DNA of 64,000 nt from an uncultured Acholeplasmatales bacterium (GTDB lineage Bacteria; Bacillota_I; Bacilli_A; Acholeplasmatales; Anaeroplasmataceae): NCBI GenBank assembly GCA_944324805.1, contig CALUXS010000009.1, positions 1-64,000 on the forward strand, read 5' to 3'. The notes under the pieces are model-generated. The model was not told the DNA's origin. It searched no databases and saw nothing but the letters and a program-made list of their open reading frames with translations. Position 1 is the stretch's first letter, and every line of letters starts with the position of its first letter. This document shows positions 1-64,000 of the stretch, piece after piece. A program made the position numbers and the translations under genes.

Positions 1-198
1 CAATTCAAATTTACTACCTTTAGTTATTTAATTATTTTTAAACTTTAGACTGTCTACTTGACAGAACTCAGTTCATTTATCACTCTTTTTTATAACTATT
101 TTAATAATTTTAGTTTTATTATTTTATACTAGAATAAGTATAGTTAATAATGTCATTTAACAGTATAGATGGTACGAATGAGAAAAGAGATTTAAATT
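1..198. other. AT-rich intergenic sequence with small dyads
   Basis: No gene is visible. Two small perfect dyads lie side by side: CTGTC-TACTT-GACAG at 50-64 and GAACTCAGTTC at 64-74. They could be the end of a terminator, an insertion-sequence end or an RNA hairpin from a gene left of the window. Nothing decides between these. Confidence 0.4.
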
Positions 199-248
199 TA
201 TAGTTTATACAATAAACTATATTAAATAGTTTTCTTTTATGATATAAT
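199..248 (+). promoter_or_regulatory. Dyad and -10 element upstream of small membrane protein gene
   Basis: A 10-bp inverted repeat with a 3-base centre (199-208 and 212-221; core TAGTTTAT/ATAAACTA) lies just before a TATAAT at 243-248. The -35 region is weak. The dyad sits where an operator would overlap the promoter, but it could also be a hairpin ending upstream transcription. Confidence 0.4.
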
Positions 249-284
249 AAAAAAGATGAGATTTAATCAATGGTGGTGTAATTG

Positions 285-530
285 ATGTTATTTTATGTAA
301 TTATTTCTATTGTGATTGGAATTATTCTTTTATTAAATACCATATTTAATGTTAAGAGATATTCTATGAAAGAAAAGATAGTAGGACTAGTCATTGCATT
401 TTTATATTTGATATTTGGTGTAATTGGTTTTTTTGCTACTAATGAAATAATTTATATTTTAATTTTACTAGGCATTGTAATTGCATCATTTATTGTTTTA
501 ATCTTAATAAATAAAAAAAAGAGGAGTTAA
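285..530 (+). CDS. Small membrane protein, unknown function
   Basis: An 81-residue, strongly hydrophobic protein with about three predicted membrane helices (roughly residues 1-19, 30-51 and 56-76) and a short basic tail (NKKKRS). No known family is recognised. ATG 285 is preferred because GGTGGTG at 273-279 is a suitably spaced ribosome site; a TTG directly before it (282) is the alternative. The gene stands alone, and its stop codon lies inside the palindrome that also ends the convergent tRNA gene. Its hydrophobic make-up and ribosome site support a real gene, but its function cannot be inferred. Confidence 0.6.
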   Translation: MLFYVIISIVIGIILLLNTIFNVKRYSMKEKIVGLVIAFLYLIFGVIGFFATNEIIYILILLGIVIASFIVLILINKKKRS

Positions 531-536
531 CTCCTC
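511..536 (-). terminator. Terminator of tRNA-Arg
   Basis: The perfect palindrome GAGGAGTTAACTCCTC (521-536) is followed on the minus strand by eight T residues (513-520), giving a factor-independent terminator for the tRNA. It overlaps the stop codon of the convergent small membrane protein gene. Confidence 0.8.
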
Positions 537-551
537 TAATATTTAATAAGA

Positions 552-628
<77 letters not shown>

Positions 629-682
629 ACGCTTAGTTATTATAACTTATTTTTTTTTATTTGTAAAGGGGAAAATTAAAAA

Positions 683-1435
683 ATGAACAAGATCTTAGAA
701 TTACAAGAAGAATTAGCTAATATTATCATTGAGTATGATAAAAAAATTAAGAGAAACCTAGCGTTAGAGGCTAAATATAACTTAGAAATACCAAATGAAA
801 TTTCTGAAGTAACATTTTTAGACAATCAAATAGCAATTTGTTCTATTGCCTTAAAACTTGCTAGTGAAGGAAAAACACTTGAAGAAACTCAAAAAGTAGT
901 TTCTGATCTTAAATTGAAGGCAACAAACTTCATTATAACTCATAATAGAAAAATGAATGACTTTAAAATTCTTAAAGATTCAAATGAAAAATTTACGTTT
1001 GAGGAGATTGAAGATTTAAATAAAAAATATGAATCTTTAGTTAGAAAACATCATCCTGCGATTGCTATTAAAATACCTCAAACATATGATATGCAATTTA
1101 AGATGCTACGTAATTTCTATTTATTAGACAATGTTTCAGGTTTTGATGGTTTATTAAAAGAAAATCCTACTGATAGTATAGTTTTACCAACTGAAGAAGA
1201 ATATATTCCTAGATACGAGGAATATATCGCTGCATATAAAAAGGAAATGGAAAGAGTATCAAAATTTGATGAAAAATTTGCAAAACTTGAAGAAATGCTA
1301 GCCGATGATATTTTATTAGGTAGAAACCAAATGGTATTAAGGGAGCGTGCTTATAAAGCAAAAAAATCTTTAGGTGAGTTATTTGCTAAATGTGATGGAT
1401 TATATGAAGGAAAGCTTTCTTACAAAATAAAATGA
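683..1435 (+). CDS. Hypothetical protein, helical, first of a two-gene unit
   Basis: A 250-residue soluble, charged protein with no signal peptide or membrane helix. Residues 1-40 and about 180-240 look like amphipathic or coiled-coil helices rich in Glu and Lys. I do not recognise a family. The ribosome site AAGGGG at 665-670 supports ATG 683. The stop overlaps the start of the next gene as ATGA, so the two proteins are probably translationally coupled and may act together: a soluble partner followed by a membrane protein. Confidence 0.6.
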   Translation: MNKILELQEELANIIIEYDKKIKRNLALEAKYNLEIPNEISEVTFLDNQIAICSIALKLASEGKTLEETQKVVSDLKLKATNFIITHNRKMNDFKILKDSNEKFTFEEIEDLNKKYESLVRKHHPAIAIKIPQTYDMQFKMLRNFYLLDNVSGFDGLLKENPTDSIVLPTEEEYIPRYEEYIAAYKKEMERVSKFDEKFAKLEEMLADDILLGRNQMVLRERAYKAKKSLGELFAKCDGLYEGKLSYKIK

Positions 1436-2466
1436 TTTTGAAAAATAGACTATTATATATAATAACCGCTATAATTGATATACTTGTATTAATTATTTCA
1501 TTTTCAGGAATTATAATTGATGATAAAACTATTATATTTTCTAATTATATAAACATTATTTTTTTGGTAGCAATATTACTTAATATTTGTTTTGGTATAG
1601 CTAATGGAATATTTTTTAAAAAGTATCATGTAGGCTTCGGATTTGGTTTGATTGTTTTATTTTTTATAAATACTGATATATCCTTGGTATTAATATGGCT
1701 TTGTTTTATTTTCTATTCTATATATATGATCATTAATGCTTTTTGGAATAGAAAAAACAAATTAACATATGGACTATATGATTGGTATACTTATCAAATA
1801 TATATCAACGCTTTAAGCTTTTTATCTATCTTTTTTGCTTTTTTAGTATTTTCTTCTGGGAAATATTTATACCTATTCATTTATATTTTTATAATATTAT
1901 TAATAGTACTTTTATATAATCTATTTTATTATAAAAAGCTTGAGTTTTATAAGAAAAAATTGTTTAAAAATAGAACAATAAGTAATAATTTGTATAAATT
2001 ATATTATAAGAACGAGATTTACTTGTCGAATGAAACTAAAGGTTATTTTTTATTGCTTTTTTCATATGAAAAGATTTTTAATGGTAATTATAAAGAAGCA
2101 ATGTCATTATTTGATAAGATAGAAGAAGTAAAATATGTTGACCTCTATTTAAAATATGAAATAAAAGTATTACTTTTGTTGCTACTAAATAACAGAACAA
2201 AAGAATCTATTGAGGAATTAAAAAGATTCAGTGATATTATAAAAAAATCTAAGAAAGCGTCGATACGAAAAAAATACGAGTATTTTTGTGATTATTTATT
2301 AAAATTTTATAAAAATTTGGCAAATAAAAAAAGCTTACCTCCATTATCTTCAAAGTACGATTTTATAGAATTAGAATACTATGATGATTATCTACGTGAA
2401 GATAAAAGTGCAAGCTACGGCAATGGCTTATATTTGATTTTTGATAAGTATGTCAACAGCCTTTAA
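1432..2466 (+). CDS. Hypothetical polytopic membrane protein with cytosolic C-terminal domain
   Basis: A 344-residue protein. The first 170 residues or so hold about six membrane helices rich in Ile, Phe and Leu; the rest is a soluble, Lys/Glu-rich helical domain. No family is recognised. It starts inside the previous gene (ATGA overlap), and its last 39 bases overlap the convergent 3' end of recU on the other strand. That overlap could let each transcript act antisense on the other. The C-terminal helices around 'EAMSLFDKIEE' resemble tetratricopeptide-type repeats, but weakly. Confidence 0.6.
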   Translation: MILKNRLLYIITAIIDILVLIISFSGIIIDDKTIIFSNYINIIFLVAILLNICFGIANGIFFKKYHVGFGFGLIVLFFINTDISLVLIWLCFIFYSIYMIINAFWNRKNKLTYGLYDWYTYQIYINALSFLSIFFAFLVFSSGKYLYLFIYIFIILLIVLLYNLFYYKKLEFYKKKLFKNRTISNNLYKLYYKNEIYLSNETKGYFLLLFSYEKIFNGNYKEAMSLFDKIEEVKYVDLYLKYEIKVLLLLLLNNRTKESIEELKRFSDIIKKSKKASIRKKYEYFCDYLLKFYKNLANKKSLPPLSSKYDFIELEYYDDYLREDKSASYGNGLYLIFDKYVNSL

Positions 2467-3003
2467 ATAATCTAGCCTTGGGGCATAGCCTTCCTTTATT
2501 GGAATGCATTTTTCTTTAAATATAGAGTATGGTATTGATTTTCTTCCATCATCTTGAGCCTGATTCCAGAACTCATTTAATATATCTAAAGGAAGCAAAT
2601 AAAATTCATTGTAATGATTCCAAGCAACAATTAAAAAGCCTATGCCACCATGAGCAACTATTTGGTTTAAATGTTTTACTTGATGTGGGTGAATATTTCT
2701 TAATGGAAATAAAGTTTTATTGTGGTTTTCTTTAGCTTCAAAATCAATGTAGTATCCTTTATAAACACCATTATAATCTGTCGTTGAAGGTGTTTTATAA
2801 TAAGCTTCTGTTATAACAGCTTTACTTCTCATTGGATAATCAACTTTAACAATTTGAATCGGAGTTGGTTTTTTATGGATTATTGCTAAGTTAGCATTTA
2901 TATAAAATTCATTTGTTTGATTAATCATATCTTCAAGAACCATTCCTAAATTAGCTTTATTATTTATTTTGTTAGTTGTTTTCTTTTTAGTTGGGAAATT
3001 CAT
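2428..3003 (-). CDS. recU: Holliday junction resolvase RecU
   Basis: RecU cuts four-way DNA junctions during recombinational repair and chromosome segregation in Bacillota. This 191-residue protein has the family's N-terminal 'GMVLEDMINQTN' helix and the nuclease core 'TDYNGVYKGYYIDFEAKE', with the Asp and E-x-K metal and catalytic residues of the PD-(D/E)xK fold. The start is fixed by an in-frame stop two codons upstream. No good ribosome site sits next to ATG 3003; an AAAGGAG (3051-3057 reverse) lies farther upstream, separated from the ATG by a hairpin (3017-3046). The usual neighbour ponA (pbp1) is not present. The 3' end overlaps the convergent membrane protein gene by 39 bases. Confidence 0.92.
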   Translation of the reverse strand: MNFPTKKKTTNKINNKANLGMVLEDMINQTNEFYINANLAIIHKKPTPIQIVKVDYPMRSKAVITEAYYKTPSTTDYNGVYKGYYIDFEAKENHNKTLFPLRNIHPHQVKHLNQIVAHGGIGFLIVAWNHYNEFYLLPLDILNEFWNQAQDDGRKSIPYSIFKEKCIPIKEGYAPRLDYLKAVDILIKNQI

Positions 3004-3234
3004 TTTTTAAACATTAACTATCTTAGTCTAGTTCATACTAAGTAGTTTTACTCCTTTCTTTTATATAGATAAATTTATTTATATAAAAAATATAACAATA
3101 ATAATTAAAAAACTTTTTCACACTTATATTACAATAAATATCAATTTTTGTGAATATTTTTATAATAAAAGCGTGTTCATATTTAAATTTATCGTAAATA
3201 TTAGTATAATATAAAAGAAAGGATGGTTATAAGT

Positions 3235-3558
3235 ATGCAAGCAAAAAAATGTAAAGTTGAATTTAGAGTTACAACAAACAAAGAATTCGAGTCAGTTTTT
3301 GTATTAGGAAATACAAAAGAATTAGGAGAATGGGATCCTGATAAAGCGGTTGAATTAAAATATGATTCTGAAACTGGTGCATATGTAGCTAGCAAAATGT
3401 TAGTTTTAGGAAGTGCAGTTGCTTACAAAGTATGTGCTAAGGCTGATTGGGAAACTGTTGAAGTTGGTTATTATGGTGAAGATTTACCTAATCATGAGTT
3501 TGTTGTAGAAAAAGGACATAAAGAAAATATTCATGTAAGTAATTTTATGAACATGTAA
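3235..3558 (+). CDS. Free-standing CBM20-like carbohydrate-binding protein
   Basis: A 107-residue protein that is almost only one domain. 'FRVTTNKEFESVFVLGNTKELGEWDPDKAVEL' runs like the start of a CBM20 starch-binding domain: the first strand, then V-x-G-N-x-x-x-L-G-x-W, one of the glucan-binding tryptophans. 'YKVCAKADWETVEVGYYGEDLPNHEF' follows as the second half. CBM20 normally sits on amylases or glucanotransferases; here there is no catalytic domain, signal peptide or neighbour of sugar metabolism. A cytosolic glycogen-binding or regulatory role is a guess. ATG 3235 is preferred over ATG 3223 because the site GAAAGGA (3217-3223) abuts the upstream ATG. TATAAT at 3205-3210 may be its -10 box. 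It is monocistronic and followed by a terminator. Confidence 0.75.
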   Translation: MQAKKCKVEFRVTTNKEFESVFVLGNTKELGEWDPDKAVELKYDSETGAYVASKMLVLGSAVAYKVCAKADWETVEVGYYGEDLPNHEFVVEKGHKENIHVSNFMNM

Positions 3559-3560
3559 GG

Positions 3561-3584
3561 AAAAGCTCGCAAGAGCTTTTTTCT
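3561..3584 (+). terminator. Terminator after CBM20-like gene
   Basis: Hairpin AAAAGCTC-GCAA-GAGCTTTT followed by TTCTTTT. Confidence 0.85.
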
Positions 3585-3609
3585 TTTACAAAATGTTTAT
3601 ATATTATTA

Positions 3610-3797
3610 TTGTAGTTGTTTTTAAATCATGTTATAATAACAAGGGTGTAAAGGGTTTGTATGCAAATTGAAAATCAATTTACTCACATATTTTTTTGAC
3701 CTTAATTTTGTCAAATAAATAATAACTTAGTAAATTAACTTTAAAATATAATTCTAGTGATTATTTTTTTTACGTTGTAAGAAGAAAGGGGTAAAAT
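3610..3797 (+). promoter_or_regulatory. Promoter and long leader of the RNase J-like gene
   Basis: TTGTAG (3610-3615), a 17-base spacer and TATAAT (3633-3638) form a good sigma-A promoter. It leaves an untranslated leader of about 150 bases. In the leader, AAATTG and CAATTT can pair and are followed by a run of seven T residues. No known riboswitch is recognised. Confidence 0.6.
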
Positions 3798-5540
3798 ATG
3801 AGTCAAATATTATTTTATGCATTAGGTGGTTTACAAGAAGATGGAAAAAATCTTTATGTAATAGAAGTTGATAAGAAAATTTTCATTTTAGATGCAGGTT
3901 CAAAAATTCCTTCAAATGAAATGCATGGTGTTGATTTGATTGTTCCAGATATTTCATATTTAGAAGAAAATAAGGATAGAATTGTTGGTGTATTTTTAAC
4001 ACATGCTCATGATGAGCATATAGGATCTGTTTATCAAATATTAAGTAAAATCGATACAAAGGTATATGGCTCGCATTTTACTATTGCAGTACTAAAAGAT
4101 AAATTCAAACATGATGGTTTTAATTATAATCCTGATTCTCTATTAGAAGTTAAATCACGTTCATCAATAAGTTTTGACGATATTAAAGTTAGATTTTTTG
4201 AGCTAGCGCATAACATTCCTGATTGTTGTGGCATTGATATACAAACTGCGGATGGTAATATTGTATATACTGGTAACTATAATTTTGATCAAAATGCAAA
4301 CGTTGATTATGCGGCAATGTTTAGAAATTTAGCTGTTTTTTCTAAGGAAAAGGTTTTAGCTTTACTTACAGAATCACTAGGCGCAACCAATTCACAAAGT
4401 CGAGGAACTATCTTAGAGTTTAAAACAAGAATGAATTCTATATTAACTGAATCAGACGGAAGAGTAATATTTAGTTTATATTCTAATGATATTCTTCGTA
4501 TTCAGCAAATTATAAATATAGCGATTGATAATAATAAAAAGGTTGCTGTAATTGGTAAAAAAACCCAAAGACTTTTAAATCAAGCTATTGAGTTAGGATA
4601 TTTGAGTATACCTGAGAAATATAATGTGAATTTGAAGTATATTGACGAAAATAATAAGAATGATGATAAAAATATGGTGGTTTTAGTTACTGGTGAACGC
4701 CATGAACCATTCTTTATGCTACAAAGAATGAGTAAAAAAATTGATCGATTGATTCATTTGAATGAGACTGATACAATTGTTGTTCTTACTAATCCATTAG
4801 TTGGTACTGAAAAAATGTCTGCAAGAACTTTAGATATCATATATCGTGTGACTAGTAAGGTTTATACATTTAAATCAGAATTATTACCTCCTGCTAATGC
4901 TTCACGTGAAGAAATAAAGCAAATGATAAATATTTTAAAACCACGATATGTAATTCCTGTTATTGGTGAGTATCGTCATCAATACGCTTGTAGTGTTGTT
5001 GCAGATTGTGTGGGATATGATGAGAAACATATCTTACTTATGGATTGTGGCGATGTTGCAGAATTTGTTGATGGTAAATATATTGGTATTACAGCAACTG
5101 TAAAAGTTGGTGAATTAATGCTTGACGGCAAGGCCTTTGGTAATGTTGGTGATGTCGTAATGAAGGATAGAGAGTTATTAGCTGAAGATGGAGTAATCAT
5201 AATAGCTGCTAATATTAATCCTAGAACAAAACGTATTATTGTTGGACCCGAGGTAGTGACAAAAGGATTTATTTACGATAATGATCCATTCAAAATTATG
5301 GAGAAGATAAAACAAAGCTTTTATATTATTTCTGAAAGATTTTTGACACAAAAATTTATAAATTGGAGTGAATACAAAGCAGCAATAAAAGGAGATATTT
5401 CGACTCTTATTTATAAGACTATCAAAAGAAATCCAATTATAATTCCTGTTTTAATTTCAACTGATTTAGAGAATGTAAAAAAAGAAGAAGTAAAGTCAAA
5501 TGAGTTAGTAGGTAATACTGATTCAGTAGTTAATGAATAA
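3798..5540 (+). CDS. RNase J family protein with degraded active site (J2-like)
   Basis: RNase J proteins are MBL/beta-CASP nucleases of the RNA degradosome. This 580-residue protein has the whole architecture: MBL start 'ALGGLQEDGKNLYVIEVD', 'LIVPDISYL', the beta-CASP core with 'NDILRIQQIIN', and the C-terminal region. Metal sites are eroded. The HxHxDH motif reads H69-A-H71-D-E73-H74 (Asp to Glu). The motif usually TGDF is TGNY (N160). The usual VSGH motif is replaced around 361-369. The usual PVHGEYRH is PVIGEYRH (I389). This fits an RnjB/J2-type subunit that partners an active RnjA elsewhere, not an active exonuclease. ATG 3798 has ribosome site AAAGGGG. It is monocistronic. Confidence 0.85.
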   Translation: MSQILFYALGGLQEDGKNLYVIEVDKKIFILDAGSKIPSNEMHGVDLIVPDISYLEENKDRIVGVFLTHAHDEHIGSVYQILSKIDTKVYGSHFTIAVLKDKFKHDGFNYNPDSLLEVKSRSSISFDDIKVRFFELAHNIPDCCGIDIQTADGNIVYTGNYNFDQNANVDYAAMFRNLAVFSKEKVLALLTESLGATNSQSRGTILEFKTRMNSILTESDGRVIFSLYSNDILRIQQIINIAIDNNKKVAVIGKKTQRLLNQAIELGYLSIPEKYNVNLKYIDENNKNDDKNMVVLVTGERHEPFFMLQRMSKKIDRLIHLNETDTIVVLTNPLVGTEKMSARTLDIIYRVTSKVYTFKSELLPPANASREEIKQMINILKPRYVIPVIGEYRHQYACSVVADCVGYDEKHILLMDCGDVAEFVDGKYIGITATVKVGELMLDGKAFGNVGDVVMKDRELLAEDGVIIIAANINPRTKRIIVGPEVVTKGFIYDNDPFKIMEKIKQSFYIISERFLTQKFINWSEYKAAIKGDISTLIYKTIKRNPIIIPVLISTDLENVKKEEVKSNELVGNTDSVVNE

Positions 5541-5548
5541 CTGAAATA

Positions 5549-5587
5549 AAAAAAGCACATCGAATAAAAAACGATGCGCTTTTTCTA
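5549..5587. terminator. Bidirectional terminator between RNase J-like gene and rarA
   Basis: AAAAGCACATCG pairs with CGATGCGCTTTT across a 9-base loop. A and T runs on both sides let it stop transcription from both convergent genes. Confidence 0.85.
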
Positions 5588-6805
5588 TTTTTTCTTTAGA
5601 ATGTTATTAATTGGTTCAATAAATTCTTTTAGAGCTTTTTCATATTTACTATTTGTTTTTGGAACGAAATAAACATGACTGAAAATTTCATCAGGAAGAT
5701 ATTGTTGTTTCACAAAATCATTAGGAAAGTCGTGTGGATAGAGATATTTAGCTCCGCCTTTAATTTCTTTATTCAATATATGACGTGGTATAGACATTGA
5801 TTTCATGTTTTCTAAATCAGAAATGGCTGAATTTATACCTAGATAAGCGGAATTGCTTTTTGGACTAGATGCCAACAATATTACTGCAAAACCAAGTGGT
5901 ATTCTAGCTTCTGGGAGTCCGACATTTAAAGCAGCTTCACAGGCAGCATAAACTTGAGGACCAACTTGAGGGTTACCAAAACCAATATCCTCATAAGCAG
6001 AAATCATTAATCTTCTAGTTAACATAATTAAATCTTCACAATTTAAGAAGCGAGCTAGATAATGCAAAGCGGCATCAACATCACTCCCTCTAATTGATTT
6101 TATAAGTGCTGATAAAACATCATAATAATTTTCACCATTTTGATCAATACTTATAGTTTTAACGCCAATTATTTTTTTTACGTGTTCTAAATCTCTGTTT
6201 TCCTTTGGAAGAAGTGATACCATTTCTAGCATATTTAAGGCTGTTCTAACTTCTAAAGAGGAGGCTGTTGTAATATAATCAATAACATTTTCATCTAGTG
6301 ATTCAATACCAATCTTTTTACTAGCATTGTTCAATAACTGCTTTATATCATTTTCAGTTATGTCATTCATTTTATAAATATGAGTCCTACTTCTTATAGC
6401 AGGATTTATAGAACGATATGGATTTTCTGTTGTTAGACCAATCATAATAATGCTACCATTTTCTAGATATGGTAATAAAAAATCTTGTGTATCCTTTTTC
6501 ATTCTATGAATTTCATCGATTATTACAATGACATTTTCATAATATCTAGTTGCTTCAATTATATCTTTTAGTGCATTTTTATTATCAGTTGAAGCATTAA
6601 ACAAAAAAGATCTCCCAGGAAACATATTATAGATAATATTTGCAATTGTCGTTTTTCCACAGCCAGCTTTTCCATATAATATAAAAGAAAAAAGATTACC
6701 AGATTCAATCATTATATTTATTGGACCTTTAGGACCAATTAAATGATCTTGTCCAATTACTTCACTAAAACTCTGAGGACGTAATCTATATGCTAATGGT
6801 TTCAC
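5585..6805 (-). CDS. rarA: Replication-associated AAA+ ATPase RarA/MgsA
   Basis: RarA (MgsA) is a clamp-loader-like AAA+ protein that acts at stalled replication forks with SSB and recombination proteins. The 406-residue protein starts 'PLAYRLRPQSFSEVIGQDHL', the family hallmark. It has Walker A 'GKAGCGKTT' (about 44-52), Walker B 'VIIDEIHR', a sensor-1 'GLTTENP', and the C-terminal tetramerisation region with 'RRLMISAYEDIGFGNP' and 'YLYPHDFPNDFVKQQYLP'. The start is GTG at 6805 behind the perfect site AAGGAGGTG. Length is normal. It is a single gene, convergent with the RNase J-like gene. Confidence 0.95.
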   Translation of the reverse strand: MKPLAYRLRPQSFSEVIGQDHLIGPKGPINIMIESGNLFSFILYGKAGCGKTTIANIIYNMFPGRSFLFNASTDNKNALKDIIEATRYYENVIVIIDEIHRMKKDTQDFLLPYLENGSIIMIGLTTENPYRSINPAIRSRTHIYKMNDITENDIKQLLNNASKKIGIESLDENVIDYITTASSLEVRTALNMLEMVSLLPKENRDLEHVKKIIGVKTISIDQNGENYYDVLSALIKSIRGSDVDAALHYLARFLNCEDLIMLTRRLMISAYEDIGFGNPQVGPQVYAACEAALNVGLPEARIPLGFAVILLASSPKSNSAYLGINSAISDLENMKSMSIPRHILNKEIKGGAKYLYPHDFPNDFVKQQYLPDEIFSHVYFVPKTNSKYEKALKEFIEPINNILKKK

Positions 6806-6875
6806 ATTTGCACCTCCTTATTATAAACTCATCATGAAAATTATAGCATATAATGTTTAATATTTGAATGAAATA

Positions 6876-6884
6876 TGATATAAT
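6876..6884 (+). promoter_or_regulatory. Extended -10 promoter of apt operon
   Basis: TGaTATAAT (6876-6884) is a perfect extended -10 element 30 bases before the apt start; the -35 region is weak, as is common with extended -10 promoters. Confidence 0.65.
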
Positions 6885-6913
6885 TATTTAGTAATATTTG
6901 ATGGAGGGAAACT

Positions 6914-7438
6914 ATGGATTTAAAAAAATATGTTGCAAAAGTACCAAATTTTCCGAAAGATGGAATTGTTTTTTTAGATGTTACTCCAATTTTTTTAGAT
7001 GGAGAAGCATATAATTATGCTATAGAAAAAATATCAGACTATGCAAAAAGTAAGGGGGCTAATTTGATTGTTGGGCCTGAAGCACGAGGTTTTTTAGTTG
7101 GTGCTCCTGTCGCAACAAGATTAAAAATTGGTTTTGCTCCTGTACGTAAACCAGGAAAATTACCACGTGATGTAATTGAAGAAGATTATGAATTAGAATA
7201 CGGAACAAATAGATTATGTATTCATAGTGATGCAGTAAAAAAAGGTGACAAAGTTGTTATTGTTGATGATTTACTTGCAACAGGTGGTACTGTTAATGCT
7301 GCATGCAAACTAGTTGAAAAATTAGGTGGGGAAGTTGTAGGAATTGCATTTTTAATTTGCTTAACAGACTTGCCAGGTAGAGACTTATTGAAAAACTACA
7401 ATATATATTCATTAATGGATTTTACAGAAGAAATTTAA
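6914..7438 (+). CDS. apt: Adenine phosphoribosyltransferase
   Basis: Apt converts adenine and PRPP to AMP in purine salvage. The 174-residue protein begins '[20 protein letters not shown]', typical of Apt, and has the PRPP-binding loop '[13 protein letters not shown]' (about 109-121) and the 'GPEARGF' and 'RKPGKLP' substrate loops. Length is normal. Ribosome site GGAGGG precedes ATG 6914. It is followed after 12 bases by rel and then dtd, the common Bacillota order apt-rel-dtd, so purine salvage and (p)ppGpp metabolism are co-transcribed. recJ, often upstream, is absent here. Confidence 0.96.
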
Positions 7439-7450
7439 GGAGGTCATATT

Positions 7451-9634
7451 ATGGATAATGTAACTTACAAGGATTTATTCGCTAAAATCTCTACATATAT
7501 CCATAATCTTAATGATCAAGAGAGGATATATAGAGCATATTTATTAGCTGATGAAAAGCATAAAGGACAAATGAGAAAATCAGGAGATCCTTATATATCT
7601 CATCCTCTTCATGTTGCAATAATTTTAGCTGAGCTACATGTAGGGCCTGATACAATTATTGCCGGATTGTTACACGATGTTGTTGAAGATACAGACACTG
7701 TTTTAGATCAAATTGCCGAGCTTTTTGGTGATGATGTAGCTGGAATGGTTGATGGTGTTACTAAATTAACTAAGATGAAGTTTACTTCATTAGAACAGAA
7801 ACAGGCTGAAAATCATCAAAAAATGTTACTTGCTATGGGAAAAGATATTCGTGTTATTGTTGTTAAACTAGCAGATAGACTTCATAATATAAGAACAATT
7901 GATGCCCAGTCAGAAGAAAAAAGAGCTCGTATTTGTAGAGAGACTCTAGAAATTTATGCTCCTCTTGCGCATAGATTAGGTATGTTCAAAATTAAGGCTG
8001 AACTAGAAGATAGATCGCTTAGATATACTGATCCTGAAATGTTCAAGAAAATAGAGGCTGATATTTCTGAAAATACATCGGCTCGTTTAGAAAATATAGA
8101 TCATATCATAGATCAAATAAGAGAATATTTAAAAGAAGAAAAGGTGTCAAATTTTAATATAAAAGGCCGAGTAAAAAATATTTATTCAATTTATAAAAAA
8201 ATGATAAATCAACACAAAGATTTTGAAGATATTTATGATGTTCTCGCTATTAGAATTATTGTCGATACAATTGATAATTGCTATAGAGTATTAGGAATAA
8301 TACATGCGAATTATACACCTGTTCCAAAAAGATTTAAGGATTACATAGCTGTTCCAAAACCAAATATGTATCAGTCACTTCATACTACTGTTATCTCTAG
8401 TGATGGACTTACTTTTGAGGTTCAAATTAGAACAAAAGAAATGGATGATGTAGCCGAATTAGGTATTGCTGCTCATTGGGCATACAAAGAAAATGTCGCT
8501 TATTCAAAAGAAAAAGAGCAATTTGAAATCGCTCAAAAATTAAAGTGGTATGCAGACTTATTAAAATTCAATGAAGAAGATAGCGAAGAAGCTGATGCTA
8601 AAACATTTGTTGATAGTATTAGAAAGGATATATTGACAACTAGTGTTTATGTTTATACTCCGACAGGTGATGTTATTGACCTTCCAAAAGGAGCAACACC
8701 ACTTGATTTAGCCTATAAGATTCATACTGAGCTTGGTAATACCATGGTGGGAGCTATCGTAAATAAACATATTGTCCCAATTGATTATGAATTACAAAAT
8801 GGTGATATTGTTTCTATTAGAACAAATAAGAATTCATCGGGACCAAATATAAGATGGTTGAATATAGCAAAAACAACTCATGCAAGACATAAAATAAAAA
8901 GTTTTTTGAATAAGTTGAATCGCGATGTGCTATATGATTCAGGTAAGAAGATAGTTGAAGAAGAATTCCAATCTCAAAAGATATTCTCATATGATTTGAA
9001 AGATGATTTTGTAAGTGAATGTTTTGGTAAAAATAATATAAATACTGTTGCTGATTTGTATGTTGAGATTGCTAAAGGAACACTTAGTGAGAAAACAGTT
9101 GTAAATAAATACATTGGAATAGCTAAACATGATAAAGAATCGATAATACAAAAATCGATTGATAAAGCAAATAAAATGTTGCAAAGTTCCTCTGAAACAG
9201 GCATTGTAGTTGAAGGATTAAAAAATCCACAATTAAAACTTGCAGTTTGCTGTAACCCTGTTCCAGGAGATCCAATAGTAGGTTATGTTACAAAGGGAAG
9301 TGGAATAGTTGTTCATCACTCTAAATGTAGAAATATAAGAAACTTCTCGGAAGAAAGATTAATAAAATTAAATTGGGGAAATAATATTACTAGAAAATAC
9401 CCAGTTCTATTAAAGATTCAAGCTATGCAAAATGTGCAATTGCTAGGAGAAATTATGAATACCTTATCGTCATTAAATATTTCTACTAGCTCATTAAATG
9501 TAAAAAATAATCAAAATTTAGAGACTATAATTAAAATTAAAATTTTGGTTTCAAATACAATTGAATTAGAAAAAGTGTTAGCAAATCTTAACAAGATTCC
9601 AGCAATTTCTAATATTTTGAGGGATAATGTATGA
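7451..9634 (+). CDS. rel: Bifunctional (p)ppGpp synthetase/hydrolase Rel
   Basis: The stringent-response enzyme makes and destroys (p)ppGpp on starved ribosomes. The 727-residue protein has all domains in order: an HD hydrolase with intact 'HDVVEDTDT' (about 75-83), a synthetase domain with 'GRVKNIYSIYKKM', TGS domain 'VYVYTPTGDVIDLPKGATP' (about 397-415), a zinc-finger/RIS region 'CCNPVPGDPIVGY' with the later HHSKC, and a C-terminal ACT domain (about 655-727). Intact HD and synthetase motifs predict a bifunctional enzyme. Ribosome site AAGGAGG precedes ATG 7451. The end overlaps dtd by four bases, and the stop is TGA. Confidence 0.97.
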   Translation: MDNVTYKDLFAKISTYIHNLNDQERIYRAYLLADEKHKGQMRKSGDPYISHPLHVAIILAELHVGPDTIIAGLLHDVVEDTDTVLDQIAELFGDDVAGMVDGVTKLTKMKFTSLEQKQAENHQKMLLAMGKDIRVIVVKLADRLHNIRTIDAQSEEKRARICRETLEIYAPLAHRLGMFKIKAELEDRSLRYTDPEMFKKIEADISENTSARLENIDHIIDQIREYLKEEKVSNFNIKGRVKNIYSIYKKMINQHKDFEDIYDVLAIRIIVDTIDNCYRVLGIIHANYTPVPKRFKDYIAVPKPNMYQSLHTTVISSDGLTFEVQIRTKEMDDVAELGIAAHWAYKENVAYSKEKEQFEIAQKLKWYADLLKFNEEDSEEADAKTFVDSIRKDILTTSVYVYTPTGDVIDLPKGATPLDLAYKIHTELGNTMVGAIVNKHIVPIDYELQNGDIVSIRTNKNSSGPNIRWLNIAKTTHARHKIKSFLNKLNRDVLYDSGKKIVEEEFQSQKIFSYDLKDDFVSECFGKNNINTVADLYVEIAKGTLSEKTVVNKYIGIAKHDKESIIQKSIDKANKMLQSSSETGIVVEGLKNPQLKLAVCCNPVPGDPIVGYVTKGSGIVVHHSKCRNIRNFSEERLIKLNWGNNITRKYPVLLKIQAMQNVQLLGEIMNTLSSLNISTSSLNVKNNQNLETIIKIKILVSNTIELEKVLANLNKIPAISNILRDNV

Positions 9635-10080
9635 GAATAGTTGTACAAAGGGTTAAAGATGCTAGTTGCATCGTAAATGGAAATTTGATTAGTTCTATAA
9701 AACATGGTTTATTATTATATATTGGTTTTCAAGCAGGAGATGAAAACTTAGATTTAGACTATTTTGCAAAAAAAATATATAAACTTAGAATTTTTGAAGA
9801 TCAATCAGGAAAAATGAATAGAAATTTAACAGATATTGATGGTGAAATACTTGCTATTTCACAATTTACCTTATATGGAGATGTACGAGATGGTAATAGA
9901 CCATCTTTTACAAAAGCAATGTCCTTTATACCTGCAAATGAATTATATTTAGATTTTGTAGAAAAACTTAATGCTCTTGTTCCTACAAAAAAAGGTATAT
10001 TCGGTGCTGACATGAAAATAAATTATATTAATGATGGTCCTGTGACTTTAATAATTGATTCAAATGATTTTTCACACTAA
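9631..10080 (+). CDS. dtd: D-aminoacyl-tRNA deacylase
   Basis: Dtd removes D-amino acids, and glycine mischarged on tRNA-Ala, from tRNA. The 149-residue protein starts 'MRIVVQRVKDASC' and has both signature motifs of the DTD fold: 'SQFTLYGD' in the middle and the C-terminal 'NDGPVTLIID' Gly-Pro motif that excludes L-aminoacyl substrates. Length is normal. It overlaps rel through ATGA and is the third gene of the apt operon. The next gene follows after 14 bases and may also belong to this transcript. Confidence 0.96.
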   Translation: MRIVVQRVKDASCIVNGNLISSIKHGLLLYIGFQAGDENLDLDYFAKKIYKLRIFEDQSGKMNRNLTDIDGEILAISQFTLYGDVRDGNRPSFTKAMSFIPANELYLDFVEKLNALVPTKKGIFGADMKINYINDGPVTLIIDSNDFSH

Positions 10081-10094
10081 GAGGAGGGATTTAT

Positions 10095-11375
10095 ATGAAT
10101 GCTTGTTTCAAATTTTTGGGAAAAAATTATGATAATGAAAGAGAATTAGCAAAGGCATTAGCTGATAATTATGCAGATGCATTAAATTATGTTTTCACAG
10201 AAGAATTCTTGAATTGTTTTTCAGATACTTATTTACGAGGACGCGTAGTTGCTGAATTAAGACGTTGCCGCTATGCAGAATCAGCTTTAGCTATGATTAT
10301 ATATCTTTTGAATCCTGAATTGGGTTTATGCGTTAAAGGCAAATTTTTCATGAGCCTAAAAGATTTGGCTACATATATGTATTATAATTCACAAGAAGAA
10401 AATCTAACTATAGTGCATTTGTTCTTAGACCATGCAATAACTCATACTCTAGCATTGGCTGAATTAGAAAATATTAAACTAAAAAAAGATATAGTTTATG
10501 TCGAAGATCACATTGAAGATCCAGCCATTTATGAATATTTTATTGATTTATTTGATGTTCGCTTCAAACAAACTGATGCTCATGGTTTAACAAAATTTGA
10601 TTACTTCCTATATGGAATTTCAAATAAAAAAGATAAATTTCAAGCATTTTTAGAATTGTTAGATGATTCTAGTTTCAAGTCATCACTTTATTCAACATTT
10701 GGTATTTCATATATTTTATCTATATATGAGAAACCAGATTATCCTTATGTGATTTTCAATCTTTTGAAGGAAAAAACCACAATGGAATTAGATAGTTTTA
10801 CTGGTAATGGAGTACACGTTTGGATATTGTCACATATTAAAAATTATAAATATTATGGTGTCGCTAGAAAAATAAAATCAAAAATGAAAAAATTGTATAA
10901 GCTTCATAAAAAAACACAGTTATTTGATGAAAGACTAAATAATTCATCACGTTGTTATGAATTATACAAGTGCTTTACTGATGCTTATGAATATGGTTTT
11001 ATATCTGCCATCGAAGATAATTATGCTATTAATTATCAAGGATACAAAAATAAAGCACCATTAGCTTATTTAACAGATTTAAAATTACCAATAGAAAATT
11101 ATAATTTTATAGAAAAATTAGTATTTAATCGTAAAGATAAAAAAAGTGCTGCTAAAATTTTGAAAAAAAGGCTAAGTTTACTTGATAATATGGAAGTTGA
11201 ATTACCTATTGTTGAAAAAAACACTCTGACTAAGGAAGAGGAAGCACAAAAGAAAGAACAAGAAAAATTAGATAAATCCCTAAAGCAGTTAGAAGAAACT
11301 AGAGCTAAGATTGCTGCTAAAAAAGAAAAGTTAAATAAAAAATATGGTGTGAATCAAGTAAATAATATAGAATAA
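10095..11375 (+). CDS. Hypothetical protein with coiled-coil tail
   Basis: A 426-residue soluble protein I cannot assign. The N-terminus 'FLGKNYDNERELAKALADNY' is echoed near residue 80 by 'GKFFMSLKDLATYMYY', which looks like a duplicated helical module of the form G-K-x-F/Y...L-A-x-x-Y/M. The middle is helical with many aromatic residues. The last 50 residues are a Lys/Glu/Gln coiled coil ('KEEEAQKKEQEKLDKSLKQL'). Ribosome site GAGGAGGG supports ATG 10095. It closes the apt-rel-dtd run and is followed by a terminator, so it may be co-expressed with the stringent-response gene. Confidence 0.65.
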   Translation: MNACFKFLGKNYDNERELAKALADNYADALNYVFTEEFLNCFSDTYLRGRVVAELRRCRYAESALAMIIYLLNPELGLCVKGKFFMSLKDLATYMYYNSQEENLTIVHLFLDHAITHTLALAELENIKLKKDIVYVEDHIEDPAIYEYFIDLFDVRFKQTDAHGLTKFDYFLYGISNKKDKFQAFLELLDDSSFKSSLYSTFGISYILSIYEKPDYPYVIFNLLKEKTTMELDSFTGNGVHVWILSHIKNYKYYGVARKIKSKMKKLYKLHKKTQLFDERLNNSSRCYELYKCFTDAYEYGFISAIEDNYAINYQGYKNKAPLAYLTDLKLPIENYNFIEKLVFNRKDKKSAAKILKKRLSLLDNMEVELPIVEKNTLTKEEEAQKKEQEKLDKSLKQLEETRAKIAAKKEKLNKKYGVNQVNNIE

Positions 11376-11377
11376 AT

Positions 11378-11408
11378 AAAAATGGAATATTTTGATATTC
11401 CATTTTTC
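11378..11408 (+). terminator. Terminator of the apt-rel-dtd unit
   Basis: AAAATGGAATAT-TTTG-ATATTCCATTTTT hairpin, 12-bp stem ending in a T run. Confidence 0.85.
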
Positions 11409-11425
11409 TAAGAATAGAGGTTTTT

Positions 11426-12739
11426 ATGAAAAAAATATATTTAGTTAGTTTAGGTTGTGCTAAAAATCGTGTTGATAGTGAAATGATTTTAGGACTATTA
11501 GAAAAAAATAAATATGAGCTTGTTGATAATCCGGAAGAGGCAGATATCCTATTACTAAATACTTGTGCCTTTATTGAAAGTGCACGTAAAGAGGCAATAG
11601 AAAACATTTTAGATTTATCTTCATACAAGGATTCTAATAAAAAACTTATAGTCTGTGGTTGTTTACCACAAAGATATTACGAAGAACTAGGCCCTGTTTT
11701 GCCAGAAGTAGATAGATTTATCAAAATTGATGAATATGGAGATATTGCAAAAATATTTTCAAATGTATTAAAAAGTGATATTAATGGTCAAATATCACCT
11801 TTAAATAAGCATATTTCAACACCTAATTATATGAGATATGTTAAAATATCAGAGGGTTGCTTAAATAGATGTGCATTTTGTGCAATTCCTTTGATTAGAG
11901 GTAGATTAAAAAGTAGAACTATTGAATCTATTTATGATGAAGTTTTAGATAGTGTAAAAAATGGAGCATATGAAATCAATTTGATTTCACAAGATACAAC
12001 ACGCTATGGTTTTGATTTATACAAAAAGAATGTGCTTGTTGATTTATTAAAAAAATTAGTATCTATTCCATTTGATTTCAAGATCAGATTATTATATTTA
12101 TATCCTGATATTGTTACAGATGAATTAATCGAATTCATAAAAGAAAATGATAAAGTGATGCCATACTTTGACATTCCTATTCAGCATAGTGAAGATAAAT
12201 TACTAGAGTTGATGAAACGTCGTGGTAATAGAGAATATATGATTAATTTATTTTCAAAAATTAGAAAGGAAATACCAAATGCAGTTATTAGAACTACTCT
12301 AATATTAGGCTTCCCATATGAAACAGAAGAAGATGTCAATAATTTATGTGATTTCATTAAGCAAGTTAAATTTGATAGATTAGGTGCTTTTACTTTTAGT
12401 TGCGAAGAGGGTACTTTAGCTGAGACATATCCACAAATAATATCAGAAGATGAAAAAAATCGTAGATATGAAAAAGTAATGGAAGTACAAGAAAACATTT
12501 CTTTATCACTTATGAAAAATAATTTAGGTAAGGAAGTAGAATGCTTTATTGTAGGGTATGATGAAGAGCAATTTATGTATGTTGCTAGAAATTATGCATT
12601 TGCACCAGATGATATTGATGGTGTAATTTATGTTGCTGCTAAGCAAGAACATAATTTAGGTGATAGAATTACTGTAAAATTATTAGATTGTGACTCATAC
12701 ACATATACTGCTGAGGAAGTGATGAACTATGAAGCTTAA
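11426..12739 (+). CDS. rimO: Ribosomal protein uS12 methylthiotransferase RimO
   Basis: RimO adds a methylthio group to an Asp of ribosomal protein S12 by radical-SAM chemistry. The 437-residue protein has the UPF0004 domain with three cluster cysteines (C11 in 'GCAKNRVDSE', C47 in 'LNTCAF', and C77/C79 in 'CGCLPQ'), the radical-SAM CxxxCxxC (C145, C149, C152 in 'GCLNRCAFCAIP'), and a C-terminal TRAM domain. 'GCAKNRVDSE' and the S12-type spacing favour RimO over the tRNA enzyme MiaB. GAGG precedes ATG 11426. The end overlaps trmL by 11 bases. Confidence 0.95.
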   Translation: MKKIYLVSLGCAKNRVDSEMILGLLEKNKYELVDNPEEADILLLNTCAFIESARKEAIENILDLSSYKDSNKKLIVCGCLPQRYYEELGPVLPEVDRFIKIDEYGDIAKIFSNVLKSDINGQISPLNKHISTPNYMRYVKISEGCLNRCAFCAIPLIRGRLKSRTIESIYDEVLDSVKNGAYEINLISQDTTRYGFDLYKKNVLVDLLKKLVSIPFDFKIRLLYLYPDIVTDELIEFIKENDKVMPYFDIPIQHSEDKLLELMKRRGNREYMINLFSKIRKEIPNAVIRTTLILGFPYETEEDVNNLCDFIKQVKFDRLGAFTFSCEEGTLAETYPQIISEDEKNRRYEKVMEVQENISLSLMKNNLGKEVECFIVGYDEEQFMYVARNYAFAPDDIDGVIYVAAKQEHNLGDRITVKLLDCDSYTYTAEEVMNYEA

Positions 12740-13256
12740 TGTAGTTTTATTTGAACCTGAAATCCCACAAAACACGGGTAATATTATGCGAAGTTGCGTT
12801 GGATTTCATGCAAAACTTCATTTAATAAAACCTTATGGATTTGCTTTAGATGAAAAACATTTAAGAAGAGCACGATTAGATTATTTTAAATATTTAGAGT
12901 ATGAAGAGTATGATAGTCTAGATGATTTTTTAAGTAAAAACAAAGGTGATTTTTATATATTGACGCGTTATGGACATCAAAGTCCAGCAAAGATTGATTT
13001 TAATTCTGCTAAGAATGATGTTTATTTAATTTTTGGAAAAGAGTCAACAGGCTTACCATATAGCTTTATAAAAAGTCATCTAGATTCTAGTTATAGAATA
13101 CCAACTACAGATAAAGTAAGGAGTTTAAATTTATCTAATTGCGTTGCAATTATGCTTTTCTTGGCATCAAGTCAAATTCCCGATAAAGAATTAATTGGTC
13201 ATGAACCAGATTCATTAAAGGGTGAATTTTTTATTGATCAATATAAGGAGATTTAA
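12729..13256 (+). CDS. trmL: tRNA (cytidine(34)/uridine(34)-2'-O)-methyltransferase TrmL
   Basis: TrmL methylates the wobble ribose of leucine tRNAs. The 175-residue SPOUT-class protein starts 'NVVLFEPEIPQNTGNIMR', the family signature, and has the knot motifs 'YLIFGKESTGLP' and 'SLNLSNCVAIML'. It lies in an operon with rimO (11-base overlap) and the flavoprotein gene that follows after one base. All three act on translation or redox state, but a shared purpose is only inferred. Confidence 0.95.
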   Translation: MKLNVVLFEPEIPQNTGNIMRSCVGFHAKLHLIKPYGFALDEKHLRRARLDYFKYLEYEEYDSLDDFLSKNKGDFYILTRYGHQSPAKIDFNSAKNDVYLIFGKESTGLPYSFIKSHLDSSYRIPTTDKVRSLNLSNCVAIMLFLASSQIPDKELIGHEPDSLKGEFFIDQYKEI

Positions 13257-13257
13257 T

Positions 13258-14112
13258 ATGAAAGTTTTTGATACAATTGTAATTGGTAATGGACCAGCAG
13301 GTATTTCTGCTGCTATTTATCTAAAGCGTTTTGGAAGAGATGTATTAGTAATAGGTAAAGATTTAGGAGCCTTAGAAAAAGCAGAATTAATAGAAAATTA
13401 TTATTCATTAGAGCCAATGTCTGGAAAAGAAATTGTAATGTCAGGCATAAAGCAGGCAACAAAATTAGGAGTTCTTATCAATCATGATGAGGTAATAGCA
13501 ATTGATTATCTAGCAGATGGATTTAATATTACAGCCAAAAAAGGAACATATCAATGTAAAACAATATTTATTGCTACTGGTAAAGCGAGAAATAGTTTTC
13601 CTTTAGCAAAAAAATATGATGGTAAAGGAATCTCTTATTGTGCAACATGCGATGGTTTTTTCTATAAGAATAAAAATATTGCCATCGTTGGCTACAATGA
13701 ATATATGAAGCATGAATTAGAAGCTTTATTACCACTAGCTTCTACTATTACAGTTTACACAAATGGGAATCAATTAGAAGTAAAATTACCGGAAAATGTT
13801 AATTTGAATGAAGAACCTATAGTTGAGCTAATTGGCTCAGATAGATTTGAGGGTATAAGAACTGAAAGTGAAACAAGAATGTTTGATGGATGTTTTATTG
13901 CCCTAGGTAGTGCAAATGCATTCACTTTAGCTAAACACTTAGGACTAGAGATAAAAGAAAATAACTTAGTGGTAGATAATAATTACATGACTAATATTCC
14001 AGGAATTTTCGCAGGTGGAGATGTAATTGGTGGCGTATTACAAATAATCAAGGCTGCATCAGATGGTGCCCAAGCAGGGTATTCAATTAATAAATGGTTA
14101 AGAGATAATTAA
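13258..14112 (+). CDS. Thioredoxin-reductase-like flavoprotein lacking the NADPH motif
   Basis: The 284-residue protein has the TrxB layout: FAD-binding 'GNGPAGISAAIYLKRFG' (residues 10-26), redox CxxC (C128-A-T-C131, followed by DG as in TrxB), and the second FAD motif 'GIFAGGDVIGG'. The central NADPH domain is different. Where TrxB has GGGDSAVEEA there is 'GYNEYMKHEL' (145-154), and the HRR motif that holds the NADP phosphate is absent. Known families with this pattern are the ferredoxin-dependent and flavin-type thioredoxin reductases of clostridia and related bacteria, so reduced ferredoxin is a likelier donor than NADPH. ATG 13258 is chosen for its AAGGAG site; an upstream GTG has none. 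No thioredoxin gene is nearby. Confidence 0.8.
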   Translation: MKVFDTIVIGNGPAGISAAIYLKRFGRDVLVIGKDLGALEKAELIENYYSLEPMSGKEIVMSGIKQATKLGVLINHDEVIAIDYLADGFNITAKKGTYQCKTIFIATGKARNSFPLAKKYDGKGISYCATCDGFFYKNKNIAIVGYNEYMKHELEALLPLASTITVYTNGNQLEVKLPENVNLNEEPIVELIGSDRFEGIRTESETRMFDGCFIALGSANAFTLAKHLGLEIKENNLVVDNNYMTNIPGIFAGGDVIGGVLQIIKAASDGAQAGYSINKWLRDN

Positions 14113-14167
14113 AAGGTCTTTATTTAATATCGAAAATGTGCTAAAATAATTTGAGGTGATTTCGATT

Positions 14168-14704
14168 ATGAATATATGGCATTCTATTGATGACGATAGA
14201 ATAAATACTGAGGATTTCATTGTTTGTGTGGAAATTCCAAAAGGAAGCAAGAAAAAATATGAGTTAGATAAAGAGACAGGTTTAATAATTTTAGATAGAA
14301 TCTTGTATACTTCAACTCATTATCCAGCTAACTATGGTTTTATACCTAGAACATACTCTCAAGATCATGATCCTCTTGATGCATTAGTACTATGTAGTGA
14401 GGTATTAGATCCATTAGTATTAGTTAGATGCTACCCAATCGGAGTAGTAAAGATGATTGATAATGATGAAGTTGATGAGAAAATAATTGCTATTCCATTT
14501 GGAGATCCTTCATTAAATATGTATAAGGATATTTCAGAGCTTCCTGATCACCAATTCAATGAAATTAAGCATTTTTTTACAGTCTACAAACAATTAGAAG
14601 ACAAAGAAACTTCAGTATTTGAAGTTTTAGGACGTGAAGCAGCTATAGCAACTATTGAAGATGCTATTGAGGCTTATAATGAATTGTATATTACAAGAAA
14701 TTAA
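14168..14704 (+). CDS. ppa: Inorganic pyrophosphatase (soluble, type I)
   Basis: Hydrolyses pyrophosphate made in biosynthesis. The 178-residue protein has the type I core: 'VEIPKGSKKKYELDKETG', 'YPANYGFIPRTY', and the metal site 'DHDPLDALVL' (DxDPxD), with 'DDKD'-like regions reduced to 'MIDNDEVDEKIIAIP'. ATG 14168 is used because GAGGTGAT (14153-14160) is the ribosome site; the GTG inside it is not a likely start. Type I enzymes are less usual than the DHH type II in Bacillus but occur widely in Erysipelotrichia-like and Mollicute relatives. Confidence 0.93.
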   Translation: MNIWHSIDDDRINTEDFIVCVEIPKGSKKKYELDKETGLIILDRILYTSTHYPANYGFIPRTYSQDHDPLDALVLCSEVLDPLVLVRCYPIGVVKMIDNDEVDEKIIAIPFGDPSLNMYKDISELPDHQFNEIKHFFTVYKQLEDKETSVFEVLGREAAIATIEDAIEAYNELYITRN

Positions 14705-14724
14705 TATTTAAAGGAGAGATTAAC

Positions 14725-15825
14725 GTGGCATTGACCGCTGGTATTGTTGGTTTACCTAACGTTGGTAAATCTACACTTTTTAATGCAATTACTAAGGCAG
14801 GTGCCTTAGCTGCGAATTATCCATTCGCTACCATAGAACCTAATGTTGGTATGGTAGAAGTACCAGATGAGAGATTGTGGGTACTAAGTAAAATGTATAA
14901 CCCTAAAAAAACAACTCCTGCAGTATGTGAGTTTACAGATATTGCTGGACTCGTTAAGGGAGCCTCAAAAGGTGAAGGACTTGGAAATCAATTTTTGGCA
15001 AATATCCGTAATTGTGATGCGATTTTACAAGTTGTTCGTTGTTTTGAAGATGGTAATATTACGCACGTAGAAGGTAGTGTAGATCCAATTCGAGATGCTG
15101 GAATAATTAATCTAGAATTAATTTTAGCTGACTTAGAGGTAATAAATAAAAGAATACCAAAAATTGAAAAAAAAGCACAAGCTAAGACAGATGATGCACC
15201 TTATGAATTTGCATTATTAAAGAAAATAGAGGCACATTTATTAGCTGAAAAACCTGTTAGAACATTAGATTTTGATGAAACAGAACTAAAGTATTTAAAA
15301 AATTATGGTTTTTTAACTGCAAAACCTTTTATGTATGTTGCAAACATTTCTGATAAATGCTTAAGTAATCCTGAAACTGATCCGCTTTATAAAAAATTTT
15401 TAGAGTTTGCGCGAGGCGAAGGAAGTAAAGTTTGCCCTATAAGCGCCGAAATTGAAAGTGAACTTGTAATGCTAGATAATGAGGATAGAGAATTATTTTT
15501 AGCAGATTTAGGAATAACTGAACCTGGCTTAAATCGACTAATAAAGGATACATATGATTTACTAGGATATGCTACATACTTTACAACTGGTCCTGATGAA
15601 TGTCGTGCATGGACATTTAAGAAGGGAATGAAAGCTCCTGAATGTGCTGGTATTATCCATAGTGACTTTGAGCGCGGTTTTATTAGAGCTGAAACAGTTA
15701 GTTATAATGATTTAGTGGAATCAGGTTCTGCACTTCAAGCACGTGAGAAAGGTTTAGTACGTCAAGAAGGCAAAGATTATGTCGTTCAAGATGGAGATAT
15801 TCTATTATTTAAATTTAATGTTTAG
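14725..15825 (+). CDS. ychF: Obg-family ATPase YchF (redox-regulated)
   Basis: YchF is a universally conserved Obg-family P-loop protein that prefers ATP. The 366-residue protein has G1 'GLPNVGKSTLFNAIT', G3 'DIAGLVKGAS', an altered G4 'NISD' in place of NKxD (the reason for ATP preference), a coiled-coil insertion, and a C-terminal TGS domain. The start is GTG 14725 after AAGGAGAG. Length is normal. It follows ppa by 20 bases and ends at a terminator. Confidence 0.96.
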   Translation: MALTAGIVGLPNVGKSTLFNAITKAGALAANYPFATIEPNVGMVEVPDERLWVLSKMYNPKKTTPAVCEFTDIAGLVKGASKGEGLGNQFLANIRNCDAILQVVRCFEDGNITHVEGSVDPIRDAGIINLELILADLEVINKRIPKIEKKAQAKTDDAPYEFALLKKIEAHLLAEKPVRTLDFDETELKYLKNYGFLTAKPFMYVANISDKCLSNPETDPLYKKFLEFARGEGSKVCPISAEIESELVMLDNEDRELFLADLGITEPGLNRLIKDTYDLLGYATYFTTGPDECRAWTFKKGMKAPECAGIIHSDFERGFIRAETVSYNDLVESGSALQAREKGLVRQEGKDYVVQDGDILLFKFNV

Positions 15826-15830
15826 TATAA

Positions 15831-15856
15831 ATGCTGCAATTAGCAGCATTTTTTTA
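15831..15856 (+). terminator. Terminator after ychF
   Basis: ATGCTGC-AATTA-GCAGCAT followed by seven T residues. Confidence 0.9.
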
Positions 15857-15902
15857 TGAAAGAAGAATGAAAGTTTTTATTTACTTTTACTAAAATAAGT
15901 AA

Positions 15903-15959
15903 TATAATATTAACCGCTTACGGGGACTCAAAAAGAGCCTCAAAAGAAAGGAAAAGTAT
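15903..15959 (+). promoter_or_regulatory. -10 box and structured leader of ECF S-subunit gene
   Basis: TATAAT at 15903-15908 gives a leader of about 45 bases. In it, GGGACTC (15923-15929) and GAGCCTC (15935-15941) can pair around AAAAA with one A-C mismatch, followed by an A-rich stretch and the ribosome site AAAGGAAAAG. The layout (small hairpin, A-rich tail, ribosome site) recalls small translational riboswitches, but I cannot match it to a known class. Confidence 0.35.
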
Positions 15960-16580
15960 ATGAAAAATAGTTTTAGAATTAAAAAAATGGTTGGAGTAGC
16001 AATTTTGACTGCATTAGTAGTTGTGCTTCAGTTATTATCACTTGTGATAAAATTCGGCCCATTCTCTGCTACTTTAGCTTTAGTACCAATTGTTTTAGGT
16101 GCTATTTTATATGGACCAGGAGTTGGCTTATTTTTAGGCTTTGCTATGGGACTTGTTACTTTATTTGATGCTGCGGCATTTATGGCAGTTGATGTTGTTG
16201 CAACAGTTTTTGTTTGTTTATTGAAAGCTTCAATGGCTGGTTTAGTTTCAGGCTTGATATTTAAAGGACTAAAAAACGTTAATTTTGTTTTAGCAATTGT
16301 TCTAGCAGCTATCTCAGCACCTATTGTTAATACAGGTATTTTCGTAATAGGATGTTACTTATTTTTCTTTGAAACAATCAAAAAATGGGCAGGTGGCGGC
16401 AGTATTGAAGCTACAAAATACTTATTTTTAACAATGTTAGGTATTAATTTTATAATAGAATTTTCATTAAACTCTGTAATATCTCCTGCATTGACATATG
16501 TGGTTAAGATTGTTTCAAAAAATCATAACTTAGGCTTTGCTTATGATTTTTCACAAATTGTTGAAAGTAATAGAGGATAA
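15960..16580 (+). CDS. ECF transporter S component, probably for pantothenate
   Basis: S components bind a vitamin or cofactor precursor and work with the shared EcfA/A'/T energising module. The 206-residue protein has about six membrane helices, the N-terminal basic start, and the stretch 'GVAILTALVVVLQLLS' typical of the S-component family. It is five bases upstream of coaX, the pantothenate kinase gene, so pantothenate (PanT-like) is the best inferred substrate; the sequence alone does not prove it. The EcfAAT genes are not in the window. Confidence 0.85.
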   Translation: MKNSFRIKKMVGVAILTALVVVLQLLSLVIKFGPFSATLALVPIVLGAILYGPGVGLFLGFAMGLVTLFDAAAFMAVDVVATVFVCLLKASMAGLVSGLIFKGLKNVNFVLAIVLAAISAPIVNTGIFVIGCYLFFFETIKKWAGGGSIEATKYLFLTMLGINFIIEFSLNSVISPALTYVVKIVSKNHNLGFAYDFSQIVESNRG

Positions 16581-16585
16581 TATTT

Positions 16586-17332
16586 ATGGTATTGTTGGTT
16601 GATATAGGTAACTCAAATGTTACATTTGGTATTTTAGAAAATAAAATGATAAAGAGGACATTTAGGTTGGTTACATCAACTGATAAGTCTGCTGACGAGT
16701 ATGGATTAAATCTTGCACCTTTTTTAAAAGATTATATTTTAAATGATGTTTTCATTTGTAGTGTTGTTCCGGTCGTAACTAGTTTATTGAAGAAGGCGTT
16801 TGAAAAGTATTATAACATTTCGCCAAAAATTATGGGAGTCGGAATGAAGACTGGCTTGAAGATTCATTCAGATGATCCAAAAAGTGTTGGTGCTGACTTA
16901 ATAGCTGATTCGATTGCTGCAACTCTTCATTATGAAGAATGCTTGGTTATTGATTTAGGAACTGCAACAAAATTCTTATATATTAAAAATAATGCTCTTG
17001 ATGGTGTTGTTATAGCTCCTGGTGTTGCTATTTCTACAAAGGCTATGATTTCTCATGCTGCATTATTACCAAATATTGAACTTGTGGCACCTAAAAAAGT
17101 TTTAAATACTAGTACAATACCATGTATGCAATCTGGGGTTATATTTGGTTTTGCTTCAATGCTTGATGGTATGATTGATAAAATTAAAAAGGAACTTAAT
17201 AAACCTAATCTAAATGTAATTGGAACAGGTGGTCTAGCAAAATTAATAATTCCTAACTGCAACGCAAATATTGAATTAAAAGAAGATTTAATATTAGAAG
17301 GTTTAGCAAAAATTTACGAAAAGAATAGTTAA
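16586..17332 (+). CDS. coaX: Type III pantothenate kinase CoaX
   Basis: Catalyses the first step of CoA synthesis, pantothenate to 4'-phosphopantothenate. The 248-residue ASKHA-fold protein has 'MVLLVDIGNSNVTFGIL' (phosphate-1 motif), 'VGADLIADSIAA', 'CLVIDLGTATKF' (phosphate-2), and 'GVVIAPGVAIS'. All are CoaX hallmarks. Length is normal. It is cotranscribed with the S component, which supports pantothenate uptake followed by trapping as the phosphate. A terminator follows. Confidence 0.96.
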   Translation: MVLLVDIGNSNVTFGILENKMIKRTFRLVTSTDKSADEYGLNLAPFLKDYILNDVFICSVVPVVTSLLKKAFEKYYNISPKIMGVGMKTGLKIHSDDPKSVGADLIADSIAATLHYEECLVIDLGTATKFLYIKNNALDGVVIAPGVAISTKAMISHAALLPNIELVAPKKVLNTSTIPCMQSGVIFGFASMLDGMIDKIKKELNKPNLNVIGTGGLAKLIIPNCNANIELKEDLILEGLAKIYEKNS

Positions 17333-17340
17333 ATAAAAGA

Positions 17341-17372
17341 AAAAAGCTTTTAATTATTGAAAGCTTTTTTTT
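17341..17372 (+). terminator. Terminator after coaX
   Basis: AAAAAGCTTT and AAAGCTTTTT pair around a 9-base loop, followed by more T residues. Confidence 0.8.
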
Positions 17373-17414
17373 ATTATGTTATTATTTAATCATATGAGAA
17401 AGGAAAGTTTGGAA

Positions 17415-19103
17415 ATGAGTTATTTAGAAAAAGTTAATTTATGGAAAAGCTATGAAAATTTAGATTCTAATTTAAAAAAAGAATTAGAAAGTATGGATGC
17501 AAAGGCATTAGAAGAAGCATTCACTAATGATTTAGAATTTGGTACTGGGGGATTAAGAGGAATTCTTGGTGTTGGTACAAATCGAATGAATGTTTACATT
17601 GTTGCAAAGGCAACTTTAGGATTTGGACGTTACTTGAAAAATTTCCCTAACGCACTAAAGCGCGGAGTTGCAATTTCACATGATAATCGTCATCAATCTA
17701 AAGAATTTGCTCGTATGTCAGCTGAGGTTCTATCTACATTAGGATTCCATGTATACTTGTTTGAGGACCTAAGACCAACCCCTGAGTTATCATTTGCTGT
17801 TCGTCATTTTGGGTGCGTTGGTGGTATTATGATTACTGCAAGCCATAATCCTAAGGAATATAATGGTTATAAAATATATGATGAGACAGGATGCCAATTA
17901 GTTCCTGCTGAAGCTGATAAGGTAATAGCAGAAATTAATAAAATTACAGATTATTTTGCTATTGATCATAGTAAAGGCCATGAGAATATACAGTATATAG
18001 GAAAAGAAGTTGATGAAGAATATATCAAAGAAGTTAAGAAAATCATTTTAAGACCAAATTTAAAGAAAAATTTCAAAATGGTTTATACTCCTTTACATGG
18101 TACAGGACAAGTTTTTGCAGTAGATGTATTAAGAAGTTGTGGTTATGATGTAACCCCTGTTGCATGTCAAATGACACCAGATCCAAATTTCTCAGGAGTT
18201 AAGACATCAAATCCTGAAAATAAAGAAGCTTATGATGAAGCAATTGATTTGGCAAAGCAAATTGGTGCAAGTGTAGTTTTGGCAACAGATCCAGATGCTG
18301 ACAGACTTGGTATTGCTGTACTTCATAATGGTGAATATCACCTATTTACTGGAAATCAAACTGCATCAATTGTATTAGAATATATATTAAAGACTAGAAA
18401 AGAATTAGGAACATTACCAAAAGATGGATATGTATTTACTACTAATGTTTCATCTTCGTTACCTGTAGTTATAGCCAAAAGCTATGGAATGAATGTTGAA
18501 ATAACACTAACTGGCTTTAAATTCATAGGCGAAAAGGCTCGTGAGATGGAAAATGGTAAAGGTACATATGTATTTGGTTTTGAAGAATCATATGGATGCT
18601 TGATTAGTGATTGCGTACGTGATAAGGACTCTATTCAAGCAATATTGATGCTTTCTGAAGCTGCAGCATATTATTTTGAAAAAGGTATGGATTTATATGA
18701 TGCCCTAGAAGAAATATATGCAAAATATGGCTATTTCCAAGAAGGAATTACTAATATTGGCCTATCAGGACTTGAAGGAAGTAAAAAAATTCAAAGAATA
18801 ATGGATTATTTCCGTAATAATGAAATTAATTTACCAAGCTTTAATATATTGGTTAAGGATGATGTAAAATTAGGAATTAAAAAGGATTTTGCAAATAAAA
18901 CAGAAGAAAAAATACTTTTACCTAAGAGCAATGTAATTAAATATTATTTGAATGATAATATGTGGTTTGTTCTTCGTCCTAGTGGTACTGAGCCTAAGCT
19001 AAAAGTATATTATGGAGTAAAAGGTAAATCAGAATCTGATGCTAAAGAATTACTAGAAAAGTTAAAAGCAGAAGTTTTAAAAATTGTAAATGAAATAGAA
19101 TAG
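17415..19103 (+). CDS. Phosphoglucomutase/phosphomannomutase
   Basis: An alpha-D-phosphohexomutase of the PgcA group, interconverting sugar 1- and 6-phosphates for glycolipid, glycogen or envelope synthesis. The 562-residue protein has the catalytic serine loop 'GIMITASHNPKEYNGYKIY', metal loop 'DPDADRLG', sugar-binding 'GFEESYGC', and phosphate-binding 'RPSGTEPKLKVY'. All are intact. ATG 17415 has the site AAAGGAAAG (17399-17407); an upstream in-frame ATG is possible but lacks one. It is monocistronic. Glucose and mannose specificity cannot be told apart here. Confidence 0.94.
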   Translation: MSYLEKVNLWKSYENLDSNLKKELESMDAKALEEAFTNDLEFGTGGLRGILGVGTNRMNVYIVAKATLGFGRYLKNFPNALKRGVAISHDNRHQSKEFARMSAEVLSTLGFHVYLFEDLRPTPELSFAVRHFGCVGGIMITASHNPKEYNGYKIYDETGCQLVPAEADKVIAEINKITDYFAIDHSKGHENIQYIGKEVDEEYIKEVKKIILRPNLKKNFKMVYTPLHGTGQVFAVDVLRSCGYDVTPVACQMTPDPNFSGVKTSNPENKEAYDEAIDLAKQIGASVVLATDPDADRLGIAVLHNGEYHLFTGNQTASIVLEYILKTRKELGTLPKDGYVFTTNVSSSLPVVIAKSYGMNVEITLTGFKFIGEKAREMENGKGTYVFGFEESYGCLISDCVRDKDSIQAILMLSEAAAYYFEKGMDLYDALEEIYAKYGYFQEGITNIGLSGLEGSKKIQRIMDYFRNNEINLPSFNILVKDDVKLGIKKDFANKTEEKILLPKSNVIKYYLNDNMWFVLRPSGTEPKLKVYYGVKGKSESDAKELLEKLKAEVLKIVNEIE

Positions 19104-19110
19104 AATAAAT

Positions 19111-19151
19111 AAGAAAAAGGGGCTGACACAATTTGTCAGTCCCTTTTTCTT
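19111..19151. terminator. Bidirectional terminator
   Basis: A long stem (AAGAAAAAGGGGCTGACA with its partner at 19134-19151, one G-T pair) separates the convergent mutase and ATP-grasp genes. A and T runs serve both strands. Confidence 0.9.
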
Positions 19152-20337
19152 ATTGTTTAGAAAGAACAAATGCTTTAAAGTATTCAACTTCATCGATTGT
19201 TTTAAATGTAGCTATAAAGAATTCTTGTCCCATTGCTGCAGATAAAATATCAGGCATTCGATCATGCATCTTAATATTTTTTTGATAATTGTATAAAATT
19301 TCATCTGTACTATGAGAATAATTAAAACGATCTCTTCTTCCTACATAAACACAGTAAAATTTGTCTTTATCTAAATCTACATTAGTACTATTATAGCAAA
19401 TAACATCAGCATATATTTGATATGTATCAGCAGAACTAGCAAAATTGATCATATCAGGCGTGTATCCACCAGGTGGTCTCATATTGACCTCTAAAGCTAC
19501 AACATCGCCGATTTTACCAAGTCCATCTTTAGCTTTTGTTAATCTAAAAAATTCTAAATGAAAATAACGTGATTTTATATTGAAGGCTTTAAGTACAGCC
19601 TGTCCAGCATTGAAAACATCTTGTGGAACCTCTTTATTGACATAATATGTAACCTCAAGATTTTCATTTACAATGTCCATAATTGATGGTGGAAATATTT
19701 CGTTATCACAAAATATGACATTACTATCATCATCACAAATACCATCAAATGAGATTATATTCCCTTCTATGAATTCTTCAAGTATATATGGAATAGTGTA
19801 ATGATGATTATGAAACCTTTCCAAATCAGCATAGCATTTAATCTTAAAAGTTTCAGCTGCACCAACGCCAACATCAGGCTTAGCGACAACTGGATAGCCT
19901 ACTAAATTAATAAATTCTAAATCATCCTTTATATTTGTGGAAAATTTATAACGCGCAACAGGAACACCAGCTTTTGTATAATGTGCCTTCATATGTGATT
20001 TTGATGTAAATTCCAAAACATCATTCGGCTTTGCTCCCTTAATGTTAAAATCTAACCTCAATTTAGCATCTTGTTTTAACCAGTATTCATTGTTTGATTC
20101 TAAAACATCGATTTTTCCATATTTAAATGCAAAAAATGCAACGGCACGATATACCTCATCGTAATTCTCTAGACTATTGACATAATAATATTCTGTTAAA
20201 GAATTTTTTGTTTCTATAGACAGCTCATGGTATGGCGTATCACCAATCCCAAGAACATTAACACCATTTTTTAGTAATCTATCACAAAAACGATAATAAG
20301 TCTTAGGAAAATTTGGTGAAATAAAAATGAAATTCAT
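19150..20337 (-). CDS. ATP-grasp domain protein, substrate unknown
   Basis: A 395-residue enzyme of the ATP-grasp (carboxylate-amine/thiol ligase) superfamily. An N-terminal Rossmann-like preATP-grasp domain ('MNFIFISPNFPKTYYRF') is followed by the ATP-binding 'GYPVVAKPDVGVGAAETFKI' and 'PYILEEFIEGNIISFDGIC', and the Mg-binding end 'VVALEVNMRPPGGYTPDM' with the E-x-N-x-R motif. The C-terminal 70 residues are a small separate domain. It is orphaned between terminators, so no pathway context exists; dipeptide or peptide-like ligase chemistry (carnosine-synthase-like group) is the family expectation. Ribosome site AAGGGGGAG precedes the start. Confidence 0.85.
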   Translation of the reverse strand: MNFIFISPNFPKTYYRFCDRLLKNGVNVLGIGDTPYHELSIETKNSLTEYYYVNSLENYDEVYRAVAFFAFKYGKIDVLESNNEYWLKQDAKLRLDFNIKGAKPNDVLEFTSKSHMKAHYTKAGVPVARYKFSTNIKDDLEFINLVGYPVVAKPDVGVGAAETFKIKCYADLERFHNHHYTIPYILEEFIEGNIISFDGICDDDSNVIFCDNEIFPPSIMDIVNENLEVTYYVNKEVPQDVFNAGQAVLKAFNIKSRYFHLEFFRLTKAKDGLGKIGDVVALEVNMRPPGGYTPDMINFASSADTYQIYADVICYNSTNVDLDKDKFYCVYVGRRDRFNYSHSTDEILYNYQKNIKMHDRMPDILSAAMGQEFFIATFKTIDEVEYFKAFVLSKQ

Positions 20338-20350
20338 AATAACTCCCCCT

Positions 20351-20367
20351 TTCTATCAATGATAGAA
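20351..20367 (-). promoter_or_regulatory. Perfect dyad next to the ATP-grasp ribosome site
   Basis: TTCTATCA-A-TGATAGAA is a perfect 8-bp dyad touching the ribosome site of the ATP-grasp gene, downstream of a TGcTATAAT-type -10 (minus strand, around 20406-20414). It could be a repressor operator or an mRNA hairpin that controls translation. Confidence 0.45.
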
Positions 20368-20454
20368 GTACCTAAAATAGAAAAAATTTTAGATGCTTTC
20401 AAAAATTATAGCACAAGTAGATTTGAAAATAAATAATTCTAATAATTTTCTATT

Positions 20455-21324
20455 TTATTTTGCATTATTTAATAGATTTTTTAAATCATCACAAGTAAAA
20501 ATGTATTTTTTATTGCAAAAGTTACAATTTATTTCAAAATCTTTATTTTCCGCAATCATTTCCTCTAATTCTTTTTTACCTAGAGAAATTAATCCACGAG
20601 AAAATCTTTCCTTTGAACAATCACAATTATATTCTAAATTAACTTTTTCTAATAACTTATAATCACCATTTGATATTAAACTGATAATGTCTTCAGGAGT
20701 TTTGCCTTCGTTAATTAGAGAAGAAATTGGTTTGATTTCAGATAATATTTTTTCTAGCTGAGAAATAGTTTCTTCAGGACAATCAGGCATGACTTGAACT
20801 AGGAAACCACCAGCATCTGATACTTTTCCTTCTTTATCAAAAAGTACGCCTAAACTTATTGCGGTTGGAGTTTGCTCAGATTGCCAAAAATAATTATTAA
20901 AATCTTCAGCTATTTCACCAGAAATTAAATTAGTAGAAGAACTGAATGGTTCTTTTAAACCTAAATCTTTTATCACTTCAATGACACCATCAGTACCAAC
21001 TGCTTTACCAACTGCAAGTTTTCCATTGTTATTCGTTAGATAAACACCTGGATTATGTACAAATCCTCTTACTTTTGCATACTTTGCTTCAACTGTAATT
21101 TGCCCAATAGGTCCTCCACCATTAATTTTAATTGTGATTCGTTCACCTGCTTTTTGCATTGTTGACATTATTGCAGCCATTGTTAAAGTTCTACCCAAAG
21201 CTGCAGCACTAGTTGGCCACATATTATGAATTTCTTGCGCATGCTTACATATATTAGTAGTATTAGCAGCATAAATTCTTATCTTATCATTATAGCATGT
21301 TGCTATGTTTAAATAATCATTCAT
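20455..21324 (-). CDS. hslO: Redox-regulated chaperone Hsp33
   Basis: Hsp33 is a holdase activated by oxidation: its zinc-bound cysteines form disulfides and the protein unfolds into an active chaperone. The 289-residue protein keeps the N-terminal core with 'INGGGPIGQITVEA' and the C-terminal redox switch C-x-C ('YNCDCSKERF') and C-x-x-C ('CNFCNKKY'). ATG 21324 gives the usual start MNDYLNIATC, with AAGTGAG as ribosome site; the longer reading frame is unlikely. It is transcribed away from htpG. Its own -35 (TTGTTT, 21370-21375 reverse) lies 5 bases from the CIRCE operator, so both chaperone genes may share heat control. Confidence 0.95.
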   Translation of the reverse strand: MNDYLNIATCYNDKIRIYAANTTNICKHAQEIHNMWPTSAAALGRTLTMAAIMSTMQKAGERITIKINGGGPIGQITVEAKYAKVRGFVHNPGVYLTNNNGKLAVGKAVGTDGVIEVIKDLGLKEPFSSSTNLISGEIAEDFNNYFWQSEQTPTAISLGVLFDKEGKVSDAGGFLVQVMPDCPEETISQLEKILSEIKPISSLINEGKTPEDIISLISNGDYKLLEKVNLEYNCDCSKERFSRGLISLGKKELEEMIAENKDFEINCNFCNKKYIFTCDDLKNLLNNAK

Positions 21325-21379
21325 ATAATCACTCACTTTCGGAGCAATTTTATCACAAATGAAATTAAAAAACAAGTTT

Positions 21380-21406
21380 TTGGCACTTTAGTGTTGACAG
21401 TGCTAA
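21380..21406. promoter_or_regulatory. CIRCE-type HrcA operator at htpG/hslO
   Basis: TTGGCACTT-N9-CAGTGCTAA matches the CIRCE consensus (TTAGCACTC-N9-GAGTGCTAA) at 15 of 18 arm positions with the exact 9-base spacer. It covers the htpG -35 box, the right place for repression by HrcA. Confidence 0.8.
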
Positions 21407-21422
21407 AAATGGGGTATATAAT
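21394..21422 (+). promoter_or_regulatory. Consensus sigma-A promoter of htpG
   Basis: TTGACA (21394-21399), 17 bases, TATAAT (21417-21422): a perfect consensus promoter, which would need a repressor to be kept low; the CIRCE element overlaps it. Confidence 0.92.
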
Positions 21423-21447
21423 TATTTTGTTGTTGGAGGTATTTAAC

Positions 21448-23328
21448 ATGAAAGAAACAAAAGAATTTAAAACAGAAACGAAAAAACTATTAGATATGAT
21501 GATTCATTCAATCTATACTCATAAAGAAATTTTCTTAAGGGAACTAATTTCTAATGCAAGTGATGCGATTGATAAACGTCATTTTATGTCATTAACAGAT
21601 AGCAATATTCCTAGTGTTGACTATCAGATACTAGTAGAGGCCGATAAAGCAAAACGTACATTAACAATTACTGATAATGGAATTGGTATGTCTAAAGAGG
21701 AATTAGAAAATAATTTAGGTACTATTGCTAAAAGTGGTTCAAAAGAATTTTTAGATAACTTAGATAAAAATACACCTGAGTTAGACATTATCGGACAATT
21801 TGGTGTTGGATTCTATAGTGCCTTTATGGTTGCAAATAAAGTTGAAGTATTAAGTCATAAAGTTGGATCTGATGCTACATATTTATTCACTTCAGAGGGT
21901 CTAGAAAATTATACAATTGAATCAAGTGATGAATTAATTGATGGTACTAAAATAACTTTATATTTACGTGAAAATAAGGATGAAGAAAATTATGACGAGT
22001 TCCTTGATGAATATACTATTAAAGAATTAGTTAGAAAATATTCTGATTATGTACGTTATCCAATTAAAACTTGGGTTACAAAGTATGACAAACCAGAAAA
22101 AGGAAAAGAAACTGAAGATAACACACATTTAGAATTAGAAACAATAAATTCAATGACTCCAATTTGGAAGAAAAATAAAAGTGAAGTCAAAGAAGAGGAG
22201 TTAAATGCATTCTACAAACAAAAATTTATGGATTATCAAGATCCATTAGCTAGTATTTTTGTAAATGTTGAAGGTATGCTAACATATAACGCTCTATTAT
22301 TTATACCACGTAAGCCAATGTTTAACATGTATAGTGATAAAAATGAACGTGGATTACAATTATATACAAAAGGTGTATTTATCCTTGATAAGTGCAAGGA
22401 TTTGATTCCTGAATATTTATATTTTGTCAAAGGATTAGTTGATAGTTCTGACTTACCACTAAATATTAGTCGTGAACTTTTACAAGAAGATCGTCAAATT
22501 AAGAAAATCGCTACTAATGTAGAAAAGAAAATTCTTCAAGAATTAGGTAGAATTCTAAAAAATGATCGTTCTAAATATGAGGAGTTCTTCAAAGACTATG
22601 GTAGGGCTTTAAAATACGGATTATATGAAAATTATGGTGCAAGAAAAGAAAGTCTTGAGGATTTAATTATTCTAGAGTCATTAAATGAAAATAAAAATAT
22701 AACTTTTGCTGAATATAAAGAAAAGATGCAAGAAAATCAAAAGAATATATACTTCGTAAGTGGAAAGACAAGAGAACAAGCTCTAAATCTTCCTCAAATG
22801 AGTTTATTAAAAAAGAAAAACTATGATGTATTGATATTAAAAGATGATGTAGATGAATTTATGCTTCAAGTCATGAAAAACTATAAAGATATAGAGTTTA
22901 AATCAATTAATCAAGGTGATTTAAATTTATTAGATGAAGAAGATGCTAAAAAGATTGATACTTTAAATGAAGAAAACAAAGATTTATTAACTGCAATAAA
23001 AGAATGCTTAAAGGATGATGTCTCAGATGTTATTTTATCAAAACGTCTTGTTGATGGAGCAGTTTGTTTATCAAGCAAAGATGGCTTAAGCATTGAAATG
23101 GAAAAAATTTTGAAGGAACAAGATTCATTTGCTAAGGCAGAACGTGTCCTAGAATTGAATCCAAATCATCCTATTTTTGCAAAATTAAAAGAATTGTTTG
23201 CTGCTGATAAAAATTCTATAAATGATTATGCGTCTTTATTATATGATCAAGCATTGATTATAGAAGGTTTACAACCAAAAGATCCAGTGAAATTTGCTAA
23301 TAAGGTTTCTGAATTACTACTAAAATAA
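21448..23328 (+). CDS. htpG: Chaperone HtpG (bacterial Hsp90)
   Basis: HtpG is an ATP-dependent dimeric chaperone. The 626-residue protein has the GHKL ATPase N-domain: 'IFLRELISNASDAIDK' (N-box), 'TDNGIGMSKEEL' (G1), 'GQFGVGFYSAFMV' (G2). The middle domain includes the catalytic-loop region 'DLPLNISRELLQEDRQIKK', and a C-terminal dimerisation domain follows. ATG 21448 lies behind TTGGAGG; the reading frame extends upstream through the promoter but that part is not coding. Control by HrcA through the overlapping CIRCE is predicted; in Bacillus subtilis htpG is HrcA-independent. Confidence 0.97.
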   Translation: MKETKEFKTETKKLLDMMIHSIYTHKEIFLRELISNASDAIDKRHFMSLTDSNIPSVDYQILVEADKAKRTLTITDNGIGMSKEELENNLGTIAKSGSKEFLDNLDKNTPELDIIGQFGVGFYSAFMVANKVEVLSHKVGSDATYLFTSEGLENYTIESSDELIDGTKITLYLRENKDEENYDEFLDEYTIKELVRKYSDYVRYPIKTWVTKYDKPEKGKETEDNTHLELETINSMTPIWKKNKSEVKEEELNAFYKQKFMDYQDPLASIFVNVEGMLTYNALLFIPRKPMFNMYSDKNERGLQLYTKGVFILDKCKDLIPEYLYFVKGLVDSSDLPLNISRELLQEDRQIKKIATNVEKKILQELGRILKNDRSKYEEFFKDYGRALKYGLYENYGARKESLEDLIILESLNENKNITFAEYKEKMQENQKNIYFVSGKTREQALNLPQMSLLKKKNYDVLILKDDVDEFMLQVMKNYKDIEFKSINQGDLNLLDEEDAKKIDTLNEENKDLLTAIKECLKDDVSDVILSKRLVDGAVCLSSKDGLSIEMEKILKEQDSFAKAERVLELNPNHPIFAKLKELFAADKNSINDYASLLYDQALIIEGLQPKDPVKFANKVSELLLK

Positions 23329-23344
23329 ATCAAAAAGGAATTAG

Positions 23345-23380
23345 AAAGGATTATGAACTGAACTGTTCTAATCCTTTTTT
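23345..23380 (+). terminator. Terminator after htpG
   Basis: AAAGGATTA(T)GAAC pairs with GTTCTAATCCTTT (one bulge), then a T run. Confidence 0.8.
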
Positions 23381-23485
23381 ATTTCATTAAATAAATATTA
23401 TCTAACAGAAAAATAAAATTGTGCAATTTTTTCCTTTAAAGAAAATTATAGAATAGTATAATTAGCCTTGTTAAGGAAGATGTAT

Positions 23486-24940
23486 ATGGATAAAAGTGTA
23501 GAAAAATCAATTGAAAGAAGAAAATTAATATTAAGTGGAGATATTTTTAAGACTATAGTAATAGTTTGCTTTCCACTGGCAATTTATCAATTTTTTAATA
23601 GCGTATCAACAGTAATTGATCAAATTATTTGTTCTAACATATCCGCGGAGGCATCTAATGCAGTCGGTTCAATTGCACAATTAAAAAATGCAATAAGTGC
23701 TTTTGGTGCCGGTTTGGCTGCAGGTGGTGCAGTTTTAGTTTCTAGATTGTATGGAGCAGGAAAAATAAAAGATGCAAAAAAAGCAAGTGGTAACTTGTTT
23801 ATTCTTGCATTAATTATGAGTGCAATAATAATAGTTTTGTTTATGCCACTTGCTGTTCCACTTATGAAACTTTGCCAAATTTCAGAAACTGCTATAGCTA
23901 TAGGGAAAACTTATTTTATTTTGCAACTTTTTGAACTAGCATTAGTGAGTATTAACAATGTATTTATAGGTTTGGAAAAAGCAAAAGGAAATTCAAAAAT
24001 AATTCTATACTTAAATGTTATTGTGTTAATAATAAAATTAGGGTTGAGTGCTATTTTTGTTTATGGTTTTCATTTTAAAGATATAATGTGGATTGAAATT
24101 GCTACAATAATTGCTCAATCAATGCTAACTATGGTTGGTTTTTACTTTATGTTTAGAAAATCAAACATTTTACAAATAACTATAGGGACTTTTAGGCTTG
24201 ATAAGAGTTTAGTAAAAACTATTATGATTTTATCAATTCCAATTTTCTTTGGAAAATTTGTAATGAATTTAGGTAAAGTTACAGTAAATGCCTTATGTGG
24301 TGGCTTTTATAATGCAACTACTGATGGATTAATAGTTGGTGCTTTAGGTGTTTCTAATAATATTTCTGGATTAACTACCTCAATTACAACTACTTTTGAA
24401 GATAGTGAATCTTCAATAGTTAGTCAAAATTTAGGAAATAGGAATTTAAAAAGATCCTTAAAAATCTTCACTAGGGTATTTTGTACAGCTATAGTTATAT
24501 CTATTATTGGTTATATTCTAACAAGATTTATACTATTGAATCAGGTTATTTCGCTTTTCCAAGGTAATGATGATAAAGGAATATATTATAGCAATATGAT
24601 AAAAGAAATATATGTTTATGATTCTTTATCTATCTTGGCATTAGGTGCTTGCTCTGCTGTATTGGGACTTTTGTACGGATTTGGAAAGACTTTCCTTGCT
24701 TCTATTTTGAATTTTTGCCGTATTGGGGTTCGTATTGTTTCAATTATTGTCATACATTATGCTTTTCCTAATATTAGTGGTCCTAGTTGTGCAGGTATTT
24801 CAATGGGCATATCAAATTGTACAATTTTCTTATTAGCAATAGTATTCTTTATAATTTTTTATACAGGCTTAAAGAAAAATGGATATAGAAATATGCACTT
24901 AGAAGATCCTGAACCTGGAGTAAGTGATGTTCAATTTTAA
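23486..24940 (+). CDS. MATE family efflux transporter
   Basis: A 12-helix multidrug/toxin extrusion antiporter of 484 residues. It begins with a short cytosolic tail, and the first helix pair holds 'YQFFNSVSTVIDQIICSNI', typical of MATE/DinF proteins; a duplicate bundle starts near residue 240 ('KTIMILSIPIFFGKFVMNLG'). Cation (Na+ or H+) and substrate cannot be told. ATG 23486 fits AAGGAAG (23474-23480) better than the ATG six bases earlier. It is a single gene with its own terminator. Confidence 0.9.
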   Translation: MDKSVEKSIERRKLILSGDIFKTIVIVCFPLAIYQFFNSVSTVIDQIICSNISAEASNAVGSIAQLKNAISAFGAGLAAGGAVLVSRLYGAGKIKDAKKASGNLFILALIMSAIIIVLFMPLAVPLMKLCQISETAIAIGKTYFILQLFELALVSINNVFIGLEKAKGNSKIILYLNVIVLIIKLGLSAIFVYGFHFKDIMWIEIATIIAQSMLTMVGFYFMFRKSNILQITIGTFRLDKSLVKTIMILSIPIFFGKFVMNLGKVTVNALCGGFYNATTDGLIVGALGVSNNISGLTTSITTTFEDSESSIVSQNLGNRNLKRSLKIFTRVFCTAIVISIIGYILTRFILLNQVISLFQGNDDKGIYYSNMIKEIYVYDSLSILALGACSAVLGLLYGFGKTFLASILNFCRIGVRIVSIIVIHYAFPNISGPSCAGISMGISNCTIFLLAIVFFIIFYTGLKKNGYRNMHLEDPEPGVSDVQF

Positions 24941-24950
24941 TTATTAAAAA

Positions 24951-24982
24951 AAAGATACCAACTTTTGGTATCTTTTTTTATT
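24951..24982 (+). terminator. Terminator after MATE gene
   Basis: AAAGATACCAA-CTT-TTGGTATCTTT, an 11-bp perfect stem followed by T residues. Confidence 0.9.
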
Positions 24983-25008
24983 TTATAATTAATATAATTT
25001 ATAAAATA

Positions 25009-25036
25009 TTGACAAAATATTAATTTATTTTATAAT
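25009..25036 (+). promoter_or_regulatory. Promoter of the DUF2089 operon
   Basis: TTGACA (25009-25014), 16 bases, TATAAT (25031-25036). Confidence 0.85.
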
Positions 25037-25066
25037 ATTATTAAGAAAGTTAAGGTGAACATTAAA

Positions 25067-25456
25067 ATGATTAATAAAAAAATTAATAAGTGTCCAATTT
25101 GTGGTCAAGAATTAATAATCACTAAAATGGAATGTTTAAGTTGCCACACTACAATTGAAGGAAAATTCAAAGAATCACGTTTTTCTAATTTGACAAATGA
25201 ACAACAAAATTTTGCACTTATTTTTATAAAAAATGCAGGAAATATTAAGGCAATAGAACAAGAATTGAATATTTCATATCCTACCGTAAAGAAAAACTTA
25301 GATGAACTAATTGAGGCACTAGGTTTTGAAGATATAGAGGTATTAGAAGAACATAATTTCAATAATAAATTTGATGTTTTGAATGCCTTGAAAAAAGGTG
25401 AAATTACTTTTGAAGAAGCTGAAAAAATATTAAAGGAGCTGAAAAATAATGACTAA
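25067..25456 (+). CDS. DUF2089 zinc-ribbon/HTH protein
   Basis: A 129-residue protein with an N-terminal zinc ribbon (CPIC...CLSC, residues 10-35) and a helix-turn-helix, 'GNIKAIEQELNISYPTVKKNLDEL', the signature of DUF2089. The C-terminal 'LKKGEITFEEAEKILKEL' is an SHOCT-like amphipathic segment. ATG 25067 has the site AAGGTGA. It overlaps the next gene by eight bases. The usual partners of such regulators are envelope-related DUF4097 proteins, as here, so it probably controls or modifies its own operon. Confidence 0.9.
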   Translation: MINKKINKCPICGQELIITKMECLSCHTTIEGKFKESRFSNLTNEQQNFALIFIKNAGNIKAIEQELNISYPTVKKNLDELIEALGFEDIEVLEEHNFNNKFDVLNALKKGEITFEEAEKILKELKNND

Positions 25457-26267
25457 TGAATATTTAGAAAAGCTAAAAGAATTGCTGATTGAAAATGACT
25501 TATCATTTGATATAGTACCAAAATATGAAAAGTATTTTGAATTAGGAAAAGAAGCAAATATGACAGAAGAAGAGATTATTTCGAGACTTCCTAGTGTAGA
25601 AAGTATAATTAATGAACTGAAATCTGCTGTTTCAACGAATTATGCTGAGAATATTATAAATTACTCAATGAGAATTAAATCTGGAATAATTAAAAAAATA
25701 GTGATAAAAGATTCTTTAGAATCCGGTGTTAAATTTGAAGTCAGTGATAACACAAATATTAACATTTTAGAAGATGTTGATTTTCTTGATATTAGCGATA
25801 AAAAAAATATTGTTGGAGCAAAAGAAGATAAAAGAGTTGAAGTAACAATATGTATCGGACCAAATATTAAATTTGACGAATTTAAAATTAAAGTTTCTTC
25901 TTGTTTGATTGAAGTAGATAAAATAGTAGGAACATCAGCAGAAATAAAAGTTGTATCAGGTAATGTGTCATTTGGAAAAATTGTTTTTGATTCTTTCTAT
26001 TTAAATCTTGTTTCAGGAAACACACAAATTGAATCAATTGACGCAAATAATCTTAAAATTTCTGTTGTTTCTGGAGATATTATTTTAGTAAATACAAATA
26101 ATTCTATTGGAAAAATAAATACTGTTTCAGGTGATATTTTAATAAAGAATTCATACGATACTGAAAAAATAAAGGTAAGTAGCATAACTGGAAAGGCAAA
26201 GGTTATTTCAAAAAAAGTAAATAATAAAGTTCATGTTATTATTGAAGATTTGAAAAATTTGTTTTAA
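25449..26267 (+). CDS. HAAS (DUF1700-like) and DUF4097 beta-repeat protein
   Basis: A 272-residue protein. Residues 1-60 ('YLEKLKELLIEN...YEKYFELGKEANMTEEEIISRLPS') match the helical HAAS/DUF1700 signalling domain. Residues 75-272 form a DUF4097-type beta-solenoid with repeated 'VSGNVSF', 'VSGNTQI', 'VSGDIIL' and 'VSGDILI' units. In other Bacillota DUF4097 proteins such as LiaG belong to cell-envelope stress operons. No transmembrane helix is evident, so it would act in the cytosol. It is translated from an overlap with the DUF2089 gene, which it may antagonise or sense for. Confidence 0.85.
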   Translation: MTNEYLEKLKELLIENDLSFDIVPKYEKYFELGKEANMTEEEIISRLPSVESIINELKSAVSTNYAENIINYSMRIKSGIIKKIVIKDSLESGVKFEVSDNTNINILEDVDFLDISDKKNIVGAKEDKRVEVTICIGPNIKFDEFKIKVSSCLIEVDKIVGTSAEIKVVSGNVSFGKIVFDSFYLNLVSGNTQIESIDANNLKISVVSGDIILVNTNNSIGKINTVSGDILIKNSYDTEKIKVSSITGKAKVISKKVNNKVHVIIEDLKNLF

Positions 26268-26329
26268 AAAACACTTTTTCTTGAAACTTTATTAAATATT
26301 TCATATAATTATTAAAAGGAGTTGAAACT

Positions 26330-27718
26330 ATGGTAAATAAAGAAGAAATAAAAAAAATACTGCAAGAAGCAGTTTCTACAGGTGCTGATTTTGCAGAACT
26401 ATATTTAGAAGATACTATGATTCTTGGAATAAAAGTAATTGGAGAAAAAGTAGATGATGTTTCTACTTCAAACCAATATGGTGCTGGATTACGTTTATTG
26501 TTAGGAATGGAAGAAACATATGGTTATACTAATGATGTAACATTTGAAGGGCTTTTAAAGTTAGCTAAAAATTTAAACAAATTTTACAATTCGAAGAAAC
26601 TAGTAGATGAGTTTGATTTTAATGATACAAAGACTTTAGGAAATACAATAATTAAAAAACTATCTACTGATGAAGATATTAATACTAAAATTTCATATCT
26701 TAAGTCTATAAATAAAGGTGCTAGTGAATATAATCCTGAAATAGTACAGGTTATTGCTAATTCTACCGAAAATGTTTCTCATATTTTAGTAGCTAATACA
26801 AATGGAGTTTATAAAACGGATATTAGAAATATTATTCGTTTTTCTAGTACTGCAATAGCTCAAAATAAAAATGGTAAACAAACTGGTAGTGCTAATTATG
26901 GTGGAAATTTTGGTTTAGATGCATATGACTCATTTGATTTTTATCAACTTGGTAAAAAAGCCGCTACACAAGCGTTGACAATGTTAAATGCACCGCAAGT
27001 AAAAGGTGGCGTTTATGATGTTGTAATTAACAATGCCTTTGGTGGCGTTATTTTCCATGAAGCTTGTGGACATGCATTAGAGGCATCTAGTGTTGCAAGA
27101 GGCCTATCTGTTTTTACAGGAAAATTAGGTCAAAAAGTTGCAGCTGATTGTGTTACTGCAATAGATGATGGTACTATAGCTAATGAATGGGGAAGTGCAA
27201 ATATGGATGATGAAGGTCACGTAACTCAAAAGAACATTTTAATTGAAAATGGTATTCTAAAATCATATATGGTCGATTATAAGAATTCAAGATTAATGAA
27301 TACTGCACCTACCGGTTCAGGAAGACGACAAAATTATCGTTTCATTCCTACTTCTAGAATGACTAATACATATATAGCTAATGGAAAAAGTAAATTTGAA
27401 GATTTAATTAAAAATACTAAATATGGAATTTTTGCGAAAGAACTTGGTGGTGGTTCTGTTAACCCAGCAACAGGAGAATTTAATTTTTCTGTAAATGAAG
27501 CTTATATGATTGAAGATGGAAAAATTACTACTCCAATTCGTGGTGCTACATTGATTGGAAAAGGTGATGAAGTTTTATTAAATATTGATATGGTTGCTGA
27601 CAATCAAACATTCGGTTATGGAATGTGTGGTTCTTCATCTGGATCTATACCTGCATGTGTAGGACAACCTACAATAAGAGTAAAGAATATGACTGTTGGC
27701 GGAAATGGAGGACGTTAA
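26330..27718 (+). CDS. tldD: TldD metalloprotease subunit
   Basis: TldD is the catalytic half of the TldD/TldE heterodimer, which degrades unfolded peptides and, in some bacteria, trims leader peptides of modified peptides. The 462-residue protein has the zinc motif H-E-x-x-x-H in 'FHEACGHALEASSVA' (about residue 241) and the C-terminal 'YMCGSSSGSIP'-like region (here 'GYGMCGSSSGSIPACVG') with the conserved Cys. Ribosome site AAAGGAG. Its partner tldE starts one base after its stop. No peptide precursor gene is next to it. Confidence 0.95.
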   Translation: MVNKEEIKKILQEAVSTGADFAELYLEDTMILGIKVIGEKVDDVSTSNQYGAGLRLLLGMEETYGYTNDVTFEGLLKLAKNLNKFYNSKKLVDEFDFNDTKTLGNTIIKKLSTDEDINTKISYLKSINKGASEYNPEIVQVIANSTENVSHILVANTNGVYKTDIRNIIRFSSTAIAQNKNGKQTGSANYGGNFGLDAYDSFDFYQLGKKAATQALTMLNAPQVKGGVYDVVINNAFGGVIFHEACGHALEASSVARGLSVFTGKLGQKVAADCVTAIDDGTIANEWGSANMDDEGHVTQKNILIENGILKSYMVDYKNSRLMNTAPTGSGRRQNYRFIPTSRMTNTYIANGKSKFEDLIKNTKYGIFAKELGGGSVNPATGEFNFSVNEAYMIEDGKITTPIRGATLIGKGDEVLLNIDMVADNQTFGYGMCGSSSGSIPACVGQPTIRVKNMTVGGNGGR

Positions 27719-27719
27719 T

Positions 27720-29045
27720 ATGAATTTTGAAGAATTATTAAAAGAAGCCAAAAAAGCTGGGATTGAGGAAATAGAATTATATGAGCGTCTTAATCATAAT
27801 CTTGCAATTAGTTTTTTTGATGAAAATGTAGATCAACGTGAAGAAAGTAGTACTGATGTTTGTGCAATAAGGGGAGTATATAATAATCAAATTGCTACTG
27901 TTTATACTGAAAAAAATTCTACAGATAGCATTCCTATGTTAATAAAAAGATTGAAAGAGGCTGCATCTGTAATAACCAAAGATGATCCATTTTTTATCTA
28001 TGCTGGTGATGAAGACTATGAAAAATTACCAGAAAAAAATAGTGATTTTTCAGAATATAGCATTGCTGAAAAAATAAGTTTATTAAAAAATATTGTTAAA
28101 TCATTAAAAAATAAAACAAATTATTACTATCATGCGCAAGTAGAGTATAGTGAAGTTTGGAATGAAGTTAGAATTACAAATTCTAATGGACTTAAATTAA
28201 GCAAAAGTGCTGAGTATGCTAACGTTTTTGCCAATTTAATATGTAAGAAAGATGAACAAATGCAAGAAGAATATGATTATGAATTTTTAAATAAATTAAA
28301 ATCATTTGATGTAGATAAATTCACAACTAAAATAGTTGATAACACAGTAAGTAAGTTTGGTGCTTCATCTATTCCTTCATCTACATACAAAGTTGTTTTA
28401 CAAAATGAAGTTGTTTGTTCATTATTAAGAGTATATCAAAATGTATTTTCTGCGAATGCAGTAAAAAATAAAGTTTCATTTTTAGAAGGCAAGTTACAAA
28501 CAAAAGTTTTTGGTGATAACATAAATATTGAAGATAATCCATTTTTAGAAAATGCACCAGTAATGTCTTCCTTTGATGATGAGGGAGTAGCAACAAAGAA
28601 AAATATTGTTGTAGAAAATGGAGTTTTAAAAACATATTTACATAATTTATCTACTGCGGCCTTTTATAATGTTAAATCTACAGGAAATGGCTATAAGCAA
28701 AGTGTAAATTCTAGCGTTGGTGTTTCATTTAATAACTTATGTTTGAAACCAGGTAATAGTAGTTTTAATCAATTATTAGAAGAAGTAAATAATGGCGTTT
28801 TAATTACTGATATTACTGGTTTACATGCTGGTGTTAACCAAATTAGTGGTGATTTTAATGTTCAATGTAATGGTTATTTAATTGAAAATGGTAAAAGAAC
28901 TAAGCCAGTAACTCTAATTATTCTTTCTGGTAAATTCCAAGATGTATTTAATAATGTAAAATTACTTGGAAATGATACTATTTATAGAAGCGGAATATTT
29001 GCTCCGTCATTATATATTGAAAAAATGAATATCTCAGGAAAGTAG
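27720..29045 (+). CDS. tldE: TldE/PmbA metalloprotease subunit
   Basis: The non-catalytic partner of TldD. The 441-residue protein shares the fold ('NFEELLKEAKKAGIEEIELY' at the N-terminus, 'NGYLIENGKRTKPVTLIILSGK' region near the end) but lacks HExxxH, as expected for TldE/PmbA. ATG 27720 follows GGAGGA (27707-27712), which lies in the end of tldD; the frame extends upstream but without a site. One-base spacing guarantees coupled translation, fitting an equimolar dimer. Confidence 0.93.
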   Translation: MNFEELLKEAKKAGIEEIELYERLNHNLAISFFDENVDQREESSTDVCAIRGVYNNQIATVYTEKNSTDSIPMLIKRLKEAASVITKDDPFFIYAGDEDYEKLPEKNSDFSEYSIAEKISLLKNIVKSLKNKTNYYYHAQVEYSEVWNEVRITNSNGLKLSKSAEYANVFANLICKKDEQMQEEYDYEFLNKLKSFDVDKFTTKIVDNTVSKFGASSIPSSTYKVVLQNEVVCSLLRVYQNVFSANAVKNKVSFLEGKLQTKVFGDNINIEDNPFLENAPVMSSFDDEGVATKKNIVVENGVLKTYLHNLSTAAFYNVKSTGNGYKQSVNSSVGVSFNNLCLKPGNSSFNQLLEEVNNGVLITDITGLHAGVNQISGDFNVQCNGYLIENGKRTKPVTLIILSGKFQDVFNNVKLLGNDTIYRSGIFAPSLYIEKMNISGK

Positions 29046-29054
29046 AAGGATACT

Positions 29055-29840
29055 ATGTTTAAAAAGAAAAAAAAGGAACCAATTTACAAGGTTGAAGAAA
29101 CTAAAAAATCACCTGAAGAAAAAATTGAAGACTTTGCAAGTAAAGAAATTAAGCCTCTTCCAAATCCATTATATGGAGTTAAGTTTTGGCTATTAAGTAT
29201 TGCAGCTGCCTTACTTTTAGTAATGGGAATATGGATTTTACTAGATAAATCACTTGGAATAAAATTAGGAGTAGGATTTACAGGTCTTGTAATTATAGTT
29301 TTTGGTCTAATTAGAATTGTTCCACTCATCAAAACTCAAAAATCAGGTACATCTAAAATGGTTATTGTGGGCGAAATAATTATAGATTTTTTAATAGGTG
29401 CGTTCTTGTTTTATGGTGCTTTTAAAGTTCAACAAGGAGAAAATTCAGGTATTGGTCTTTTCGTAGCTAAGTATTATCGTTATTTTCTAGGTGCTGTCTT
29501 ATACTTGAAGGGAGTATTTTATTTCATTATCACTTCATTACTAGCAGAAAAAACTAATAAATTTGAATTTTGGGTTCATATATTAATAATGACAGTTGGA
29601 GTTTTTGTTTTTGCTATGAATTTTGATGCGTCTAATTTAGCTATATTTATTGCAATTTTATGTTTATTATCTGGTGTCGCCGCTGGTTTAACATCAGGTG
29701 GATCATATTATATCTATAGAAAGAATGTCGTTAAAACAAAAGAAAATGCAAAAGAAGTTAATGATGTTGAAGAAAAGAAAATTGATAAAAACATTTTGCC
29801 TGAAGATGAGATCGATTCAAAACGACCTTTTGTTAGTTAA
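29055..29840 (+). CDS. Hypothetical polytopic membrane protein (DUF308/HdeD-like)
   Basis: 261 residues: a charged cytosolic N-terminus of about 40, then six or so membrane helices arranged in pairs ('WLLSIAAALLLVMGIWILL', 'GFTGLVIIVFGLIRIVPLI' and so on), then a charged C-terminal tail. The repeated helix pairs with a G-L-x-x-I-x-F-G-L motif resemble HdeD/DUF308 proteins, but the match is only by eye. It is nine bases after tldE and so in the same transcript; a terminator follows. Confidence 0.7.
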   Translation: MFKKKKKEPIYKVEETKKSPEEKIEDFASKEIKPLPNPLYGVKFWLLSIAAALLLVMGIWILLDKSLGIKLGVGFTGLVIIVFGLIRIVPLIKTQKSGTSKMVIVGEIIIDFLIGAFLFYGAFKVQQGENSGIGLFVAKYYRYFLGAVLYLKGVFYFIITSLLAEKTNKFEFWVHILIMTVGVFVFAMNFDASNLAIFIAILCLLSGVAAGLTSGGSYYIYRKNVVKTKENAKEVNDVEEKKIDKNILPEDEIDSKRPFVS

Positions 29841-29845
29841 AGAAT

Positions 29846-29872
29846 GAAGAGTTTTTACTCTTCTTTTTCTTT
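29846..29872 (+). terminator. Terminator of the tldDE unit
   Basis: GAAGAGT-TTTT-ACTCTTC followed by a TTTTTCTTT run. Confidence 0.85.
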
Positions 29873-29897
29873 ACAAATAAGTTTTTTATGGTATAAT
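29870..29897 (+). promoter_or_regulatory. Promoter of tig
   Basis: TTTACA (29870-29875), 16 bases, TATAAT (29892-29897) with an extended TGg before it. Confidence 0.8.
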
Positions 29898-29925
29898 TTT
29901 AATGATATAGAAAGGATAGATTATA

Positions 29926-31203
29926 ATGTTAAAAGAAAAATTAGAACACAGCCGTGTTAAAGTTACTTTTGACGTAACTCCAGAAGAATTTGAAGCGGCT
30001 TTAGATGATTCATTCAAAAAAAATAATGAAAAGGTAACTATTAAAGGCTTCCGTAAGGGTCATGCGCCTCGTGACGTTTTTGAAAAGAACTATGGCGTAG
30101 AATCATTATATACTGATGCTTTAGATTATATTTTCAACCAAAAGGTTAAAGAAATTTATGAAGACAAAGAATTAGTAAGTGAAATTGTAGGACAATTTGA
30201 ACCAAATGTTGAAGGCAATGAAAAAATTGAACGTGGTAAAGCATTCCAAGTTTCACTAAGCTTTGATGTATACCCTGAAGTTAGTTTACCAGAATACAAG
30301 GGAATTGAAGTTAAGAAAGCTGATTTAAATGTTACTGATGAAGAAGTAAATAATGCTATTGAATTACTTCGTCGTCCAAAAGCAGTTAAAAATAATAAGG
30401 CTGAGCAAGTTATTGCTTTAAACGATATTGCAGTATTTGATTTTAAAGGTTTTGTTGATGACAAGGCTTTTGAAGGTGGAGAAGCAAAAAACTATGAATT
30501 AAAAATTGGTTCTCATCAATTTATTCCTGGTTTTGAAGAACAAATGGTTGGTATGAAAGCAGGCGAAACTAAAGATGTTTTAGTTACTTTCCCTGAAAAC
30601 TATGGTGCTAAGGATTTAGCAGGAAAAGAAGCAAAATTTGTTGTTACTGTTCATGAAGTTAAAGAAGAAGTATTACCTGAATTAAATGATGAATTTGTAA
30701 AAGAATTAAAAATCGAAAATGTAAATACAGTTGAGGAATTAAAAGAATATAAGAAGCAAGAATTAGTTTCTCGTAAAGAAACAGCTGAAAAGGATCGTCA
30801 AATTGATGAAATTATCAATAAGATTCTTGATAACGCAGTTGTTGATATGCCTGAATCAATGAATTTAGAACGTGTTAACCAATTACGTAGCCAATACGAA
30901 GCTCAAGCTAAGATGTACAATATTCCTTTTGATACTTTCTTACAATTAATGGGAACTGATAAAGAAAAATTTGAAGAAAACATATTAAATCAAGGTAAAC
31001 GCCAAGCTTTATTTAATGTTGTTCTTTCAAAATTAATTGAAGTTGAAAATTTAGCACCTTCTAAAGAAGCAATTGAAGCTCACTTTGCTGAACAAAAGAA
31101 AGAATTAGCAAAAGCTACACAACAAGATTATGCTCGTGCATATTCTGATTTAGCATACAAAGCTGTTGTTGATTTCTTATTAGCTAATGCAAAAATGAAC
31201 TAA
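29926..31203 (+). CDS. tig: Trigger factor
   Basis: Ribosome-bound chaperone and prolyl isomerase meeting nascent chains at the exit tunnel. The 425-residue protein has the ribosome-docking motif as 'KGFRKGHAPRDVFEKNYG' (consensus GFRxGxxP), an FKBP-type PPIase domain (about 155-245, 'NDIAVFDFKGFVDDKAFEGG' and 'FIPGFEEQMVGMKAGE') and the C-terminal arms. Length is normal. Codon use is biased toward frequent codons, as in highly expressed genes. It has its own promoter and terminator and is followed by lon; clpX, the common Bacillota neighbour, is absent. Confidence 0.97.
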   Translation: MLKEKLEHSRVKVTFDVTPEEFEAALDDSFKKNNEKVTIKGFRKGHAPRDVFEKNYGVESLYTDALDYIFNQKVKEIYEDKELVSEIVGQFEPNVEGNEKIERGKAFQVSLSFDVYPEVSLPEYKGIEVKKADLNVTDEEVNNAIELLRRPKAVKNNKAEQVIALNDIAVFDFKGFVDDKAFEGGEAKNYELKIGSHQFIPGFEEQMVGMKAGETKDVLVTFPENYGAKDLAGKEAKFVVTVHEVKEEVLPELNDEFVKELKIENVNTVEELKEYKKQELVSRKETAEKDRQIDEIINKILDNAVVDMPESMNLERVNQLRSQYEAQAKMYNIPFDTFLQLMGTDKEKFEENILNQGKRQALFNVVLSKLIEVENLAPSKEAIEAHFAEQKKELAKATQQDYARAYSDLAYKAVVDFLLANAKMN

Positions 31204-31209
31204 TTTATA

Positions 31210-31236
31210 AAAAAGACCTCAGTGGTCTTTTTTTCT
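31210..31236 (+). terminator. Terminator after tig
   Basis: AAAAAGACC-TCAGT-GGTCTTTTT with extra T residues. Confidence 0.88.
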
Positions 31237-31241
31237 TAAAT

Positions 31242-31278
31242 CTTTTTTGGCAAACTTCTTGCATAAGTGCCAAAAAAG
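31242..31278. promoter_or_regulatory. CIRCE-like operator at lon
   Basis: An 11-bp perfect inverted repeat (CTTTTTTGGCA / TGCCAAAAAAG) with a 15-base spacer flanks the lon -35 box. Read as CIRCE geometry it is TTGGCAAAC-N9-AAGTGCCAA (31247-31273), 13 of 18 arm positions matching consensus, and shares TTGGCA with the htpG operator. HrcA or a related repressor is the likely binder. Confidence 0.6.
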
Positions 31279-31287
31279 TTATATAAT
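31259..31287 (+). promoter_or_regulatory. Promoter of lon
   Basis: TTGCAT (31259-31264), 17 bases, TATAAT (31282-31287). The -35 lies in the spacer of the inverted repeat. Confidence 0.8.
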
Positions 31288-31308
31288 ACTCGAGAAAGAG
31301 GTGAAACT

Positions 31309-33621
31309 ATGGAAGAAAATAGAACAAAATTAATTTTACCTGCAATCGCAATAAGAGGTATTGTACCACTTCCTCATAATGAATTTCGAATTGAAGTAGG
31401 ACGTGAAAATTCAGTAAAAGCTTTAGAAGAAGCTGAAAAAATGTATGGTGGTAATATACTATTATTAGTTCAAAAAGATTCAAGTGTCGTTGATGTCATG
31501 CCAGAAGACCTTGAACCAGTTGGTGTTATTGCCAAAATTATGCTGAAACTTAAGGTTCCAAATGGTAATTACAAAGTTAAGTTCAAGGTTACTGATCGTA
31601 TAAAAGTTTTAAATTATGAATTGACTAGTCCATACTTTGTCGCAAACTATGAAAAAGTTGAAACTATAAGCACAAATGATGAACAAGAAATTGCATTAAT
31701 TAGAAAAGTGCTAGATTCATACCAAAAGGAAGGTCAAATTTTTCTTTCGGCATATGAAGAAGTAGGAAGACTTTTGCAATCAGGACAAACAGGAGAAGCA
31801 ACTGCAGATATTATAGCTTTTTATTTGAAAACTTCTAATAATAAGAATAAATATTTAACAGAATTAGTATTATCTAAACGTCTTGAGTATATTTTAGAAG
31901 ATATTCAAAAAGAAAAACAAATAATTGAATTAGAAAATAAAATAAATAATGACGTTAGAAAATCTATTGATGAAAGCCAAAAAGAATATTATCTTAGAGA
32001 AAAGATGCGAGCTATACAAAATGAATTAGGTGATAAAGCGCGTCAAGATGAAGAGGTAGAAGAGTTAAGAAAAAAAATCTTAGCATCAGGTATGCCAAAA
32101 AATATTCTTGCAAAAGCAATGAAAGAACTAGAACGTTACTCTAATACTAATAATCAAATGGCCGAATCAGGAGTTATTCGCTCATACCTAGATTTATTAG
32201 TTGACTTACCTTGGGTTAAGGCAAGTGAAGATAATTCAAATTTAAAGGCTGTTGAAGAGGCTTTAGACAAAAATCACTACGGACTTAAGAAGGTAAAAGA
32301 AAGAATTTTAGAATATATCGCTGTAAAGATGATGACTAAACGTAATCCATCAACGATATTATGTTTTGCTGGTCCTCCTGGAGTTGGTAAAACATCATTA
32401 GCAAAGAGCATTGCTGAAGCTCTTGGTCGTAATTTCATTAAGCAATCTTTAGGCGGTGTTCGCGATGAATCTGAAATTAGAGGACATAGACGTACATATT
32501 TAGGTGCTTTGCCTGGAAGAATTATCAAAGGAATGAAAGATGCAGGAACTATAAACCCTGTTTTCCTTCTAGATGAGATTGATAAAATGACTTCTGATTA
32601 TCGTGGTGACCCAGCTGCTGCAATGCTTGAGGTTTTAGACCCTGAACAAAATAAAAATTTCTCTGATAATTATCTAGAAGAGCCATATGACTTATCACAG
32701 GTAATGTTCATAACAACTGCAAATAGTCTTGAAACTATTCCTGCTCCTTTACGTGATAGAATGGAAATAATAGAACTTTCAAGTTATACAGAATATGAAA
32801 AGTATAATATTGGATTCAAACATTTACTTCCTAAAGAACTTAAAAATCATGGATTAAATCCAGAAAATTTGGAAATAACTAGTGAAGCAATGACTAAAAT
32901 AATTCAAGGATATACTAGGGAAGCAGGTGTACGTGAATTAGATAGACTAATTGCCCAAATTTGTAGAAAAACAGTAAAAGATATATTAATTGATAATAAA
33001 GAAAAAACTATTATCACAGTTGAAAATTTAGAAAAATATCTTGGTAAAGTTCGTTTCTTCAACAATGAAGGAAGAGAATACAATCAGGTTGGCGTTGTTA
33101 CAGGTTTAGCATATACTTCATTCGGTGGGGATACTCTTGATATTGAGGTCACAACTTACCCTGGTAAAGGTGGTTTGATTCTTACAGGAAAATTAGGCGA
33201 TGTTATGAAGGAAAGTGCACAAGCTGCACTATCATATGTTAAAACTCATGCTGCAGAATTAGAAATATCAAATGTAGATTTTGCTAATACAGATATTCAC
33301 ATCCATGTTCCTGAAGGCGCTGTACCAAAGGATGGTCCATCTGCCGGTGTTACTCTTACTACTGCATTAGTTAGTGCATTATCTAATCGCCCTGTGTCTG
33401 CCCATATAGGTATGACAGGTGAAATCACACTTAGAGGAAGTGTATTACCTATTGGTGGTTTGAGAGAAAAATCTATTGCTGCAGTAAGGACAGGTTTAAA
33501 TAAAATATTTATTCCTAAAGAAAATGAAAGAGACCTTGATGAAGTTCCTACAGAGGTTAAAGAAAAATTAACCATTGTTCCTGTTAACAATATTGGCGAA
33601 CTTTTAAAACAAGTGTTTTAA
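31309..33621 (+). CDS. lon: ATP-dependent protease Lon
   Basis: Degrades damaged and regulatory proteins. The 770-residue protein has the N-terminal LON substrate domain ('LPAIAIRGIVPLPHNEFRIE'), AAA+ domain with Walker A 'GPPGVGKTSLAKS' and Walker B 'VFLLDEIDKM', and the Ser-Lys protease domain with the catalytic serine in 'KDGPSAGVTLTTAL' and lysine in 'LREKSIAA'. ATG 31309 fits AAAGAGGTGA; the frame extends upstream through the promoter, which cannot be coding if the TATAAT is used. Heat control through the dyad over its -35 box is inferred. Confidence 0.97.
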   Translation: MEENRTKLILPAIAIRGIVPLPHNEFRIEVGRENSVKALEEAEKMYGGNILLLVQKDSSVVDVMPEDLEPVGVIAKIMLKLKVPNGNYKVKFKVTDRIKVLNYELTSPYFVANYEKVETISTNDEQEIALIRKVLDSYQKEGQIFLSAYEEVGRLLQSGQTGEATADIIAFYLKTSNNKNKYLTELVLSKRLEYILEDIQKEKQIIELENKINNDVRKSIDESQKEYYLREKMRAIQNELGDKARQDEEVEELRKKILASGMPKNILAKAMKELERYSNTNNQMAESGVIRSYLDLLVDLPWVKASEDNSNLKAVEEALDKNHYGLKKVKERILEYIAVKMMTKRNPSTILCFAGPPGVGKTSLAKSIAEALGRNFIKQSLGGVRDESEIRGHRRTYLGALPGRIIKGMKDAGTINPVFLLDEIDKMTSDYRGDPAAAMLEVLDPEQNKNFSDNYLEEPYDLSQVMFITTANSLETIPAPLRDRMEIIELSSYTEYEKYNIGFKHLLPKELKNHGLNPENLEITSEAMTKIIQGYTREAGVRELDRLIAQICRKTVKDILIDNKEKTIITVENLEKYLGKVRFFNNEGREYNQVGVVTGLAYTSFGGDTLDIEVTTYPGKGGLILTGKLGDVMKESAQAALSYVKTHAAELEISNVDFANTDIHIHVPEGAVPKDGPSAGVTLTTALVSALSNRPVSAHIGMTGEITLRGSVLPIGGLREKSIAAVRTGLNKIFIPKENERDLDEVPTEVKEKLTIVPVNNIGELLKQVF

Positions 33622-33640
33622 ATAGATATTATTATATCAT

Positions 33641-33683
33641 AGGCATAAGATTACTATTATAGTAAGGCTTATGCCTTTTTATT
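33641..33683 (+). terminator. Terminator after lon
   Basis: AGGCATAAG and CTTATGCCT (33668-33676) form the stem, with an inner TTACTA/TAGTAA helix; a T run follows. Confidence 0.85.
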
Positions 33684-33754
33684 TTTCGTTTAAATTGATT
33701 ATAATGTTACAAAAAAGTATAATATTAATATAATGCTTAAAAAGGAGTATAAAT

Positions 33755-34432
33755 ATGCTAGATATTTTATATGAAGATAATCATTTAATTGTATGTTATA
33801 AACCATATGGAATATTATCACAATCAGATGGTAGTAATAGTTTGGATATGTTAACCTTATTAAAAAAATATGTAAAAGAAAAATATAATAAACCAGGTAA
33901 TGTCTATGTTGGTTTAGTGCATAGATTAGATAGAAATACAGAAGGTATAATGGTTTTTGCCAAAACTTCAAAAGCAGCAAGTCGTTTATCTGCTCAAATA
34001 AGAGAAGGTGCATTCAATAAATCCTATATTGCATTAATTGAGGGCATACTTAAAGACCAAGAAGGAATTCTAATAAATAATCTAGCAAAAAATGAAAATA
34101 CAAGGACTGCTTATGAAAGTGAAAATGGCAAAAAATCTATATTAGAATATAAAGTAATTAACACTCGTGATAACTATTCTTTAGTAAATGTAAAGTTAGT
34201 TACTGGAAGATTTCATCAAATAAGGGCCCAGTTTTCTATAATTGGACATCCCCTATATGGTGATATAAAATATGGTTCAAAAAATCAAACAAATTATGCG
34301 GTTTTACAAGCATATTCCTTGATTTTCAATCACCCAATTACTAAAGACAAAATGAAATTTACAAAAATTGATGATGAAAATAATTTTAAAAATTTAAAGG
34401 AGATAAAATATGACTTTGAAAACTTATATTGA
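33755..34432 (+). CDS. RluA-family pseudouridine synthase
   Basis: Isomerises specific uridines of rRNA or tRNA. The 225-residue protein starts with 'ILYEDNHLIVCYKPYGILSQ' and has the catalytic Asp in 'HRLDRNTEGIMVFAKT' (about residue 61) and 'VTGRFHQIRAQFSIIGHPLYGD', the RluA hallmarks. It lacks an S4 domain, so it is the short form; the target site cannot be told. Ribosome site AAAGGAG. The end overlaps phoH by 23 bases, so the genes are cotranscribed. Confidence 0.92.
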   Translation: MLDILYEDNHLIVCYKPYGILSQSDGSNSLDMLTLLKKYVKEKYNKPGNVYVGLVHRLDRNTEGIMVFAKTSKAASRLSAQIREGAFNKSYIALIEGILKDQEGILINNLAKNENTRTAYESENGKKSILEYKVINTRDNYSLVNVKLVTGRFHQIRAQFSIIGHPLYGDIKYGSKNQTNYAVLQAYSLIFNHPITKDKMKFTKIDDENNFKNLKEIKYDFENLY

Positions 34433-35363
34433 TAGCTCTGAAATAGAAGCTAATATCGTTGGAATGTCTCGTTCTAATTTAAAAGTTATTGAAAATACAT
34501 ATGGGATAATGGTAGAAAGTCATGGTGGAGCTATAATTACAAATGCAAAAGATGAATTAATAATTTCTAAGTTAGAAAAAATATTTTCTTTACTCATAAG
34601 TGTAGCTAAGGAAAAGAATAAAATTACACCACGTGATGTGGTTTATTTAATAAATTTAATCGAGAATAATGAGGAGGAAAATTATTTAAAACTCTTTACT
34701 AATAAAAAAGCAATATCATATACATATAATAATAAACCGATATATCCTAAAACATTAAAGCAAATTGAATTTATTGAATTACTTGATAAAAAAGATATTA
34801 TATTTTCATTAGGTGCAGCCGGCACAGGAAAAACTTTTTTGTCTGTTGCCTATGCTGTGTGGCAATTAAAAAAAGGAAGCATAAGCAAAATAATTTTAAC
34901 AAGACCAGCAGTAGAAGCAGGTGAATCATTAGGATATTTACCAGGAGATTTAAAGGAAAAAGTAGATCCATATTTGAGACCATTATATGATGCACTTTAT
35001 GATACGTTAGGATATGAACAAACTGAAACTCTAATAGAAAAACAAATTATTGAAATTGCTCCTTTAGCTTATATGAGAGGTAGAACTTTAGAAAACTCTT
35101 TCATAATATTAGATGAAGCTCAAAATGCTACGAAAGAACAATTGAAGATGTTTTTAACACGTCTAGGATTTAATTCTAAAATGGTTATAACAGGAGACCC
35201 TAGTCAAATTGACTTAAATGAGAAATTATCAGGTTTAGAAACATCAGCAAATTTATTGAAAAATATTCAGGAAGTTGGAATAATCCGTTTCAGATCAGTC
35301 GATGTTGTTAGACATCCACTAGTAGGAAAAATTATTGAAGCATTTGAAGGAAAGGTAAATTAA
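34410..35363 (+). CDS. PhoH-like (YbeZ) P-loop ATPase
   Basis: A 317-residue PhoH/YbeZ-type ATPase, thought to work in rRNA maturation and RNA decay with the endonuclease YbeY. The N-terminal KH-like region precedes Walker A 'GAAGTGKTFLSVAYAV' (about 134-149), 'LTRPAVEAGESLGYLPGD', and Walker B 'FIILDEAQNATKEQLKMFLTR'. It overlaps the upstream pseudouridine synthase gene by 23 bases and has site GGAG. The usual downstream ybeY is missing from this locus: a HAD hydrolase takes its place. Confidence 0.93.
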   Translation: MTLKTYIDSSEIEANIVGMSRSNLKVIENTYGIMVESHGGAIITNAKDELIISKLEKIFSLLISVAKEKNKITPRDVVYLINLIENNEEENYLKLFTNKKAISYTYNNKPIYPKTLKQIEFIELLDKKDIIFSLGAAGTGKTFLSVAYAVWQLKKGSISKIILTRPAVEAGESLGYLPGDLKEKVDPYLRPLYDALYDTLGYEQTETLIEKQIIEIAPLAYMRGRTLENSFIILDEAQNATKEQLKMFLTRLGFNSKMVITGDPSQIDLNEKLSGLETSANLLKNIQEVGIIRFRSVDVVRHPLVGKIIEAFEGKVN

Positions 35364-35377
35364 TTGGGAAAAGAAAT

Positions 35378-36025
35378 ATGGGAAAAATAGCTATTTTTGA
35401 TTTAGATGGAACTGTATTTGATTCAATGACTAATTGGCTAGAATTAGATAAAAAGATAACTTCTATGTTTAATATTCCGTTTACAAGTGAACTATTAAGG
35501 AAAATAAACACTTTGTCATTTTATGATTCAGCTGTTTATTTAATTGAAGAATACAATTTAGATGTAGACCCACATTATCTTGCTAATTTGTGGGATAATG
35601 ATGCAATAAATATGTACAAAACGGATATAGAATTAAAAAATGGAATAATTGAATTTTTAGAATATCTAAAGAATAACGATTACACTATTGTAGGAGCAAC
35701 TTCATCAGAACGTAAATTTTTTAATTATGCTCTTAAAAGATTTTCTTTAGAACCTTACTTTTTAAATATTTATACTGCAAGTGAGGTAGGAATTGCGAAG
35801 AATAAACCTGATTTCTATAGATATATATTAAAATCACTTAAAGCTAATGATAGTGACATCATTTTTTTCGATGATGATTATAAAGCATTAGAAGCAGCAC
35901 GCAGTATAGGTATAAAAACATATGGGGTAATTGACAATACAAATTTAGAGGTTAGAAGACAATTAGAAAATAATTCAATTTGTTTAATATCAAATTTTTT
36001 AGATTGGAAAAATTGGTTAGAATAA
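35378..36025 (+). CDS. HAD-family hydrolase
   Basis: A 215-residue phosphatase of the HAD superfamily. Motif I is 'FDLDGTVFDSM' (nucleophile Asp and acid/base Asp), motif II the 'GATSSE' serine, motif III lysine near 'GIAKNKPDFYRYIL', and motif IV 'IIFFDDDYKALEAA'. A cap domain sits between motifs I and II (subfamily IA layout). Substrate is unknown; phosphoglycolate or nucleotide phosphatases are common in this group. It follows phoH by 14 bases in the same transcript. Confidence 0.88.
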   Translation: MGKIAIFDLDGTVFDSMTNWLELDKKITSMFNIPFTSELLRKINTLSFYDSAVYLIEEYNLDVDPHYLANLWDNDAINMYKTDIELKNGIIEFLEYLKNNDYTIVGATSSERKFFNYALKRFSLEPYFLNIYTASEVGIAKNKPDFYRYILKSLKANDSDIIFFDDDYKALEAARSIGIKTYGVIDNTNLEVRRQLENNSICLISNFLDWKNWLE

Positions 36026-36064
36026 AGTTGTTTTCTTTTAAATGTTTATTTTTTATTATTTTTA

Positions 36065-36073
36065 TGTTATAAT
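36065..36073 (+). promoter_or_regulatory. Extended -10 of pnp
   Basis: TGtTATAAT at 36065-36073, 45 bases before the pnp start; -35 weak. Confidence 0.6.
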
Positions 36074-36117
36074 CAATAACGTGTAAAAAAAGTAGAAAGA
36101 GAATAGGAGAAAACGTT

Positions 36118-38256
36118 ATGAGTGAAGTAAAACGTTTTGAATTCAACTGGGCTGGTAGGCCTTTAGTTGTAGAAATAGGTGAAGTTGCAAAGCAAGCTAA
36201 CGGTGCTTGTATGGTAACCTATGGAGGAAGTACTGTTTTATCTGCAGTTTGTTCTAATAATGAAGTATCTACCCAGGACTTCTTCCCATTAATGGTTTTA
36301 TACCAAGAAAAATTATATGCAGCAGGAAAAATTCCTGGCGGATTTTTACGTAGAGAAGGTAGACCTAGTGAACATGAAACTTTGGTTTCTCGTTTAATAG
36401 ATCGTCCGATTAGACCTTTATTTGCTGAAGGATTTAGAAATGAAGTACAAGTTGTTAATACTGTTTTATCATCTGATCCAGATTGCTCACCTGCTATGGC
36501 AGCAATGTTAGGTTCATCAATTGCATTGATGATTTCTGATATTCCATTTGAAGGCCCAATAGCTGGTGTTGTTGTTGGTTTAGTTGATGGAAAAATGTTA
36601 ATTAATCCAACTCCAGAAGAATTAGAGAAAAGTGATATTAACTTGACAGTAGCCGGTACTAAGGCTGCTATTAATATGGTTGAAGCTGGAGCTCGTTTTG
36701 TCGATGAAGACACTATGTGGGAAGCTTTAAAATTTGGTCATGCTGAAATTCAAAGATTATGTGATTTCCAACAAGAAATTGTTGCTGCTTGTGGTAAAGA
36801 AAAAGTGGAAGTTTCTTTATTCGAGCTAGATAAAGAAATCGACAAAGCTGTTAGAGAATATGCAGAAGAAAAATTAGTTAAAGCAATTAGAATAGAAGAT
36901 AAATTAGAACGTTATGCTGCTATCGATAAGGTAAATGAAGAGACTTTAGCTCACTTCGGTGAAAAAGTATTTATTACTGAAGTTGGTGGCATAAAAGTAT
37001 TAGATAACGAAGCAAAAGAAAACTATCTAAAACATGTTAATCGTTCTTTAGAAGATATATTACACGGCGAAGTTCGTAGAATGATTGCTGTTGACAAAAT
37101 TCGTCCTGATGGCCGTAAACTAGATGAAATTAGACCTTTATCAAGTAGAATTGATGTTCTACAAAGAACTCATGGTTCTGCATTGTTTACTCGTGGTCAA
37201 ACACAAAGCTTAGGAACTGTAACATTAGGTTCATTATCTGATAATCAAATAATTGATGGTTTAGGTATGGAAGATACAAAGCGTTTTATGTTACATTATA
37301 ATTTCCCAGCTTTCTCTGTTGGTGAAACAGGAAGATATGGTAGTCCAGGACGTCGTGAGATTGGTCATGGTGCCTTAGGCGAAAGAGCATTATCTTATGT
37401 AATTCCATCAGAAGAAGAATTCCCATATACAATTCGTGTAGTTTCTGAAATATTAGAATCAAATGGTTCTTCAAGTCAGGCAACTATTTGTTCTGGTACT
37501 CTTGCTTTAATGGCTGCTGGTGTTCCTATTAAGGCCCCTGTTGCAGGTATTGCTATGGGTTTAATTATGCAAGATGAACAACATTACACAATTTTAACAG
37601 ATATTCAAGGTATGGAAGATCATTTAGGTGATATGGATTTCAAGGTTGCAGGAACAAAGGATGGTATTACTGCTTTACAAATGGATATCAAGATCAAGGG
37701 TATAACATATCAAATTTTAAAAGAAGCACTAGCTCAAGCAAAAAAGGGTCGTTTAGAAATTTTAGATCATATGGCAACTACAATTGCAGAGCCTAGAAAA
37801 GAACTATCACAATACGCTCCTAAAGTTGTTGCTGCGCGTATTAATCCAGATAAGATTAAGGATGTAATTGGTGCAGGTGGCAAGACTATCAATGCTATTA
37901 TTGAAAAATTTGACAATGTAAAAATCGATATTGAACAAGATGGTAGAGTATTTGTAATGCATAGTAATATGGAAACAGCAAAAGCTTGTTTACAATACAT
38001 TGTAGATTCTGTTAGAGAAGCTGAGGTTGGCAAGATATATGAAGGTAAAGTAACACGTATGGAAAAATATGGTGTATTTGTTGAATTATGGCCTGGTTGT
38101 GAAGGTCTATGTCATATATCTCGTTTAGCAAATGAAAGAGTAGCTAAATGTGAGGATGTCGTATCTTTAGGAAATACAATTCTTGTTAAATGCATTGGCG
38201 TTAATGAAAAAGGACAAGTTGATCTTTCTAGAAAAGATGCTATAAATAAAGAATAA
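36118..38256 (+). CDS. pnp: Polyribonucleotide nucleotidyltransferase (PNPase)
   Basis: PNPase degrades RNA 3' to 5' by phosphorolysis. The 712-residue protein has two RNase PH-like domains ('[20 protein letters not shown]' and '[12 protein letters not shown]'-type motif, here '[16 protein letters not shown]'), the linking helical domain, a KH domain ('[16 protein letters not shown]') and an S1 domain ('[18 protein letters not shown]'). All parts are present and full length. GGAG precedes ATG 36118. A hairpin terminator separates it from mscS. No rpsO gene lies upstream, though rpsO-pnp is a frequent pair. Confidence 0.97.
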
Positions 38257-38264
38257 TAACATAT

Positions 38265-38292
38265 AGGAGGGGGTTCCCTCCTTATTTTTTAA
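38265..38292 (+). terminator. Terminator after pnp
   Basis: AGGAGGG-GGTT-CCCTCCT followed by TATTTTTT. Confidence 0.85.
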
Positions 38293-38302
38293 AGGAGTCA
38301 AA

Positions 38303-39118
38303 ATGGAAAATTTTTTAAAGAACACTATGGATACGCTAAAAGGTTTTTTTGGCGATGCATTATTTAAGATTTTTACTGGTTTAGTTGCTATTGTAATTGG
38401 TTTTTTCGTTGTAAAACTAGTGAAATTTGTAGTTAGAAGATTACTTTTAAGATTACCAATTAATACTACAGTTGCTAAATTTTTAATGTCATTATTTACA
38501 GCCCTTATTTATGTTGTTTATATTTTAGTAGTAGCTGATGCTTTTGGTATACCTATGACAGGATTTTTAACTTTAATTGGTTCGATAGGTGTTGCTATTG
38601 GTTTAGCTTTAAAGGATTCATTATCAAATATTGCTAATGGTATTATGCTTGTTGTAATGAAGCCATTCAAAGTTGGTGACTACATCAGCGTAAATGGAGT
38701 TGAAGGAACAGCAATATCAATAAATATGGTTTCTACTGTAATTCAGACAGTAGATAATAAAGCAATTACAATTCCTAACAATGAGGTCCTTGCGGATAAT
38801 ATTATAAATTACAATACAATGACAACTAGAAGATTAGATTTAATATATTCTGTTGCTTATGGTTCAGATATTGATAAAGTCAAAGAGATTTTATTAGATT
38901 TAGCAAACAATCATCCTTTATCTCTTAAAGATCCTGCACCAATTTGTCGCTTGCATGTACAAAATACATCATCCTTAGATTTTACGTTGCGCATATGGGT
39001 TAAATCAAGCGACTATTGGAATCTAAAATGGGATTTAAATGAAGCAGTTGTTAAAGTATTTGCTGAAAATAATATAGAAATACCATTTGCGCAATTAGAT
39101 GTAAGAATGCGAGGATGA
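38303..39118 (+). CDS. mscS: Small-conductance mechanosensitive channel (MscS family)
   Basis: A 271-residue heptameric channel that opens on hypo-osmotic shock. Three membrane helices occupy about residues 15-115; the pore helix has the Gly/Ala pattern 'GSIGVAIGLALKDSLSNIANG'-like (split here: 'GSIGVAIGLALKD' then 'SLSNIANGIML'). The beta domain ('FKVGDYISVNGVEGTA') and cytosolic vestibule follow. Site AAGGAG. Its last codons overlap a possible ATG of the next gene. Confidence 0.94.
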   Translation: MENFLKNTMDTLKGFFGDALFKIFTGLVAIVIGFFVVKLVKFVVRRLLLRLPINTTVAKFLMSLFTALIYVVYILVVADAFGIPMTGFLTLIGSIGVAIGLALKDSLSNIANGIMLVVMKPFKVGDYISVNGVEGTAISINMVSTVIQTVDNKAITIPNNEVLADNIINYNTMTTRRLDLIYSVAYGSDIDKVKEILLDLANNHPLSLKDPAPICRLHVQNTSSLDFTLRIWVKSSDYWNLKWDLNEAVVKVFAENNIEIPFAQLDVRMRG

Positions 39119-39123
39119 TTCTA

Positions 39124-40152
39124 TTGAAAAAAATATTTTTTGCACTTACATTAATACTATGCCTACTCTTAACGAGTAAAGCAAAGGCAGTAGAGTTACC
39201 TACAGGAGAAGATTTAGAATTAAATTATCAAGTATATAGTGAAACTAATGAAATAACATTCAATTTCGATAGTACAGGATATGAATTTAAATATGATGAA
39301 ACTAAAATTCAAAGAGTTGAAGAAGTTAAAGAAAAGACAACATTTGTTGTATTAAATTCAACATCTACAAGAATTTTTATGTATAAGAATGGTATAAAAG
39401 TAAAAGTTATTTCTTTAGAATTTGTTAATCCTACAATTGTTAGTGTTGAAAAAGATAGTGATGGTGCGTATTATGTATCTAATCAAGGAGAAAAATTGTA
39501 TGGTGATTTTACATGGTTAGTTGATGGCGAAGAAGTTATTGCAAGCACTGTTACAGGTAATGATGTTAGTTTGAAGTATAACAATGTAAACATCAGTTAT
39601 ATTGCTGAAAAATCTAGTCTTTTTAATGATTATTTTGTAATAATAATTGGATTTCCATTATTCATACTAATTATTGGATATGTTATTGTTCTAATTTTAC
39701 CAATAAACTATTATAAAAGAATTTGTAAAAATGCTACAAGACTTAAAAATAAACTTGCAACCTACAAAGGAAAAAAATCAAAATCATTCTACTTATATAT
39801 CAAGGTTAAGGTTGTTAGTATTAATAATTATGTTGGTATGATTCCTGAAAGCTGTCCTAAGCTAAAACAACTTAAAAGCATTTCTACAGAACTTACAACC
39901 ACTACTGATAATTTAGGAAAAGTATTAGATTATTTCCCTGACAATAATACGATTGACTTAATTAATTACTATTCTTATAAATGTGACAAAATATTAGAAG
40001 TCTTAGAACATGGCAATTATAAATACAAAGTGAAAATTGATAAAAAAAATTTGATTACTATTCCTAAAATAGTAACTCCAGAAATGGATAAAAGTCAAAC
40101 AGATGCTTATCATTATTTAGAAGGCATTGATGTTATAAGAAAAGATAATTGA
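39124..40152 (+). CDS. Hypothetical membrane-anchored surface protein
   Basis: 342 residues from TTG 39124. That start gives a classical signal peptide (MKKIFFALTLILCLLLT then SKAKA) and correct spacing from GAGG at 39110-39113; ATG 39115 is too near that site. Residues 25-165 look like beta-rich, Ig-like extracellular sequence; residues about 172-198 form one membrane helix ('DYFVIIIGFPLFILIIGYVI'), and the last 140 residues are cytosolic and basic. No family is recognised. It is coupled to mscS, so a role in envelope mechanics or sensing is possible but unproven. Confidence 0.65.
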   Translation: MKKIFFALTLILCLLLTSKAKAVELPTGEDLELNYQVYSETNEITFNFDSTGYEFKYDETKIQRVEEVKEKTTFVVLNSTSTRIFMYKNGIKVKVISLEFVNPTIVSVEKDSDGAYYVSNQGEKLYGDFTWLVDGEEVIASTVTGNDVSLKYNNVNISYIAEKSSLFNDYFVIIIGFPLFILIIGYVIVLILPINYYKRICKNATRLKNKLATYKGKKSKSFYLYIKVKVVSINNYVGMIPESCPKLKQLKSISTELTTTTDNLGKVLDYFPDNNTIDLINYYSYKCDKILEVLEHGNYKYKVKIDKKNLITIPKIVTPEMDKSQTDAYHYLEGIDVIRKDN

Positions 40153-40176
40153 CATTTTATTATACTATGGTAAAAT
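40149..40176 (+). promoter_or_regulatory. Promoter of rnpB, overlapping the preceding stop codon
   Basis: TTGACA (40149-40154), 16 bases, TAAAAT (40171-40176) with an extended TGg. The TGA stop of the upstream gene lies inside the -35 box. Start point falls at the 5' end of RNase P RNA. Confidence 0.85.
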
Positions 40177-40180
40177 ACTA

Positions 40181-40511
40181 ATGCAACAAGGTAATCGAGC
40201 AGAAATGTTAGGAAAGTCCATGCTAGCACAATCTGAGATGATTGTAGTGTTTGTGCTTAAGGAAAAGATAACTTAAGGCACCATTTGGTGACGGCAGATG
40301 ATAATCTAAGTCAATATTGATATGATTTAATCTATAAAGTGCCACAGAAACGATATACAAAGAAATTTGTAGGTGAAACGAGGTAAACCCCACAAGCTAG
40401 AAATCCAAATTTTGGTAGGAGAGCTCGAATTGACAAAATGAAGTTAAATTTGGGTCACATTAGTGAAGATAGATGATTACCCTTGACAGAACATGGCTTA
40501 TGAGTTGCAGG
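40181..40511 (+). ncRNA. rnpB: RNase P RNA, class B
   Basis: The catalytic RNA that matures tRNA 5' ends. Diagnostic blocks occur in order: GGTAATCG, AGGAAAGTCCATGCTAGCAC, GAGATG...GTAGTGTT, GTGCCACAG, GGTAAACCCC, AGAAATCCAAATTTTGGTAGG, AGATGATTACC, and ACATGGCTTA. P1 closes as TGCAAC (40182-40187) with GTTGCA (40504-40509). The layout, with the long P10.1/P15-type segment TCCAAATTTTGGTAGG, is the Bacillus class B form, which fits a Bacilli-related host. Confidence 0.95.
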
Positions 40512-40535
40512 AGGCTTTTGCCTCCTTTTTTATTT
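40509..40535 (+). terminator. Terminator of rnpB
   Basis: AGGAGGC-TTTT-GCCTCCT then a T run, directly abutting P1 of the RNA. Confidence 0.9.
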
Positions 40536-40626
40536 TTGTAAAAACCTTTTCATACATTTTAAAACGTTATCAAATTGAAAAAGAAAAAAATTAACTTAAA
40601 ATATAAGTTGTAAGGAAGGTGTTTTT

Positions 40627-40836
40627 ATGAACAATCTAAATGAAAAAATATTAGAGAAAAATAAAAATGAAAATGAAGAATATGCATTATGGTATGCTGA
40701 TTCAATCATGTTTGGTAAACCACTTATAAGAGCTAAATACTCAGAAATAAAAAAGTATTTAGAAAAAAATAATTTTCTAAAAATATCATTTATAAGAAAA
40801 ATAAAAAACGAATTTGAAATTTTTGTAAGAATATAA
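40627..40836 (+). CDS. Small hypothetical protein
   Basis: A 69-residue, Lys/Asn/Glu-rich protein with a strong ribosome site (AAGGAAGGTG, 40612-40621). The C-terminal half, 'SEIKKYLEKNNFLKISFIRK', would be a beta/helix element. No family is recognised. It lies between the rnpB terminator and the T-box promoter. Its site and frame support a real gene, but a chance reading frame in A-rich sequence cannot be excluded. Confidence 0.5.
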   Translation: MNNLNEKILEKNKNENEEYALWYADSIMFGKPLIRAKYSEIKKYLEKNNFLKISFIRKIKNEFEIFVRI

Positions 40837-40846
40837 AAAAAAACTA

Positions 40847-40875
40847 TTGCATTTGTTTTAAAAAAAGTGTATATT
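40847..40875 (+). promoter_or_regulatory. Promoter of the T-box operon
   Basis: TTGCAT (40847-40852), 17 bases, TATATT (40870-40875). Confidence 0.7.
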
Positions 40876-40881
40876 ATTTGC

Positions 40882-41133
40882 AAGCAATGAAAAGAAATAG
40901 TAGTTTTTGGCTATATTTAAGCGAGTCGTAGTTGGTGTGAGTACGATATAGATGTCATAAATGAACGCGTCTTTGAGCTAATCTAGGAAATTTAGTATTA
41001 GATTCAGGTTCGCCTGTTACAGCGATAAAGTATGTTAGTACTTGAGTGTGTATTTTATTATACAAAATAGGGTGGCACCGCGTGTTAGTTTATACGTCCC
41101 TTGGTAGGTTTTTTCCTATCAAGGGACTTTTTT
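40882..41133 (+). promoter_or_regulatory. T-box leader riboswitch (tRNA-sensing)
   Basis: Stem I features are seen: AGCGAG, GTTGGTGTGAG within a TCGTA/TACGA hairpin, and GAACGCGTCTTTGAGCT at the specifier side. The T-box AGGGTGGCACCGCG is at 41069-41082, and the terminator GTCCCTTGGTAGG/CCTATCAAGGGAC with a T run at 41096-41133. The acceptor-pairing bulge is TGGC, predicting a tRNA with discriminator G. That fits Arg (specifier CGT) or Ser (TCT) and argues against Val (GTC). Uncharged tRNA would allow read-through into the transporter operon. Confidence 0.93.
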
Positions 41134-41155
41134 GTTGCTTAAAGGGGGTAAAAAA

Positions 41156-42310
41156 ATGAAAACAATCATCAAAAACAAAATTTTAGAATGTAAAGAGGAA
41201 TTTGAAAAATATGTTGAAGAATTATATCTTCATCCTGAACTTGGAAATGAAGAGTACAAAAGTTCAAAATTACTCGCAACGGCTTTAGAAAAATATGGAT
41301 TTAAAACTAAATGCCCTAATTTATTAGAAACTGATTTTTTAGGTATCTATGAAAGTAAAATAAAAGGACCGAAAATTGCATTTTTATGTGAGTATGACGC
41401 ATTACCAGAAATAGGGCATGGTTGCGGACATAATTTGATTGGTAATATATCGATTTTAGCCGCAATTGGTTTAAAAGAAATAATAGATCAAATTGGTGGT
41501 TCAATATATGTTTTTGGGACTCCAGCAGAGGAAAACTTTGGTGGTAAAGTAGAATTAGCTAAAAAGGGAGCATTCAATGAAATAGATTGTGCAATGATGC
41601 TTCACCCAAGCGATAAAAATGGAGTAGGTGCCAAAACACTTGCCCTAATTCCTGTTCGATATGAATTTTTTGGAAAAACTGCTCATGGTGCTAAGCCATA
41701 TGATGGTGCTTCAGCATTAGATGCTGCAGTAATTACATATCAAGGAATAAATATGCTACGCCAATTTTTAAAGGGTAATTTCAAAGTACATGGAGTCATA
41801 ACAAATGGTGGTAAAGCTGCTAATGTAATACCTGATTATACCGTATTAGATTATTATTTTAGAGCAGATACAATTGATTATGCTAAAGAAATCCAAAGCA
41901 AAGCATTAAACATAGCCTCTTCAGCGGCGACTATGACTAATACAACTGTAAAAGAAAGTATATATGAATGTATATATGAAGATACAAAGATTAATTATAC
42001 TCTTGCTAACGAATTAAAAAGCATTTATGAAGAAATTGGTCTTGAACAAATTGAAAATGTCTCTGAAACGCCAGGTGGTTCAAGTGATGTTGGCGCTGTT
42101 TCTTACATTTGTCCTACAATCCAAGGATATATAAAAATAGCACCTAGTGGTACAAGAGGTCATAGTACAGAATTTGCAAAATGTACAATAAGTGATGCTG
42201 GTAAAAAAGCATTAGTAGACGGAGCTTATTCTTTAGCAATACTAGCTTATAATATTATAACAAACAAAAATTTACTAAATGAAGTAAAGAAAGAATTTAA
42301 AGGAGAGTAA
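41156..42310 (+). CDS. M20-family amidohydrolase (M20D, AbgB/HipO-like)
   Basis: A 384-residue zinc amidohydrolase that releases amino acids from N-acyl or dipeptide-like substrates. Seen: 'LHPELGNEEYKSSK', the metal-site 'HGCGHNLIGN' (Cys and His as in M20D), 'GTPAEENFGGKVELAKKGAF', 'MMLHPSDKNG', and a dimerisation domain around 180-290. ATG 41156 follows GGGGG; the frame opens earlier but without a site. As first gene after the T-box it is induced with the transporter when one amino acid is short, so it probably frees that amino acid from an imported conjugate. Confidence 0.9.
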   Translation: MKTIIKNKILECKEEFEKYVEELYLHPELGNEEYKSSKLLATALEKYGFKTKCPNLLETDFLGIYESKIKGPKIAFLCEYDALPEIGHGCGHNLIGNISILAAIGLKEIIDQIGGSIYVFGTPAEENFGGKVELAKKGAFNEIDCAMMLHPSDKNGVGAKTLALIPVRYEFFGKTAHGAKPYDGASALDAAVITYQGINMLRQFLKGNFKVHGVITNGGKAANVIPDYTVLDYYFRADTIDYAKEIQSKALNIASSAATMTNTTVKESIYECIYEDTKINYTLANELKSIYEEIGLEQIENVSETPGGSSDVGAVSYICPTIQGYIKIAPSGTRGHSTEFAKCTISDAGKKALVDGAYSLAILAYNIITNKNLLNEVKKEFKGE

Positions 42311-42313
42311 AAA

Positions 42314-43852
42314 ATGAAGAAATTTGTATTATTATTTTTAACCTTAATTAGTATATTTTGCTTGACAGCATGCAAAAATGAAGAAAATGATTTCTTAGAC
42401 TGGACTGAGCAAAAATATGAACAAAAAGTTGTTTTGACTCAAGAAGAACAAGAAGAATTATTAGTAAAAGCTGGAACACTAACAGTATCTACATCACCTG
42501 ATTATGCGCCTTATGAATTTTTAGATATTAAACAAACAGGTATAAAGAAATTCCAAGGTTCAGATATATTTTTAGCTAATTTTATTGCACAAACATTAGG
42601 TTTGGAGTTAGAAATAAGACAAGCCTCTTTTGATGGATTAGTAATGGAGCTAGATACTAAAAAAACAGATATCGTCATAGCTGGGTTAACTTATGATGAA
42701 GATAGAGAAAAAAATTATACATTTACTGATCCATATTACGAAACTGGTGATGGCGGACAGGTACTTGTGGTATTAAAAGAAAACTTTGATTCTTTAAATA
42801 GTTTTGATTCATTAAATAAAAATTCAATTACAATTGGATGTCAACCTGCTTCAGTTCAAGAAAATCTTGTAACAAGTCAATTACCTGAAGCAAAAAAGGA
42901 AAATTTTTCAAAGATTGATGAAGGAGTAATGAGATTAGAAAAAGGAGCAATCGATGCTATTGCACTTTCTAAAGTAAACGCTGAAACAATTATTAACTCA
43001 AATTCAAAATTAGCTATTTTAACTGGATTTGAATTTGAAATTGTAGAAAATGGAACAATGGGATTATTAGCTAAAAATAATCCTTTAGTTGAATATATTA
43101 ATGAAGCTATTAGTTATTTAGGTGAAAATGATTACCAAAACTGGTTAGATGCATCTCAACTTTACGCTAATTCCATTGCAAGTGCTGAGGAATTAAGTGA
43201 AGGAAATTTCTTTACACGTTTTTGGACAGTTTTAACAGACTATGGAATGGACTTTTTACAAGGTACTGGTATAACCCTATTATTGAGTGCAGTTACAGTT
43301 ATTTTTGGTACAATTATTGCACTTCTATTAACAATAATAAGAAGAAATAAATTAAAAGTTGTTAGAAGTGTTGGACATGTATATGTCGAATTTGTTCGTG
43401 GTATACCATTATTATTATTACTTTGGCTTTTATATTTAATTTCTCCTGCATCATGGCCATCATACGTGAGTGTTTCAATTGCTTTATTCTTAAATAGTGG
43501 TGCCTATGTTGCAGAAATAATAAGAGCTGGTATTGGCTCAGTTGATAAAGGGCAGTATGAAGCTGCAAGAACATTAGGATTATCTAAATTTAAAACAATG
43601 CAAAAAGTAATTTTACCACAGGCAATTAAAAAAATTCTACCTGCATTAGGTAATGAATTTGTTGCATTAATTAAAGAAACATCTCTTGCATCTGTATTCT
43701 TTATAGGTGATTTAATGACAATAAAAAACAACATTACTTCAATCACTTACCTATCAATCGAACCATTTATTATTGTCGGTATAATATATTTTGTTCTAAC
43801 ATTTGGAACTACAAAATTAATTAACAAATTTGAAAAGAGTTTGGGGGTATAA
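42314..43852 (+). CDS. Amino-acid ABC transporter: fused binding protein and permease
   Basis: 512 residues. A lipoprotein signal ends in LTAC (C20). A family-3 solute-binding domain follows (about 45-280, '[16 protein letters not shown]' and '[15 protein letters not shown]'), then a permease domain (about 300-510) with '[18 protein letters not shown]' and the EAA loop '[20 protein letters not shown]'. Binding protein and channel are one chain, a known variant of polar amino-acid (Gln/Arg/His) importers in Bacillota. The binding domain is outside the cell, tethered by both lipid and permease. It lies four bases after the amidohydrolase. Confidence 0.94.
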
Positions 43853-43856
43853 TTTT

Positions 43857-44741
43857 ATGGGAATCATAGAAATAAAAGACTTATATAAAAATTATAATAA
43901 TTTACAGGTTCTTAAAGGAATTGATTTAGAAATTAATGAGGGAGAAGTTATTTCTATAATTGGATCATCAGGATCAGGAAAATCAACACTATTGAGAAGC
44001 ATTAATCTACTCGAAATCCCACAAAATGGTACAATAACTTTTGATGGTAAGGAAATATTTTCAATATCTACAAATCATTTAGAAATTTCTAATTTATTAA
44101 CTGAAATAGAAAAATTAAAGGTTGAAGATCCAAAAAGTTTAAAACTAAAAGAGTTAGAAAAAAAGTTAAAGCATGAAATGAAAATACAGCAAAAGATTAC
44201 TGATAAAAAAGTTTCAATGCTAGAAAAAAACATAAATCAATATCGCCAAAAAGTAGGTATGGTTTTTCAACACTTTAATATTTTTCAGAATTTAAGTGTA
44301 ATTGATAATATAACATTAGCACCTGTGACACTTGGTTTAATTGAAAAGGAAGAAGCAAATAAGATGGCATTAGAACTTTTAAAAAGAGTTAATTTAGAAG
44401 ATAAAGCATATGCTAAACCAAGTAGTCTTTCTGGTGGTCAATTGCAGCGTATTGCAATCGTAAGATCATTAGCAATGCATCCAAATGTGTTATTATTCGA
44501 CGAACCAACAAGTGCTCTTGATCCAGAAATGGTAAAAGAAGTTCTAAATGTAATAAAAGAATTAGCAAACCAAGGAATGACTATGGTTATTGTTACACAC
44601 GAGATGGGATTTGCAAAAGAAGTATCTGACAAAGTTATTTTTATGGATGGTGGCAAAATCAAAGTTATGGGTACTCCTGAAGAAGTATTTGACCATCCTA
44701 AAGATGAAAGGTTAGTCCAATTTCTTAACGCAGTTTTATAA
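43857..44741 (+). CDS. Amino-acid ABC transporter ATPase with helical insertion
   Basis: 294 residues. Walker A '[15 protein letters not shown]' (36-50), Q-loop '[14 protein letters not shown]' (Q138), signature '[16 protein letters not shown]', Walker B '[12 protein letters not shown]' and H-loop 'VIVTHEMG' are all intact, as in GlnQ/HisP. Between the first strand after Walker A and the Q-loop there is an extra, charged, coiled-coil-like segment of about 60 residues (68-127) not found in ordinary GlnQ. ATG 43857 uses GGGGGT. The gene overlaps nothing once this start is used and ends the operon. Confidence 0.93.
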
Positions 44742-44756
44742 TAGTAAAACTAAAAA

Positions 44757-44792
44757 AATAAGGTTGTTTATGCTGCAACCTTATTTTTTTTA
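44757..44792 (+). terminator. Terminator of the amino-acid transport operon
   Basis: AATAAGGTTG and CAACCTTATT pair around a 9-base loop; T run follows. Confidence 0.88.
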
Positions 44793-44826
44793 TTCATATT
44801 TTATGGAATAAAATCGTTTTGTATTG

Positions 44827-44855
44827 TTGTAAAATAAATATTTTTTTGATATAAT
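44827..44855 (+). promoter_or_regulatory. Promoter of lepA
   Basis: TTGTAA (44827-44832), 17 bases, TATAAT (44850-44855) with TGa extension. Confidence 0.75.
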
Positions 44856-44885
44856 TTTTTAGATATGAGAGGAGTGATCATTGAT

Positions 44886-46712
44886 ATGAGTATTGATAAA
44901 GAAAAACTATTATTAAGACAAAAAATGATTAGAAATTTTTGCATTATTGCTCACATTGACCACGGAAAATCTACTTTAGCTGATCGTATTTTAGAAATAT
45001 GTGATAGTGTTGAAGAACGTGAAATGCAACAGCAATTACTAGATTCTATGGACTTAGAAAGAGAACGTGGAATTACAATAAAGTTAAATGCCGTTGCATT
45101 AAAATACAAAGCAGACGATGGCTTAGAATATGAATTTAATCTAATTGATACACCAGGACACGTAGATTTTACATATGAAGTTTCACGTAGCCTTGCTGCT
45201 TGTGAAGGAGCAATTTTAGTCGTTGATGCTACTCAAGGTGTTGAAGCTCAAACTATTGCTAATGTTTATTTGGCATTAGATAATAATTTAGAAATTTTAC
45301 CACTAATAAATAAAATAGATTTACCATCTGCTGATATCAATCGTGCTAAACATGAAATAGAAGATGTAATCGGTTTACCAGCTGATGATGCAATCGCTTG
45401 TAGCGCAAAAACTGGTGTTGGAGTAAGAGGAATTTTAGAACAAATTGTTAATTTGGTTCCTGCCCCATCTGGTAATCCATTTGGACCAACGAAGGCCTTA
45501 ATATTTGATAGTGCCTTTGATCCATATCGCGGAGTCGTTGTTCTAATTTGTGTTAAAGAGGGTATGATTAGAACTGGGGACACAATTAAATTTATGGCAA
45601 CAGGTGCAACATATCAAGTCGTTGAAATTGGTGTTAGAACTCCAAAAGAAATAAAACGTGATTATCTTATGGCTGGTGAAGTAGGATTTATTACAGCTTC
45701 AATTAAAGACATAAATAAGGTACATGTTGGTGATACAGTGACAACACTAGAAAACCCTGCAGTAGAACCTTTGCCAGGCTATAAAAGAATGAATCCTATG
45801 GTATATTGTGGTCTTTATCCAATTGATTCAAAGCAATACCAAGATTTGAAAGATGCATTAGATAAATTGCGTCTTTCAGATGCATCACTAGTATACGAAC
45901 CTGAAACATCACAAGCTTTAGGCTTTGGATTTAGAACGGGATTTTTAGGATTATTACATATGGATATTATCCAAGAAAGAATCGCAAGAGAATTTGGAAT
46001 TGAATTAATCGCTACTGCACCTTCTGTTTCTTATCATGTCTATTTAACTAATGGAGAGATGCTTGTTATTGATAATCCAGCTCAACTTCCTGAAGTAGGA
46101 TTAATAAATAGAATAGAAGAACCTTTTGTAAATGCTACAATAATGACTCCATCCGAATATGTTGGTGCTATTATGGATCTTTGTCAAAAGAAACGTGGTA
46201 CATTTGTTGACATGCAATATGTTGAAGAAACTAGGGTCCTAATACACTATACTATCCCTTTATTAGAAATTGTTTATGATTTCTTTGATAAATTAAAGAG
46301 TTATACAAAAGGATATGCATCATTTGATTATGAACTAGGTGATTATGCTCCAAGCAAATTAGTAAAAATGGATATAATGCTTAATGGTGACATTGTAGAT
46401 GCTCTTTCGACAATTGTGCATAAGGATTTCGCCTATGCTAGAGGTAAAGTGTTAGTTGAAAAATTAAAGGATTTAATTCCTAGACAAATGTTTGAGGTTC
46501 CTGTCCAAGCCGTTATTAATCGTAAAGTAATAGCACGTTCTGATATAAAAGCTATGCGAAAAGACGTTTTAGCAAAGTGCTATGGTGGCGATATATCACG
46601 TAAGAAAAAATTGCTTGAAAAACAAAAAGAAGGAAAAAAGAAAATGAAGGCAATTGGGTCTGTAGAAGTGCCTCAAGAAGCTTTCCTTGCTATTTTATCA
46701 ACGGAGGAATAA
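44886..46712 (+). CDS. lepA: Elongation factor 4 (LepA)
   Basis: A ribosome-bound GTPase affecting initiation and back-translocation. The 608-residue protein has G1 '[15 protein letters not shown]', G2 '[13 protein letters not shown]', G3 '[16 protein letters not shown]', G4 'NKIDLP' and G5 'SAKTG', EF-G-like domains II, III and V, and the unique C-terminal LepA domain ('[16 protein letters not shown]'). ATG 44886 follows AGGAGTGAT. The next gene begins two bases after the stop. Confidence 0.97.
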
Positions 46713-46714
46713 CC

Positions 46715-47071
46715 ATGACTCTAAAAGAAATAATGATGGAAAAGACTTTTGTTGTTTGTGGCGACACTATAACTAAAGATAAATATGCCTATTTAATAAA
46801 AAATGAACTAATTAAAAATAATTATATTGTCTATTCAGTAGGCAAAGAATTAAATTCTTTAAATGAAGTGCCAACAGATGACTTTATTTTAGATTTATGC
46901 ATAAATCCTATAAAGGGATTGAAACTTTTAATGGAGAATCAAAAAAATATTAAATGTGTTGTAATTCAACCAGGAGCTGAATCAGATGATATTTTATCTT
47001 TTCTTAAAGAAAAAAATATTCCTTTCATTGAGGGTTGTGTTCTTGTTGGATTAAAACTATATAAAAAATAA
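46715..47071 (+). CDS. Small CoA-binding-like Rossmann protein
   Basis: 118 residues resembling the CoA_binding_2 (YccU/COG1832) family: a Rossmann start 'TFVVCGDTITKDKYAYLIK', 'DFILDLCINPIKGLKLLM', 'KCVVIQPGAESDDILSFLKE' and 'IPFIEGCVLVGLKLY', matching the usual Q-x-G and C-terminal Cys positions. It is about 20 residues shorter than typical members. GGAGG precedes ATG 46715, and it is cotranscribed with lepA. Biochemical role is unknown in the family. Confidence 0.75.
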   Translation: MTLKEIMMEKTFVVCGDTITKDKYAYLIKNELIKNNYIVYSVGKELNSLNEVPTDDFILDLCINPIKGLKLLMENQKNIKCVVIQPGAESDDILSFLKEKNIPFIEGCVLVGLKLYKK

Positions 47072-47132
47072 AATAAATATTTAATATTAAATTTTAATAG
47101 GGTATAATTATAAAAGAGGAAAGGTGAGAATT

Positions 47133-47558
47133 GTGAAAAAAAAGGAATGTCAATACTGTGGAAATATTGAAGCAATGGAAAAATTTGGTAGATTAGCTTT
47201 TGAGACTGAAACATCATTAATAATAGTATTTAAGGATCAATCACATAAAGGTAGAATGATTGTTGCCTATAAAAAGGATCATGTAGCTGAATTAGGTGAT
47301 TTATCAAAAGAAGATCGTGATGCATTTATTGCTGATGTTGTTGCTTGTGCTAACGCGATTAAAAAAGTTTATAATCCAAATAGAATAAATTATGGTGCAT
47401 ATGGTGATACTTTAGGCCACCTTCATTTCCATTTAGTTCCAAAGTATGAAAATGAGTTTGAATGGGGTGGAACATTCCAAATGAATACAGGAAATTATGC
47501 ATCAGATGAAGAAATTAATGAAGTTGCTCGTTTAATTAAAGAAAATTTCCATTACTAA
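47133..47558 (+). CDS. HIT-family nucleotide hydrolase/transferase
   Basis: 141 residues with the histidine triad 'GHLHFHLVPK' (HxHxHxx) and an N-terminal Cys-x-x-Cys ('CQYCGN'). HIT proteins hydrolyse AMP from nucleotides such as adenosine phosphoramidate. The start is taken as GTG 47133, nine bases inside the longest frame, because GGAAAGGTGAG covers the earlier GTG. A TATAAT (47103-47108) lies upstream. It is monocistronic. Confidence 0.9.
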   Translation: MKKKECQYCGNIEAMEKFGRLAFETETSLIIVFKDQSHKGRMIVAYKKDHVAELGDLSKEDRDAFIADVVACANAIKKVYNPNRINYGAYGDTLGHLHFHLVPKYENEFEWGGTFQMNTGNYASDEEINEVARLIKENFHY

Positions 47559-47564
47559 AAAGAA

Positions 47565-47592
47565 GGATTGATTTATAATCAATCCCTTTTTT
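47565..47592 (+). terminator. Terminator after HIT gene
   Basis: GGATTGAT-TTATA-ATCAATCC followed by CTTTTTTT. Confidence 0.88.
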
Positions 47593-47743
47593 TATAACTT
47601 AGTTATTATAAATAAAATATAATTAAAAATATAATTAAAACTAGTATTAAATTTCTATTTTTTAATATATTTAAAATAGATAACATATTGCTTTTTTAAT
47701 CATAAAATTTGTGATAAAATAAATAGGTACGGAGGGCGATAAA

Positions 47744-48628
47744 ATGTACGAATTGCATCACTTAAGAGGTAATACATATTATATTGATGGAAGAACAAAT
47801 TTAGGTTTATACAAACTTAATGATGAGGATGTAATTTTAATAGATGTTCCTACAAGAAACGCTGCTCCCGCAATAGAAACACTGCTTAGACGTAATAATT
47901 TTAAGCTCAAATTTATCGTTAATACGCATTCACATCCCGATCATAGTGGGGCTAATGAATACCTAATAAAGCAAACTGGTTGTAAGATAATTGCTAGTAG
48001 AATCGAAAGAGCATTTTTACGTAATAACAAGTTAGATATTGGCTTTTTAAGTGGAGGTTATCCGCTAGATAATTATGATACCCCATTAATGCATGTTGAC
48101 GAGCAACATGATATATTATCTTTCGCTCATCTTCCTGATGGACTTAGAAGCTTTAAGCTTCCTGGTCACCATTATGATATGCGTGGTATAAGAACAAAGG
48201 ATGGAGTTTATTTTGTAGCAGATAGTATTTGTACGCAAAAACTAATTGATAAAGAGCATATAATGTTGATATATGATATTGTTGGATACAAAAAAAGTCT
48301 TAACTATATTTCAGGTTTAGCTGGAAAAAATCATATATTAGTACCATCGCATGCCCCTGTTTCATATGATTTATCTAGTTTAGCTAATTATAATCTTAAA
48401 AAAATTGAAGAGATAGAAAATGTAATAATAAAAATCATTGAAAATCCAAAAAGCTACGATGAAATAATTGCCAATATTTTTTATCATTATAATTTGAAAA
48501 TATCTTACAATAAGTACCTATTGATTGGGTCAACGATTAGATCATATCTAGCATATTTAACACATATAGGTAAAGCAAAATGCTATTTTTCTAATAATAT
48601 CTTATTGTTTGAGAAGGTAATAATATGA
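47744..48628 (+). CDS. Metallo-beta-lactamase fold hydrolase
   Basis: 294 residues. The MBL domain has the metal motif 'NTHSHPDHSGAN' (HxHxDH, about residue 65), later His in 'LPGHHYDMRG', Asp in 'VADSICTQ' and His in 'PSHAP'. A C-terminal winged-helix-like segment (about 225-294) recalls LACTB2-type proteins, some of which act on RNA or thioesters. Substrate is unknown. It is first of a four-gene run with four-base overlaps (MBL, hemW, xerD, deoB). Site GGAGGG. Confidence 0.88.
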   Translation: MYELHHLRGNTYYIDGRTNLGLYKLNDEDVILIDVPTRNAAPAIETLLRRNNFKLKFIVNTHSHPDHSGANEYLIKQTGCKIIASRIERAFLRNNKLDIGFLSGGYPLDNYDTPLMHVDEQHDILSFAHLPDGLRSFKLPGHHYDMRGIRTKDGVYFVADSICTQKLIDKEHIMLIYDIVGYKKSLNYISGLAGKNHILVPSHAPVSYDLSSLANYNLKKIEEIENVIIKIIENPKSYDEIIANIFYHYNLKISYNKYLLIGSTIRSYLAYLTHIGKAKCYFSNNILLFEKVII

Positions 48629-49710
48629 TAGGTTTATATATACATATACCATTTTGTAAGCATATTTGTAAGTATTGTGATTTTCCTAAAAAAATTCCTA
48701 AAGATTCTACACAAATAGAAAAGTATTTAGAAAAAATTAAACTTGATATTCTAAAATATCAAAATTTATATGATAAAATTGATACTATATACATAGGCGG
48801 AGGTACACCTAATTCACTTTCCAATTGTCAGTTAGAAGATTTGCTTAAATTCATATATGAACTAAAAATTAATTATAAAGAGTTTACTATTGAAATTAAT
48901 CCAGAAATTTTAACTGCTACCCAGGCTTTGTTATTTAAAAAATATGGAGTAAATCGAATTAGTATAGGCGCAGAAACTTTTTCTGATTATGGGTTAAAGC
49001 ATTTAGGGAGACATCATACAAAAAATGATATCATAAATGCTGTTAATTTATTAAAGAAAAATGAATTATATAACATAAATATCGATCTAATATTTGGGTA
49101 TTATGGTCAAACACTAGAAGATTTCAAAGAAGATTTAAATTACTATACAATGCTCAATGTATCGCATTTATCTTGCTATAGTTTAATAGTAGAAGAAAAT
49201 ACATTACTTAACATAGCTTACAAAAATATAAAGTTAGATGAAGATTTAATCGCTGATATGTATGATTATCTACTTAGTTTTATGCGTGAAAAAAATTACG
49301 TTCATTATGAAATCAGTAATTTTGCTAGAAACGGCTTCGAATCACTACATAATTTGAAATATTGGGATAAAGACGAGTATATTGGAATTGGCATGGGGGC
49401 TACTTCATATATAGAGCATAAAAGAATTACAAATTCTTTATATATTAATAAATATCTGCGTGATGAAGATTTATATGTAGAAAATTTAACTGAACTTGAT
49501 GAAAAAAAAGAAATGATTATAATGGGACTCAGAAAAATGACAGGTATTTCTAAAATAAAATATTTAACTACCTTTAAAAGTAGAATAGAAGATGATTTTT
49601 CTTACCAAAAACTAATACAATTAGGTCTATTAGAAGAAGATAATAATTTTATTAAATTGACCGAAAAAGGTTATTTACTGAGTAATATTGTTTTTGAGGA
49701 ATTTATATGA
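48625..49710 (+). CDS. hemW: HemW-like radical SAM protein
   Basis: 361 residues. Radical-SAM cysteines lie in 'PFCKHICKYCDFPKK' (CxxxCxxC, about 10-17), followed by 'IYIGGGTPNSLS', 'INPEILTATQALLF', and 'GVNRISIGAETFSD'. HemW binds heme and is related to, but is not, the coproporphyrinogen oxidase HemN; it is often misnamed as that. No haem synthesis gene is in the window. It overlaps both neighbours by four bases (ATGA). Confidence 0.9.
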   Translation: MIGLYIHIPFCKHICKYCDFPKKIPKDSTQIEKYLEKIKLDILKYQNLYDKIDTIYIGGGTPNSLSNCQLEDLLKFIYELKINYKEFTIEINPEILTATQALLFKKYGVNRISIGAETFSDYGLKHLGRHHTKNDIINAVNLLKKNELYNINIDLIFGYYGQTLEDFKEDLNYYTMLNVSHLSCYSLIVEENTLLNIAYKNIKLDEDLIADMYDYLLSFMREKNYVHYEISNFARNGFESLHNLKYWDKDEYIGIGMGATSYIEHKRITNSLYINKYLRDEDLYVENLTELDEKKEMIIMGLRKMTGISKIKYLTTFKSRIEDDFSYQKLIQLGLLEEDNNFIKLTEKGYLLSNIVFEEFI

Positions 49711-50648
49711 AGAAAAATGAAGAAGAAGTAATATTTTATGAAATAACTGATTTTCTTTATTATTTAGAATCAGAAAAAAGGTTAAGCACTAATACAATTT
49801 TAGCTTATAAAACAGATATTTATGAATACGCTACTTTTTTAAAAAAATATCAAAAAGTTGATGATGTTACAGATATTACGAAAGATATGATTGAAAGATA
49901 TATTCGTTCCTTAAAAAAGGCAGAACTTGCAAAAACAAGTATATCAAGAAAAATAACGGTTATAAAAAGCTTCCATAGATTCTTGCAACAAGAAAAAATT
50001 TGTAAAGAAAATGTTGCAATTAATGTATTAATGCCAAAAAAGGATTTTCATTTACCTACTGTTTTAAGTATAGATGAAATTACACTAATGCTTGATTCTA
50101 TTGATACAAATACGTCATTAGGTAAAAGAAATAAAGCAATGTTAGAAACTTTATATGGAACTGGCTTAAGAATTAGTGAACTATTATCCTTAAGAACAAG
50201 TGATTTACATATGAATGAAAGATATTTAACCGTGATAGGTAAAGGTAATAAGGAAAGAATGGTCCCATTAGGAGAAATGGCTGTAGTCGCATTACGTGAC
50301 TATATTGAAAATGCAAGAAGCCTTATAAGCAAAAAACCCGGAACAATTTTGTTTTATAATTATCAAGGGAAAGAAATGAGTAGACAAGGATTTTTCAAAT
50401 ATATTGTTTCCTTAGCGAAAAGTGTAGGAATAACTAAAGATATATCTCCACATACAATCAGACATAGTTTTGCAACTCACCTCTTAGAAGGAGGGACTGA
50501 TTTAAGAGTTGTTCAAGAGCTTTTAGGGCATGAAGATATCTCGACAACTCAAATCTATACACATATTGATAGATCACATCTAAAAGATGTTTATCTAAAT
50601 ACTCATCCTCTAGCGATGAAAGAAAATGAAAAGGAGAAAAAAGAATGA
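49707..50648 (+). CDS. xerD: Tyrosine recombinase XerD-like
   Basis: 313 residues. N-terminal SAM-like DNA-binding domain ('[20 protein letters not shown]') and catalytic domain with Arg in '[12 protein letters not shown]', Lys in '[12 protein letters not shown]', H-x-x-R in '[13 protein letters not shown]', His in '[17 protein letters not shown]' and the tyrosine nucleophile therein. Such proteins resolve chromosome dimers at dif. The chromosomal setting with deoB, rather than phage genes, favours the housekeeping XerD over an integrase. It overlaps hemW and deoB by four bases each. Confidence 0.92.
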
Positions 50649-51823
50649 AATTTAAAAGAATTTTTGCCATTGTAATGGACTCCGTTGGATGTGGAACTGA
50701 ACCACATAGTAAAGAATATGGAGACGATGGCGCAAATACAATCAAGCACATTGCTGAGGCTACTGGTGGTATTACACTAAAGACCTTAGAAAGCTTTGGT
50801 TATGGAAATTTAACAGAAATTAAAGGAGTAAAACCAACTTTAAAACCAATAGCATATGCAGGAAAGATGCAAGAAGCATCAAAAGGTAAAGACACAATGA
50901 CAGGTCATTGTGAATTTATGGGTGTTCTAACAACAAAACCTTTAATGACATTTACTGACACAGGGTTTCCCAAAGAGCTTATTGATGAATTAGAGAAAAA
51001 AACAGGACATAAAGTAATTGGAAATTATGCTGCTTCTGGAACTGAAATTTTAAAAGAACTAGGAGAAGAGCAAATGAAAACAGGCTCAATGATTGTATAT
51101 ACATCTGCTGATAGTGTCTTACAAATTGCTTGTCATGAAGAAACATTCGGTTTAGATGAATTATATAGATGCTGTGAGATAGCTCGTGAAATATGTATGA
51201 AACCAGAATGGATGGTAGGAAGAATTATTGCAAGACCTTTTATTGGTACAAATAAAGAAAACTTTAAAAGAACAAGTAATAGGCATGATTATGCTCTATC
51301 TCCTGCTCATCAGACAACTTTAGATTATTTAAAAGAAGCAAACTATGATGTTATATCAATAGGAAAAATAAAAGACATTTTCAACGGATGTGGTATAACA
51401 GAGGCTTATAAATCTGTTTCAAATCATGATGGAATGGAAATAATGAAAAATATAACAAAAAAGGACTTTACTGGTCTATGTTTTTCTAACTTGGTAGATT
51501 TTGATGCATTATATGGACATAGAAGAGATCCACAAGGCTATAAAAATGCTTTAGAGGAATTTGATAATGACTTATCAGAATTATTACCTTTGTTGAATGA
51601 TGACGATTTGCTATTAATAACTGCAGATCATGGCAATGATCCAACTTGGACAGGAACAGACCATACACGAGAACTAGTTCCTGTATTTGCTTACAGCAAA
51701 TCAATTGGTGGTGGCGATTTAGGAACAAGAGATTCCTTTGCTGACTTTGGTCAAACAATAAATGAAAACTTTAATTTAAAACCACAACCAATTGGAAAGT
51801 CATTTTTGAATTTATTAAAATAA
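50645..51823 (+). CDS. deoB: Phosphopentomutase DeoB
   Basis: Interconverts (deoxy)ribose 1- and 5-phosphate in nucleoside salvage. The 392-residue alkaline-phosphatase-like protein has metal-site '[20 protein letters not shown]', '[14 protein letters not shown]' with the phosphorylated Thr, and '[20 protein letters not shown]' at the end. All metal ligands are present, length is normal. It is last in the MBL-hemW-xerD-deoB run; xerD-deoB adjacency is common in Bacillota. Confidence 0.96.
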
Positions 51824-51835
51824 AATAATTTCTAA

Positions 51836-51888
51836 TTTAAAAGCTTTATCATTTAAATTTTAAAATTTGTCGTGATAAAGCTTTTAAA
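51836..51888 (+). terminator. Strong 16-bp dyad after deoB
   Basis: TTTAAAAGCTTTATCA (51836-51851) and its exact complement at 51873-51888 form a long hairpin with an AT-rich loop. A weak T run lies within the 3' arm. Probable terminator. Confidence 0.7.
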
Positions 51889-52227
51889 AAGTATGTATGT
51901 TATATTTTTAAAAAGAAAATTAAATCTAGATAACGAAACTAGATGTGACGGTATTTATCATTATTAGATATAATATTTAAAATAATGTTGATAATAAAAA
52001 AACTATGGTCTTTTTTATTAAAGGAACCATTTTAATTACACAAATAATTATTTATATTTTTTTATCTTTAAAACGCAATAAGTTTTTTGAATGTTAAAAT
52101 CAAAAAGTTTAAATAATACTAACCTAGTATTAAATAACACTTTAACTATTAATGGTAAACATATTTTACAATAAAAAAATATTATAACTAGTTTTTAAAA
52201 ATAGAAGTATTTTGAAAAGGAGAAAAT
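51889..52227. other. AT-rich intergenic region upstream of alcohol dehydrogenase
   Basis: About 340 bases with no reading frame. It contains a CTAG dyad (51924-51944) and a weaker relative near 52186. The ribosome site AAAAGGAG for the next gene is at its end. No clear promoter is found. Confidence 0.4.
51924..51944. repeat. ATCTAG-N9-CTAGAT dyad, copy 1
   Basis: ATCTAG-ATAACGAAA-CTAGAT followed by GTGACGG. Shares arms, 9-base spacer and following G-Y-G-A with the copy at 54761. Confidence 0.5.
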
Positions 52228-53403
52228 ATGGAAAACTTTATTTATAATACACCTACAAAAGTTTATTTTGGAAAAGGTACTGAGAAAGAACTTGGAAAAA
52301 TTATAAAATCATATGGATATAAAAAAATTTTATTTCATTATGGTAAATCCGCAATTAAAAAATTAGGATTATACGACTTAGTTATCAAAGAGTTAAAAAG
52401 TGAAAACATTGATTTTGTTGAACTTGGTGGCGTCGAAGCAAATCCTAAACTAACACTCGTTGAAAAGGGAATACAATTAGCAAAAAAGGAAAATATTGAC
52501 ATGATTTTAGCAGTTGGAGGTGGATCAGTTATAGATTCTGCAAAAGCAATTGCTGATGGTTATTATGTTGATCATAGTCCTTGGTTATTTAGTATAGGTG
52601 AGAAAAAACCAGAAAAAGTTCTTCCTATTGGAGTAATACTAACAATTAGTGCAGCAGGAAGCGAAATGAGTAATTCGTGTGTTATAACAAATGATTATGA
52701 AAATGATAAAAGAGGTTTTTCATGCGAATTGAATAGACCTGTTTTTACTATAATGAATCCCGAATTTACATATAGTGTTAGTCCGTTCCAAACAACTTGT
52801 GGAATAGTTGATATTATGATGCACACATTAGAGAGGGTTATTGCCTCTCCAAATGTCGTGAACCCATTAACAGATTATATAAGCTTCGGATTAATAAAAG
52901 CTGTCCTAGAAGCTGGAAAAATAGTCTTAAAAGACCCTACAAACTATGATGCAAGAGCAACTTTAATGTGGGCTTCTAGTTTAAGTCATAACGGCCTTAC
53001 AGGATGTGGTAGAAACTATATGATGAGTGTTCATCAAATGGAACACGCTGTGAGTGGTTTGTTTGATAATGTTAGTCATGGCGCAGGCTTAGCTACCCTT
53101 TGGCCTGCATGGGCAAAATTAGCTTCTAAAACAGATCCAACCAGGTTTGCTGCATTAGCATATAATTCGTTAGGAATTAGCAGTGAAGTTGAAATTGGAG
53201 ATGCGGCTAACTACGCAATCAATTACATGAGAAGTTATTTTGAAGAAATAGGTATACCAACTAAATTAAGAGAATTCGGAATCAAAAAAGAAGATTTACC
53301 AAAGATAGCTGATTTGTATACATTCCATGGCAAACGAACTATAGAAGACATAATATTAGTTGATTACGATACGTGTCTAAAAATTCTTGAACTAGCTTTT
53401 TAA
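52228..53403 (+). CDS. Iron-containing alcohol dehydrogenase (butanol-dehydrogenase type)
   Basis: 391 residues of the Fe-ADH family. It starts 'FIYNTPTKVYFGKG', typical of NAD(P)H-dependent butanol or aldehyde-reducing enzymes (YugJ/BdhA/YqhD). It has the nucleotide motif 'AVGGGSVIDSAKAIAD' (GGGS) and metal ligands in 'IVDIMMHTLER' and 'HQMEHAVSGLFDNVSHGAGL'. Residue after GGGS is V-I-D. It reduces aldehydes to alcohols, as in fermentation or detoxification. It is a single gene with its own terminator. Confidence 0.92.
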   Translation: MENFIYNTPTKVYFGKGTEKELGKIIKSYGYKKILFHYGKSAIKKLGLYDLVIKELKSENIDFVELGGVEANPKLTLVEKGIQLAKKENIDMILAVGGGSVIDSAKAIADGYYVDHSPWLFSIGEKKPEKVLPIGVILTISAAGSEMSNSCVITNDYENDKRGFSCELNRPVFTIMNPEFTYSVSPFQTTCGIVDIMMHTLERVIASPNVVNPLTDYISFGLIKAVLEAGKIVLKDPTNYDARATLMWASSLSHNGLTGCGRNYMMSVHQMEHAVSGLFDNVSHGAGLATLWPAWAKLASKTDPTRFAALAYNSLGISSEVEIGDAANYAINYMRSYFEEIGIPTKLREFGIKKEDLPKIADLYTFHGKRTIEDIILVDYDTCLKILELAF

Positions 53404-53423
53404 CAACAAAATTGGCATCAGAA

Positions 53424-53450
53424 AGAGGCAGTTATACTGTCTCTTTTTTT
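53424..53450 (+). terminator. Terminator after alcohol dehydrogenase
   Basis: AGAGGCAGT-TAT-ACTGTCTCT (one G-T pair) followed by seven T residues. Confidence 0.88.
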
Positions 53451-53462
53451 ATTTCAAAAACA

Positions 53463-53483
53463 ATCTAGTTTTTATTACTACTT
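53463..53483. repeat. CTAG dyad relative (degenerate right arm)
   Basis: ATCTAG-TTTTTATTA-CTACTT: intact left arm, 9-base spacer, right arm changed at three positions. Confidence 0.35.
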
Positions 53484-54760
53484 ATTACAAATATATTAAA
53501 TTATATAAAGTATACTAAACTAGATATATTTTCAATTTGTTAATAGTTTCGTATAATAGTATTACTATTTATATAAACTAGATAAAAGGATATATTCTTT
53601 TTGTAAAGTATTATTAAAATAAATACATTTTTAATGTAATTATATTTTTTGTGAAAATAGTTATATACGTATTTTTTATGAATGATAAAATGTAAATTTT
53701 ATAGTTAATTCATTCTCAATCATTTTTATAAATATAAGTTTGTAAAAGAAGAAGCTTTATCTTCGAAGAAAAAATAAAATATAAATGCAAACATACCACC
53801 ATATGTAAAACATTTATAAATTGGATATTTTAAATTTTAAAATAGATTTAAATATTTAAATAGTCAATAGTATTTTATAAATAAATAACATTTATATATG
53901 CATATAATAAAAATCTCTTTTGAACGTTTTAAAAGCTTATCATAAAACTAAAAAGTCAAAAATTAAATCAAAAAATCGAGACAATTAGCAGTATAGAATA
54001 ATGTAAAATAAAAATTACGATAAAAATATATTAAAACAAAAAACATTTTTGAAACATATATTATTTTTTGTAAATTAATAAACTATATAAAACCCATGTA
54101 CAAAAATAGAAATAGTATAAAAAATTAAGTAAAATTAAGTATAAAAATTCATTTCTTAAAGAGTAAAATATCTATTCAAATATATATAAAAAGACTACAT
54201 TGTCTCATAAAATCAATAGTGAGAAGTAGAAATACAAAAAAGAAAAAAATAAATCTAATCAGATAAAAAAATCAATTTCTAAATTCAGCTATTAAAACTA
54301 TGACTTTTGAAAAAGAATGTACCAAATAGGAACAAAGAAATTCAAAAAGAAATTCAATAGGAATGTTAAAGTAAAAAAACAATCGTAAAGCAAATGTGGA
54401 GTCTAAAATATAATTTAGATCTATCCATTATATAATTATAAATAATATTAAATATATACACTGTGTGACATGCATAAATAAACAAAATTCATAAGTCAGT
54501 AAATATCATTTACTAAAGAAAAAAATTGCAGCCATTTTTTAAAAATTTAAAATATAGAAAATAATAATCCTAGTCACCCACGTTATTAGAAGAACAAAAA
54601 TAACCAGTTATTTTATTTTTAGCTTTTAGGAAAAATTCAAACTGATTAACTTATAATAAGTGTAGTACATCAATATAAAAGCATCTATAAATGACACAAT
54701 TTTCTAATAGTTAGTAGCTCTATATCTATGGTGTTAGATAAAATTAAATTTTCGGAAAGA

Positions 54761-54781
54761 ATCTAGTTTTTAATACTAGAT
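54761..54781. repeat. ATCTAG-N9-CTAGAT dyad, copy 2
   Basis: ATCTAG-TTTTTAATA-CTAGAT, followed by GCGATGC. A perfect 7-bp dyad (ATCTAGT/ACTAGAT) in an otherwise featureless region. Confidence 0.55.
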
Positions 54782-55324
54782 GCGATGCAAATTTTAGTGT
54801 CAACAAAATTATTTTTTTACTTTTAAAGAAAAATCGAGCTTTATTATTGTCCATTTTTTCAATTCTCAATTTGTCTAAAATTGTATTTTTTCATTTTTTA
54901 TAGCAATAGAGCCAAAATTATATTACAATATTATTTTTAACAATTAACATATCCACATACATATGTTTTATAAGACCATTCTTAAATAATTAAATGGTTA
55001 ACATAATATATATTATAGGAAGTTATTTAGATAACTAAAAGTGTTGAAATATGATTTGAAAAGTATTTATTTATACCTAATGATGGTGTTTTTTAACTAC
55101 TTTTATACCTTCTTCTTCTTGCTAACATAGGCATATATATTCAATGAATATGTTTATAGTGACTTTTTAAGAAAAAAAGAAAAAACGAAATGATAAAAGA
55201 CGTATAAATCACTTACTCAATTGCCATTATTCGTGTCACTTGGTATTATTTTAATAATAATTACATTTTGAATTATTACCAAATTATTTCTTCTTCTTTG
55301 CCATTTTTATATGCATAAAAAAAA

Positions 55325-55345
55325 AGAACCTTTTCAGGTTCTAAT
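55325..55345 (-). terminator. Terminator of the Fic-like gene
   Basis: On the minus strand AGAACC-TGAAAA-GGTTCT is followed by eight or more T residues. It overlaps the stop codon. Confidence 0.85.
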
Positions 55346-56429
55346 TTTCATCATCATTCATCATTAAATCATATAAGCTTAACTGTCTACTAGGAGTAGC
55401 TTCAAATCTTTCATAATCTACAAGCTTAATCCAACTGGCATTTCTTCCAACTCCGTTGGGTCTAATTTTATTTTCATCACGCATTCTTTTTAATGTTCTG
55501 TCAATGGTTGACATACTTACATATGGATGTTTTTCCCTAATTTCTTCTTTTGTGAACACTTCGCCAAGCTTCATAATTGTATTTTCTATATTGTAAGATT
55601 TCTTTATTTTAGAGTCAAATTCTGTATCACTAGCTAACTTATCTACCTTACCATATCCATTTAATAGCAAATCAACTATGAATAAATTTAGATCATTTGT
55701 TTGGGAAAATCCCTCTTTCCAGTTGAAATTGGCCTTTAAAACTGCAGCTTTAAATTCGTCATAACGATCATAAATCATCTCAAAAAAACTAACATATTTA
55801 AACATCTTAAATTTCTCTTTTAAAAGAAGTATGTATATTGAAATTAATGCAATAAATTCATTCCCATCACTGAATACATTTAAGTTAATTAAGTCGATGT
55901 AAAAGTTTGTTACCAATTGCGTTAATTCATATTTTTTTGAGTATACTAATTTACTATATTCATTTAAAAGATCATCCATTTTCTTACGTAAAGATTCCTT
56001 TTTTTTCTCAGTTAATAGGTTATTTTGATATTCTACTACTACTGTTTTATAGGAAATATTCTTCACTTCTTTATATAATCTTATACCTAAATGAAGCATT
56101 TCATTACTAGATAATACAAATTCCTCGCTTTTTTCCGATATTATTTTTAAGACATTTTTTATATTTCTAAGCATTTTTTCATCTAATGTTTTAGGTTCTG
56201 AATCCTTTTTTATTACCAATTTTTGACGATTATTTGATATATTTAACCCCATTAATTTGCCTATATAAAAAGTATCTCTTTCTATTGTCTGGCGAGTTAT
56301 TTGAGCTAAATTCGACTTTAAAACATTCTCATAATAAAAGTCTTTTCCTTTGTATTCATATAAGTATAATAGTCGGATTATTGTCTCGTTATTTATAGTC
56401 AATCTATCAATATTATTCAAACAATACAT
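55341..56429 (-). CDS. Fic-like protein with a degraded Fic motif and winged helix
   Basis: 362 residues. 'NFYIDLINLNVFSDGNEF' (about 175-192) aligns with the Fic core and its HPFxxGNGR motif: F, D, G, N are kept, but the catalytic His is N184, Pro is V185, and the final G and R are E191 and F192. Downstream 'IYDRYDEFKAAVLKANFNWKEG' (219-240) matches the segment after the core in bacterial Fic proteins, and 'KEEIREKHPYVSMSTIDRTL' (294-313) is the C-terminal winged helix found in them. AMP transfer is therefore unlikely; DNA binding or regulation is possible. RBS AAAGGAGTG supports the start. It is isolated by gene-free DNA on one side. Confidence 0.7.
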   Translation of the reverse strand: MYCLNNIDRLTINNETIIRLLYLYEYKGKDFYYENVLKSNLAQITRQTIERDTFYIGKLMGLNISNNRQKLVIKKDSEPKTLDEKMLRNIKNVLKIISEKSEEFVLSSNEMLHLGIRLYKEVKNISYKTVVVEYQNNLLTEKKKESLRKKMDDLLNEYSKLVYSKKYELTQLVTNFYIDLINLNVFSDGNEFIALISIYILLLKEKFKMFKYVSFFEMIYDRYDEFKAAVLKANFNWKEGFSQTNDLNLFIVDLLLNGYGKVDKLASDTEFDSKIKKSYNIENTIMKLGEVFTKEEIREKHPYVSMSTIDRTLKRMRDENKIRPNGVGRNASWIKLVDYERFEATPSRQLSLYDLMMNDDEN

Positions 56430-56522
56430 GTTTTCACTCCTTTTATTATATTATAATACATTTTATATAATCTTACAATATCATACTCAAAATTAAAAAA
56501 AGAATATGTTATTTATTTTGAA

Positions 56523-56557
56523 CAAAAAAATAAAAGCCTTGACATTATCAAGGCTTT
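56523..56557 (-). terminator. Terminator after nucleoside kinase gene
   Basis: AAAGCCTTGA-loop-TCAAGGCTTT, with T residues following on the minus strand. Confidence 0.85.
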
Positions 56558-56563
56558 AAAGAG

Positions 56564-58210
56564 TTACTTGTCGTCTGTATAGAATATTGAATCTCCTATA
56601 AATTCTCTTAAAATTGAATTACACGGTACCCATTTATCTTTAATATCTTTGAAATATTTCAAGAATTTAATTAATCTATTTGCCATAATATAGTATTCAC
56701 TATCAGGTTTTATCTTCTCTAAAAGAGGTAAAGCGTATTTTTTCATAACACATAATTCATATGTTAATTCGCTATTATATACATAATCAGCATTTTCTTG
56801 GTATGGATAAATCCACTTAAATTCTCCTCTTCTTACAGATGGCCAAATAGCCAAAGTTTTTTCACAATCATAATTTCTATAATTATGATCACGAACCATT
56901 CTACGAATTAATCTAATATCAGATAAACTTATTGGATTATGGTCATCAATATGTAACTGTGCTTGTGGTGATATATATATTCTAAATTTTTGATGACTAG
57001 GAACGGATGGTGTCAAATCATCATTTAATGCATGAATACCTTCAATCATTATCGGTTGATGAGGTGCTAACTTAACTGTTCTTCCTTCCTTACGAGAAGA
57101 TGTTTCAAAATCAAAGTGCGGTAAAGTTACTTCTTCTCCTGCAATTAATTTACACATATGATCGTTGAATAGCTCTCTATCTAAGGCGTCTATATGCTCT
57201 AAATCAGGCTTTCCGTTTTCGTCTTTTGGAGCTAAATTTATACCTAAATAATAATCATCAATTGATATCATTAAAGGAGTTATTCCTCTGCTCATAAGTT
57301 CTATTCTAAGTCTATTAGTGAATGTCGTTTTTCCACTAGATGATGGTCCAGCAATTGCGATTAATCTAATATCTTCAATATTATTTTTAATCTTTAAACC
57401 TAATTCAGCTAACATGTTATTATGCTTAGTTTCACATAAATTTATGAATTCTAAAGACTTACCTTCCTCAACGATTTGATTCATTTGAGCTATATAGCTA
57501 GCCTCTGAAATTCTACCCCAATTATTGGCTTCTTTTAAAGCATTAGAAAACACTGGAGCATCTTCAAATGGAGGTATTTGACCATTTGTCTCTGATCTAG
57601 GATATTGAATAACAAAGCCAGGAGAATATAGCCTGAAAATGTAGTTATTAATGTAGCCAGTAGAAGGTAACATGTATCCAAACATGTAATTCTTATATTC
57701 CTCACATTCATAAATATGAACAGTATCTTCAGGTCTATATTTAAGAATTTTTACCTTATCATGATAATTATGCTTTTCATAATAAGCAATTGCTTCTTCC
57801 TTTGTCAAAGTTTTCCTTGTAATTGGATAGTCAGCTGCAATGATTTTATCTAATTCTGATTTTATTTTATCCATATCCTGCTTTGTGAAAGGACGATTTA
57901 TATTACTTACTGCAACAAATATAGCCCTAGAAATGCTGTAATTAAATATTATACGGCAATTAGGAAAAACACGTTTAGCTGCCATTACAACTAAATATCG
58001 TAAAGTAGATTGATAAATTCTTACTGCATCAGAATCAGTCAAATCTAAGAATTGGACACTAGCATCTGAGTTTACGATGTAATCTAGTTCTCTAATTCTA
58101 TTATTAACTCTAGCTGCTTGATATTTTTTTCTTTCATTCTCATCAAGCAACTGTTGTAGCCTTATAGGCTCATCAAAAAATTTTTCTTTATTTGCGACAA
58201 CAATCTTCAA
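56564..58210 (-). CDS. Nucleoside (uridine) kinase with ThrRS-type N-terminal domains
   Basis: 548 residues. The N-terminal 270 or so combine a TGS-like and a threonyl-tRNA-synthetase second-additional-domain-like region (compare 'VHIYECEEYKNYMFGYMLPS' and 'TKEEAIAYYEKH'). The C-terminal half is a phosphoribulokinase/uridine-kinase domain: Walker A 'GPSSSGKTTFTNRL' (about 293-306), 'ISIDDYYLG', 'PHFDFETSSR', and 'MIEGIHALN'. This combination is a known Firmicute and Thermotoga nucleoside-kinase form. Exact nucleoside is unproven. It is a lone gene between terminator and AT-rich DNA. Confidence 0.88.
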   Translation of the reverse strand: MKIVVANKEKFFDEPIRLQQLLDENERKKYQAARVNNRIRELDYIVNSDASVQFLDLTDSDAVRIYQSTLRYLVVMAAKRVFPNCRIIFNYSISRAIFVAVSNINRPFTKQDMDKIKSELDKIIAADYPITRKTLTKEEAIAYYEKHNYHDKVKILKYRPEDTVHIYECEEYKNYMFGYMLPSTGYINNYIFRLYSPGFVIQYPRSETNGQIPPFEDAPVFSNALKEANNWGRISEASYIAQMNQIVEEGKSLEFINLCETKHNNMLAELGLKIKNNIEDIRLIAIAGPSSSGKTTFTNRLRIELMSRGITPLMISIDDYYLGINLAPKDENGKPDLEHIDALDRELFNDHMCKLIAGEEVTLPHFDFETSSRKEGRTVKLAPHQPIMIEGIHALNDDLTPSVPSHQKFRIYISPQAQLHIDDHNPISLSDIRLIRRMVRDHNYRNYDCEKTLAIWPSVRRGEFKWIYPYQENADYVYNSELTYELCVMKKYALPLLEKIKPDSEYYIMANRLIKFLKYFKDIKDKWVPCNSILREFIGDSIFYTDDK

Positions 58211-58304
58211 AATATCATCTCCTATAATTTCATTAACAAACTAATTTCAAAAAACATTTATTATAGTTTACATAAATTATTATAGCAATATTCATATATA
58301 GATA

Positions 58305-58325
58305 ATCTAGTTTTATATACTATAT
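58305..58325. repeat. CTAG dyad relative inside a larger dyad
   Basis: ATCTAG-TTTTATATA-CTATAT; one base of the right arm differs from CTAGAT. It is nested in the ATAGCAATA/TATTGCTAT dyad. Confidence 0.4.
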
Positions 58326-58483
58326 TGCTATTGAAATTTTTTTGTGGCTTATCGCATTTACTATTTTACATTATTTTTTTAAAAAAATAAAGAATATAAC
58401 CATCTGTAATTATTTTTCTATATAGTTTTCTTTATTTGTAAATATCATTTACATCACGCTATAGTTATTTTTTTAAGTATTCA

Positions 58484-58504
58484 ACGTAGTTTTAAATACT
58501 AGAT
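58484..58504. repeat. CTAG dyad relative
   Basis: ACGTAG-TTTTAAATA-CTAGAT: intact right arm and spacer length, two changes in the left arm. Confidence 0.4.
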
Positions 58505-59149
58505 ACATCTTGAAATAATTTATATTCATTATTGGATTACTATATTAATACTCCAAATATAGTTAATATGCATATGTAAAACTAATATCTATTTATCGAA
58601 AACATATTTAATAATTATAATTATATAGTTTATTATTTTAGTTACCATATTTACTAGTATTTATTACTATTTAAATAAATTTTTATTATTTTCAAAAAAA
58701 TGTCAAATTTTATTCTTTATTTAAGCCAAAAAAAATTATAAAAAATTTATCAATTGCATTTATAACAATACAGTTTTTATGAACTAGATATTAAGTTTTT
58801 AAAAACTACATTGTTATAAAATTGATTTTGTTATACTGTGCTACTAAAGAATTCCATAAATTGTCTAATAATTTTATTCTATTTTTTTCATTAAAATAAA
58901 TGTTGTTATTAAATAAATAACTACATTTCCATAAATTAATTTTTACTTTACCTCTAAAAATTTAATAAACTAAGTATTTTAAATTTTGAATTATATTATT
59001 TTCTAAAATGTTATTAATTATCTGATATTTTATCTATGAAAACTATATTATTTATATTAAAATTATTAAATTACATTTTTTAGTACATGCAAATTGTTTT
59101 ATGATTACTTCTTAGATTACAATAACTTTTAGCTTTATCTAAAATAACA

Positions 59150-59887
59150 ATCCACCCGTTCAACGGGTGGTATTTAGACTACCCTATAATGGACTAATAC
59201 TTAACAAGCCCCTCCAAGTGGCATTTAAAAAGCCTGACAATCGTTACTTGTCACTTGCAGCTGCTTATGAAGCAACTTTTATTTTTGGGCCTTTTTGAAT
59301 GAATCTACATATTCTTGTTTTGTCAAATTATCTTCCTTCATATCCTCAAGTTCTTGATTTCTTATATATTCTCTTACTACTTTATCCTTCAAACCAACGG
59401 TCGAAACAAAGTGCCCTTTTCCCAAAAATTTCTATGCCATATTTATATTTTAAATTTGCATGCCTTTTAAATATCATCAAGCTACTTTTCCCCTTCAAGT
59501 ACCCCATAAATGAAGATACTGCCAATTTGGTTTGTATAGCCAATAACATATTAATATGATCTTTCATTGCGTGTGATTCAATTATTTCAACTTCTTTATA
59601 CTCACACAATGTTCTTAATATTTTCCCTACATCACTTTTTAATTTACCATATATTTCTTTCCTTCTATATTTAGGGATAAATACAATATGATACTAAGAG
59701 TTTCATCTAGTATGCGATAAACTAGAAGCATCATTTGGTTTTGTTTCCATTTGATTGCCTAATTATAATGTTTTCAATTGCCAGACCAATTACATTATAT
59801 TGGAAGCTTTTATTTTACACAAAACTTCCGTTTTTCATTTCTCACCTGCATAGCAGGCGTTTTTATGTGAGGCTTCGCCTAACATAA
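59150..59887 (-). mobile_element. Decayed IS200/IS605-type element
   Basis: A single Y1 transposase remnant on the minus strand is flanked by hairpins as in this family. Right end: CCACCCGTT-C-AACGGGTGG (59152-59170), a 9-bp perfect stem. Left end: TTATGT-G-AGGC-TTC-GCCT-A-ACATAA (59863-59887). There are no terminal inverted repeats, as expected. No accessory tnpB is present. Ends are approximate; it lies between AT-rich DNA and the barnase/barstar unit. Confidence 0.8.
59279..59750 (-). pseudogene. tnpA: Inactivated IS200-type transposase (tnpA)
   Basis: Three pieces together spell a full-length Y1 (HUH) transposase. The N-terminus from ATG 59750 reads SSLSHTR-stop-NS-stop-YHIVFIPKYRRK, where functional relatives have W and CK at the stops (TGA and TAG). 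The middle, 'MKDHINMLLAIQTKLAVSSF', 'YLKGKSSLMIF' and 'HANLKYKYG', is open. After a frameshift near 59430, 'FLGKGHFVSTVGLKDKVVRE' and 'YIRNQELEDMKEDNLTKQEY' continue to a stop at 59279. The HUH histidine pair lies in 'ESHAMKDHINM' rather than the canonical spacing. Two stops and one frameshift rule out activity. Confidence 0.88.
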
Positions 59888-59920
59888 TAAAAAAACTAGG
59901 ATGATTCATCCTAGTTTTAG
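59885..59920 (-). terminator. Terminator of the pot-barnase-barstar operon
   Basis: AAAACTAGGATGA and TCATCCTAGTTTT (59892-59918) form a 13-bp perfect dyad; on the minus strand a run of T residues follows. It closes the barstar side of the operon. Confidence 0.88.
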
Positions 59921-59998
59921 TTTAAGTAAAACCATAATCCATCTAATTTTTTACTAGTTGAACTATAGGTTATTAATAAGATTTTCTTTAATTTTTAT

Positions 59999-60241
59999 TT
60001 AAATCAAAATATTAATTTTTCTATTTATTTTATTTGCATCTATAAAACAATCATAAACTTTAGAAAATTTATTAAAGTTTATAAATTCTATAGTAATGTC
60101 ATAATCAATATCACATAAACTATCGAAAAGAGCATCTAAATTTTTACCATAATATTCTGGAAAATGAAGTTTGCATTTTATGTATTCATGTAAATCATCC
60201 ATTGTTTTAAAGTCATTACCATTAAGCAACAAATACTCCAT
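59999..60241 (-). CDS. Barstar-family ribonuclease inhibitor (immunity protein)
   Basis: 80 residues. 'LLLNGNDFKTMDDLHEYIKC' and 'FPEYYGKNLDALFDSL' are the first strand and the barnase-binding helix and loop of barstar. The residues that contact barnase's active site are kept: Y30, G32, N34, D36, and D40 (Asp39 of B. amyloliquefaciens barstar); W38 is F39. The last strand 'KINILI' closes the fold, about 10 residues shorter than classical barstar. ATG 60241 overlaps the barnase gene by 20 bases; GAGGAAG lies inside the barnase codons with 9-base spacing. Coupled translation would supply antidote with toxin. Confidence 0.92.
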   Translation of the reverse strand: MEYLLLNGNDFKTMDDLHEYIKCKLHFPEYYGKNLDALFDSLCDIDYDITIEFINFNKFSKVYDCFIDANKINRKINILI

Positions 60242-61280
60242 TTACAAACACTTCCTCAAAACTTGAATAATGATCTCCTGTATAATATGCACTTAGTGTT
60301 TTTATAGAGAATACCACTCTTTTTTCGTTTCTACCACCACCAGTATATTCAATATCACATTCTTGATATGAATCATTTTTTGGTAGTAATCCTTCTCTAT
60401 TTTGGAACACATCTCCACCACAACTAATCAAATTATCTTTTGACCAATCTTTTTTCATATCATAAAACACATCTTTTTTATAATAATTTTTTGGCAATTT
60501 TTTAAATGTTATTATATACAATGAAACTTCATATTTAGTATTATATATATCATCCTCATAGACATACAAATTTAGCTCAGGAAGATATCCATAATTTTCA
60601 TTAGTCGCTTCGACTACTACAAAAATTTTTGTTGTTTTTGTTATTCCTTCATAGGAAACTGATATGGTTAGTTCAACTACTATATTTTCATTTCTTCTAT
60701 TAATAGTAGCTAAAACATAATCTGATGTCTCATTATCTTCTATTGTTATAGAATCATTACTGCTATTCCAATCTATATCAATTCTAGTATCATCAATTAC
60801 TATGTAATTTATCAGTTGAAAGTCTTCTGAAACGATTGAGTCATTTTCTTTTATATCTAAACTATCTAAAGATTCTTTTATACTTTCTTGAACTTTACTA
60901 TTACTTGGTAAAACAACTAAATTAAATATTTTTGAAGCACTAACATATGAATTATTAATTGTAGCTGTCACTGTCACTTTTGTCTCTTCACTTGGGTAAA
61001 TTAACTGTCCTTTAACTATATCAACATTTTTATATTGAACAAATTTTAGATAATTTGTATTACTAGATGTCCATTCTACTTTATACTTGTTTTCTTTACC
61101 AATTACGTAACTATCTACATATATATCGTCTGAAATATTGTAATTACCTTCGTTAATTTCTAATTTATCAACAAGTTCATTTAAATTATCTTTTTCATCA
61201 TTATCTTTTTTATTATCGCAACTACTTAAACAAAAAATTAATAAAAGTATCACGAAAAAGTTACTTATTTTTTTTATCAT
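60222..61280 (-). CDS. Lipoprotein with two Ig-like domains and a C-terminal barnase RNase
   Basis: 352 residues. Signal peptide ends in lipobox LSSC (C21), so the protein is lipid-anchored outside the membrane. Residues about 45-125 and 140-225 are two atrophied bacterial Ig-like domains ('YKVEWTSSN', 'VTVTATINN', 'IDIDWNSSN', 'VVELTISVSY'). Residues 235-348 are barnase: 'LPKNYYKKD', 'GGDVFQNREGLLP', 'ECDIEYTGGGRNEKR', 'YYTGDHYSSFEEVF'. Equivalents of barnase K27 (K269), R59 (R295), E73 (E307), R83 (R317), R87 (R321) and H102 (H337) are all present, so it should be active. It starts one base after the potD stop. Confidence 0.92.
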   Translation of the reverse strand: MIKKISNFFVILLLIFCLSSCDNKKDNDEKDNLNELVDKLEINEGNYNISDDIYVDSYVIGKENKYKVEWTSSNTNYLKFVQYKNVDIVKGQLIYPSEETKVTVTATINNSYVSASKIFNLVVLPSNSKVQESIKESLDSLDIKENDSIVSEDFQLINYIVIDDTRIDIDWNSSNDSITIEDNETSDYVLATINRRNENIVVELTISVSYEGITKTTKIFVVVEATNENYGYLPELNLYVYEDDIYNTKYEVSLYIITFKKLPKNYYKKDVFYDMKKDWSKDNLISCGGDVFQNREGLLPKNDSYQECDIEYTGGGRNEKRVVFSIKTLSAYYTGDHYSSFEEVFVNGVFVA

Positions 61281-61281
61281 T

Positions 61282-62394
61282 TTAATACCTTACTTCTAAA
61301 TATAATTTTTCTAAATATCTATAGGTTTCATCACCTAAGTCCTTATATACTTCAGCTTTTCCCTTTGCTTCATTAACGATTAATGCTGGATTATAAGCCT
61401 TAATGCTAGTAATATCAATCCAATCCTCTGAATTCATTACATCATTGTACACACTTTCTAATGTAGGGCAATAACCAACGGCATCAGTGTTTGCATAACT
61501 ATTATCTTTATCTAACATAAAATTAATAAATTCATATGCTAGTTCTGTTTCTGCAGATGTTATTGGAATAACCATTCCATCATAAAAGACATTATTAGCT
61601 TTTGTTGGTGCATATATTGAGTAATTTTCTATATTATCTGGATTTGTACCATCTAAGTCAGAATAAAATGCATCAAAGAAATCACCTGAATACACGAGCG
61701 CAACATCGATGTTACCTGCTGCTACACCTATTTTTAATTCGTCTGTTCCCCAAATCGAAAACTTTCTATTTTTTAAAAGGCTTGCTGCTTTTTCAAGCTC
61801 ATCCTTCGAAGTTGTATTTAGTGAATAACCCAAGTATAATTCTGCGACTGCAAAAGCATCTCTAGATGAATCATACATTGCTACTTTAGCTCCATCAGGC
61901 AAAACATCTTCAAAGAAAACTCCAAAGCCATATTCCTCAATAATCTCACCAATATTTGGATAATTTTTCTTACTATACATTATTCCTAGTGATCCCCAAA
62001 AATATGGAATATAATAATTTTTATATACTATGTTTTTGTCATTATACATTAATTCTTCTAGTTCATCAACAAACATATTTTCATCATAATTATCTAATTT
62101 ACTATGATCTATTTCTAACAATAAATTTTCATTATATAATTTATCAATCATATAATCAGATGGTATAGCAATGTCATAAGGAACTTTTCTATTCAGTATG
62201 TTTGCATACATTTGTTCGTTAGATGTTGTAGTTAGTTCTGTAACAACACAATTATATTTTTCTTCAAATTCCCGAACTAGATCATAGGATAAATAATCTT
62301 GCCAATTTAATATTATTAATTCTTTATAATATTTACAACTACAAAGAGTGAAAATCCCTATTAAAAAGGAGAAAATTGATAACATCTTCTTCAT
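61282..62394 (-). CDS. potD: Spermidine/putrescine-binding lipoprotein PotD
   Basis: 370-residue family-1-type polyamine-binding protein. Signal peptide ends in LCSC (C20). 'LNWQDYLSYDLVREFEEKYN', 'YDIAIPSDYMIDKLYNENLL', 'WGSLGIMYSK' and 'GAKVAMYDSSRDAFAVA' are PotD hallmarks, with the acidic and aromatic polyamine-contacting residues (for example 'SDYM', 'DGMVIP'). It overlaps potC by four bases. It delivers spermidine or putrescine to PotBC; PotA would lie beyond the right edge of the window. Confidence 0.94.
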   Translation of the reverse strand: MKKMLSIFSFLIGIFTLCSCKYYKELIILNWQDYLSYDLVREFEEKYNCVVTELTTTSNEQMYANILNRKVPYDIAIPSDYMIDKLYNENLLLEIDHSKLDNYDENMFVDELEELMYNDKNIVYKNYYIPYFWGSLGIMYSKKNYPNIGEIIEEYGFGVFFEDVLPDGAKVAMYDSSRDAFAVAELYLGYSLNTTSKDELEKAASLLKNRKFSIWGTDELKIGVAAGNIDVALVYSGDFFDAFYSDLDGTNPDNIENYSIYAPTKANNVFYDGMVIPITSAETELAYEFINFMLDKDNSYANTDAVGYCPTLESVYNDVMNSEDWIDITSIKAYNPALIVNEAKGKAEVYKDLGDETYRYLEKLYLEVRY

Positions 62395-63218
62395 TTATGC
62401 GAACGCTCCTTCTTTTTTATGACAATAAACTGATATCCAATTACTATTATTATAGTAAGTACAATTAAAAGGGTATTATAGGCGCATGCTTGATTCCATA
62501 ATCCATTTCGTAAAGTTTTTAAACTACCATAAAGCCAAGTTGAGAAATTTTGACGCTTTCCGGTTACAAAATAAGTAATAATGAAATCATCTATACTCAT
62601 TGTAAAAGCTAATAGAGCGCCAGAAATTATACCTGATTTTATATTAGGTATTATGACCTTTTGAAGTGCAAATTTTGGACTACAACCTAAATCTAATGCC
62701 GCATCATATAAACTATCATTTAATTCACTTAACTTAGGTAAAACGCTTAAAATAACATATGGAGTAGAAAATAACACATGAGCAATAATTGTTGTAGTTG
62801 TACCTAATATGTTTCTACCAATTAACATACTTACTAACTGAAAAATAACTAATAAAAATGCAGCCGTAACAATATCAGCATTTAGTATAGGTACGTTGTT
62901 TAACATTATAAATCTTTTTTTATTTTTACGGGATAAACCATTAATTCCTATTGCAGATATAACCCCAAAAACAACAGAAATAATAGTTGAAATGATAGAA
63001 ACTTCTAGTGTATATGTAATTGCATTCATTAAACTTCTAGAAGTCCACATTTTTTGATACCATTCAAATGTAAAACCTGACATTGATAATCCAAATTTAT
63101 CAGTTGAAAAACTAGTTAATGCAATTACTAAAATAGGAAAATACGTAATTATTAAAATACTTACTAAAAAAACTATTGAAATAATTTTAATTAATAGAGA
63201 GGAACTTTTTTTGCTCAT
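62391..63218 (-). CDS. potC: Spermidine/putrescine ABC permease PotC
   Basis: 275 residues, six membrane helices. N-terminal 'FLVSILIITYFPILVIALTS' and the EAA loop 'DAALDLGCSPKFALQKVIIP' (about 170-190) identify a type I polyamine permease of the PotC kind. A second conserved stretch, 'FTMSIDDFIITYFVTGKRQN', is also typical. It overlaps potB by four bases and potD by four, so the genes are translated in step. Confidence 0.94.
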   Translation of the reverse strand: MSKKSSSLLIKIISIVFLVSILIITYFPILVIALTSFSTDKFGLSMSGFTFEWYQKMWTSRSLMNAITYTLEVSIISTIISVVFGVISAIGINGLSRKNKKRFIMLNNVPILNADIVTAAFLLVIFQLVSMLIGRNILGTTTTIIAHVLFSTPYVILSVLPKLSELNDSLYDAALDLGCSPKFALQKVIIPNIKSGIISGALLAFTMSIDDFIITYFVTGKRQNFSTWLYGSLKTLRNGLWNQACAYNTLLIVLTIIIVIGYQFIVIKKKERSHK

Positions 63219-64000
63219 AGTAGTGTTTCCCCCTTTTCATCTACTTTACTAATCAAATAAAGGCTACCCAATACAAAAATAATAATAATTAAACTCATTA
63301 ATGACCCGATGTTGTAAGCAGTTGTTGAATTCATAAATTGTCGCTCAATTAATTGTCCAACCATTGCATATGCAGGATCACCATCAGTTACAATTTGAGG
63401 AATTGTAAATCCCATCGCTGCAGGCAAAAATACCATTGTAAAGCCTGAAAAAACTCCCTTTAATGACATAGGAAAAGTTATTTTAAAAAATGACTTTATT
63501 TTATTTGCTCCTAAATCTTCTGATGCCTCTAATAAAGATGAATCAATTTTCTCTAGAACAGTATAAATTGGAAATATCATGAAAGGTAGGTAAACAATTG
63601 TCATAACTATTATTATTTTTAAGCTTTTAAAATTGCTTAAATCAATTGAAAAGCCAAATGTATTACTTAAAAATGAATTAGCTTTTAAAAGATTATTAAT
63701 AGTTTGAATTCTTAATAACATATTAGTCCACATAGGCAATATGAATAATAGCAATAATAGAAATTTATACTTAGATTTCATTTTTGATATTATTAACGCA
63801 ATAGGATAGCCAATTATAAAACTACAAAGAGTTGCAATTAAGGCATAAAATAATGATCTAAATAATGCTTTATAAAAAACTGAAGATCCTAAATATGTGA
63901 AATGTTCTAAGCTAAATGCAAAATCTTTGAAACTAAATGTATATGGTGAAAATGACTCTACGGTTGAAATGGCAAATATAAGCATCATTAAAAGAGGTAT
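63215..64000 (-). CDS. potB: Spermidine/putrescine ABC permease PotB (5' end beyond window)
   Basis: At least 261 residues are in the window. The reading frame continues past 64000 upstream of the internal MM (63988), as 'IPLLMMLIFAIS' with hydrophobic sequence before it, so the true start is outside. 'TVVYLPFMIFPIYTVLEKID' type text (here 'MTIVYLPFMIFPIYTVLEKI') and the EAA loop 'EASEDLGANKIKSFFKITFP' mark a PotB permease. Downstream are potC, potD, barnase and barstar in one operon. Confidence 0.93.
   Translation of the reverse strand: MPLLMMLIFAISTVESFSPYTFSFKDFAFSLEHFTYLGSSVFYKALFRSLFYALIATLCSFIIGYPIALIISKMKSKYKFLLLLLFILPMWTNMLLRIQTINNLLKANSFLSNTFGFSIDLSNFKSLKIIIVMTIVYLPFMIFPIYTVLEKIDSSLLEASEDLGANKIKSFFKITFPMSLKGVFSGFTMVFLPAAMGFTIPQIVTDGDPAYAMVGQLIERQFMNSTTAYNIGSLMSLIIIIFVLGSLYLISKVDEKGETLL

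Follow-up and report, generated by a model that had tools for sequence, protein, structure and literature searches.

The lon gene lies within the 64-kb stretch of DNA analysed here (the window), where it is preceded by tig, and an inverted repeat (...aaatcttttTTGGCAaacttcttgcataagTGCCAAaaaagttatataat...) overlaps its promoter. The features of the locus, all on the + strand, are listed below.

29926–31203, +, tig (trigger factor), from the gene call
31209–31233, +, hairpin AAAAAAGACC / GGTCTTTTTT with T-run, 3′ of tig, from the repeat search
31242–31252, +, left arm CTTTTTTGGCA of the perfect 11-bp inverted repeat, from the repeat search
31247–31273, +, predicted CIRCE-type lon operator TTGGCAAAC-N9-AAGTGCCAA, exact core match, conserved in the family
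31259–31264, +, TTGCAT, −35-like hexamer of lon, lying over the centre of the dyad, from the sequence
31268–31278, +, right arm TGCCAAAAAAG of the perfect 11-bp inverted repeat, from the repeat search
31282–31287, +, TATAAT, −10 box of lon, 17 bp after the −35, from the sequence
31297–31303, +, ribosome-binding site AGAGGTG of lon, from the sequence
31309–33621, +, lon, ATP-dependent Lon protease, 770 aa, ATG start at 31309

The perfect 11-bp inverted repeat reported in the preliminary description is present, and the 15-nt gap between its arms makes the strict pairing 11-N15-11. Within it, TTGGCA-N15-TGCCAA occupies 31247–31273. When the site is read in the CIRCE 9-N9-9 register (31247–31255, 31256–31264 and 31265–31273), pairing is restricted to the outer six bases of each arm, and the inner three (AAC and AAG) are unpaired.

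Compared with TTRGCACTC-N9-GAGTGCYAA, R/Y being allowed at the variable CIRCE position, the lon site carries two mismatches in the left arm and one in the right, and these 3 mismatches in 18 arm positions equal those of two hsp20 sites. Its core agrees exactly with TTRGCA-N15-TGCYAA of the CIRCE repeat TTAGCACTC-N9-GAGTGCTAA. A hand count against the strict CIRCE consensus gives five mismatches; as this exceeds the two-mismatch limit by which CIRCE was defined in M. gallisepticum (PMC4245973), the lon site is a divergent CIRCE. The affinity of HrcA for it may be low, given the unpaired inner bases of both arms and the two deviations from CIRCE in the left half.

As described earlier, a −35-like hexamer lies at the centre of the dyad, which thus covers the −35 region of a protease promoter. 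A general search for promoters missed the one at lon, because TTGCAT fits TTGACA at only 3 of 6 bases. Weak as this hexamer is, TTGCA(A/T) is nearly invariant in the spacer of the lon sites across the family. The hairpin between tig and the lon promoter is probably the tig terminator, judging from the sequence. A mechanically listed GTG at 31267 falls within the operator, and lon is unlikely to begin there.

A second dyad of this kind precedes htpG in the window.

21380–21406, +, predicted CIRCE-type htpG operator TTGGCACTTTAGTGTTGACAGTGCTAA, exact core, common to five congeners
21394–21399, +, −35 box TTGACA of htpG, inside the dyad
21417–21422, +, −10 box TATAAT of htpG, 17 bp from the −35
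21448–23328, +, htpG (Hsp90), from the gene call

In the five congeners that share the site before htpG, HtpG identity is 81–83%.

Occurrence of the core in the window and the genome

Perfect 11-bp inverted repeats are not rare in the window, in which 21 overlapping matches with loops of 0–20 were found against 2.1 in shuffled sequence. The exact core occurs twice, compared with 0.035 expected from 200 dinucleotide shuffles. When two mismatches were allowed, the core showed no enrichment in the window (6 observed, 13 expected) and was of no use there; hence only exact cores were considered further.

The genome-wide search for sites was carried out with pattern scans on the genome to which the window belongs (1.83 Mb, assembly about 96% complete). 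At a spacer of 15 the exact core occurs 8 times, in every case at a heat-shock promoter, and the reversed pattern 0 times. Over spacers 10–24 the core was found at 34 places, the 14 spacers other than 15 contributing 26 together, or fewer than 2 each; the reversed pattern summed over the same spacers gave 3 matches. Two of the eight cores are those of htpG and lon, and the remaining ones are given below.

C1:50771, clpB site, exact core, spacer 15
C3:126923–126949, hrcA-grpE-dnaK-dnaJ site, exact core, spacer 15, operon read
C4:86357 and 86409, two sites at hsp20 pair, copy 1, exact core, spacer 15
C10:32214 and 32266, two sites at hsp20 pair, copy 2, exact core, spacer 15

All the targets are protein-quality-control genes. 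The lon and htpG sites, whose relatedness had been proposed from the window, share the same exact core, and the results support their assignment as CIRCE-type operators of one predicted HrcA regulon in this genome.

The hsp20 pair is duplicated in near-identical form (C4:84857–87883, locus L004, and C10:30714–33740, locus L008), the proteins being identical between the copies. Each pair has two CIRCE sites with starts 52 bp apart, the second of which lies downstream of the promoter beside the ribosome-binding site.

Conservation of the lon site in relatives

Conservation of the dyad in relatives had been set beforehand as a test. The nearest named genomes are those of uncultured Acholeplasmatales, with Lon 80% identical, and on this basis the genome was assigned to the order. 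Among 55 genomes of the family, the 5′ end of lon was readable in 48, and all 48 have the exact core upstream of lon. At the third position of these sites and its partner, covariation is seen (40 G-C, 7 A-T and 1 A-C; Fisher 1e-7, uncorrected for shared descent). The gene order is also retained: tig precedes lon in 30/30 loci of the family and adjoins it in 29/30 loci of other families.

Of 30 genomes sampled from other families of the order, 24 have a CIRCE-like site before lon, mostly TTGGCACTC-N9-GATTGCAAA. The site is kept while its flanks diverge, in the exact form throughout the readable family genomes and in a related form in most of those sampled from the rest of the order. The six sampled genomes with no site upstream of lon comprise two of family f3, two small phytoplasma-like genomes and two others. 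Five distant relatives that have names and belong to other orders (L019, L020, L021, L029 and L060) showed no site when the region upstream of lon was inspected.

The other members of the predicted regulon were followed in six congeners, which hold 40 exact cores. By hand count 34 of these are at hrcA, clpB, lon, htpG, hsp20 or groESL. A further core probably belongs to groES, and the five without an assigned gene represent background. The predicted regulon is common to the six congeners.

Two further observations were made among the relatives. In one congener (G035, about 91% complete), HrcA and CIRCE sites are present and a full lon match is absent. At locus L139 (G013:C33:4450-5070) the lon site reads TTAGCACTCTTGTCCAAAAAGTGCTAA, in which the left CIRCE half is perfect; next to it on the 3′ side comes aacttgcaaaag, a stretch similar to the interior of the site common in the family.

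The candidate regulator and other readings of the dyad

HrcA is encoded once in the genome (C3:125899–126555, E 6.6e-44), and its own operon carries a copy of the operator at C3:126923–126949. The protein was found in 51/55 genomes of the family and in all 31 of the good ones. GroE maintains the activity of HrcA in B. subtilis (Mogk et al. 1997, cited in PMC7737663), and loss of GroEL is known in Acholeplasma (PMC4221730). In the present assembly (about 96% complete) a search for GroEL, which in B. subtilis is the partner of HrcA, gave no match. This absence may be an assembly gap, since 7/7 congeners have groEL, at least five of them with the same CIRCE-type operator; real loss is the alternative.

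Another heat-shock repressor such as CtsR, which regulates protease genes in many Firmicutes, could bind the lon dyad, a result that had been named at the outset as refuting the HrcA reading. Such binding is very unlikely. The two CtsR domain models, PF05848 and PF17727, had no match in the genome at its completeness of about 96%, which amounts to moderate evidence because the control search was positive in Lactococcus lactis alone. CtsR boxes consist of a heptad repeated in direct orientation and are not dyads of the lon type. Moreover, the motif found at lon precedes hrcA itself, clpB, hsp20 and htpG, and also groESL in congeners. With no ctsR gene found in the genome, CtsR was rejected as the regulator of lon.

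Even less probable is a function of the dyad in RNA, as the hairpin of a terminator or leader element, in place of that of a DNA operator. A perfect 11-bp stem does exist at the site. However, the dyad covers the −35 region and therefore lies upstream of the predicted start of the lon transcript, and tig has a hairpin and T-run of its own at 31209–31233. Conservation extends to the core and the fixed 15-nt spacer and not to the flanking T/A extension, a pattern that fits a protein dimer and not a stem. The hairpin reading was rejected on account of the wrong position and the separate hairpin of tig. A chance resemblance to CIRCE is hardly credible, for although the genome is AT-rich, perfect 11-bp repeats are not rare in the window and the two-mismatch core is unenriched, the excess of exact cores, the spacer control and the conservation in 48/48 readable family genomes rule it out.

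Thus 31247–31273 is very probably the CIRCE operator of lon, at which bound HrcA would repress transcription. A dimer of HrcA, produced from its gene on contig C3, would bind both half-sites over the −35 region and block RNA polymerase at lon. Under heat or protein-misfolding stress HrcA would become inactive, and lon would be derepressed along with clpB, hrcA-grpE-dnaK-dnaJ, the hsp20 pairs and htpG.

Known HrcA systems and the weak half of the lon operator

The classical targets of CIRCE/HrcA in B. subtilis are hrcA-grpE-dnaK-dnaJ and groESL; neither lon nor htpG is known to be controlled by HrcA in that organism. The predicted system described here resembles that of B. subtilis in dyad geometry, autoregulation of the hrcA operon and the repressor family, and differs in the common half-site, which is TTGGCACT and not TTAGCACT. 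As an HrcA target, htpG is less familiar than lon.

In Mollicutes, lon has been reported under CIRCE/HrcA in M. pneumoniae (PMC7737663), in M. gallisepticum (PMC4245973) and in Spiroplasma melliferum (PMC5138195). The preliminary description had regarded lon as an unusual target and a sign of a newly expanded regulon; with these three published cases and the wide occurrence of the site in the order, that view does not hold for this lineage. The likeness to M. pneumoniae includes the order of tig (MPN331), operator and lon (MPN332), with HrcA as the named regulator (PMC7737663), whereas the site here is the variant TTGGCAAAC-N9-AAGTGCCAA, known from its sequence. Lon, clpB and the dnaK operon are under CIRCE in M. 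gallisepticum and S. melliferum as well (PMC4245973, PMC5138195), and to these the predicted regulon here adds htpG and the hsp20 pairs (groESL in congeners). In A. laidlawii, heat raises HrcA-dependent promoters, as a class, about 100-fold (PMC5138195).

The reading of the lon dyad as a real and strongly conserved site of the HrcA type, that is, as CIRCE under HrcA, is well supported by these comparisons of sequence. Since HrcA control of lon is already known in the wall-less group, the site is an ordinary one in a known system and leaves the general picture of heat-shock control unchanged. The results yield a clean predicted regulon in a lineage of Acholeplasmatales that has not been cultured. 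They indicate that HrcA control of lon reaches the order, beyond mycoplasmas and spiroplasmas.

The weak half of the lon operator is the left one in the family studied and the right one in other families of the order, as follows from the form TTGGCACTC-N9-GATTGCAAA prevailing in the latter. The degenerate half in these other families (TTGCAA) itself looks like a −35 box. A tentative and rather doubtful explanation would be that the operator is kept weak on purpose throughout the order, through opposite halves in different families, because basal lon is needed and the −35 shares the site. If so, lon would be among the first genes to be derepressed under mild stress. The consistent half-degeneracy, with a weak half that varies by family, is a mild novelty and bears on operator tuning.
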